This document shows positions 1 to 37,384 of a DNA stretch of 37,384 bases, in pieces. The position numbers and the translations under genes are program-made. Source of the DNA: Planktothrix serta PCC 8927 (lineage in GTDB: Bacteria > Cyanobacteriota > Cyanobacteriia > Cyanobacteriales > Microcoleaceae); contig NZ_LR734871.1 of assembly GCF_900010725.2 (NCBI RefSeq), positions 122,496 through 159,879 on the forward strand. The letters are read 5' to 3'. The notes under the pieces are model-generated. The model was not told where the DNA came from. It did no database searches and was given only the letters and a program-made list of their open reading frames with translations. The first letter of the stretch is position 1, and the number at the start of each line of letters is the position of its first letter.

Positions 1-28
1 AATGGAGGAGGGACACAAGCCCCTACTC

Positions 29-70
29 CCCTGTTCCCTGTTCCCTGTTCCCTGTTCCCTATTCCCTGCT
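29..70. repeat. STRR heptamer array, CCCTGTT family
   Basis: Four perfect tandem copies of CCCTGTT are followed by two variants (CCCTATT, CCCTGCT). The array lies just upstream of proA. The same unit, or its complement AACAGGG, recurs near 3910, 17445, 26231 and 30020, so it is a dispersed family in this genome. Confidence 0.9.
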
Positions 71-122
71 ATATCATAAAAAATAGTAATTTTTTTCCAG
101 ATTTAGGGGTTAAATTTTAACA

Positions 123-1427
123 ATGACAGTTTCAGAAACTCGTTCTATTCCTCTGGTTGATCTCGCTGCAAAAACTCGGTTAGCGGCGCAAAAATTAGGA
201 ATATTATCAACAGCAGAAAAAAATCAAGCCATTGAAGCGATCGCTCAAGCCTTAGAAGCAGCAGCACCGGAAATTATTGCAGCCAATCAAGCCGATTGTC
301 ACACCGCAGAAGCCGAAGGAATTCCCAAACCGTTATACAATCGCCTTAAATTTGATGCCACTAAATTAAATAGTACAATTACGGGATTACGAGACGTTGC
401 TAAATTGCCTGATCCGGTGGGAGTGGTACAAATTCATCGAGAATTAGATCAAGGATTAACGCTTAAAAGAATCACTTGTCCGTTAGGAGTTTTAGGAGTA
501 ATTTTTGAAGCCCGTCCTGAAGCCGTGATTCAAATTTCAGCTTTAGCAATTAAATCAGGAAACGGGGTAGTTTTAAAAGGCGGAAAAGAAGCCATTAATT
601 CCTGTCAAGCCTTAGTAAAAGCAATTCGTCAAGGATTATCCCAAACGGCTGTTAATCCTGATGCGGTGCAACTGTTAACCACACGGGAAGAAATTTTAGA
701 ATTATTGCGATTAGATGATTATGTTGATTTAATTATTCCGCGTGGTTCTAATTCTTTCGTTAAGTTTGTTCAGGATAATACTCGAATTCCAGTATTAGGT
801 CATGCTGAAGGGATTTGTCATGTTTATATTGATAAATTGGCGGATATTAAAAAAGCCATAGCCATTACCGTTGATTCTAAAACTCAATATCCTGCCGCCT
901 GTAATGCCGTAGAAACTTTATTAGTTCATCAAGAAATAGCCTCTCAATTTTTATTAGAAGCGGTAACAGCCTTACAAGCTAAAAATGTGGAATTGCGAGG
1001 AGATGCTAAAACTTTAGCAATTGTTAATATTAAGTCTGCGACGGAGGAAGATTGGTTAACGGAATATACCGATTTAATTTTATCGATTAAAATAGTCGAG
1101 AATTTGGAAGCTGCGATCGCTCATATTAATACCTACGGTTCCGGTCATACCGATGTCATTGTAACAGAAGATCAAGCAGCTGCAAATACCTTTTTAAATC
1201 AAGTGGATGCGGCCGGAGTTTTCCATAATTGTTCCACTCGTTTTGCCGATGGATTTCGTTATGGTTTCGGTGCAGAAGTGGGAATTAGTACCCAACAAAT
1301 GCCTCCCCGCGGCCCCGTTGGTTTGGAAGGATTAGTCACTTATAAATATCAAATTGTTGGGGATGGACATATTGTAGCAAGCTATTCCGGCAGTAACGCT
1401 AAACCATTTACCCATCGAGATTTATAA
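123..1427 (+). CDS. proA: gamma-glutamyl phosphate reductase (glutamate-5-semialdehyde dehydrogenase)
   Basis: This enzyme carries out the second step of proline synthesis: NADPH-dependent reduction of L-glutamyl 5-phosphate to glutamate-5-semialdehyde, in the cytoplasm. The 434-residue protein has the usual ProA length and fold order. Residues 110-230 hold the nucleotide-binding half, with [16 protein letters not shown] (120-135) and [13 protein letters not shown] (204-216). The catalytic cysteine is Cys260 in [14 protein letters not shown]. The C-terminal part holds the [20 protein letters not shown]-type signature. The ATG at 123 gives the expected N-terminus; no strong Shine-Dalgarno is visible upstream. 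It stands alone on the plus strand; no proB is in the window. Identification is secure from the motifs. Confidence 0.97.
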
Positions 1428-1454
1428 TATAGGAGAGAATAGGCAATAGATGTA

Positions 1455-1480
1455 GGGTGCGTAAGCGAAGCGCACGCACC
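1455..1480. repeat. dispersed palindrome downstream of proA
   Basis: The arms GGTGCGT (1456-1462) and ACGCACC (1474-1480) are perfectly complementary around an 11-base loop that itself contains short inverted GC runs. No T-run follows, so it is not a classic intrinsic terminator, although it could protect the proA mRNA 3' end. The motif TAGGGTGCG...CGCACC is, from general knowledge, a common interspersed element in cyanobacterial genomes. The rest of 1428-1621 holds no gene that I can support. Confidence 0.6.
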
Positions 1481-1621
1481 AACAATCAACAGTTAAAAAT
1501 CAACCCTCCACACCCCATTTAATGGCTATGGATATTATTATTTTGTTTTATCTAATTGCTTTTGAATTGGGTTATTGTCTATTATATAATTTTTTAAAAA
1601 AATGCGATCGCATTCCTGAAC

Positions 1622-1830
1622 TTACTTATAAGCACCCCCTCTATAATCGATCTCATAAACCCTTAACTCATCATCTTGAATGTTACCACCAAGACACAAA
1701 GACACAAAGAAGTTGTAAATTAACCTACTCATTGCTATAACTCTTTTAATTTTTGTCTAATTTTTTCTTGTTCCTTTTTAGATAAACTATTTAAAAATTT
1801 AACAGAATTTTTACTCAATTTAACTTTCAT
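1622..1830 (-). pseudogene. RelE/ParE-type toxin, internally disrupted
   Basis: A start codon at 1830 opens MKVKLSKNSVKFLNSLSKKE and continues for 31 codons to a TAG at 1735-1737. This is the typical N-terminus of a small RelE/ParE-superfamily toxin. Further on (1622-1684) the same strand encodes IQDDELRVYEIDYRGGAYK and a TAA, which resembles the C-terminal strands of the same fold. Between the two lie about 50 bases, including an ACACAAAG-type tandem repeat (1685-1712), in place of the roughly 40 residues expected. The start codon overlaps the end of the upstream antitoxin-like gene by 11 bases, the usual arrangement in toxin-antitoxin operons. I infer one toxin gene whose middle was replaced by repeat sequence. 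A plus-strand frame across 1522-1740 is only its antisense shadow. Confidence 0.7.
1685..1712. repeat. short tandem ACACAAAG repeat inside toxin remnant
   Basis: On the plus strand the stretch reads ACCACCAAG followed by two GACACAAA units and AGAAG. It sits exactly where the RelE-like toxin loses its middle section. I recall similar CACCAAGACACAAAG strings as interspersed elements in cyanobacteria, but that is recollection, not a search. Confidence 0.6.
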
Positions 1831-2023
1831 TGTTTACCCATGTCGTCATATCAACGAAATCCTGCTCATCATATTTTTCTGGGGAATCAAATTTTTTAAT
1901 AATTTCCTTCATTTCTTGATCACTCACATCAGGAATTAAAACTTGCATTAACGAGAGACGTTCTTCTCTAATAACTTCTCGAATGCTTTCTTTCATCAAT
2001 TGTTTTAAGGTTTCCATTTCCAT
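1820..2023 (-). CDS. small antitoxin-like protein of a RelE-type pair
   Basis: The 67-residue acidic protein begins MEMETLKQLMKESIREVIRE. An N-terminal amphipathic helix (about 1-25) is followed by a charged segment ending DFVDMTTWVNNES. Upstream in-frame codons would extend it to 2074, but the ATG at 2023 gives a more usual N-terminus. Its last 11 bases overlap the start of the RelE-like toxin remnant, which is the main reason to call it the antitoxin: such proteins neutralise the mRNA-cleaving toxin and repress the operon. No known DNA-binding motif is obvious, so the function is inferred from size, charge and context. With its toxin broken it is probably a relic, although the frame is still intact. 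Confidence 0.6.
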   Translation of the reverse strand: MEMETLKQLMKESIREVIREERLSLMQVLIPDVSDQEMKEIIKKFDSPEKYDEQDFVDMTTWVNNES

Positions 2024-2119
2024 AATTTTAGAAACTATATTGTAAACTAGGTCTAATTTTATTTTACAGTACAAAGGCTGATTCTGAAAGTGTCAATCAA
2101 GAGCGATCGCACAACTTCA

Positions 2120-2134
2120 AGAAACCGGGTTTCT
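2120..2134. repeat. palindrome AGAAACCGGGTTTCT
   Basis: Seven-base arms AGAAACC and GGTTTCT flank a central G. It lies 53 bases beyond the stop of the ABC-F gene, so it could form a hairpin at that mRNA's 3' end. No T-run follows on the minus strand, which makes a dispersed repeat more likely than a terminator. Confidence 0.55.
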
Positions 2135-2186
2135 AATTAAGGGGGTTGGGGGGGATCATCTGTAGCGTTGATAATTGGATTTCATA

Positions 2187-3887
2187 TTATTTCCCTTTAG
2201 CCTTAGTTTTTTTCTTCGCATCCTTAGCCGCCTTTTTAGCTGCTTTCTCTGCTTCCAATTTAGCTAAACGCGCTTGTTCTTTTTCTTCTTCCAGTTTATC
2301 GAGATAATAATGATAATCCCCTAAATAAACCCGAAACTCTCCATCTCGAATTTCAACGATTTTATTAGCAACACGAGAAATAAAATAACGGTCATGGGAA
2401 ACAATTAAAACCGTCCCATCATAATGTTGTAGAGCTTCCTCTAACATTTCTTTTGCGGGAATATCTAAATGGTTTGTGGGTTCATCTAAAATCAAACAAT
2501 TCACAGGTTGAAGTAATAATTTCGCTAAGGCTAAACGGGCTTTTTCCCCTCCACTTAAAGCATTAACCTGTTTTAAAACTGTATCTCCACTAAATAAAAA
2601 CCGCCCTAATAAGGTTCTAACTTCTTCATTTTTCCAGTCGGGAACTTCATCATGAATAGTATCCATCACGGTTTTTTCTAAATCTAAAGCCTCCGCTTGA
2701 TTCTGTTCAAAATACCCCGGAATCACGTTATGTTGTCCTAAAGAAACCTCTCCTTCTGTGGGTGCTTCTAAGCCCATAATTAAACGCAGTAACGTTGATT
2801 TTCCGCAACCATTCGGCCCTAAAAAGGCAATGCGATCGCCTCGTTCAACTAATAATTCTGTCCCTAAAAATAAGATTTTATCATCATAAAAATGAGTTAA
2901 ATCTTTAATATTAACCACTTCTCGACCACTTCTCACCGCCACCGGAAATCGAAATTTCAGGGTCGGAGATGAATAACTGGGGGCTTCAATTCGTTCTATT
3001 TTATCAAGTTGTTTTTCTCGGCTTTTGGCTTGGGTACTGCGGGTCGCACTGGCGCGAAATCGCTCTACAAAAGCCTGTTGTTTTTCTAACTCTTTTTGTT
3101 GCCGTTCATAGGCACTTAATTGAGCTAATTCAGCTTCTTCTTTTTGTTGTAAATAAGCCGAATAATTTCCTAGATAAGTTTTAGAAACACCCTGTTCTGT
3201 TTCCACAATTTGAGTACAAAGACGATCTAAAAATTCGCGGTCATGGGAAACAATCACCATCGGTGTTGTTAACCCTTTAAGATAGGTTTCTAACCATTCA
3301 ATGGTTTCTAAATCTAAATGGTTTGTGGGTTCATCTAATAATAATAAATCCGGTTCTTGAAGTAAAATTTTTCCTAAACTCATTCGCATTTGCCAACCTC
3401 CACTAAAAGCGCTAACTAAGCGATCGCCATCTTCCGAATCAAATCCCATTTCGGGTAATATTTTCTCAATTTGAGATTCTAATGTATATCCTCCAATGGC
3501 TTCCAATTCTCGATGTAAACGATCTAATTTTTTAATTAATTGATCTAACTCCTCTGGAGTTGCGGTTTGCATTTCATGTTGCACTTGAGTCAAAGATTCA
3601 TGGATCTGATTTGCGGCTTGAAACACTGTCCAAAATTCTTCCCGCACCGTATGAGTCGGGTTAACTTCAAATTCTTGAGTTAAATAGGCAATTTTCAAAC
3701 TTGATGGTCGAATAATTTCCCCAGAGGTCGGTTCAATTTCCCCCGCAATAATTTTTAATTGGGTTGATTTTCCGGCTCCATTTACCCCAACTAAACCAAC
3801 GCGCTCTCCCGATTTTACTTCCCAGTTAATATCTTTAAGAACTAAACCCGTAGAATAGATTTTACTAATATGTTCAAGTCTTAACAT
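2187..3887 (-). CDS. ABC-F family ATPase (translation-associated)
   Basis: The 566-residue cytoplasmic protein has two ABC ATPase domains and no membrane segments, which is the ABC-F layout; such proteins act on the ribosome (translation factors or antibiotic protection) rather than in transport. Domain 1 has Walker A GVNGAGKST (34-42), signature FSGGW (161-165) and Walker B/H-loop region LLLLDEPTNHLDL (181-193). A charged linker rich in Glu, Lys and Gln (about 245-300) precedes domain 2, with GPNGCGKST (357-365), LSGGEKARL and LILDEPTNHLD. The C-terminus is a lysine/alanine-rich tail, as in Uup/YdiF-like members. A TTG at 3893 is in frame, but the ATG at 3887 has an AAGGAG seven bases upstream and gives the normal MLRLEHISKIY start. 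The exact subfamily is not settled. Confidence 0.93.
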   Translation of the reverse strand: MLRLEHISKIYSTGLVLKDINWEVKSGERVGLVGVNGAGKSTQLKIIAGEIEPTSGEIIRPSSLKIAYLTQEFEVNPTHTVREEFWTVFQAANQIHESLTQVQHEMQTATPEELDQLIKKLDRLHRELEAIGGYTLESQIEKILPEMGFDSEDGDRLVSAFSGGWQMRMSLGKILLQEPDLLLLDEPTNHLDLETIEWLETYLKGLTTPMVIVSHDREFLDRLCTQIVETEQGVSKTYLGNYSAYLQQKEEAELAQLSAYERQQKELEKQQAFVERFRASATRSTQAKSREKQLDKIERIEAPSYSSPTLKFRFPVAVRSGREVVNIKDLTHFYDDKILFLGTELLVERGDRIAFLGPNGCGKSTLLRLIMGLEAPTEGEVSLGQHNVIPGYFEQNQAEALDLEKTVMDTIHDEVPDWKNEEVRTLLGRFLFSGDTVLKQVNALSGGEKARLALAKLLLQPVNCLILDEPTNHLDIPAKEMLEEALQHYDGTVLIVSHDRYFISRVANKIVEIRDGEFRVYLGDYHYYLDKLEEEKEQARLAKLEAEKAAKKAAKDAKKKTKAKGK

Positions 3888-3909
3888 TATCAATCTCCTT
3901 TAGATAGCC

Positions 3910-3937
3910 AGGGAACAGGGAACAGGGAACAGGGAAC
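3910..3937. repeat. STRR heptamer array, AGGGAAC (CCCTGTT) family
   Basis: Four perfect tandem AGGGAAC units lie just upstream of the ABC-F start codon. They are the complement of the CCCTGTT family seen at 29-70. The remaining bases up to 4104 show no gene. Confidence 0.9.
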
Positions 3938-4104
3938 AAGCCCGATCAAGTATTTGTAGCAAACATTTAAGAACTTCATATTACCTTAATAAATTCAATC
4001 AATTTTAATTGTATTTACCCCCAGTGGCAGGATTTTATTAGGGATAAAATTTGAGCAAAACAAATCGGTGATTTCCATGTTTTTGAACAATTTAAGTCTA
4101 GTGG

Positions 4105-4512
4105 TTAATCACGTCCTTGTTTAGTGGCTTTATAGATTTCTACTGCATTTTGAATAATGGCTTTAAAAGCTTCAGGCTCCCAGGGCTTAGTAATACACTT
4201 AAAGATATGAGCCGATGTCATCGTTTCCGCATCGAGATCTAAAGCATCTTCCGAATAACCCGTCAGTAGAATCCTAATTGTATCAGGGAAAAGCTGGGTG
4301 ACTCGGCTTAAAAATTCAATTCCCGTCATTTCAGGCATACTTTGATCAGAAATAATCACCGCCATTTCTCCTTCCTTATCGAGAATATCCATCGCTCCTG
4401 ATGGACTATCGGCTCTAAATACCTGAAATTCCCGCCGAAATGTCCGATAGAGCAGATCGAGATTATCTCGCTCATCATCAACCACCATAAGTTTTAGTTT
4501 GCTTTCAGGCAT
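4105..4512 (-). CDS. single-domain response regulator (receiver only)
   Basis: The 135-residue protein is one CheY-like receiver domain with no output domain. Conserved positions are visible: the acidic pair Asp12-Asp13, phospho-acceptor Asp56 in IISDQSMPEMTG, switch Thr84 in ILLTGYSE, and Lys109 in CITKPWEPE. The LLTGYS and TKPW motifs resemble receivers linked to RpfG/HD-GYP or hybrid kinase systems. It probably passes phosphate within a multistep pathway or acts by protein contact. An in-frame TTG at 4530 would add six residues; the ATG at 4512 is chosen because it yields a normal MPESKLKLMVVDD start. No partner kinase is adjacent; the chemosensory cluster at 28-36 kb is a possible but unproven source. 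Confidence 0.88.
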   Translation of the reverse strand: MPESKLKLMVVDDERDNLDLLYRTFRREFQVFRADSPSGAMDILDKEGEMAVIISDQSMPEMTGIEFLSRVTQLFPDTIRILLTGYSEDALDLDAETMTSAHIFKCITKPWEPEAFKAIIQNAVEIYKATKQGRD

Positions 4513-4628
4513 ACCTTGATCTCTATGCAACTAAAAAATAAAATTAGATAAAATCCTGGGTTCAAGAGTGCAGCCCGGAGCATAAAAAATTCACTGTAAC
4601 TGTTATTCTATCTTAATCGGTAGAGTGT

Positions 4629-4660
4629 AAAAAAAAGGCGAGACTCAAACAAGTTCTCGC
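4629..4660 (-). terminator. intrinsic terminator ending the ribosomal operon
   Basis: On the minus strand GCGAGA (4660-4655) and TCTCGC (4643-4638) form a six-base-pair stem with an 11-base loop, followed by one C and a run of eight T residues. It lies 67 bases after the prfA stop and is the only clear rho-independent terminator on this strand between rplC and this point. Confidence 0.85.
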
Positions 4661-4727
4661 ACTTTCTACAGAAATGGCTTACTCTATCCTGAACCCGATC
4701 ACAACATAAAAGCCAAAACCGATTTGA

Positions 4728-5837
4728 TTACACCGAAACTGGATTAGATGTGGAGTTCGCTAATTCAGCTAACCGTTCTTCTTGATCTTTAACAATACAA
4801 GCACTGAGTACACTGTCCAAACTTCCTTCCAAAAACGTACTCAGAGGGAAGTTTTCGCCTAAGCGATGATCAGTGACTCGATTGTCTTTATAGTTATAGG
4901 TACGAATTTTTTCCGAACGTGACCCCGTTCCCACCTGGGAACGTCGCATAGAAGTTACAGCTTCCTGTTGTTCCCGCAGTTTGGCTTCATACAACTTAGC
5001 GCGTAAAATTTGCATCGCCCGTTCTCGGTTTTTTAACTGACTCCGTTCTTCTGTACAGAAAATCCGAATCCCCGAAGGTTTGTGGAACAGGTCAACAGCC
5101 GTTTCTACCTTGTTCACATTTTGGCCACCAGCACCCCCAGAACGAGCCGTGGTCATCTCAATATCCTTGGCGTCAATAGCGATTTCCACTTCATCAACTT
5201 CAGGCATTATAGCCACCGTTGCGGTGGAGGTATGAACCCGACCCCCGGCTTCCGTTACCGGAACTCGTTGAACTCGATGAACCCCAGCCTCAAACTTGAG
5301 TTTACTGTAAACGCTGTCCCCTTGGATTTCTAAAATTGCCTCCTTAAAGCCACCCATATCGGCGACGGACTCACTGACCATACTCACCCGCCAGCCTTGG
5401 CTTTCGGCATATCGGGTGTACATTCGCACTAAATCCCCCGCCCAAATACTCGCTTCTTCCCCTCCTGTTCCCGCCCGAATTTCCAGCATGACGTTTTTAT
5501 CATCGTTGGGGTCACGGGGTAGTAACAAGACTTTCAGGAGAATTTCCAGCTGACTAATTTTAGTTTCCAAATCAGCCACTTCCAAGCAAGCCATTTCCCG
5601 CATTTCGGGATCATCTCCGGCTTCCTTCATGACTTGACGAGAGCCTATAAGTTCTTCTTGAGCAATTTTCCAGTCCTGATAAGCTAAAACAATTTCTTCC
5701 ATGGAGGAGCGAGCCATCGCCACCCGTTGAAATTCATCGGGGTCAGAAGCAATATCAGGATCAGCTAAACGCAGGGTTAATTCGTTGAAAGTTTGTTCAA
5801 TAGATTTAAGTTTATCGACAAGATAAGCATCAGCCAT
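4728..5837 (-). CDS. prfA: peptide chain release factor 1
   Basis: RF1 recognises UAA and UAG stop codons and triggers hydrolysis of peptidyl-tRNA on the ribosome. The 369-residue protein has the class I release factor order: a helical N-terminal domain (1-110), the codon-reading domain with the RF1-type tripeptide PVT (193-195) in [14 protein letters not shown], and the catalytic GGQ (237-239) in [18 protein letters not shown]. The PxT rather than SPF motif separates it from RF2. The ATG at 5837 is used. It is the last gene of the ribosomal operon, 196 bases after rpmE, and is followed by the operon terminator; this placement next to rpmE is typical for cyanobacteria. Confidence 0.97.
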
Positions 5838-6033
5838 GATCTCAGTTGTCCTTTGTCAGTGTCAGTTCTCAGAAATTCAAAATTTAGCCGTTCAGGTTAT
5901 CTAAACCGACTCAGGGGCTAAGGAGGGCTGAATCCAGCTTGAAATCAGCCGTATTTGCCCTGCCTGAGTTGAAAAAGTCAGTTGTCAGCAGAGAAAGCCA
6001 CAGACAATTGACCACAGACAAACGACAACCTCG

Positions 6034-6261
6034 CTATTCCTGGGATTGCTTATCATCGATCATGCCGTATTTCCGCAGGAAGCGTTCAACTCGTCCTTCG
6101 GTGTCTAGAATTTTCTGAGTTCCGGTGTAGAAAGGATGATTTCCTGACCACACATCAACATAAAGCCGAGGCTGAGTGGAACCAACGGTTGTGACTAATT
6201 CACCGTTGCAATAGACTTCAGCCTCTGGATACCATTCAGGGTGAATACCAGGTTTAGGCAT
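6034..6261 (-). CDS. rpmE: 50S ribosomal protein L31, zinc-free type
   Basis: This small large-subunit protein helps bridge the two ribosomal subunits. The 75 residues contain the L31 hallmarks GIHPEW, DVWSGNHPFYTG and GRVERFLRKYG. The zinc-binding cysteines of the C+ form are absent: the CxC site reads YCNGE and the later CxxC site reads WSGN, so only one cysteine remains. It should therefore not bind zinc. The ATG at 6261 is used. It follows rpsI by 87 bases, a gap that carries two small hairpins. Confidence 0.95.
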   Translation of the reverse strand: MPKPGIHPEWYPEAEVYCNGELVTTVGSTQPRLYVDVWSGNHPFYTGTQKILDTEGRVERFLRKYGMIDDKQSQE

Positions 6262-6307
6262 GGTTTTGATCTGCTAAATTCTACAAGGTCTTTGATAATC
6301 ATTTTAA

Positions 6308-6351
6308 CGGGGATTAGCCCCGGATTAGACGGTAAACCCAGTAGGGGTTTA
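6308..6351 (-). other. tandem hairpins between rpsI and rpmE
   Basis: Read on the minus strand, TAAACCC (6351-6345) pairs with GGGTTTA (6339-6333), and CGGGG (6322-6318) pairs with CCCCG (6312-6308). The first stem includes the rpsI stop codon. Neither is followed by a T-run, so RNA processing or attenuation sites are more likely than full terminators. The role is not established. Confidence 0.45.
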
Positions 6352-6759
6352 ACGTTTGGAGTATTGAGGTGCTTTACGCGCTTTGCGTAAACCATATTTT
6401 TTCCGCTCTGTAGCACGGGGGTCACGGGTTAAGTAACCTTCAGTTTTGAGCGGTTTGCGGTTATCCGGGCTGAGTTCACACAAAGCACGGGCCACACCTA
6501 AACGGATGGACTCGGCTTGACCCGTTAAACCTCCCCCTTTGACACTGACTAAAATATCATATTCATTTTCCAGGCCTAGGGTGTCTAGGGGAGCTTTGGC
6601 AGCAGCCAGATAGCCCATGTTGTATTGCAGATACAACTCGCCTTCTTTGCCATTAATCGTCAATTTGCCCGTACCAGGGACGAGGCGAACTTGAGCCACA
6701 GAGCATTTACGACGGCCAGTTCCCCAGTAAACGGCAGCGCCAGTATCAGTTGCTTGCAT
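6349..6759 (-). CDS. rpsI: 30S ribosomal protein S9
   Basis: S9 is a small-subunit head protein whose C-terminal tail reaches the P-site tRNA. The 136-residue protein has the family N-terminus [16 protein letters not shown] (about 11-26), a central [17 protein letters not shown] and the basic tail [14 protein letters not shown]. The start ATG at 6759 shares its A with the TAA stop of rplM (TAATG), so the two genes are translationally coupled; an AGGAGG lies seven bases upstream, inside the 3' end of rplM. The rplM-rpsI pairing is almost universal in bacteria. Confidence 0.98.
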
Positions 6760-7217
6760 TAATTACCTCCTGTTGGAATAGTATTGATTGTTAAGGTTTC
6801 GGGTTTTTGAGCTTGATGAGGATGATCCGGCCCTGTGTAGACTTTGAGTTTAGTAAACAGGTTCCGTCCCAGGGCATTTTTGGGCAGCATCCCCTTAACG
6901 GCTTGCTCAATAATTCGTTCCGGTACACGGGCCTGCAATTTGTCAAAAGTTTCGATTTTCATGCCCCCCGGTCTACCGGAGTGACGGCGATACAGTTTTT
7001 GAGTCCGCTTTTTACCCGTCACTTGAATTTTTTCCGCATTCACAATAATCACAAAGTCACCTGTGTCTATATGAGGGGTGTAAATGGGTTTATTTTTTCC
7101 CCGAATAATGCGAGCGACTTCGCAGGCTAAACGACCTAAGCGTTGGTCAGCCGCATCAATGACATACCATTTCGGTTCTAAGGAAGCTTCCGAAGGAAGG
7201 AAGGTTTTTGTGCTCAT
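6759..7217 (-). CDS. rplM: 50S ribosomal protein L13
   Basis: L13 is an early-assembly protein of the large subunit that binds 23S rRNA. The 152-residue protein shows the family signatures [15 protein letters not shown] (17-31), [28 protein letters not shown] and the C-terminal [10 protein letters not shown]. The ATG at 7217 gives the standard start. It overlaps rpsI by one base downstream. Upstream, 562 bases separate it from truA; this unusually large gap holds a probable transposon relic, so rplM could be served by a further promoter, although none is clear. Confidence 0.98.
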
Positions 7218-7241
7218 TCTTGATTGTCCTTAAGTTTAAGA

Positions 7242-7740
7242 TTGACACTCTCGGCGCGTAAACGCGCGGAGATTCTTAATTCAGCAACTGACCTTTAAGC
7301 ACCGTATCTCTTTCGAGCAATACTCAAACCTTTCAATCGTGAAAAGTCACCAATTGACGAGCCTGACTTACGGCAACTCCAGAGGGTCTATCTCCAAAAG
7401 CTTACTAGGATACGACCTAGAGTTTGGGCGTGCCCCGCCCTACCTTAATTGCTCAAACCCAATTATGTGTTTTCTGGTCATGAGAATGCGTTGATTCTCG
7501 CTTCTGTGTTTTACAAGGTTTTCGCTACCCTTGTTGTTACTCTCAAGGAGTTTTCAGGTTCGAGGGTGCCGACTAAAAGCCGCTTCACAACCGCCCACCT
7601 TGGGGATTTCAACCATCTTTATCTTAATCCAAAGCCGATGCTCAAAGCACGGGGTTTTAGACCCAAATTCTCGATAAATCGGGTGTCTGTTGTCTGTTGT
7701 AGGGGCGGGTTCATCAGAATTTTGGTGCTTTACACATAGA
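7242..7740 (-). mobile_element. probable IS200/IS605-family relic (right-end hairpin plus non-coding body)
   Basis: The gap between truA and rplM has no intact gene. On the minus strand it ends with a hairpin at 7272-7249 (TCTCCGCGCG, loop TTTA, CGCGCCGAGA with one mismatch) followed by GTGTCAA. I recognise this GC-rich stem plus GAGTGTCAA as the usual right end of cyanobacterial IS200/IS605 elements. The sequence before it lacks a full tnpB, and short frames there carry stops, so it would be a truncated or non-autonomous copy. The left boundary at about 7740 is a guess. It also contains the dispersed motif GGGCGTGCCCCGCCCTA near 7427-7443. A plus-strand frame at 7449-7739 looks non-coding. 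Confidence 0.45.
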
Positions 7741-7779
7741 TCTCACTAAACCCGTCCGTACCCGTCAACCGTCAACACC

Positions 7780-8583
7780 TCAACCAACAACAAATTTAGG
7801 AAAGGTATCAAACCAAATGTCGGGATCAAAGGGAAACTCTGGATAACCGACACGCAAGAGGCAAAGGCCTTGGGCGGGGGCTGCATATTTAACGAGTTCT
7901 CGCCGTTCTTCAGCCCAGATGTCTCGAAATTCCTCTAGGGATCGTTCCCCGTTGCCCACCTGTACCAGCAACCCCACTAACAGCCGCATCATTCCATATA
8001 AAAATCCACTGGCTTGTACTTCAATATGGATGAAGGGTTCTTGGCGTTGACAACTGACGAACTGTACATCTACCCAAGCATGGGGGCGGGATGTGCCACT
8101 GCGTTGAAATGCAGATAAATGGTGATATCCCAGTAACTGTTCTAAGGCAGCTTGGATTAACTGTTCATCCAGAGGATGATGATAGTAATGCCAAGTGAAC
8201 GGACGGACAAATAGGTTGGGTCGAGCATCTGTATACAGGGTGTACCGATATCGACGCCATTTTGCCGAAAACCGAGCGTGCCAAGAGGAGGGAACGGAGG
8301 CTGATGCCCGAATTAACACATCCTCTGATAAGCGGTTGTTGAGAATGGTCGCCCAACGATAAGCCGGAATATAGTCCGGTGCCTGAAAGTGCGCCACTTG
8401 AGCCGCCGCATGAACTCCCGTATCTGTGCGACCCGCCCCGTGCAGTGTCACGGGAGTTTGAGTTACCGTTGCGATCGCGGTTTCAATTTCCTGCTGTACT
8501 GTGCGTTGATTCGGTTGTCGTTGCCAACCTTGAAAGTGAGTTCCCTGATACTGAATCACCAAGGCAATACGCTGTTGATCCAT
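7780..8583 (-). CDS. truA: tRNA pseudouridine(38-40) synthase
   Basis: TruA isomerises uridines 38, 39 and 40 in the anticodon arm of tRNAs to pseudouridine. The 267-residue protein begins with LVIQYQGTHFQGWQRQP (about 8-24) and carries the catalytic aspartate Asp54 in GAGRTDTGVHA. Later motifs are KWRRYRYTLY, the ASGFLYGMMRLLVG region and a C-terminal APAQGLCLLRV. A GTG at 8586 directly precedes the ATG at 8583; either could be used and no Shine-Dalgarno decides. It sits between rplQ and rplM, a normal cyanobacterial position, with repeat arrays upstream and a transposon-like gap downstream. Confidence 0.96.
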   Translation of the reverse strand: MDQQRIALVIQYQGTHFQGWQRQPNQRTVQQEIETAIATVTQTPVTLHGAGRTDTGVHAAAQVAHFQAPDYIPAYRWATILNNRLSEDVLIRASASVPSSWHARFSAKWRRYRYTLYTDARPNLFVRPFTWHYYHHPLDEQLIQAALEQLLGYHHLSAFQRSGTSRPHAWVDVQFVSCQRQEPFIHIEVQASGFLYGMMRLLVGLLVQVGNGERSLEEFRDIWAEERRELVKYAAPAQGLCLLRVGYPEFPFDPDIWFDTFPKFVVG

Positions 8584-8590
8584 CACATAA

Positions 8591-8750
8591 ATCAGTTGTC
8601 AGTCAACAGTTATCAGTTATCAGTTAAGACGTTATCAGTCATCAGGTAAGAATTAAAAATAGCTCATTAACTCTTAACTCCCGCACTGATAACTGTTGAC
8701 TGTTAACTCTTACACTGATAACTGTTAACTGATTACTGATTACTGATTAC
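8591..8750. repeat. mixed STRR arrays between rplQ and truA
   Basis: Runs of TTATCAG/TCAGTTA (8591-8646) and of GATAACT, GTTGACT and TGATTAC (about 8684-8750) fill almost the whole junction. The last TGATTAC unit contains the complement of the rplQ TAA stop at 8747-8749. Confidence 0.85.
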
Positions 8751-9097
8751 ACCAATTCAATAATTGCCATGTCTGCATTATCTCCCCGACGGCTTACTGT
8801 TCTAACAACACGGGTATAACCCCCATTGCGCGAGCCATAACGTTCTTGCGCCCCATCAAATAAGGCATGAACCAGTTGTTTATCATAGATATATCCCATG
8901 GCTTGGCGACGGGCAGCTAGGGAGCCGTCTTTAGCCAGGGTAATCATTTTTTCCGCTTCTGATTGTACCGCTTTCGCTCTAACTTTAGTGGTGGTGATTC
9001 GGCCATGACGAATCAGTTCGGTCGCCAGCGATCGCAGTAACGCTTTACGCTGATCAGCAGGTTTGCCCAGTTGGGGAACACGACAACGATGACGCAT
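8747..9097 (-). CDS. rplQ: 50S ribosomal protein L17
   Basis: L17 lies near the peptide exit tunnel of the large subunit. The 116-residue protein has the signature [20 protein letters not shown] at its N-terminus, [17 protein letters not shown] in the middle and [10 protein letters not shown] at the end, matching the short bacterial form. The ATG at 9097 is preceded by AAGG. It follows rpoA, as in most bacteria. Its stop codon coincides with the first unit of a heptamer repeat array. Confidence 0.98.
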
Positions 9098-9131
9098 AAT
9101 TACCTTGAGGTAGAAAATGATTGAGTGGGTT

Positions 9132-9215
9132 TTATCAGTTATCAGTTATCAGTTATCAGTGTAAGATTTAAGAGTTATATTTTCTCTTTAACTGATTACT
9201 GATTACTGATTACTG
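9132..9215. repeat. STRR arrays between rpoA and rplQ
   Basis: Four TTATCAG units lie at 9132-9159 and about three TGATTAC-type units at 9189-9215, with an AT-rich spacer between them. No promoter or terminator is evident here. Confidence 0.85.
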
Positions 9216-9235
9216 AATTCGGTCAAACTGACTTC

Positions 9236-10195
9236 TCAAGATGATGAAGCCGTGGATTTAGAGGCTCGTTCTTGAGGTAGCGTAATTCCTAAGCGTTTTT
9301 GTAACGCTTCGATCACTTCTTCCGCAGACTTCTGACCGAAGTTTTTAATTTCTAATAGGTCTTCTTGAGTATAATCTCGTAAGTCTGCGACTGAGTTAAT
9401 TTGGGCGCGTTTGAGACAGTTGTAAGCTCGAACCGACAACTGTAGTTCTTCAATCGGGATTTGGCTGGTGGGATCAATATCATCATTCAGGTCACTTTTA
9501 ATCGATTCCAGCGTGATATCTTTCAACGGGGTGAACAAGTCCACCAGAATTGTCGAAGCTTGGCTGAGGGATTCTTGGGGTGTGAAACTCCCATTTGTCC
9601 AAATCTCCATGATCAGGCGGTCTTTTTCTAAAGACCCACCCACCCGTGCATCCTCAACGGTATAATTCACTTTCCGTACAGGCATAAACACAGCATCAAT
9701 TTGGAGAAAATCCAAAGCCATTGCTTCATCCCGGTTGCGCTCAACGGCTCGATACCCCGTACCCTTGTCAACTTGGAATTCCATTTCCAAGGTTGCTCCT
9801 GGAGCCAGAGTAGCGATATATTGGTTTTTGTCTACAACCTCAACTTCTGGAGGTAAATTAAAATGACCCGCCGTTACCGTCGCTGGGCCTTGGACGAGTA
9901 AGCGGCCAATTTGTTTTTGATGGGTATAGCTCTTGAGTACAACTTCCTTGAGGTTGAGCAGAATTTCCAAAACATCTTCTCTTACCCCTGGAATCGTTGC
10001 AAACTCATGATTAACACCAGCAACCCGTACTGATGTAATGGCTGTTCCTTCTAAGTTCGAGAGTAAAACCCGTCTTAGAGCATTGCCAACCGTTGTCCCT
10101 TGACCCCGTTCCAAAGGTTCCAAGACGAATTTCCCGTACTGACTCCGGTCTGTATCAGTGCTCGATTCAATACACTCAATCTTAAACTGCGCCAC
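9236..10195 (-). CDS. rpoA: DNA-directed RNA polymerase alpha subunit
   Basis: Alpha dimerises to nucleate RNA polymerase assembly, and its C-terminal domain contacts promoter UP elements and activators. The N-terminal domain (1-235) has GKFVLEPLERGQGTTVGNAL and RRVLLSNLEGTAIT; the C-terminal domain (about 250-319) carries the helix-hairpin-helix region YNCLKRAQINSVADL and LLEIKNFGQKSAEEV. The frame stays open upstream to 10360, but the GTG at 10195 is preferred: a GGGAGG lies seven bases before it, and it gives the family start M-AQFKIECIES and the normal length of 319 residues. A 134-base gap separates it from rpsK. No rpsD lies in front, unlike in E. coli. Confidence 0.98.
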   Translation of the reverse strand: MAQFKIECIESSTDTDRSQYGKFVLEPLERGQGTTVGNALRRVLLSNLEGTAITSVRVAGVNHEFATIPGVREDVLEILLNLKEVVLKSYTHQKQIGRLLVQGPATVTAGHFNLPPEVEVVDKNQYIATLAPGATLEMEFQVDKGTGYRAVERNRDEAMALDFLQIDAVFMPVRKVNYTVEDARVGGSLEKDRLIMEIWTNGSFTPQESLSQASTILVDLFTPLKDITLESIKSDLNDDIDPTSQIPIEELQLSVRAYNCLKRAQINSVADLRDYTQEDLLEIKNFGQKSAEEVIEALQKRLGITLPQERASKSTASSS

Positions 10196-10329
10196 CGATG
10201 GACCTCCCTTCTCCATTGAACCCCAAAATGAATTGACAATATCAGGTAGAGAATGAAACCCTAGGGAGTGTTCATTCTTCCTAGAAGAGACGCGAGATTC
10301 CGCGCCTGTAACGTTCATGAGCGCTGTAA

Positions 10330-10722
10330 TTAAACGCGGCGTCGTTTGGGGGGACGGCAACCATTATGGGGAATTGGAGTAATATCTCGAATCAGGGTAA
10401 TTTCTAAACCAGCCCCTTGCAGCGCCCGAATCGCCGTTTCTCGACCTGCACCTGGCCCACTGACCATGACTTCTACTTGACGCATTCCTTGATCATTAGC
10501 TCGGCGTCCGGCATTTTCTGCTGCCGTTTGAGCGGCGAAAGGAGTTCCCTTTTTTGCCCCTTTAAATCCCGTAGACCCGGCGGAAGCCCAGGAAATGACC
10601 TCTCCATTGGGGTCAGTAATCGTTACAATCGTATTGTTGAAGGTGGATTGAATGTAGGCTACCCCATTCGGAACGTTACGTTTTTGCTTTTTAGGCCCTG
10701 TTTTTTTCGTTTGTCGCGCCAT
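10330..10722 (-). CDS. rpsK: 30S ribosomal protein S11
   Basis: S11 is a platform protein of the small subunit near the mRNA exit. The 130-residue protein carries [31 protein letters not shown] and the invariant C-terminal [19 protein letters not shown] basic, lysine-rich N-terminus ([14 protein letters not shown]) is present. The ATG at 10722 is used. It lies between rpsM and rpoA in the alpha section of the operon. Confidence 0.98.
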
Positions 10723-10815
10723 AGTAATCTCGTTTACAATTTTCGCATTCGGTGAGTTTAAGAGACCTGCTGGTCTTAAATCAGCAGTTCTTGTCGGTTG
10801 AAACGCCCTGGCTAT

Positions 10816-11196
10816 TTATTTCTTGGCCGCAGCTTTTTTCTTACCAGCAACGGTACGGCGAACACCCCGACGGGTTCTAGCGTTCGTTCTCGTGCGCTGA
10901 CCCCTCACAGGCAGACCTAAACGATGGCGACGCCCTCGATAGGTGCCGATATCCATGAGGCGCTTGATGTTCATCGCCTCCATCCGTCGCAAATCCCCTT
11001 CCACCTGATACAGTTGAATGGCTGCCCGTAGGGCGGCAACATCAGCATCATTTAGATCTTTAATCCGGGTATCAGGATTGACACCCGTGTCTTTGAGAAT
11101 TTGTTGAGACCGTGAAAGTCCAATTCCAAAAATGTAAGTTAGACCGATTTCAACACGTTTATCTCGTGGAAGGTCTACTCCGGCTATCCGTGCCAC
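10816..11196 (-). CDS. rpsM: 30S ribosomal protein S13
   Basis: S13 sits in the small-subunit head and contacts L5 and the P-site tRNA. The start codon is GTG at 11196, giving the universal N-terminus [20 protein letters not shown]; a GGGAG lies nine bases upstream. The helix-turn segment [14 protein letters not shown] and the basic C-terminal [18 protein letters not shown] are clear, and the tail ends in a lysine/alanine cluster (KKKAAAKK). Length is 126 residues, normal for the family. It is preceded by a 283-base gap after rpmJ. Confidence 0.98.
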
Positions 11197-11406
11197 AATG
11201 AACGTCTCCCTTTAAAATGTACAACCACGACAATGCCTAAATCATGCAGTAAAATGATAGGCAATTAGTTGATCCCCAATCTGCTGAATGGCTTGGGCTA
11301 CTTGGCAGGTTGAAGCTACTGTACTGATTTCAACTGCACACTCTTTCACGTTGGAAGGAATGATCTTGTAGCTACTCCTTAAGACTTAACAAGGGATGGA
11401 GGCTTG

Positions 11407-11424
11407 TTCAAGTGTAAACTTGAA
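11407..11424 (-). other. small hairpin in the rpmJ-rpsM gap
   Basis: TTCAAGT and ACTTGAA form a perfect seven-base-pair stem with a four-base loop, 55 bases after the rpmJ stop. It has no T-run. It could be an mRNA processing or regulatory stem within the 283-base gap 11197-11479, which otherwise shows nothing that I can assign. Confidence 0.35.
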
Positions 11425-11479
11425 GCACAGCATTTTAAGTTGTTGAGTCTGTTTCCCATTCTCAGGACGACCTAGGTTA

Positions 11480-11593
11480 TTAGCCTTGGCGTTGTTTATG
11501 CTTGGGGTTAGAACAAATCACCATTACCCGCCCTCGACGACGGATAACGCGACATTTTTCACAAATCTTGCGGACTGATGCTCTAACTTTCAT
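11480..11593 (-). CDS. rpmJ: 50S ribosomal protein L36, zinc-binding type
   Basis: This 37-residue gene is easily missed because of its size. It encodes [20 protein letters not shown], then [17 protein letters not shown]. The zinc ligands of the C+ form are all present: Cys11, Cys14, Cys27 and His32. L36 helps fold 23S rRNA in the large subunit. The ATG is at 11593 and the TAA ends at 11480. It sits between infA and rpsM, as in most bacteria. Confidence 0.98.
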
Positions 11594-11697
11594 GCCAATT
11601 TGAGCGACACTACAACAAATTTATTATTATATCACTGAAAGCCTGATTTTTATCTAGTTTAACCCTTACCCCAAAGGCTAAGGGATAAGATTTCAAT

Positions 11698-11922
11698 CTA
11701 TTTTTTCCGTAGACGATAGGTGATTCTGCCTTTGGTCAAGTCATAGGGGGTTAATTCAACTTTGACTCGATCTCCGGGCAGAATCTTAATATAATTCCGA
11801 CGAATTTTTCCAGAGATATGCGCCAAGACATTAAACCCATTATCCAAATCTACGCGAAACATAGCATTGGGAAGGGATTCAGTGACTGTCCCTTCCATTT
11901 CAATGAGATCTTGTTTAGCCAA
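11698..11922 (-). CDS. infA: translation initiation factor IF-1
   Basis: IF-1 binds the ribosomal A site during initiation. The 74-residue protein is a single OB-fold of the S1 type, with [38 protein letters not shown] and the C-terminal [15 protein letters not shown]. The start is TTG at 11922: only this codon gives the invariant [12 protein letters not shown]-terminus, and GAGGT lies nine bases upstream. The next ATG would remove eight residues of the first strand. Use of TTG suggests modest initiation strength, perhaps to set IF-1 below the ribosomal proteins. A 312-base gap separates it from adk. Confidence 0.97.
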
Positions 11923-12029
11923 GTTGTTTTTACCTCAATTCAACAATCTATCCCCTCGATCAACCAATGACCGAGATTTGCTCATCTGATGATGTTCAGA
12001 AATCCGAGTTTAAACGCATTTCTTAACAT

Positions 12030-12038
12030 ATTTTATCA
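12030..12038 (-). promoter_or_regulatory. possible extended -10 promoter for infA-rpmJ
   Basis: On the minus strand TGATAAAAT fits an extended -10 (TGn plus TAAAAT, five of six consensus bases). A TTGACA at 12070-12065 is 29 bases away, too far for a paired -35. It lies 108 bases before the infA start, in a 312-base gap (11923-12234) where nothing else is recognisable. An internal promoter is plausible but weakly supported. Confidence 0.3.
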
Positions 12039-12234
12039 AAAATTCGAGCGTAATCTCTGTTTTTTGTCAATCTCTTGGTTGTAATTTTTATTCAAACCGA
12101 GGGTAAACAAACGGGTGAGGGGAGATGTTGACTTGACTTTATTAGTAACTTCAGCCCGATCACTTCCAACTTAGCACTCCTAGCTGAGGATGACTGCCAA
12201 AAATTACTAAAACTTTCTGGCTCAAAAAGATTTC

Positions 12235-12804
12235 CTAAGCAGAAACAACCTGTCTCAACTCCTGAGTAACTTCATCCATAGAACGATTACCGTCAATATG
12301 GTGAAGTTGCTGGCGTTCCCCATAGTAATCAATTAAAGGAGCCGTTTGTTCCCGATACACTTGTAAACGGTGACGAATGATTTCCTCATGATCATCCTGA
12401 CGTCCTCTAGCCAATAATCGCTCTACTAGAATCTCATCAGGAACATCCAGATTAATCACCCGAAGCTCTCTCGCCTCTTTTTCAGCTTGGCTATCCCCAG
12501 GGAGTACAGTCGTTGCCACAAAATCAGCTTGAAAAACATTTCGGGGAAACCCGTCTAAAACCCAACCGTTTTGAGCATCGGATTGTTCCAGTCGATGCTG
12601 CACCATATCCAAGATCAGTTGATCAGGAACCAATTCGCCGCGTTCCATATAGTCCTTGGCTTTTTGACCCAGATCTGTTTCTTGAGTAACATGGGCGCGT
12701 AAAATTTCACCCGTTGAGATATGAGGAATCTCAAAACTCTCAGCGATTATCGCTGCTTGAGTGCCTTTACCTGCCCCTGGAGGGCCGAGAAAAATCAACC
12801 GCAC
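12235..12804 (-). CDS. adk: adenylate kinase
   Basis: Adk interconverts ATP plus AMP and two ADP in the cytoplasm. The 189-residue protein has the P-loop GPPGAGKGTQ (7-16), the AMP-site segment PHISTGEILRAHV, DGFPRN, and VERLLARGRQDD followed directly by EEIIRHRLQVYREQ. The LID is therefore the short form without the zinc-like insert. The start is GTG at 12804, whose G is the last base of the secY TAG stop (TAGTG), so translation is probably coupled. The secY-adk-infA order is typical of the spc section. Confidence 0.97.
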   Translation of the reverse strand: MRLIFLGPPGAGKGTQAAIIAESFEIPHISTGEILRAHVTQETDLGQKAKDYMERGELVPDQLILDMVQHRLEQSDAQNGWVLDGFPRNVFQADFVATTVLPGDSQAEKEARELRVINLDVPDEILVERLLARGRQDDHEEIIRHRLQVYREQTAPLIDYYGERQQLHHIDGNRSMDEVTQELRQVVSA

Positions 12805-14111
12805 TATTTTTTCACCATTCCTTCATATCGTTGAGAAATCACATAGGTTTGCACCTGTTTAGCCGTATCAATCGCTACCCCGACCAAAATCAGGAGAGAG
12901 GTAGCTCCAAAGCCTCGAAAAGTCGGGACTCGTGTGGCACTCTCAACAATGGTTGGAATAATGGCAACTAAACCTAAAAAGATAGCGCCCAAAAACGTCA
13001 AGCGATTTAAAACTCGCTCAATGTACTCACTGGTGGCGCGACCTGGACGAATACCGGGAACACTAGCACCCATTTTCTTCAGGTTCTGTGCCATATCTAC
13101 AGGGTTCATAATTAATGAAGCGTAGAAATAGCTAAAGAACACAATCAAAAACAAGTAGAAAAGGGCATACACCCAAGGCGTTGAACCACTAGGCGTGAGA
13201 GCCGTTGCAATTTGAATCAGAATCGGATTGTTCGTAAATTGAGACAAGGAGGCAGGCAAGATCAATACCGCCGAGGCAAAAATAATCGGCATCACACCCC
13301 CTTGATTTAATCGCAGAGGCAGATAGCTGGTTTTTTCTCGGTATAATTTCCGGCCAACTTGACGACGAGCCGAAACAATCGGAATTCGCCGAGTCCCTTC
13401 CTGAACAAACACAATCCCAACAATCATCGCCAGGAAAACGATTAACAGCAGAATCACCCGACCGACAATTGCCTGATCACCGCTTTGAGCTAACTCAAAG
13501 GTATTTCCTAGGGATGTGGGTAATACTGCCACAATTCCTAGAAAAATCAGTAAAGAAGCACCATTCCCAATTCCGCGTTCAGTGATCAGTTCCGAGAGCC
13601 ACATCACAAACATCGATCCCGCCACTAGAGCCAGAACGACTTGAACTTGGAACAGGGGGCCAGGATTATTCGCAAAGGGATTAATCCAAATGGCAATTCC
13701 CACGCTTTGTAATACGGCCCAGCCTAATGCCACATAGCGAGTAATTTGGGAAATCTTGCGCCGTCCGGCTTCTCCCTCGTTTTTCTGGAGATCTTCGAGA
13801 CTCGGTAAAGCAGCCGTCATCAATTGCATGATGATGGAGGCATTAATATAGGGCAAAATTCCTAGGGCAAAAATTCCCAGAGCCGAAAGTCCGCCTCCAG
13901 AAAATAAATCGAGAAATCCAATTAACGGACTACCTTGAATAGCCCCCGAAAAACTGGCGCGATCAATACCTGGAATCGGGAGGAATACACCTACACGCAC
14001 CAGGATGAGTAAGCCAATGGTGACTAAAATCCGACCTCTTAGACCAGCAGCTTGTGCCATCTGCAAGAAGGTTTCCTGTGCAGTTGGCGCTTTGTCTCGA
14101 CTAACGACCAT
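12804..14111 (-). CDS. secY: protein translocase subunit SecY
   Basis: SecY is the channel of the Sec translocon in the cytoplasmic and probably the thylakoid membrane. The 435-residue protein has about ten hydrophobic segments, starting with GRILVTIGLLILVRVGVFLP. Recognisable motifs are the plug region PGIDRASF, LGILPYINASIIMQLMT, GNGASLLIFLGIV and GIRPGRATSEYIERVLNRLT in the cytoplasmic loops. The ATG at 14111 has GAGG about nine bases upstream. It follows rplO across a gap made almost wholly of heptamer repeats and overlaps adk by one base. Confidence 0.98.
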   Translation of the reverse strand: MVVSRDKAPTAQETFLQMAQAAGLRGRILVTIGLLILVRVGVFLPIPGIDRASFSGAIQGSPLIGFLDLFSGGGLSALGIFALGILPYINASIIMQLMTAALPSLEDLQKNEGEAGRRKISQITRYVALGWAVLQSVGIAIWINPFANNPGPLFQVQVVLALVAGSMFVMWLSELITERGIGNGASLLIFLGIVAVLPTSLGNTFELAQSGDQAIVGRVILLLIVFLAMIVGIVFVQEGTRRIPIVSARRQVGRKLYREKTSYLPLRLNQGGVMPIIFASAVLILPASLSQFTNNPILIQIATALTPSGSTPWVYALFYLFLIVFFSYFYASLIMNPVDMAQNLKKMGASVPGIRPGRATSEYIERVLNRLTFLGAIFLGLVAIIPTIVESATRVPTFRGFGATSLLILVGVAIDTAKQVQTYVISQRYEGMVKK

Positions 14112-14123
14112 GAAGGACTACCT

Positions 14124-14219
14124 CAATCAGTAATCAGTAATCAGTTGTCAGTTGTCAGTTGTCAGTTAAAGATCAACAGTCAACAGTCAACAGTCAACAG
14201 TCAACAGTCAACAGTCAAC
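14124..14219. repeat. STRR arrays between rplO and secY
   Basis: TAATCAG and TTGTCAG units (14126-14167) are followed by six perfect TCAACAG units (14173-14214). Read on the coding (minus) strand the last array is CTGTTGA, and the first unit after rplO provides that gene's TGA stop. Confidence 0.9.
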
Positions 14220-14667
14220 TATTTCCTGATAACTCACAAGTCCCGCCTGCGGCTTCAATTTTGGTACGGGCACCTTGAGTAAAAGCAGCTGCTTCTATCC
14301 GTAGAGCCACATTCAGTTCCCCATTCCCCAAAATTTTCAGAGGGCCACGACTTGCGGTCAGGAGTCCTGCTTCTAGTAAGGAAGCTAGAGTCACCTCTGT
14401 ATTTGCAGACAGGGATGCCAACTGACATACATTAATCGTAGTGTACTGTTTCCGATTAACGACAGGGAAGCCCTTGAGTTTAGGAAGACGTCGATATAAA
14501 GGATTTTGACCGCCTTCAAAGCCGGGGCGAGTGCTGTGACCGGAACGAGAGTTTTGACCTCGCATCCCTTTACCACAGCTTGCACCTTGACCAGCAGAGA
14601 TCCCACGACCTAGGCGACGACCGCGTTTGCGAGAGCCCGGTTTGGGTATAGCATCGTTGAGTCTCAT
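14215..14667 (-). CDS. rplO: 50S ribosomal protein L15
   Basis: L15 is a late-assembly protein of the large subunit. The 150-residue protein has the glycine/arginine-rich N-terminal extension [20 protein letters not shown] followed by [13 protein letters not shown], then [19 protein letters not shown] and the globular C-terminal domain ending AAGGTCEL. Three further residues (GNS-type end) and the stop codon lie at the edge of a CTGTTGA heptamer array, so the repeat appears to have replaced the original terminus. The ATG at 14667 is used. It follows rpsE directly; rpmD (L30) is absent here, as is usual in cyanobacteria. Confidence 0.97.
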
Positions 14668-14706
14668 GATTGCTTATACTTAAACAGTTTCAGATGGTTA
14701 ACGGAA

Positions 14707-15246
14707 TTAAGCGTAAAGATGCTCAATGGGAATTCCCCGCTCTTTGGCAACATCCGCGAAGGTTCGTAATGATTGCAAAGCGTTAATTGTGGCTCTGGCA
14801 TTATTCAGAGGGTTGCTAGAACCGAGTTGTTTCGCTAAGATATTGCGAACGCCAGCCAGTTCTAAAACGGTACGCACGGCTCCCCCGGCAATTACCCCTG
14901 TCCCTGGAGCAGCCGGACGCATCATGACTTGAGCGCCTCCTCCTGCACCGTTGACGGGATGGGGAATTGAATTAGCTTTGGTTAAGGGAACCTCGACAAC
15001 GTTTTTACGACCGTCAGCGACCCCTTTTCTCACGGCTCCAATCACATCGGCGGCTTTACCGACACCGACACCGACTTGGCCTTTTTCATTGCCGACAATC
15101 ACCACAGCCCGAAAGCTGAGTTTTTTACCGCCTTTTACCACTTTAGTCACACGACGGATTTGGACAACCCGTTCCTGCCACTCGACTTCTTTTTCTTTGG
15201 TGCGGCTACCTTTTTTGCTGTTGCGCCGCTGTTGCTGCTCTGCCAT
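14707..15246 (-). CDS. rpsE: 30S ribosomal protein S5
   Basis: S5 helps control decoding accuracy and mRNA entry in the small subunit. The 179-residue protein has a charged N-terminal extension ([14 protein letters not shown]), the double-stranded RNA-binding domain [19 protein letters not shown] with [18 protein letters not shown], and the C-terminal domain with [18 protein letters not shown] and [13 protein letters not shown]. The ATG at 15246 has AGGAT nine bases upstream. It lies between rplR and rplO. Confidence 0.98.
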
Positions 15247-15277
15247 ATTTTTAATATCCTGATCAACATTGAGATGT

Positions 15278-15320
15278 TAACTATTGACCGTTAACGGTTA
15301 ACCGTTAACCGTCTACCGAC
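15278..15320. repeat. GTTAACC STRR array between rplR and rpsE
   Basis: Three to four degenerate GTTAACC/GTTAACG units (CGTTAACGGTTAACCGTTAA) lie in the 81-base gap between these two genes. They belong to the same family as the array at 18841-18868. Confidence 0.75.
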
Positions 15321-15327
15321 AACCCAA

Positions 15328-15690
15328 TTAGAAGTCTAAGCCAGCTTCTCGGGCTGCATCAGCTAAGGCTTTGACGCGGCCGTGATAGATATATCCGCCC
15401 CGATCAAAAACCACTTTTTTGATCCCCTTAGCGACCGCGCGTTCAGCAATTAATTGACCGATTTTCACCGAAGCATCGCAGCTTGAGGCTGATAAATCTT
15501 CCGATTTAAAACCGGGTTCGACAGTAGAAGCGGCTGCTAAAGTATGCTGTTTCGTATCATCAATCACCTGCACATAAATATGCTGGTTGGAGCGAAACAC
15601 CGCTAATCTTGGCCGTTCAGCCGTTCCAAACACCTTAACCCGAACTCGCCGATGACGACGATCGCGGGATTCTTGACGAGTTAGTTTCAT
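15328..15690 (-). CDS. rplR: 50S ribosomal protein L18
   Basis: L18 binds 5S rRNA in the central protuberance together with L5. The 120-residue protein has the basic N-terminus [18 protein letters not shown], then [20 protein letters not shown], and ends [20 protein letters not shown] followed by REAGLDF, matching the family closely. The ATG at 15690 lies three bases after the rplF stop, so the two are likely coupled. Confidence 0.98.
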
Positions 15691-15693
15691 AAT

Positions 15694-16242
15694 TTATTTT
15701 TTCCCACCCTTACCAGTTTTACCAGCTTTGCGTCTGACCACTTCGCCTTGATAACGAATGCCTTTACCCTTATAGGGTTCTGGGGGACGTACAGCACGAA
15801 CGCGGGCTGCGGTATTACCGACAATTTCTTTGTCAATCCCGCTAATAATGACGTTAGTGTTGTTTTCAACAGCAACGCGAATACCTTCCGGGGGTATGAT
15901 TTCCACAGGTTTGCTGTAACCCACGTTTAAAATCAGGTTTGTACCTTGCACGGCTGCACGATAACCGACCCCTTGGATTTCTAAGCGACGTTCAAAGCCA
16001 TTGGAAACCCCTTCAACCATATTGGAAACCAGGGTTCGACACAGACCATGACGCTGACGAGCGGTGCGAGACTCGGAAGCCCGTTTGACATTGACGGTTT
16101 CTCCTTCCTGTTCCACCACCACTTCCGGGGGGAGTACACGCGAGAGTTCACCCTTGGGGCCTTTAACCGTAACCTCTTGACCATTAATGGTGAGGGTGAC
16201 TTGCTTGGGTACAGAAATTGGACGTTTACCAATTCTAGACAT
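15694..16242 (-). CDS. rplF: 50S ribosomal protein L6
   Basis: L6 sits near the sarcin-ricin loop and the factor-binding site. The 182-residue protein has two tandem alpha-beta repeats and starts [20 protein letters not shown]. The signature [20 protein letters not shown] is near the end, followed by a short lysine/glycine-rich tail. The ATG at 16242 is used. A 112-base repeat-filled gap separates it from rpsH upstream; rplR follows by three bases. Confidence 0.98.
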
Positions 16243-16289
16243 AGTTATCTCATTTGTTGGTACTTAAACTGTTGAGGTGTTGACTTTTA

Positions 16290-16352
16290 GCCGTCGGCTG
16301 TTGAGGTGTTGACTGTTGACTGTTGGCCGTTAACCGTCAACCGTCAACCGTC
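16290..16352. repeat. STRR arrays between rpsH and rplF
   Basis: Units of TGTTGAC, GTTGACT and GTCAACC (the last three perfect near 16333-16353) fill most of this junction. The array ends within a few bases of the rpsH stop at 16355. Confidence 0.8.
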
Positions 16353-16354
16353 AA

Positions 16355-16756
16355 CTACCAAATGTAACAAAGCACTTCACCACCAAGTCCTTGGCGTCGA
16401 GCTTCGCGGTCAGTCATTACACCATGAGACGTGGAAATAATCGCCACGCCAATACCACCTAATACGCGAGGGAGTTCTTTGCGGTTGCGATACACTCGCA
16501 AACCCGGTCGGCTGACTCGCTGTAATTTTTGAATGGTGGGAGCCTTGGTTTTGGAGTTGTACTTGAGAGAGACAACCAAGAATTTTTTAATGCCTTCGCC
16601 TGTTTCTTCAAAATCTGCAATAAAGCCTTCGTGTTTTAGAACTTGGGCAATACTACGAGTCATTTTTGTAGCAGGAATTTGTGTAGTTTGATGCCGCGCC
16701 ATGCAAGAATTGCGAATGCGCGTCAACATATCCGCAATGGTATCGTTTGCCGCCAT
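16355..16756 (-). CDS. rpsH: 30S ribosomal protein S8
   Basis: S8 binds the central domain of 16S rRNA early in assembly. The 133-residue protein starts [20 protein letters not shown] and ends [20 protein letters not shown] then VLCYIW, the standard S8 signature. The ATG at 16756 has GAGGA about six bases upstream. It follows rplE by 22 bases; rpsN, which lies between these two genes in E. coli, is absent here. Confidence 0.98.
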
Positions 16757-16778
16757 AGTTTCCTCGTTACTTTACTCC

Positions 16779-17324
16779 TCAGTTGTCCCGGAAGGGCATT
16801 CCCATTTCTTTGAGCAAGGCTCGCCCTTCTTCATCGGTTTTAGCTGAGGTGACAATTGCAATATCTAAGCCTCGAATTTGATCAATACTGTCATAACTAA
16901 TTTCAGGAAAGATCAGTTGTTCTCGGACACCCAAACTGTAGTTACCCCGACCATCAAAACTTTTGCCACTAACACCCCGAAAGTCACGAATCCGAGGCAG
17001 GGATAAATTGATCAGTCGGTCTAAGAAGGCATACATCCGTTCTGAACGTAGAGTTACCATCACACCAACGGGCATTCCTTTGCGAATTTTGAACCCCGCA
17101 ATGGCTTTTTTGGCTCGTGTAACCACGGGTTTTTGTCCCGTAATTACCGCCAATTCACTAATGGAGGACTCTAAAGCTTTGGCGTTTTGAGAAGCTTCGC
17201 CTAAACCCCGGTTGATAGTGACTTTAACAATCTTAGGAACTTGATGGATATTCTCATAGTGGAATTGCTCCATCATTTTGGGGACGATTTTGTCCAAGTA
17301 GACAGTCTTGAGTTTAGCTACCAT
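16779..17324 (-). CDS. rplE: 50S ribosomal protein L5
   Basis: L5 binds 5S rRNA and contacts S13 and the P-site tRNA. The 181-residue protein has [56 protein letters not shown] and [10 protein letters not shown], and ends [12 protein letters not shown]. The ATG at 17324 is used, although no strong Shine-Dalgarno is visible. The upstream gap to rplX is filled with three different heptamer repeats. Confidence 0.98.
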
Positions 17325-17382
17325 AGTTGTTGCTCTTTACGAATCCTGGGCTTGGTCAGGATAGTTGATCGTTGACAGTTGG

Positions 17383-17478
17383 AATTACGAATTACGAATT
17401 ACGAATGGGTAATGGGTAATGGGTAATGGGGGTAATGGGCAATTCCCTGTTCCCTGTTCCCTGTTCCCTGTTCCCTCT
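17383..17478. repeat. three stacked STRR families between rplX and rplE
   Basis: Three AATTACG units (17383-17403), three GGGTAAT units (17407-17427) with a fourth imperfect copy, and four CCCTGTT units (17445-17472) are arranged back to back. Three unrelated heptamers in one 150-base junction suggest repeated insertion at the same permissive spot. Confidence 0.9.
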
Positions 17479-17832
17479 TTAATCAATAATTTCACCCGTT
17501 TTTTTCAGCATTCTCACCTTGCGTCCGTCTTCAGTAAAGGTGTAAGACACCCGACTGGCTACGTTTTCTTTGGTGGAATACAGCATCACGTTAGAACTAT
17601 GAATCGGAGCTTCAAAGGTCATAATTCTGCCAGATTCGCCTTCTTGGCGGGGTTTAACGTGCTTAGTTCTGACGTTAACTTCCTTGACCACGACTTTACT
17701 GGCTTTGGGTAGAACCCGCAGGATTTCTCCGACTTTCCCCTTATCGCTCCCGGTAATCACTTGCACAGTGTCACCTTTTTTAACGTGCATTTTATAACGT
17801 TCGGGTCGATCGGATGTGGTTTTTTTGGACAT
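17479..17832 (-). CDS. rplX: 50S ribosomal protein L24
   Basis: L24 is an assembly initiator of the large subunit near the tunnel exit. The 117-residue protein has a KOW motif in [20 protein letters not shown] (about 16-35), followed by [15 protein letters not shown] and [20 protein letters not shown]. The ATG at 17832 shares its A with the rplN TAA stop (TAATG), and GGAGG lies seven bases upstream inside rplN. Its stop codon is immediately followed by the CCCTGTT repeat array. Confidence 0.98.
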
Positions 17833-18200
17833 TAAAGAACCTCCGGTGCAAGAGAAACAATTTTCGTGAAATTTTTATCCCGTAGTTCCCGCGCTACAGG
17901 GCCAAATACACGAGTACCTCTGGGATTACCATCTGCGTTAATAATCACAGCCGCATTGTCATCAAACCGAATGCTCATGCCGCTATCCCGACGTAAACTA
18001 TGACGAGTACGGACAATGACAGCCCGAACCACATCGGATTTTTTCACCGCCATATTGGGAATAGCATCCTTGACCACCGCAATGATGACATCGCCGATTC
18101 CACCATAGCGACAGTTGCCGCCTTTTAAAACGCGAATACACATTAATTTTCGTGCACCGCTATTATCAGCAACATTGAGGATCGTTTGGACTTGAATCAT
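17832..18200 (-). CDS. rplN: 50S ribosomal protein L14
   Basis: L14 lies at the subunit interface. The 122-residue protein has the family N-terminus [20 protein letters not shown], followed by [20 protein letters not shown], and the C-terminal [20 protein letters not shown]. Length and composition are standard. The ATG at 18200 is used; it overlaps rplX by one base. The 74-base gap to rpsQ contains a dispersed palindrome. Confidence 0.98.
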
Positions 18201-18255
18201 AGTTTTATTTTTCCCCCTCTCAAGTATTACTATTCTTTATAAAAACGTAATGGGA

Positions 18256-18275
18256 GGGACAGCCATGGCCGTCTC
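18256..18275. repeat. dispersed palindrome at the rpsQ stop codon
   Basis: GCCATGGC forms the core, with outer arms GGGAC and GTCTC separated by one mismatch. The longer AGAGACGGCCATGG-type palindrome is, as I recall, a recurring cyanobacterial element. It begins at the TAG stop of rpsQ, so this gene end is also bordered by a repeat. Confidence 0.55.
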
Positions 18276-18532
18276 TACAGATTAGTTTTTCCACTACCGC
18301 TTAGGATTTCGACCACATTCCAGCGTTTTGTTTTACTTAAAGGGCGAGTTTCGGAAATCCGAACTCGATCCCCTTCTTGACATTGGTTGTTTTCGTCGTG
18401 GGCTTTATATCGTTTAGTTTTAACGACAATTTTGCCGTATTTAGGATGGGGAGAACGGTTTTCGACCGTCACAACCACTGTTTTATCCATCTTGTTACTA
18501 ACGACTAAGCCAACTCTTTCTTTTACTGCCAT
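18275..18532 (-). CDS. rpsQ: 30S ribosomal protein S17
   Basis: S17 is a primary 16S rRNA-binding protein with an OB fold. The 85-residue protein has [20 protein letters not shown] near the N-terminus and [19 protein letters not shown] with [20 protein letters not shown] after it. The ATG at 18532 is used. It lies between rpmC and rplN as in other S10-spc operons. Confidence 0.98.
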
Positions 18533-18610
18533 AGTGCAAGTCTCTTCAAAAAGTGAATGTTTGGGAAAATCCAGAATCCAGAAATTGATTATAAATCTAA
18601 ATTCTCCTTC

Positions 18611-18817
18611 TTACTCCCCCTGCAATTGGCGCTCCCGTTCCACCGTTTTTAATTGAGCTAAACGATGGCGCGTATGCTTAAACTCATGGGGTTTTTCTAA
18701 ACGCCCTGTCGCTTTCAGTAAACGGAGGTTAGCCAGTTGTTTTTTGACTTCTAAGATTTGCTGGGACAGTTCTTCATCATTTAACTGTCTCGCTTCTTCG
18801 ATTTTAGGAAAAGACAT
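18611..18817 (-). CDS. rpmC: 50S ribosomal protein L29
   Basis: L29 is a small helical protein beside the exit tunnel, near the trigger factor and SRP docking site. The 68-residue protein is predicted as two long helices, with the signature FKHTRHRLAQLKTVERERQL at the end and KQLANLRLLKATGRLEKPHE in the middle. The ATG at 18817 has AAAGGA seven bases upstream. Confidence 0.97.
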   Translation of the reverse strand: MSFPKIEEARQLNDEELSQQILEVKKQLANLRLLKATGRLEKPHEFKHTRHRLAQLKTVERERQLQGE

Positions 18818-18840
18818 AATTGAGTCCTTTAGGATTGACA

Positions 18841-18868
18841 GTTAACCGTTAACCGTTAACCGTTAACG
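18841..18868. repeat. GTTAACC STRR array between rplP and rpmC
   Basis: Four tandem GTTAACC-type units occupy the centre of the 57-base gap. The unit contains the palindrome GTTAAC, so a run of them can pair with itself. Confidence 0.85.
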
Positions 18869-18874
18869 ACACAT

Positions 18875-19300
18875 TTACAGAGCTTCTTCCTCAACGGAAC
18901 GGGCAATAAATTTGGTTTTAATCGGTAATTTAAACGCCGCTAACCGCATCGCTTCCCGGGCAATTTCTTCCGAAACCCCAGCAATTTCAAACAACACCCG
19001 ACCGGGTTTGACCACAGCCACCCAATATTCAGGTGCTCCTTTCCCAGAACCCATCCGGGTTTCAGCCGCCCGCATGGTTACAGGTTTATCTGGGAAAATC
19101 CGAATCCAAATTTTGCCACCCCGACGAATATAACGAGTCATCGCTCGACGAGCCGCTTCAATTTGGCGAGAGGTAATCCAACAGGGTTCTAAAGCTTGCA
19201 GTGCAAAATCACCGAAGTTTAGATCATTACCGCGAGTCGCTAGACCTCTCATGCGACCCCGCTGTTGTTTGCGGAACTTTGTTCTTCTGGGACTTAACAT
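18875..19300 (-). CDS. rplP: 50S ribosomal protein L16
   Basis: L16 helps place the A-site tRNA in the large subunit. The 141-residue protein starts [19 protein letters not shown] and contains [40 protein letters not shown] and [20 protein letters not shown], all canonical. The ATG at 19300 is used. The upstream junction to rpsC is a TTATCAG repeat array, so there is no usual Shine-Dalgarno. Confidence 0.98.
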
Positions 19301-19304
19301 GATC

Positions 19305-19347
19305 GAATCAGTTATCAGTTATCAGTTATCAGTTATCAGTTATCAGT
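19305..19347. repeat. TTATCAG STRR array between rpsC and rplP
   Basis: Five perfect TTATCAG units follow an initial ATCAG. They start a few bases before the rplP start codon on the minus strand and occupy more than half of the 72-base junction. Confidence 0.9.
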
Positions 19348-19372
19348 AAATAGATAACGGACAACAATTTCT

Positions 19373-20101
19373 TTATCCTTCGTTAGAACGGTCGTCATAT
19401 TTTTGACGACGAGGTTGCCGATTACGACGGGGTTGAGTCGTCGGTGAGGCAGCGACCTCTTCCTGTCCCGGAATAATCTCTCCCTTAAAGACCCAAACTT
19501 TAACACCCAGAATGCCGTAAATTGTCAACGCCGTACAGTAGGCGTAGTCAATATCAGCCCGCAGGGTATGCAGAGGGACTCTACCTTCGCGTGTCCATTC
19601 TGTCCGGGCAATTTCTGCCCCATTCAACCGACCACTTACCTGGATTTTGATCCCTTCAATTCCAGCCTTCTGCGCCCGCGTAATCGCCTGACGCACCACC
19701 CGACGGAAGGAAACCCGTTTTTCCAGTTGTTGGGCGATATATTCACCAATCAAAGTAGCATCGGCATCAACCCGTGCCACTTCTACAACGTTGATCCGAA
19801 TTTGGCGATTATTACCCAGTTTTTTCTGGAGGCCTAGGCGCAGAGATTCAATCCCTGTACCCCCACGACCAACCACAACACCGGGTCTAGCCGTTTGGAC
19901 TTCTAAATCAATTTGATCCGCTTTGCGTTCAATTCGGACTTTGGAAATCCCAGCGTTATGCAGTTCTTTGCGAACAAACTCCCGAATCGTATAGTCTTCC
20001 TGTAACAGTTCAGGATACTGTTTAGAATCAGCAAACCAACGGGATCTGTGCTCTTGGGTAATTCCCAGTCGAAACCCAACAGGATGAATTTTTTGTCCCA
20101 T
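19373..20101 (-). CDS. rpsC: 30S ribosomal protein S3
   Basis: S3 lies at the mRNA entry site and has helicase-related activity. The 242-residue protein starts [20 protein letters not shown]. The KH domain has the GxxG loop in [17 protein letters not shown] (about 72-88), and the C-terminal domain has [20 protein letters not shown]. The tail after about residue 215 is arginine-rich and variable ([19 protein letters not shown]). The ATG at 20101 is used. Confidence 0.98.
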
Positions 20102-20196
20102 AGCAGATTAAGGATGAGGTATTTTGATGAATTTTGATTCTCCCGCGAGAATAGAATTTAGACGTTTCTTGCCATTCCAGGATGTCCTGATCGCCC

Positions 20197-20556
20197 TTAG
20201 CTATCCGCTTGAGGGGCCACAGCAACAATAATATGACAAGTCGGCTTGCGAATTTGGTAGGCACGGCCTTGGGCGCGAGGTCTAAACCGTTTAATGCAAG
20301 GCCCTTGATCGGCGTAAGCCTGAGAAATCACTAAATCCTTTGGATCTAAGCCAGAATTGTGTTCGGCGTTAGCAACCGCCGAGCGCAAAACCTTGAGAAT
20401 CGGTTCACAAGCCCGATAGGGCATGAATTCCAAAATGATCAAAGCTTCTCGGTAGGATCGTCCCCGAATCTGATCCAAAACTCGTCGTACCTTGAAGGGT
20501 GACATCCGAATGTAACGGGCGATCGCTTTTACTTCGGAGCTAGTATCTATAGCCAT
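20197..20556 (-). CDS. rplV: 50S ribosomal protein L22
   Basis: L22 lines the nascent-peptide tunnel. The 119-residue protein has [20 protein letters not shown] near the N-terminus, [20 protein letters not shown] in the middle and the tunnel-loop and C-terminal stretch [20 protein letters not shown]. The ATG at 20556 is used. It lies between rpsS and rpsC, the universal order. Confidence 0.98.
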
Positions 20557-20612
20557 AGTTCATTTTAATTCCTAGTAGGCATTCAATGGAATTGAATGGC
20601 AATGCAACTATC

Positions 20613-20891
20613 CTAACGGCGGGCTTTTTTATCACTTTTAGCGTGACCTCGGAAGGTACGAGTGGGAGCAAATTCTCCTAATTTATGACCAACCATTTGT
20701 TCAGTAACGAACACAGGAACGTGTTGTCTGCCGTTATGGACGGCGATCGTATGACCCACCATTTGGGGGATGATCGTGGATGCCCTTGACCACGTTTTGA
20801 TCACTTGTTTCTCTCCCTTGGCATTTAATTTTTCAACTTTGCTCAGGAGATGATCCGCTACAAATGGGCCTTTTTTGAGTGAACGAGACAT
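20613..20891 (-). CDS. rpsS: 30S ribosomal protein S19
   Basis: S19 is a small-subunit head protein that pairs with S13. The 92-residue protein starts [20 protein letters not shown] and contains [20 protein letters not shown] and [20 protein letters not shown]. The ATG at 20891 is used. The gap to rplB upstream is filled with heptamer repeats. Confidence 0.98.
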
Positions 20892-20900
20892 AGTTAATTT

Positions 20901-21012
20901 GTTGTCGGTTGTCAGTTGTCAGTTGTCGGTTAATCAGGAATCAGCAACAGTCAACAGTTAACAGTCAACAGTTAACAGTCAACAGTCAACAGTCAACAGT
21001 CAACAGTCAACA
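20901..21012. repeat. long mixed STRR array between rplB and rpsS
   Basis: TTGTCAG and TTGTCGG units are followed by about ten alternating TCAACAG and TTAACAG units up to 21011. This is one of the longest arrays in the window and fills nearly the whole 124-base junction. Confidence 0.9.
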
Positions 21013-21015
21013 AGA

Positions 21016-21879
21016 TTAAGTTTGCCGTCCACCTTTACCCCGTTTCGAGGATTTACGACGACGACGAACAATTAAAGCGGTACTCCGTTTTTTCTTGTTG
21101 CGGGTCTTCGCACCTAAGGCGGGTTTACCCCAAGGCGTAACCGGGCCAGAACGACCAATCGGTGCCCGTCCTTCTCCACCACCATGAGGGTGATCCACCG
21201 GGTTCATGACGCTACCGCGAACTTCAGGACGACGACCTTTCCAACGGTTGCGACCCGCTTTACCGATACTGATGTTTCGAGCATCAATATTGCCGACTTG
21301 TCCAATGGTGGCGTAGCATAGAGCCGGAATCTTCCGTTGTTCGCCAGAAGGCAGTTTCAGGGTGACATAGTTCCCTTCTTTAGCCATGACTTGAGCCGTT
21401 GTTCCCGCAGCCCGAACGATTTGTCCGCCTTTACCGGGGATTAATTCGACGTTATGTACTTCTGTCCCTAACGGAATTTTCGATAGGGGCAGAGCATTGC
21501 CGACTTCGATGGGGGAGTCAGGGCCAGAAACAATCAGGGTTCCGACTTTGAGTCCTAGCGGGTGCAAAATATAACGCTTTTCACCATCGGTATAATAAAC
21601 CAGGGCAATCCGCGCATTACGGTTGGGATCGTATTCAATCTCAGCGACTTTGGCGGGAATATTGTGCTTATCCCGACGGAAATCAACAATTCGATACAGT
21701 TTTTTGTGTCCGCCACCCCGATGACGACAGGTAATCACGCCTCGGTTATTCCGTCCTTTATCCCGGTGTTTGGAAACCGTTAAGGAAGGTTCCGGTTCAG
21801 AACGAGTAATCTCGGCAAAATCGGAAACAGTATGTTGGCGAGTAGCGGGAGTATAGGGTCGGTATGAACGAATTCCCAT
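21016..21879 (-). CDS. rplB: 50S ribosomal protein L2
   Basis: L2 is needed for subunit joining and peptidyl transferase activity. The 287-residue protein starts [20 protein letters not shown] and has [32 protein letters not shown]-type and [20 protein letters not shown] motifs; the histidine in DHPHGGGEG is the one tied to activity in the family. The C-terminus is strongly basic. The ATG at 21879 has AAGGA about eight bases upstream. Confidence 0.98.
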
Positions 21880-21917
21880 ATTTGATCCTTAGATTCTAAA
21901 CACATTGGTTGAGGTGT

Positions 21918-21981
21918 TGACAGTTGACGGTTGACGGTTGACTGTTAACCGACAACAGACAACAGACAACGGACAACAACC
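21918..21981. repeat. STRR arrays between rplW and rplB
   Basis: GTTGACG/GTTGACT units are followed by CAACAGA and CAACGGA units. They end a few bases before the rplW stop at 21985. Confidence 0.8.
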
Positions 21982-21984
21982 TTT

Positions 21985-22290
21985 CTACACATCTGGGAAC
22001 AGGACTTTCCGCAGGGGGTCTCCATCTACTAGGGTGATGATTGCCCGTTTGTAGCCAGGTTTGTACCCAACAAATTTACCAACCCGACGACGTTTGCGTG
22101 GCGGAATATGGGTATTAACAGCTTTGACTTTAACGGGAAATAACAGTTCAATGGCTTGTTTGATCATCGGCTTAGTCGCCTTGCGATCAACATCAAACGT
22201 AAACTGATTCAGTTCCATTAACATCGTGGCTTTTTCAGTCACAATCGGACGCTTCACCAAATCAATCAGATCGCCGGGATTATACTCCAT
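21985..22290 (-). CDS. rplW: 50S ribosomal protein L23
   Basis: L23 is the ribosomal docking site for trigger factor and SRP at the tunnel exit. The 101-residue protein has [20 protein letters not shown], a [20 protein letters not shown] segment and [20 protein letters not shown]. The ATG at 22290 overlaps the end of rplD by 11 bases, and AGGAGG lies about eight bases upstream within rplD, so the two are translationally coupled. Confidence 0.98.
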
Positions 22291-22918
22291 CTCCGTAAAC
22301 CTCCTGAATTTTGGCGAGGGCCGCAGCCGTTGTTATAATTTTGTCAGCAGCCAGAACGTCATAAACGTTGAGGCTATCAGCCAAGCACATTCTCAGTTTC
22401 GGGATGTTGCGACCCGATAAATAAATATTGGGTTGTTTCTCGGCTAACACCAATAAAACTTTAGATTCGGGTTCAATTCCCCAACGGGTCATCGCCGATA
22501 CTAAGTCTTTGGTTTTGGGTCGAGAAAACTGATCCGCAAATTCTTCAACCACAATTAGATCTTCAAATCGGCTTTGAAAAGCAGTTCGCAGGGCTAACTG
22601 TCTTTCTTTGCGGTTCATTTTTTGGGAATAGTCTCTGGGTTTGGGCCCAAAAATCACCCCACCGCCTCGCCACAAAGGAGAACGAATCGAACCCGCCCTA
22701 GCACGGCCTGTTCCTTTCTGACGCCAAGGTTTCCGACCACCCCCCCGAACTTCAGCACGGGTTTTGGTGCAGGCTGTGCCTTGACGAGCATTCGCCATTT
22801 GCCGAACTAAGGCTCTATGGACAATGTGACTGGCATTTTCTTCGGATGCTACTTTCAGGTCAAGGGTCGCTTGTCCTACGCTTTCACCCTGCCAATTTCG
22901 GACTACACAATCAACCAT
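22280..22918 (-). CDS. rplD: 50S ribosomal protein L4
   Basis: L4 lines the exit tunnel and, in E. coli, also represses its own operon. The 212-residue protein has the extended loop [20 protein letters not shown] followed by [16 protein letters not shown], and [20 protein letters not shown]. The ATG at 22918 has AGGAGG nine to ten bases upstream and lies 14 bases after the rplC stop. In view of the long structured leader in front of rplC, this is the natural candidate for an autogenous regulator, but no binding site is shown. Confidence 0.98.
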
Positions 22919-22932
22919 GGTTGTTTCCTCCT

Positions 22933-23622
22933 CTACTTGCCACCGACTATGTTAGCGGGTGCGATACTCAACAAACCGCCGGGTTTGCCAGGAACAGCCC
23001 CTTTTACTAACAGCAGGTTACGTTCAGGATCGACACGCACAACGATTAATTTGCGAGTGGTGACTTGGCTGGCTCCGTATTGTCCGGCCATGCGTTTCCC
23101 AGGATAAACCCGGCCTGGGGTGGTTCCAGGGCCGATAGAACCGGGCTGACGGTGGTTTTTTGAACCATGAGCCATAGGGCCACGTTTAAAGTTATGGCGT
23201 TTTTGATAACCGGAGAAGCCACGACCCATGCTGGTTCCACTCACATCTACCAGTTGTCCTGGGGTGAACATATCAGCTTTGAGTTGTTGGCCTAATTCAA
23301 AGTTTCCGGCTTCATTGACGCGGTACTCTTTAAGGTGGCGCATAGGAATGCCGCCAGATTTGGCTAAATGTCCCTGTTCCGCATTGCTGAGATACTTATT
23401 GACCTCTTTGTCGGGAGATTTTTTTGTATTTAGCTTGCGTTTTTTATCAGGAACTTCACCGTACCCTAATTGGATGGCGGTGTAGCCGTCCGTTTGTTTG
23501 GTTTTAATCTGGGTAACAATGCAAGGCCCTGCTTGAATGACGGTGACGGGAATCGCTTTCCCGCTTTCGACTTCAAACACTTGGGTCATGCCGACTTTTG
23601 TGCCGAGGATACCTACAGACAC
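22933..23622 (-). CDS. rplC: 50S ribosomal protein L3
   Basis: L3 starts large-subunit assembly and reaches the peptidyl transferase centre. The 229-residue protein starts [20 protein letters not shown] after a GTG start codon at 23622, and has the signature [20 protein letters not shown] with [26 protein letters not shown] lies about ten bases upstream. It is the first gene of the operon: rpsJ (S10) is not in front of it. It is preceded by a leader of about 490 bases and a strong promoter. Confidence 0.98.
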
Positions 23623-24115
23623 TTAAACTAGCCTCTCTTTTCTACGCATTACAATAAAGTTTGGATCGACCGTGAGGAAGAATCCCCTTGCTGAAAACCC
23701 ACAAGACCTTGATTAAAGATGAGTTGTGGATGTTTAAACACACCAAAACAGTCTCCCGCCATTAAAGGAGGATAAACCCTGGGGAGCTTAGAACGCTTTC
23801 CGGCTATCAACAAGTTTTAAGCGGTTTGTGGATCGAGGATTGCCCTCGATACTGCTTTTATGTCGCTGGGACTTGAGCAGCAAGCTACTCAGTATCCTTT
23901 CCTGACCGGTTGTTAAACCTTATGCAGATCACTGGGCTTACGCCGAATTTGTGTAGGATTTAACGTCAGTAGGGTGCTGTTTCCTTGCGGATTCGGCTTC
24001 ACTGATTTCTGTCCAATCACTGACTCCTTGAGGGTGAACACCGTTAACGCGATGTTCTCACCGCCGGGAAAATCAGTCTTTTGGAAGTCAACAGCATTTG
24101 CCCGATTAGCGACAA
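23623..24115 (-). promoter_or_regulatory. long structured 5' leader of the ribosomal operon (candidate r-leader RNA)
   Basis: The predicted transcript start near 24115 leaves about 490 untranslated bases before rplC. Read on the minus strand, ACTGATTT (24077-24070) pairs with AAATCAGT (24008-24001). Inside it, GGTG plus AACA pair with TGTT plus CACC (24062-24053 with 24040-24033, two-base bulge). Next, GCCGAAT (23997-23991) pairs with ATTCGGC (23948-23942), and ATCGAGG pairs with CCTCGAT around a five-base loop (23850-23832). Successive long-range stems of seven to eight pairs are unlikely to be all chance. An autoregulatory or attenuation element is inferred; I recognise no known riboswitch. 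Confidence 0.5.
23913..24020 (-). CDS. possible leader ORF in the rplC leader
   Basis: From a GTG at 24020 a 35-codon frame reads MIGQKSVKPNPQGNSTLLTL and ends with NPTQIRRKPSDLHKV and TAA at 23913. AAGGAG lies only three bases before the GTG. The same frame is open for 77 codons (from 24146), upstream of any ATG, TTG or GTG that would be within the expected transcript, and its upstream part (ANAVDFQKTDFPGGENIALT) also reads like protein. It overlaps the complementary segments of the leader, so protein coding and RNA pairing may be alternative explanations. I recognise no family. This is a hypothesis only. Confidence 0.25.
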   Translation of the reverse strand: MIGQKSVKPNPQGNSTLLTLNPTQIRRKPSDLHKV

Positions 24116-24121
24116 TTTTTG

Positions 24122-24150
24122 ATTGTAGGGTAATTTTAACAAACTGTCAA
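24122..24150 (-). promoter_or_regulatory. strong sigma-70 type promoter of the ribosomal operon
   Basis: On the minus strand a perfect -35 TTGACA (24150-24145) is separated by exactly 17 bases from TACAAT (24127-24122), five of six matches to the -10 consensus. It faces rplC and predicts a start site near 24115. It is the best promoter match that I found in the window. Confidence 0.8.
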
Positions 24151-24221
24151 GAGTCTATCCCAAGTCCGATAAAATTTGTAATTGAACTTTAGAGGCGTTC
24201 GGTTATTTCCCAAAGTTAAAG

Positions 24222-24250
24222 AACGCTTTCTATGCGTGGGGAGTGTCAAA
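24222..24250 (+). repeat. degenerate IS200/IS605-like end
   Basis: ACGC and GCGT flank TTTCTAT and are followed by GGGGAGTGTCAA, the same GAGTGTCAA terminus as the relic at 7242. The stem is short, so this could be an eroded transposon end or chance. It lies between the divergent rplC and ndhN promoters. Confidence 0.25.
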
Positions 24251-24254
24251 AATC

Positions 24255-24260
24255 TATAAT
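24255..24260 (+). promoter_or_regulatory. candidate -10 element for ndhN
   Basis: A perfect TATAAT lies 55 bases before the ndhN ATG. No matching -35 is seen 16-19 bases upstream, so activity would need an activator or is weak. Confidence 0.4.
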
Positions 24261-24315
24261 GTTTATTTCGAGCGAAGATAAGCAAGATTTAGTAAACGAG
24301 GTTAATTATTGAGTT

Positions 24316-24792
24316 ATGGCACTGATCACAACCGGGAGCAAGCTCCTTCGAGATTTAGAAACCTACGGAGCTTTAGGAATGTATGTTCCCCTGGAAGGGG
24401 GATTTGAAGGACGATACCGTCGTCGGTTGCGGGCGAATGGATATACAACCTATAACCTATCGGCGCGGGGTTTAGGAGATTTAGCAGCTTATTTAACTGG
24501 GGTTCATGGGGTTCGTCCTCCCCACTTAGGTAAAAAAAGCAGTGGGAATGAAGCGGCTGTTGGTAACATCTATTATGTTCCCCCGATTTTAAATACCCAG
24601 TTAGATCAACTTCCGCCCAAATCGAAAGGTTTAGTCCTGTGGATTATTGAAGGTCATATTTTGTCGAGTCAAGAAATTGCGTTTTTGACTCAACTCCCCC
24701 AACAAGAACCCCGTGTCAAATTGGTGGTAGAAATGGGAGGAGCGCGGGTTGTACAATGGACACCCCTTAAGGATGTCAATGTTGCGGCTTGA
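24316..24792 (+). CDS. ndhN: NAD(P)H-quinone oxidoreductase (NDH-1) subunit N
   Basis: NdhN is a cyanobacteria- and plant-specific subunit of the photosynthetic NDH-1 complex, in the peripheral arm on the cytoplasmic face of thylakoids, where the complex drives cyclic electron flow and respiration. The 158-residue protein starts MALITTGSKLLRDLETYGAL and contains GGFEGRYRRRLRANGYTTYN, GVRPPHLGKKSSGNEAAVG and IYYVPPILNTQLDQLPPKSK, which match this family. No membrane segment is evident. The ATG at 24316 is used. It has its own intrinsic terminator directly downstream, so it is probably monocistronic and divergent from the ribosomal operon. Confidence 0.96.
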   Translation: MALITTGSKLLRDLETYGALGMYVPLEGGFEGRYRRRLRANGYTTYNLSARGLGDLAAYLTGVHGVRPPHLGKKSSGNEAAVGNIYYVPPILNTQLDQLPPKSKGLVLWIIEGHILSSQEIAFLTQLPQQEPRVKLVVEMGGARVVQWTPLKDVNVAA

Positions 24793-24821
24793 ACACTGTT
24801 CTTAACTTTTAAGTCGAACTT

Positions 24822-24849
24822 AAGTTGGGTTAACCCAACTTATTTTTTT
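24822..24849 (+). terminator. intrinsic terminator of ndhN
   Basis: AAGTTGGG and CCCAACTT form at least eight base pairs around TTAA, followed by one A and seven T residues. It begins 30 bases after the ndhN stop. This is a textbook rho-independent terminator. Confidence 0.92.
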
Positions 24850-24938
24850 GACCGTTAAGAAAGGCACTCTTGCAATAGGCAATAGTAATTATTTTGACCG
24901 GTTTCTGGATTGCTGATTCTTGTGTCACCATAGAAAGA

Positions 24939-26225
24939 GTGAACACTTATGATTCCCCTTTAACAGCCTTACAACGGGGTAACTGGTTCAAACTCATTTG
25001 CGGAGCCAGTTATCAACATCACGGCGCGGTGAGAAGTTTAACCTTGGCATACACCCTAGCCGGCGCCGACTGCATTGACGTGGCGGCTGATCCGGCAGTA
25101 ATTGCGATCGCTCAGGAGGCCTTAGCAGAAGCCGAATCTTTAGGGCAACAAGCCCAAGCATTAGGATTTGGCTATCGTTATCGTCCCTGGTTAATGGTCA
25201 GTCTCAATGATGGAGAAGATCCCCATTTTCGCAAAGCCGAATTTGAGGCGACGGCTTGCCCATCCAGTTGTTGGCGACCTTGCGAAACGGTTTGTCCGAC
25301 GGATGCGATCGCATTTTCCTCGATGAAATCCGGTGTCATCGATCAACTCTGCTATGGCTGTGGACGCTGTATTGCGATTTGTCCCAGTGATCTAATTTAC
25401 GCTCGATCTTATGTCTTCCGCCCCGATGAGATAGCACCGTTAGTGTTACAAACCGGAATAGATGCCCTAGAAATTCATACCCAAATTGGACGCGAAACCG
25501 ACTTTAAACGGCTATGGAATAGTATCCAACCCCATTTAGACAAGCTCAAACTGGTTGCCATTAGCTGCCCTGACGGCAAGGGTGTAGTGGAATATCTGCA
25601 AACCTTATCCGAACAGATCACACCCGTTGAATTGCCGTTAATCTGGCAAACCGATGGACGACCCATGAGTGGAGATATTGGGGCGGGTACAACCGTCGCC
25701 AGTGTGAAACTTGCTCAAAAAATTTTGGCTGCCAATTTACCGGGATATGTACAACTTGCGGGTGGCACAAACGATTATACTGTAGCCAAGCTCAAATCCC
25801 TTGGGCTTTTACGCTCACCTGTTCCCGATCATCCTTCCGTGGTCAAACCCGTTTTTCCAAATCCCTATAGAACACCAACGACGACAAATTTTGAAAACGG
25901 TATACAGTCTACAGACGAGTCGGGGGCAGCAGTCTCTACTGACCGTCATCGGGTAGCAGGTGTGGCGTATGGTAGCTATGCCCGTGTGCTGTTGTCACCA
26001 ATTTTAGAGCAGTTAGAATCCCTCTCCCCTCCTAAATTCCAGGGGGTATGCCCTTCTGGGGAGGAATTGATCACCCCTAAATCTCAACCCTTGAGTCAGG
26101 ACGAGACGTTTTACCGGGTAGAGAGACAGAAGAATGTGTCCCTACTCGAAGCTAACCCTGACTTGCTGTGGCAAGCAGTGGCTAAAGCCTCAACCCTCGT
26201 TTCCCAACTCAAATCAGTTAGATGA
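24939..26225 (+). CDS. ldpA: LdpA-type circadian input iron-sulfur protein
   Basis: In Synechococcus, LdpA senses the redox state and passes light-dependent information to the Kai clock. The 428-residue protein has the conserved NWFKLICGASYQHH near the N-terminus, GADCIDVAADPAVIA, then two 4Fe-4S motifs: Cys107, 111, 115 and 119 in CPSSCWRPCETVCP, and Cys138, 141, 144 and 148 in CYGCGRCIAICP. The C-terminal half contains a PGYVQLAGGTNDYTVAKLKS segment and a GVAYGSYARVLLSPIL segment. The frame opens at a TTG (24894), but the GTG at 24939 fits the family N-terminus better; neither has a strong Shine-Dalgarno. The gene is followed by a heptamer array and the Ycf45-like gene, probably in one transcript. 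Confidence 0.9.
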   Translation: MNTYDSPLTALQRGNWFKLICGASYQHHGAVRSLTLAYTLAGADCIDVAADPAVIAIAQEALAEAESLGQQAQALGFGYRYRPWLMVSLNDGEDPHFRKAEFEATACPSSCWRPCETVCPTDAIAFSSMKSGVIDQLCYGCGRCIAICPSDLIYARSYVFRPDEIAPLVLQTGIDALEIHTQIGRETDFKRLWNSIQPHLDKLKLVAISCPDGKGVVEYLQTLSEQITPVELPLIWQTDGRPMSGDIGAGTTVASVKLAQKILAANLPGYVQLAGGTNDYTVAKLKSLGLLRSPVPDHPSVVKPVFPNPYRTPTTTNFENGIQSTDESGAAVSTDRHRVAGVAYGSYARVLLSPILEQLESLSPPKFQGVCPSGEELITPKSQPLSQDETFYRVERQKNVSLLEANPDLLWQAVAKASTLVSQLKSVR

Positions 26226-26230
26226 CTGTT

Positions 26231-26258
26231 CCCTGTTCCCTGTTCCCTGTTCCCTGTT
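26231..26258. repeat. CCCTGTT STRR array forming the leader of the Ycf45-like gene
   Basis: Four perfect CCCTGTT units end one base before the ATG at 26260. They occupy the place of a Shine-Dalgarno and nearly the entire gap after ldpA. Confidence 0.9.
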
Positions 26259-26259
26259 T

Positions 26260-27999
26260 ATGCAAATTACAGACGACCTGAATAGATTACTCGAAATTGT
26301 TCCCGATGAAATTCGGCAGAAATTGCAGCAGCATCCCCAACGAGACAGTCTGATTGAGATTGTCATGGATTTGGGCCGTCTTCCAGAGGCTCGTTTTCCG
26401 TCCCAAGCCGAATATCTCTCAGACACACCCGTCTCTTGGGAAGATCTGGAGCATTGTATCTCGCAGATCGGAGAGTTTAGTGGTGACAACCGAGCCGGCT
26501 TATCTCAAACTTTGCATCGCATTAGTGCAATTCGCAACCGTACCGGAAAAATTATCGGCTTAACTTGTCGGGTAGGTCGAGCCATTTTTGGGAAAATTGG
26601 CATGATCCGGGATTTGGTAGAAACGGGTCAATCCATCCTACTTCTGGGTCGTCCAGGGGTGGGAAAAACAACAGCACTGCGAGAAATTACTCGTGTGTTA
26701 GCGGATGAGTTAGAGAAGCGGGTGGTGATTATTGACACCAGTAATGAAATTGCTGGGGATGGAGATGTTCCCCATCCTGCCATTGGTCGAGCGCGTCGGA
26801 TGCAGGTGGCTCGTCCTGAACTCCAACATCAAGTCATGATTGAGGCAGTCGAGAACCATATGCCCCAAGTGATTGTGATTGATGAGATTGGAACAGAATT
26901 AGAAGCTTTAGCGGCTCGAACCATTGCTGAACGGGGGGTACAGTTGATTGGCACGGCCCATGGCAACCGGATTGAGAATTTAATGAAAAACCCAACTTTA
27001 GCCGATTTAATTGGGGGAATTCAAGCGGTGACGTTAGGAGATGATGAAGCTCGACGTCGGGGTTCTCAAAAAACCGTGTTAGAGCGCAAAGCACCCCCAA
27101 CCTTTGATATTGCTATTGAAATGTTGGAGCAACAACGCTGGGTTGTGCATGAATCTGTTTCGATGACGATTGATCATCTCTTACGGGGACTGCAACCGAC
27201 GTTGGAAGTTCGCACGATGAATGATGAGGGTGAAGTTAGTATTTTTCAAGAACGATATACTCCCACGGCTCAAGTTTCTTTGGAGGGACGCGCGGCGATG
27301 AAATCCCGTGAGCCGGTGGCGGCAATTCCCGGTATTCGAGGGTTGCGAGGTTCGGGGAAAATGATGCCTGTTCCTACCGAAAGCACGGTATCGGAATCTC
27401 AATATTTTGAACAACTCTTAGAACAGTCTTTTTCTGCTGTTACACCCCTACACGCTGATGAAGAATTCCCTTTTATTAAAAATATTGGGGAGGGTTCGTC
27501 TTTAAATATTTATCCTTATGGGATTCCTCGCCATCAAATTGAACAGGTGATTCAAACGCTATCTTTACCTGTAATCCTGACGAAGGATATTGATAGTGCA
27601 GATCTAGTGTTGGCGTTGCGATCGCATATTCGGAATCAATCCAAGCTGCGACACATGGCAAAAACTCGTCAAGTTCCGATTCATACAATTAAATCAGGAA
27701 CTGCACCTCAAATTGCACGAGCGTTGAGGCGTTTATTGAACATGGAAGATCCCAGCACCCCGGAAATTGCGGATTTGACTTTGTTTGCGGCGAGTGGTTC
27801 TTCTGATGAAATTGAAGCTTTAGAGGAAGCGCGTTTAGCTGTAGAACAAATTGTCATTCCGAAAGGACAACCTGTAGAGTTGCTTCCCCGGTCTCCCCAA
27901 GTTAGAAAAATGCAACATGAACTGGTAGAACATTATCGGTTAAAGTCTAATAGTTTTGGGGAAGAACCGAACCGTCGTTTAAGAATTTATCCGGCTTGA
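26260..27999 (+). CDS. Ycf45-like AAA ATPase with C-terminal R3H domain
   Basis: The 579-residue protein belongs to the cyanobacterial/plastid Ycf45 group, related in its ATPase to SpoIIIAA. A helical N-terminal region (1-100) precedes the ATPase: Walker A LLGRPGVGKTTALREI (128-143), VVIIDTSNEIAGDGDVPHPA, Walker B VIVIDEIGTELEALAART (204-221) and sensor region IGTAHGNRIENL. After a variable linker and a second folded segment (about 390-490), the extreme C-terminus carries the R3H motif (RKMQHELVEHYRLKS...EEPNRRLRIYP), which binds single-stranded nucleic acid in other proteins. The exact cellular role is unknown. The frame opens at 26134 inside ldpA, but the ATG at 26260 gives the standard start. 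Confidence 0.88.
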   Translation: MQITDDLNRLLEIVPDEIRQKLQQHPQRDSLIEIVMDLGRLPEARFPSQAEYLSDTPVSWEDLEHCISQIGEFSGDNRAGLSQTLHRISAIRNRTGKIIGLTCRVGRAIFGKIGMIRDLVETGQSILLLGRPGVGKTTALREITRVLADELEKRVVIIDTSNEIAGDGDVPHPAIGRARRMQVARPELQHQVMIEAVENHMPQVIVIDEIGTELEALAARTIAERGVQLIGTAHGNRIENLMKNPTLADLIGGIQAVTLGDDEARRRGSQKTVLERKAPPTFDIAIEMLEQQRWVVHESVSMTIDHLLRGLQPTLEVRTMNDEGEVSIFQERYTPTAQVSLEGRAAMKSREPVAAIPGIRGLRGSGKMMPVPTESTVSESQYFEQLLEQSFSAVTPLHADEEFPFIKNIGEGSSLNIYPYGIPRHQIEQVIQTLSLPVILTKDIDSADLVLALRSHIRNQSKLRHMAKTRQVPIHTIKSGTAPQIARALRRLLNMEDPSTPEIADLTLFAASGSSDEIEALEEARLAVEQIVIPKGQPVELLPRSPQVRKMQHELVEHYRLKSNSFGEEPNRRLRIYPA

Positions 28000-28035
28000 A
28001 TCAGTTATCAGTTATCAGTTATCAGTTATCAGTTG
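28000..28035. repeat. TTATCAG STRR array after the Ycf45-like gene
   Basis: Four tandem TTATCAG units begin directly after the stop codon. Confidence 0.9.
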
Positions 28036-28097
28036 AGGGTTAGTATAATCAATTGGATGTTAGGAAATGAATAATTAGTTAATGACAAGAGGTATTG

Positions 28098-28301
28098 ATG
28101 AGTGATGAAGGATTATGTCAAAAAAGCTTGGTTTATGATAAAGCTTATAAATTTGCAATTCGGGTTGTTAATGCTTATAAATATCTGACTCAAAATAAGC
28201 AGGAGTGGGTTTTGTCTAAGCAGTTAATTAGAAGTGGTACATCAATCAGTGATCAGTTACCAGTTATCAGTTATCAGTGCAATAATTGGCTAATTCCTTA
28301 A
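28098..28301 (+). pseudogene. truncated four-helix-bundle (23S rRNA IVP-like) protein
   Basis: The ATG at 28098 has AGAGG five bases upstream. The first 47 or so residues, LVYDKAYKFAIRVVNAYKYL then TQNKQEWVLSKQLIRSGTSI, match the N-terminal half of the small four-helix-bundle family (TIGR02436-like), in which this segment normally continues as ...SISANVEEA. Here, after ...GTSIS, the frame runs into TTATCAG-type repeats (about 28247-28278) and ends with the repeat-encoded DQLPVISYQCNNWLIP. About 60-70 residues of the normal protein are missing and no downstream half is seen. A gene broken by a repeat array is the best reading. Confidence 0.65.
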
Positions 28302-28416
28302 CTGTTAGCTATTAATTTTTGACTCTTAGTTCTTAACTGATGACTGATAACTATAACCAATAACCAATAACTGATAACCAATAACTGATAACTGATGACT
28401 GATAACTGATAACTAT
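28246..28416. repeat. extended STRR region before cheR
   Basis: TTATCAG units (28258-28278), then ACTGATA, ACTGATG and CCAATAA-type units from about 28335 run right up to the cheR ATG. The 115 bases between the stub gene and cheR contain nothing else recognisable. Confidence 0.85.
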
Positions 28417-29988
28417 ATGGAACCAGAACTAATCAAACTTTTTATTCAACTGATTGCAACTCAAACGGGGTTATCTATTCGTTTGCAAGACTATGCTGGA
28501 TTAGCTCAAAAAATCAAGATGCGAGTTAAAGCTTTAAAGCTACCCAACCCTCAAGCTTACTTAAATTTATTAAGCACCGATACCCCTACAAGTCAACAGG
28601 AATGGAAACAATTAATTCCTTTAATTACAACAATTGAGAGTTATTTTTTTCGAGATCAAGGGCAAATTAATCTTCTGCGAAAGGTGATTTTACCCGAATT
28701 AATTGCCTCCCGACATCAAACCAAAACCTTAACGCTTTGGAGTGCAGGTTGTTCGACGGGAGAAGAACCCTATACCCTGTCAATTTTGTTGCAACAGTTA
28801 ATTCCAGATTGGGTGAGTTGGAATATTCATATTTTGGCAACAGATGTCAATGAAGAAGCCTTACAAAAGGCAAGACAAGGGTTATATACACCTTGGTCTT
28901 TTCGCATGGTTGACTTAGAATTGAGAAATCAATATTTTTTGCCCCAAGGACAGAATTGGAAAATTAATGCACTGACTCAGTATTCTGTTGATTTTTTTAA
29001 TTTGAATTTAGTTAAAGATATCTATTACTATCCCAATTATACCCCAATTCAAGACGTTGATTTAATTATTTGTCGAAATGTTTTTGTTTATTTTGCTAAA
29101 GAGTATATCAACCAAGTTATTTCTAAGTTTTATAATGTTTTGAAACCGAGAGGTTATTTAATAACAGGTCATGCGGAATTACAAAATCAGGATAACCTGA
29201 AACTATTTCAAGCTAAAATTTATCCTGAGTCTATGATTTATCAACGACCTACTATTGATTTGGTACAAGAATCTTTAAGAGGTCAAGAAAATTTAATTGT
29301 TGACCGGGTTAATATTTTGGATAATCTATTATCTTCATCTTGGAAAAGTCAGGTACATACGCGCTTAGATCAGCATAGCGATAATCATCAATCCGAAACT
29401 TCAAAATTACCCCAAAAAAGTTTAGAAGAGGCAAAACGATATTTTAAGAACAAACAATATGGAATAGCTATTCAAAAGGCTGAACAATTCCTTCAAACTC
29501 ATAACTCTTATTTGAGAAATAGGGAACTGGAAATTGCCAGACAAGAAGAAAGAACTGAAAACACCAAAAACCTTAAAGCTGAAACTCAATTTGATGCTTA
29601 TTATTTATTAGCACAAGCATCAGCAAATCTAGGACAATATGAACAAGCAACCTTTTATTGTCAAAAAGCAATTGAAATAGATTCCTTATCTATTCTGACC
29701 TATTATTTACTGCTGCATATTGCCCAAGAACAGGAAGATTTAGCCGGAGCAAAATTATTGTCAAAACGAATTATTTATCTGCTTCCCTCATCGATTCCAG
29801 CCTATCTGGAACTCGCATCAATTTATGAGATGGAAGAAGATTACACCAGAGCAGCTAAAATGTACAATACCGCTTTAGAACTTCTTAAATCTTTACCTCC
29901 CAGTATGGCAATTGAACATTTAGAAGGAGTAACGGCTCAAGATTTAATTGTTTTTTTAGAAAAGAAACACATAGTTGTTGACTGTTGA
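28417..29988 (+). CDS. cheR: CheR-type chemoreceptor methyltransferase with TPR domain
   Basis: CheR methylates glutamates on chemoreceptors using S-adenosylmethionine, adapting signalling sensitivity. The 523-residue protein has the N-terminal helical domain (1-75), the family motif ESYFFRDQGQ (74-83), the SAM-binding SAGCSTGEEPYTLSILL (109-125), the acidic ATDVNEEAL (141-149) and ICRNVFVYFAKEYINQVI (218-235). From about 335 to 510 there are TPR-like helical repeats (SLEEAKRYFKNKQYGIAIQK; YYLLAQASANLGQYEQATFY), which in other CheR proteins mediate protein contacts. The ATG directly abuts a repeat array and has no Shine-Dalgarno. The last residues (IVVDC) and the TGA stop are encoded by a TTGACTG repeat, so the original C-terminus was probably altered. 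Confidence 0.95.
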   Translation: MEPELIKLFIQLIATQTGLSIRLQDYAGLAQKIKMRVKALKLPNPQAYLNLLSTDTPTSQQEWKQLIPLITTIESYFFRDQGQINLLRKVILPELIASRHQTKTLTLWSAGCSTGEEPYTLSILLQQLIPDWVSWNIHILATDVNEEALQKARQGLYTPWSFRMVDLELRNQYFLPQGQNWKINALTQYSVDFFNLNLVKDIYYYPNYTPIQDVDLIICRNVFVYFAKEYINQVISKFYNVLKPRGYLITGHAELQNQDNLKLFQAKIYPESMIYQRPTIDLVQESLRGQENLIVDRVNILDNLLSSSWKSQVHTRLDQHSDNHQSETSKLPQKSLEEAKRYFKNKQYGIAIQKAEQFLQTHNSYLRNRELEIARQEERTENTKNLKAETQFDAYYLLAQASANLGQYEQATFYCQKAIEIDSLSILTYYLLLHIAQEQEDLAGAKLLSKRIIYLLPSSIPAYLELASIYEMEEDYTRAAKMYNTALELLKSLPPSMAIEHLEGVTAQDLIVFLEKKHIVVDC

Positions 29989-30056
29989 CTATTGACTATT
30001 GACTGATTACTATTTATTCCCTGTTCCCTGTTCCCTGTTCCCTGTTCCCTGTTCCC
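29972..30056. repeat. STRR arrays between cheR and cheW
   Basis: TTGACTG/TTGACTA units (from about 29975) supply the cheR stop codon. They are followed by about five CCCTGTT units (30019-30053) leading to the cheW start. Confidence 0.9.
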
Positions 30057-30065
30057 TTACTAATT

Positions 30066-31154
30066 ATGTCTTATCTAATTTTTGCATTAAAGTTGATGCG
30101 TTATGCGATCGCCGCTTCTGTGGTTCAAGAAATTTTCTTTTTACCTGAACTAACGCCAATTCCCTCAGCACCTGCTGATTTAGTCGGTTTAATTAATTTA
30201 CGAGGAGAGTTACTTCCGGTGATTGATCTAACGATTCGATTGGGTTATCCTCAACCGAATTATACGTTATCCAATAGCGTGATTATCTTAAAATTTAATA
30301 ACATTAGATTAGGGATTATTGTTAATCAAGTCTATGAAGTTCAGAGGATTGCTACCGATGCAATTCAAACAGAACTGGCTGATCACCTTCAACAGGAATA
30401 TAATTCCGTTCATCCCTCCTATTATCTTCAAGGAATTTCTCAAGTCGATGAGCATTTGGTAATGGTTTTGAATCCCGAAACATTAATCCAATATATGAGT
30501 CACTCCCTCACAGATTTTAATTTAGATATAGAGGGGATCAATTTGGAAGAAAATCAACAGCATTTACCCCCAGATTCTTCTACAAAAATTAACTTCAGAA
30601 AACCCCAAAATTTGGTTTTTTGTCCCGATGCAACCCCAGAAGAACGGACAATTTTTCAAGAACGAGCTAAAAATTTAAGGCGTTCTATTGATAACCAAGA
30701 TTTTGCCGGGTTAGTTCCTTTAGCGGTAATTGGCTTAAGCGAAGAATATTTTGGTGTTAATTTAGAGATTATTCGAGAATTTACGGATATTCATCATGTT
30801 ACACCGATTCCTTGTACTCCCCCTCATATTGTGGGGAATATGAATTTACGCGGGGAAATCTTAACATTAGTTGATATTCGAGGCTTGGTAAATTTACCGT
30901 TAGAAACCTCTCAGGGATTATCCAAAGCTATGATTGTTAAAATTAATGATATTGTAGCGGGAATTATCGTGGAAGGAATTTTTGATGTCATGTACTTAAA
31001 AGAATCCGAGATTAAAACCATTCCCACGGCTATTCATTTAAAACAGGATGAATACTTACAAGGTACGGCTTTTTATCAAGACAAAATGATGAGTATCCTT
31101 AATGTTACAAAAATTATGACTCAAGGCGAATTAGTTATTGATCAAGAGGTTTAG
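30066..31154 (+). CDS. cheW: double-domain CheW coupling protein
   Basis: CheW links chemoreceptors to the CheA kinase. The 362-residue protein contains two CheW domains in tandem. Domain 1 (about 1-150) has YAIAASVVQEIFFLPELTPI and PADLVGLINLRGELLPVIDL. Domain 2 (about 215-355) has EEYFGVNLEIIREFTDIHHV and PHIVGNMNLRGEILTLVDIR. The two are joined by a polar linker of about 60 residues. Most CheW proteins have one domain; a double form could bridge two partners in the array. The ATG at 30066 follows a CCCTGTT array with no clear Shine-Dalgarno. It lies between cheR and the receptor. Confidence 0.94.
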   Translation: MSYLIFALKLMRYAIAASVVQEIFFLPELTPIPSAPADLVGLINLRGELLPVIDLTIRLGYPQPNYTLSNSVIILKFNNIRLGIIVNQVYEVQRIATDAIQTELADHLQQEYNSVHPSYYLQGISQVDEHLVMVLNPETLIQYMSHSLTDFNLDIEGINLEENQQHLPPDSSTKINFRKPQNLVFCPDATPEERTIFQERAKNLRRSIDNQDFAGLVPLAVIGLSEEYFGVNLEIIREFTDIHHVTPIPCTPPHIVGNMNLRGEILTLVDIRGLVNLPLETSQGLSKAMIVKINDIVAGIIVEGIFDVMYLKESEIKTIPTAIHLKQDEYLQGTAFYQDKMMSILNVTKIMTQGELVIDQEV

Positions 31155-31274
31155 TTGTGTTCTAATAAGAGTAAATTTTAGATATCAGTTAGCCGTCAAC
31201 AGTCGTAGAGGCGGGGTAACCCTCCCCCTACCCGTCAACCACCAACTACCAACCTCCAACCCCCAAAAATCATA

Positions 31275-32720
31275 ATGTTTAACAATTTAAAATTAAGAGA
31301 ACGGTTATTATTGGGATATAGCATACCTGTACTTTTGTTTATGGGATTAACTGGGTTAGTTTATACCAATATTAATCAAGTTGCTAATATGTTTAAAGAA
31401 GCTGAACGGGTTCAAGAAGTGATTTTAAAAGTTAACTTGATAGAACGAGGTTCCCAAGGAATGATTCGGAGCTTAAGAGGATACTTGGTGTTAAAAGATC
31501 AAGAATTTTTAAATGAATATAGTTCCGCTTTAATCACTTATCGAGAAGCCGCTAAAGCCCTGGAATCTTTAATTTATATTCCAGAGCAAAAACAACGCTT
31601 AGAAAGACTTAATACCTTAGTTAATCAATATGATCAAATAGCTCAACAAGGTTTTGCACTGGTGAATGAAGGTAAATTGCCTGAAGCTATTGAAAAAGCT
31701 CGAATTGGAACTCAATATGTAGTCGAGTTTGATCGGATTAGCGATCAATTTTCTTTAACAGAATCTAATCTATTAACTCAGGAAAGGGCGAGAACAAAAG
31801 AAGCATTGCAGGGGTTATTATATGTGCTGGTTATAGGAGCATTAATAATTTTAGTCACAGTTGTTATTATTGCTTTATTAATTGCGATCAATATTGGGGG
31901 AACAATTCATCAAGCCACACAAGTTATAGCCACTTCTTCAACAGAAATTGCAGCTACCTTAGCAGAACAAGAACGAACGGCTAATCAACAAGCAGGTTCT
32001 GTTCATGAAACCACAACAACAATGGATGAATTGAGTGCTTCATCTCAATCAACGGCTGAACAAGCAGAGTCAGCGACTTATGGAGCTAAACAAGCTTTAG
32101 GATTAACAGAAGGAGGTAAAAAAGCTGTTAGTAGTACCTTAGAAGGGATGGGAAACCTTCAACAGAAAGTCGAAGCGATCGCCCAGCAAATTATTCGCTT
32201 AAGTGAACAAACCAATCAAATAGGAAATATTTCTGAATTGGTGAGTGACTTAGCTAATCAAACCAATATGTTAGCACTTAATGCCGCCGTCGAAGCCGTT
32301 CGAGCCGGAGAACATGGGAAAGGATTTGCTGTTGTCGCGACAGAAATTCGTAAATTAGCGGATGAAAGTCGAAAATCTGCTTTAAAAATAAATACCCTTG
32401 TAGCGGATATTTTAAGGGCAATTAATTCAACCGTAATGGCAACGGAAGAAGGGACAAAAACAGTTTTATCCAGTGTGGAATTAGCCAGAGAAACAGCCGA
32501 TACTTTTGCTGGAGTTGCTGAATCAGTAAATAATGTTGTTTTAAATAATCAACAAATTTCTCTCAATGTTAAGCAACAAGCGATCGCCATTGGACAAGTT
32601 TTAGAGGCGATGAATGCTTTAAGTCAAGGCGTCGGTGAAACCGCAAATGGATTAAGCCAAGCCAAAATCGGAATGCAAAAATTGAATGAAGTCGCCTTAG
32701 ATCTCAACTCCATTGTTTAA
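31275..32720 (+). CDS. methyl-accepting chemotaxis protein without a recognisable HAMP domain
   Basis: The 481-residue receptor has a first membrane segment (about 11-31, [19 protein letters not shown]), a helical extracytoplasmic sensor of about 145 residues resembling CHASE3 ([20 protein letters not shown]), and a second membrane segment (181-206). It then passes directly into a coiled coil with no typical HAMP. The signalling tip is clear: [20 protein letters not shown] then [20 protein letters not shown] (about 328-366). Glutamine/glutamate-rich heptads on either side (such as [20 protein letters not shown]) are likely methylation sites for the neighbouring CheR and CheB. The ligand cannot be told from sequence. 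The ATG at 31275 is used. Confidence 0.94.
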
Positions 32721-32791
32721 TCAGTTTTCCATAAAAATCTATTCTATATCAATCATTCAAAATTAAATTAAAGTCAAAGGATGAAGTACCC

Positions 32792-35293
32792 ATGATGATT
32801 GAAGATGATGAACTGCGAGAAGTTTTTAAAACCGCAAGTGAAGAACATTTGCAAAATTTGGATGAGGGATTGTTGTATCTGGAAAAACAACCCAATGACA
32901 CGACAAAACTTGAAGAATTATTGCGAGAAGCCCATAGCCTGAAAGGGGATGCTGGGATGTTAGGGGTAAAAGATGTTGCCACTTTAGCCCATCAAATTGA
33001 ACATTTATTAGGCGGTTTAAAACGTCAAGAAACCACCCTATCTGCTGAATTAGTAGACCGAATTTCTCATGGCATTGATGCGATTCGTCAATTGGTTCAT
33101 GCTGCGGTTACAGGGGAACCTAGTACAATTAACACCTTTCATAGTTTGGCTTATTTGATGGGGGCGAAACCCGCAGAATCAACCCCTTCCGTCTCTGTTC
33201 CCTCGGAGGTGACGACTGAACCTCCCCCCCCTGTTGCTGTCCCGACCCCGGAACCAACTCCCGCCCTGATTAGCGTTGATTCCGTTCCGGCTGATACCAG
33301 AGTTCCTGTCACCGCATCCCCCGAATCTATTTATAAAATTGAAACTATTCGAGTCCCGACTCGAAATTTAGATGGATTAATGACTCAAACCGGAGAATTA
33401 ACGGTAACAAAAATTCGCATTGCTCATCGACTAAATGAAATTGAAGAAATTACCAGTTTATGGGAAGAATGGAGCCGAGATGCTTTTGTTAATCGTTTTG
33501 TGGTCAATGACTTAGAAAATCACCTTAATCGTCATATTTCTGGCAATGGAACCATCGGACAACTGCAAAATTATTATCATCGCAGTGCTGAACGTTTAGA
33601 ACAGTTTGGAACGTTAATCAATCAACTCAGAAATACCTTTGCTGAAGATATTGCCCGCTTAGAAATAATTGGTGATGAACTCGAAGACGGTATTAGAACA
33701 CTGCGATTATTACCTTTATCTACTATTTTTAATTTATTTCCCCGAATGGTACGGGATTTAGCTCGACAACAAGGAAAAGAAATTGAATTAGTGATTTCGG
33801 GTGGAGATACCCGTGCGGATAAACGGATTTTAGAAGAAATGAAAGATCCTCTGATGCACATTTTAAGAAATGCTATTGATCATGGGATTGAAACTCCAAT
33901 AGAACGGGAGAAATTTGGCAAACCTGCGATCGCAACTATTCAATTACGCGGGTATCAAACCGCGACCCATGTTGTCCTAGAAGTACATGATGATGGCCGG
34001 GGATTAGATTTAGAAAAAATTAAACAAACCGCTTTAAAACGGGGAATTTGTCAACCTGAAGAATTATTAGGAATGACCCCGCAACAAATTCATGCTTTAA
34101 TTTTTGCCCCAGGTTTTACGACCCGAACCGTTGTTACAGAAGTATCAGGACGGGGGGTAGGAATGGATGTGGTGCGGACTAATGTGGAACGTTTAAAAGG
34201 TCTGATTCAAGTTGAATCTTTCCCATTAAAAGGCTGTTTATTTCGGATTCAATTAGGAACAACCTTAGCAACGGCTCACGTTTTAATTGTGTCCGTTCAG
34301 GGCATTTCCTATGCTATTCCTGTTGAATTTGTACAAATGACTCGGTTAGTAATGTCCCATGAAATTTTTGCAATTGAAGGGCGAGATACGATTATTTTTG
34401 AAGACCAACCGATTTCAGTCGCTAAACTTGCTGATTTATTAGAAATTCGTTTAATTCAATCTCAGGTTGACTCGGAAACAACACCTTCTTTAGATGCCAA
34501 ATCTCGCCCTTCTAATTCCTCATCTTTTCTTCAGTCCTTTGCCCAAACTTCTACCTCTGTCGGGGTAAATTTGTCCCGGTCGTCTGCTGCTGATATTGGT
34601 ACGCATGGTTTACCGAATAATATACAGAATAAAAATGAAAATTCTTCCCTAGTAGATGTGTCTTTACCTTGCATTATTTTGAAAGTAGGTGAAGAAAAAT
34701 TAGGATTGTTTGTAGATGCTTTAATTGATCAGCAGGATGTCGTTTTAAAACCCCAAAGCCAATTGTTGAAACGGGTCAGAAATGTTGCTGGGGCAACAAT
34801 TTTAGGAACGGGGGAAGTCTGTATTATTTTAAGTCCCCAAGATTTAATTAAATCCATTCGTAAACAAGCGGGTGTAATTTCCTCTCCAATGGTGCGATCG
34901 CCCTTAAATATTCAGGAGCCTTCCTCCCATAAACCTGTTATTTTATTAGTGGAAGATTCGATCACAACTCGCACCCAAGAAAAACGAATTTTAGAATCTG
35001 CGGGTTATGAAGTCGTGACAGCAGTTGATGGGTTAGATGGGTTTAACAAGCTCACCACTCGTTCCTTTGATGCGGTGGTTTCTGATATCCAAATGCCCAA
35101 TCTTGATGGCTTAAGTTTAACCGCAAAAATTCGACAACATCAAGAATATAGTGAACTACCGATTATTCTTGTCACCTCTCTCGCCTCCGATGAAGATAAA
35201 CGCAAAGGAGCAGAAGCGGGAGCCAATGCGTATATTACTAAAGCGTCTTTTAATCAAGAAGTTTTGATAGAGACTTTAAAAAGACTGGTATGA
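32792..35293 (+). CDS. cheA: CheA hybrid histidine kinase with C-terminal receiver
   Basis: The 833-residue kinase receives receptor signals and phosphorylates itself. Domains in order are: HPt with the phosphorylated His48 in REAHSLKGDAGMLG; a proline-rich linker (130-175); the dimerisation domain starting VPTRNLDGLMTQTGELTVTK with a long helical insert to about 300; the ATPase with the N-box HILRNAIDHGIETP (Asn360), DDGRGLDLEKI (400-410) and VSGRGVGMDVVRTNVERLKG; a CheW-like domain (about 490-690) split by a serine- and asparagine-rich insert of 60-70 residues (about 555-620); and a receiver (716-833) with Asp765 in SDIQMPNLDGLS and Lys817. No P2 domain is obvious. AAAGGA lies about ten bases before the ATG at 32792. 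The fused receiver probably replaces a separate CheY. Confidence 0.96.
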   Translation: MMIEDDELREVFKTASEEHLQNLDEGLLYLEKQPNDTTKLEELLREAHSLKGDAGMLGVKDVATLAHQIEHLLGGLKRQETTLSAELVDRISHGIDAIRQLVHAAVTGEPSTINTFHSLAYLMGAKPAESTPSVSVPSEVTTEPPPPVAVPTPEPTPALISVDSVPADTRVPVTASPESIYKIETIRVPTRNLDGLMTQTGELTVTKIRIAHRLNEIEEITSLWEEWSRDAFVNRFVVNDLENHLNRHISGNGTIGQLQNYYHRSAERLEQFGTLINQLRNTFAEDIARLEIIGDELEDGIRTLRLLPLSTIFNLFPRMVRDLARQQGKEIELVISGGDTRADKRILEEMKDPLMHILRNAIDHGIETPIEREKFGKPAIATIQLRGYQTATHVVLEVHDDGRGLDLEKIKQTALKRGICQPEELLGMTPQQIHALIFAPGFTTRTVVTEVSGRGVGMDVVRTNVERLKGLIQVESFPLKGCLFRIQLGTTLATAHVLIVSVQGISYAIPVEFVQMTRLVMSHEIFAIEGRDTIIFEDQPISVAKLADLLEIRLIQSQVDSETTPSLDAKSRPSNSSSFLQSFAQTSTSVGVNLSRSSAADIGTHGLPNNIQNKNENSSLVDVSLPCIILKVGEEKLGLFVDALIDQQDVVLKPQSQLLKRVRNVAGATILGTGEVCIILSPQDLIKSIRKQAGVISSPMVRSPLNIQEPSSHKPVILLVEDSITTRTQEKRILESAGYEVVTAVDGLDGFNKLTTRSFDAVVSDIQMPNLDGLSLTAKIRQHQEYSELPIILVTSLASDEDKRKGAEAGANAYITKASFNQEVLIETLKRLV

Positions 35294-35294
35294 T

Positions 35295-35351
35295 CAGTTA
35301 TCAGTAATTCGTAATTCGTAATTCGTAATTCGTCAACCGTCAACCGTCAAC
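35295..35351. repeat. STRR arrays between cheA and cheB
   Basis: TTATCAG, then four AATTCGT units, then three CAACCGT units fill almost the whole gap. Three families are stacked here, as at 17383-17478. Confidence 0.85.
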
Positions 35352-35359
35352 ATTTGAAA

Positions 35360-36448
35360 ATGCCAATTCGAGTTCTCCTAGTAGAAGATTCGACCGTTGC
35401 TTTAATTATTCTGAAACGAATTTTATCGACGTCTCCAGACCTTTGCGTTGTGGGAACTGCTCGAACAGGTAAGGAAGCATTAGCATTAGTTCCAACTGTA
35501 GAACCAGATGTTATTTGTACAGATTTTCATATGCCCCAAATGAACGGACTGGAATTTATTCAGGAAGTCATGGTCGATTATCCTCGTCCTATTTTAGTAA
35601 TTAGTGCCTCCGTTCAAGCTGATGATACTCAGAATGTTTTTCAACTGTTAAATGCTGGGGCGGTTGATGTATTTCCGAAACCTACAACTGGTTTAGCATC
35701 CGATTATGAGTTAATTGGACAGGAATTAATTCATAAAATTAAAGTGCTTTCTGGGGTAAAAGTTTTTACTAAACATCGTAAATCTCAACCCTCCTTAAAC
35801 CCGGTTCAGTCCGACAAACGCTTGTCTATTCCAACCCTTTCACCTATCAGCAGAACAACTGTTTCCCCGGTTTCCTCTAAAACGATTAAAATGCTGGCTA
35901 TTGGTGCATCGACGGGTGGCCCCCAAGCCTTACATACGATTTTGACCCAACTTCCGAGGAATTTTCCCGTTCCCATTGTTTGTGTTCAGCATATTAGTGA
36001 GGGGTTTTTGCAAGGGTTGGTGAGTTGGTTAGATGGGGAATGCCATTTAGCTATTAAAGTTGCGACGCCGGGAGAACTTCCCCAAGCCGGATCTGTTTAT
36101 TTTGCCCCAGAAGGGCGTCATTTAGAATTTAGCCGGAATGGTCGCTTTGCTTATTCCAATGCACCCCCACTTGCGGGTCATCGTCCTGCGGTGACAGCAA
36201 CTTTAGAATCTGTGGCTCAGTTTTATGGTGCGAGTGGTGCTGGCGTTTTGTTAACCGGAATGGGGCGGGATGGGGCTGATGGGATGAAAGTGATTGCGGA
36301 AAGTGGAGGGTTAACCATTGCCCAAAATCAGGAAAGTTGTGTGGTCTTTGGAATGCCCGCAGAAGCGATCGCATTAGGTGCAGCCCAATATATTCTATCC
36401 GTTAATGAGATAGCACCGTTTCTATTAAATCGAGTCAAGAATCAGTAA
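35360..36448 (+). CDS. cheB: CheB protein-glutamate methylesterase
   Basis: CheB removes methyl groups from chemoreceptors and deamidates glutamines, balancing CheR. The 362-residue protein has an N-terminal receiver with acidic Glu9-Asp10, phospho-acceptor Asp55 in CTDFHMPQMNG and Lys107 in VFPKP. A linker of about 40 residues leads to the esterase with its Ser184-His211-Asp304 triad in AIGASTGGPQAL, CVQHISEGF and GMGRDGADGM. A TTG at 35354 would add two residues; the ATG at 35360 gives the usual MPIRVLLVEDS start. It is the last gene of the chemosensory run. Confidence 0.96.
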   Translation: MPIRVLLVEDSTVALIILKRILSTSPDLCVVGTARTGKEALALVPTVEPDVICTDFHMPQMNGLEFIQEVMVDYPRPILVISASVQADDTQNVFQLLNAGAVDVFPKPTTGLASDYELIGQELIHKIKVLSGVKVFTKHRKSQPSLNPVQSDKRLSIPTLSPISRTTVSPVSSKTIKMLAIGASTGGPQALHTILTQLPRNFPVPIVCVQHISEGFLQGLVSWLDGECHLAIKVATPGELPQAGSVYFAPEGRHLEFSRNGRFAYSNAPPLAGHRPAVTATLESVAQFYGASGAGVLLTGMGRDGADGMKVIAESGGLTIAQNQESCVVFGMPAEAIALGAAQYILSVNEIAPFLLNRVKNQ

Positions 36449-36489
36449 ATAGTTAACTGTTGACTGTTGACTGTTGACTGTTGACTGTT
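36449..36489. repeat. TTGACTG STRR array after cheB
   Basis: Four tandem TTGACTG units (about 36460-36487) lie between cheB and the FecR-like gene. Confidence 0.9.
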
Positions 36490-36522
36490 CCCTTCTATAT
36501 TATTAAATCAAGGAGGATTAAG

Positions 36523-37272
36523 ATGAAACTTAAGTTGAATTTAAAACAAGAAGAAAATCAGCAAAATACACTGTTAAAAAGCTTAAAAATTTTAAGTTTA
36601 TTAGGAGCATTCTTTTTAATTGATTTTCCGGCTTTGGCGCAAATTAATCTAGCGACTTTAATTGATATTATTGGTAATAATAATCAGGTGTTTATTGAAG
36701 ATCAAGTCGCAGAAGTTAAGGAACAAGCCGCATTAGGACAAACAATCCGAACCGAACAAGCTCGCGCTCAAATTGATTTTAATACAGGTGCGGCGGGACG
36801 AATGACTGAAAATTCTCAGATTATCGTGGGTCAATGTGTGGAAGTACAAGAAGGGGCTTTAATGGCTTCTGGCGCTGCTAATGGCTGTATTTTGGGGTTT
36901 TCAACCGCCGTCCAAGGAACAATTTATATGTTGGATGTAGAAAATAATAATAATACGAATACCAATACAGGAACAATTCGGGTTTTGGAAGGCCAAATTC
37001 AATTATCATTAAGAAATAATCCCAATGATCCCAATCCTATAACAATTCAAGAAGGACAAAAAGTTGCCAGTTTAACGCCCACTTTAGCGCTGTCTCAAGT
37101 CTCTGTTCAACGGATGACGAAACAAGAATATGAAGGGATAATTACAGGGCCATTATTCCAAGGGTATAAAACACCCCTTCCCAATCAAGATAAAATTAAC
37201 GAGGTTTGTAAACGACTCTATGGTGACTGTGTGACCGTCGGCGGAAATGTCCCAGTTCGAGGGTTATGGTAA
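36523..37272 (+). CDS. exported FecR-domain protein of unknown function
   Basis: The 249-residue protein has an N-terminal signal peptide: a charged start (MKLKLNLKQEENQQ), a hydrophobic core (SLKILSLLGAFFLIDF) and a cleavage site after PALA (about residue 39). The mature part resembles a FecR domain: QAALGQTIRTEQARAQIDFN, RMTENSQIIVG, and after an Asn/Thr-rich stretch GTIRVLEGQIQLSLRN and ITIQEGQKVA. FecR domains sense or carry extracytoplasmic signals, but no sigma factor or anti-sigma region is present here. An upstream frame starts at 36481, but AAGGAGG six bases before the ATG at 36523 decides the start; this is one of the best ribosome-binding sites in the plus-strand block. A link with the chemosensory genes is possible but unproven. 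Confidence 0.75.
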   Translation: MKLKLNLKQEENQQNTLLKSLKILSLLGAFFLIDFPALAQINLATLIDIIGNNNQVFIEDQVAEVKEQAALGQTIRTEQARAQIDFNTGAAGRMTENSQIIVGQCVEVQEGALMASGAANGCILGFSTAVQGTIYMLDVENNNNTNTNTGTIRVLEGQIQLSLRNNPNDPNPITIQEGQKVASLTPTLALSQVSVQRMTKQEYEGIITGPLFQGYKTPLPNQDKINEVCKRLYGDCVTVGGNVPVRGLW

Positions 37273-37324
37273 GACCGGAGAAGCAGGGGGAAGCAGGGGG
37301 CATCGGTGTCAACTTAAGTCTAAA

Positions 37325-37374
37325 AGCCTTGAAATAAATTTCAGGCTCAAAGCTAAAACCCGTTAAAACGGGTT
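37325..37374. repeat. pair of hairpins downstream of the FecR-like gene
   Basis: AGCC plus TGAAAT pair with ATTTCA plus GGCT (37325-37347, one bulged T). Then AACCCGTT pairs with AACGGGTT around AA (37357-37374). No T-run follows either in the window. They may end the upstream transcript in both directions or belong to a dispersed repeat family. Confidence 0.5.
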
Positions 37375-37384
37375 AATGAAGAAT

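Follow-up and report, generated by a model that had tools for sequence, protein, structure and literature searches.

A candidate S8 operator in the rplC leader of cyanobacteria, at the head of a merged S10-spc operon

Leaders of the E. coli S10 type bind L4. Control of the spc operon by S8 is described for E. coli and V. cholerae in a 2024 review, which calls spc regulation unknown in B. subtilis or other species and phylogenetic studies not advanced, and which states that S8 of E. coli destabilises the mRNA of the first two spc genes (PMC10931766). The S8 site in helix 21 of 16S rRNA contains the triples A595-(A596-U644) and (G597-C643)-U641 and the invariant A642, on which a peptide bond at the STS stretch of S8 stacks; the spc mRNA has a counterpart triple, A+80-(A+81-U+11) (PMC4176348). 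A leader of the rplCD operon (cluster 5), structured by prediction only, was reported from three marine picocyanobacteria and likened to the S10 operon, and the description of this cluster gives neither motif nor ligand (Axmann 2005, PMC1242208). The strings "cyanobac" and "rpsH" are absent from the main text of Eckert and Weinberg 2020 (PMC7247131), as are cyanobacter, rplC and rpsH from the main text of PMC11109978, and the leaders listed in PMC2662882 include rpl10 and rps2. Our literature search, whose scope left most subscription papers outside, found no cyanobacterial S8 leader.

The leader described here occupies the same genomic place as that of cluster 5. It lies in a window of 37,384 nt (the whole stretch of DNA analysed) from Planktothrix serta PCC 8927, on the minus strand, where rplC (L3; 22933..23622, start codon GTG at 23622) is the operon's first gene and rplD (L4; 22280..22918) the second. 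The run reads L3, L4, L23, L2, S19, L22, S3, L16, S17, L14, L24 and continues L5, S8, L6, L18, S5, L15, secY, adk, S13, S11, rpoA, L17, in a listing that excludes short genes such as L29; rpsH, which encodes the proposed ligand S8 (16355..16756), is its 13th ribosomal-protein ORF and shares strand and gene run with rplC. Pfam confirms L3, L4, S8 and the divergent NdhN, and the remaining gene names were read from ORF translations. An earlier note on this DNA had placed the rplC start at 23622, which the ORF and its GTG codon bear out, and had remarked that S10 is missing from the operon head; rpsJ is indeed absent from the interval that separates rplC from the divergent ndhN. The RplC sequence is 99% identical to that of an Oscillatoriales bin and 93-94% identical to those of three Planktothrix or Oscillatoriales records.

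The promoter that the note had proposed, TTGACA-17-TACAAT at 24150-24122 on the minus strand, is present, with 11 of 12 consensus matches (-35 box, 24145..24150; -10 box, 24122..24127). Promoter-like sites between 22500 and 26000 are not in excess of chance (5 vs 4.5 expected). The -10 box is identical in relatives L001-L004, and a motif finder applied to the 5' flanks of 108 upstream regions returned two conserved boxes, T(T/A/G)GACA and one resembling TATAAT, the latter with RRYYGYCGCY after it; a -10/start site with a score >=9 is found in 98 of the 108. An RNA start near 24115 agrees with this conserved promoter, and the predicted leader RNA would be ~490 nt long (23623..24115, minus strand). 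A Shine-Dalgarno-like GAGAGG (23632..23637, minus strand) stands upstream of rplC, and there is one weak terminator-like site in the leader, at 23770-23753 on the leader strand. The sequence UUGUAAUGCGUA occurs at 23643-23654, and a UGUARYGYGUA-like block precedes the Shine-Dalgarno in many of the listed loci. On the plus strand, the perfect hairpin TAAGTTGGGTTAACCCAACTTA followed by a T run at 24821-24842, directly after ndhN, is likely a terminator.

Taken as a whole, the leader had been claimed to be structured, which our folding does not uphold: its fold z is -1.27, with 8 of 100 shuffles equally good, and thus its overall structure is not beyond chance. At least four stems had also been described; exact inverted repeats of 8, 7, 7 and 7 nt do exist, none of them being P1 or P2 (the two helices treated below), and the stems were given no coordinates, which makes a one-to-one match with the repeats impossible. 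We compared the four exact repeats within the four close relatives: compact species lack the ~210-nt insert that holds two of them, a third follows P1, and the fourth would rival P2. This last, a 7-bp GATACTG/CAGTATC pairing (23890-23896 with 23848-23854), is retained in three relatives, two of them via G-U pairs, yet it is broken in L004 and we rejected it. The suggestion that the leader falls outside known families agrees with a search of Rfam 15, which gave 0 matches in the window at the gathering cut-off and two weak matches under permissive settings; the E. coli spc and S10 stretches likewise gave 0 Rfam matches.

The conserved part of the leader is a 29-nt hairpin, P2 (23869..23897, minus strand). 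When the whole leader was used as a BLAST query against 388 genomes of the class, 20 matched besides its own, all inside query positions 219-277, which is the P2 region, and the hairpin is seen at the corresponding place in the named rplC loci (n=80). In 41 gap-free copies (40 distinct), 94.5% of pairs are kept and the covariation score is 0.393 vs 0.210 for shuffled alignments (0/500 as high), while controls slid along the alignment stay at or below 0.155; in a broader set the score is 0.439 vs 0.218 (0/500). Cells changed on both sides number 45 vs 15.6 shuffled. They fall in 7 of 11 pairs, a number unremarkable when taken alone, being matched in 46/500 shuffles and, for the broader set, in 75/500. 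Because the pattern used to choose the aligned copies prescribes the core bases, selection accounts in part for how constant the core is in this alignment; the covariation of the inner stem is unaffected. Inner stem and outer R-Y pair covary, which puts helix on both sides of the core, with P1 beyond. The earlier note had proposed looking for covariation among relatives, and it is found for both P1 and P2.

The hairpin is widespread in the class. Our model R1 finds it in the window and in 77 of the 80 named rplC loci at E<=0.001; model R2 adds L033 and L049 and still misses L035, where by eye a P2 copy carries a long apical insertion. The 150 listed R1 hits and the 150 listed rplC rows could be joined for 85 genomes, and among these listed matches 82 of 85 R1 hits precede rplC on the same strand, at distances of 182-426 nt (median 233); the joined hits away from rplC (L162-L164) fall in other genes or next to them, and we regard them as chance. 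A further 30 genomes were picked because a strong R1 hit was missing from the listing; at E<=0.01, R1 matches upstream of rplC in 17 of them, and R2 adds L136, L138, L139, L140 and L155, of which all except L138 were in its training set. E-values here are rough and related genomes are not independent, and a tally of 286/388 genomes at E<=1 was set aside because chance can reach that threshold.

We collected 111 rplC upstream regions of up to 700 nt (the 80 named, the 30 chosen and the window), and RGAWACU..AAGUCY with a spacing <=95 occurs in 108 of them, L149, L158 and L159 being doubtful copies, vs 24 of 2220 shuffled regions; with a spacing <=35 the figures are 102/111 and 12/2220. A stricter scan that demands a perfect three-pair inner stem finds 91/111, with 11/2220 in shuffled regions and 1/111 on the opposite strand. 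The small-genome family f16, which we guess to be the marine picocyanobacteria, is uneven: L155 has a clean copy, and the sites in L157, L158 and L159 are unclear. P2 is absent from the deep-branching L160 and L161, which we guess to be Gloeobacter-like.

The identity of the motif was recognised only after it had been found. The constant bases of P2 are GAWACU on the 5' strand and AAGUC on the 3' strand, and written as the S8 core of 16S rRNA (A595 A596 G597 U598 C599 / G639 A640 W641 A642 C643 U644) they agree in the window at 11 of 11 positions, with W=U. GAUACU (23891..23896, minus strand) is thus equivalent to 16S 639-644, AAGUC (23870..23874) to 595-599, and the base at 23893 to A642. Helix 21 has the same core bases and bulges as P2, with the strand order swapped and the hairpin loop closing the other end; in the organism's own 16S rRNA the order is AAGUC...GAAACU, opposite to P2. 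E. coli rplE carries GAAACU at +6..+11 and then AAGUC at +80..+84, so the core of P2 is that of the E. coli mRNA operator in the same order; the E. coli mRNA encodes S8, as the predicted transcript from rplC would. Position W corresponds to U641 of helix 21 (PMC4176348); the organism's 16S and the E. coli mRNA have A there, and the leaders have U or A. The window's S8 shares 52% identity with its E. coli counterpart and retains the STS stretch; the solved chains that resemble it include one whose sequence also occurs in entry 1s03, which we take to be the S8-spc mRNA complex.

The resemblance to the E. coli operator has its bounds. That operator is missed by both R2 and a scan with a generalised core; its loop is long and the pair adjacent to the core is mismatched, so the likeness lies in the core bases and their order. 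It overlaps the rplE start and has a long interstrand loop, whereas P2 forms a compact hairpin close to the predicted RNA 5' end, upstream of rplC and combined with P1, and heads the S10 as well as the spc genes. P2 overlaps no translation start, lying 182-426 nt from rplC. An E. coli-type S8 site sought at the window's own rplE start has a mismatched core. We count the P1-P2 leader as a putative S8 operator in which one described feature, the overlap with a start codon, is absent.

P1 is a helix that joins the predicted RNA 5' end to the base of P2. The RRYYGYCGCY motif just after the -10 box can pair with the bases directly after P2; in the window the two strands are UGUCGCU (24108..24114, minus strand), at the inferred 5' end, and AGCGACA (23861..23867, minus strand). 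The strands change in step, as in UUGGCGC/GCGCCAA of L026, CGUGACU/AGUCACG of L156, ACCGC(U)GCC/GGCGCGGU of L038 and CGGU(G)CUU/AAGACCG of L146. The MAFFT alignment A4 of the compact leaders (34 kept, L035 and L135 left out; duplicates L068 and L074 out of A4) misaligned the P1 3' strands, so P1 was tested by duplex energies. Over 92 distinct rows of the 98 usable among 108 (10 rows were set aside for their weak start scores, and then 6 as identical pairs), the cognate duplex energy is -7.82 vs -6.70 for permuted partners, reached in 0/20000 permutations. The compact leaders, with P2 within 12 nt (n=30), give -10.37 vs -8.12 (0/20000); leaders with an insert (n=62) show a small gap, -6.59 vs -6.07, with 365/20000 permutations as good. 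Between the P1 5' strand and P2 the window has such an insert of ~210 nt (23898..24107, minus strand), common to L001-L004 and reduced to a few nt in compact species. An RNAalifold consensus of the window and L001-L004 contains both P1 and P2, with P2 invariant. In L160 and L161 the leader is short and shows a promoter-like site and a P1-like hairpin without any S8 hairpin in the last 60 nt before rplC; in L160 the hairpin reads, by eye, GUGGCC-UUGG-GGCCAAC. P2 may have been inserted into the P1 loop or lost from it.

The same core recurs in another class of the phylum, in front of the S8 gene itself. A phylum search with R1 (194 genomes, 70 of them with E<=0.01) had hits outside the class in 11 genomes, 10 of them in family f45, which we guess to be Gastranaerophilales. 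We examined six of the 11: three (G425, G478, G393) lie at rpsH, with the hairpin ending 16-18 nt before the rpsH start and L6 and L18 frames following, and three (L171-L173) lie inside other reading frames and were rejected. With R2, 146 other-class genomes yielded 21 loci, all taken as chance except those of G425 and G393, which adjoin ribosomal genes like those of the window. S8 was found in 55 of 60 genomes of f45, and we examined 30 loci among these; L5 stands upstream of rpsH at 22 of these, which means that some other gene usually comes first. The generalised core, in which the two outer pairs are free to covary, is present at 24 of the 30 loci, no more than 160 nt before rpsH, vs 4/1500 shuffled and 0 on the opposite strand. 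Before other genes it is found at 0/8 L24, 0/18 L5, 1/26 L6 and 0/26 L18 loci, control genes with <120 nt of upstream DNA being dropped. The 639-599 pair is G-C in 12 of the 24 copies, U-A in 11 and C-G in 1, and 12-75 nt separate the end of the core from the start codon of rpsH as set by our own start-finding rule. Of the six loci where it was missed, L224 at least does hold a strict-pattern copy, in which one outer pair is broken. Since the core precedes rpsH in f45 and not the other genes compared, the element goes with S8 in either place. In L196 two S8-core hairpins stand in tandem, ~110 and ~40 nt before rpsH, possibly a double operator; by eye a similar upstream copy is present in some other f45 loci.

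We propose that the P1-P2 leader, which heads the merged S10-spc operon, serves as an autogenous operator for S8, a reading that we consider highly probable on four grounds: P2 covaries around the core of helix 21 and of the spc operator, the likewise covarying P1 connects the base of P2 with the inferred 5' end of the RNA, rpsH belongs to the gene run that the leader heads, and in f45 this core stands immediately before rpsH. S8 in excess of free 16S rRNA would bind P2 as it binds helix 21, and the bound S8 would then lower expression of the whole S10-spc operon. Binding to P2 is the step of which we are most confident, as very probable; that S8 represses the operon is probable. The earlier note had expected that control here would need a different RNA from the L4-binding S10 leader of E. 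coli, and the S8-like core in the leader speaks for this.

How repression would act is a more tentative matter. In f45, where the site is close to the ribosome-binding site, direct blocking would be natural. For the rplC leaders we compared, by constrained folding of the window and 44 leaders drawn at random, the P2 core forced with the core forbidden; the accessibility of the rplC start hardly shifts (difference 0.015, sd 0.054, 45 leaders), and long-range control of that start by P2, looked for in this way, was not found. In the energy model, the exact bulged register of P2 has a median probability of 0.017. Because S8 of E. coli destabilises the spc mRNA, our first guess is reduced rplC translation combined with faster decay of the mRNA from its 5' end, a route that we regard as possible while leaning somewhat against it.

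We weighed two other readings. The operon position would suit an operator for L4 (or L3), a counterpart of the E. coli S10 leader, which likewise is a long leader before S10-operon genes, and this is the comparison drawn for the rplCD leader by Axmann 2005 (PMC1242208). We find it highly unlikely, since the constant bases of P2 equal the S8 core; searching the organism's rRNA operon by pattern and by eye gave no close 23S counterpart and nothing convincing as mimicry of an L4 site; and in f45 the core precedes rpsH and not L24, L5, L6 or L18, the genes compared. R2 has no match in the E. coli S10 leader at E<=1, a weak point against an L4 operator given that R2 also misses the E. coli S8 operator. 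Alternatively, P1 might seal the 5' end and P2 cap it, so that the structure protects the mRNA and has no protein ligand. P1 does begin at the inferred start, with P2 only a few nt on in compact species, and L160 keeps, by eye, a P1-like hairpin without P2; a stabiliser, however, needs neither the S8-core bases nor a recurrence before rpsH in another class, and we consider this reading very unlikely.

The whole-leader fold z of -1.27 would suit a lineage-specific structured leader without function. For P1 and P2 that reading is refuted by their covariation and class-wide position, and for the leader at large it is scarcely credible; for the insert it may hold.

A further reading would be that S8, a single small-subunit protein, sets the output of the merged S10-spc-alpha operon throughout photosynthetic cyanobacteria by way of a P1-P2 switch at the 5' end, acting on decay or elongation without covering a start codon, and that the operator stayed tied to S8 though it moved between rplC and rpsH; we offer this as a serious possibility that falls just short of probable. 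The two positions suggest an operator that kept its ligand while the operon layout changed. For most of a phylum, the proposal specifies a ligand, where it would bind and which bases should be changed in mutants, making the control of cyanobacterial ribosome synthesis testable in laboratory strains, and P1-P2 would supply Rfam with a missing family.

Other conserved structure is present nearer to rplC in one group. In the Microcoleus group (15 loci, alignment A6) a conserved hairpin, CAAGAG-CAAG-CGGATTG...CAATCCG-AAAC-CTCTTG, lies ~25-75 nt before rplC, and a shorter counterpart is possible in Planktothrix. Microcoleus also has a hairpin at the position of the 23832-23850 repeat of the window.
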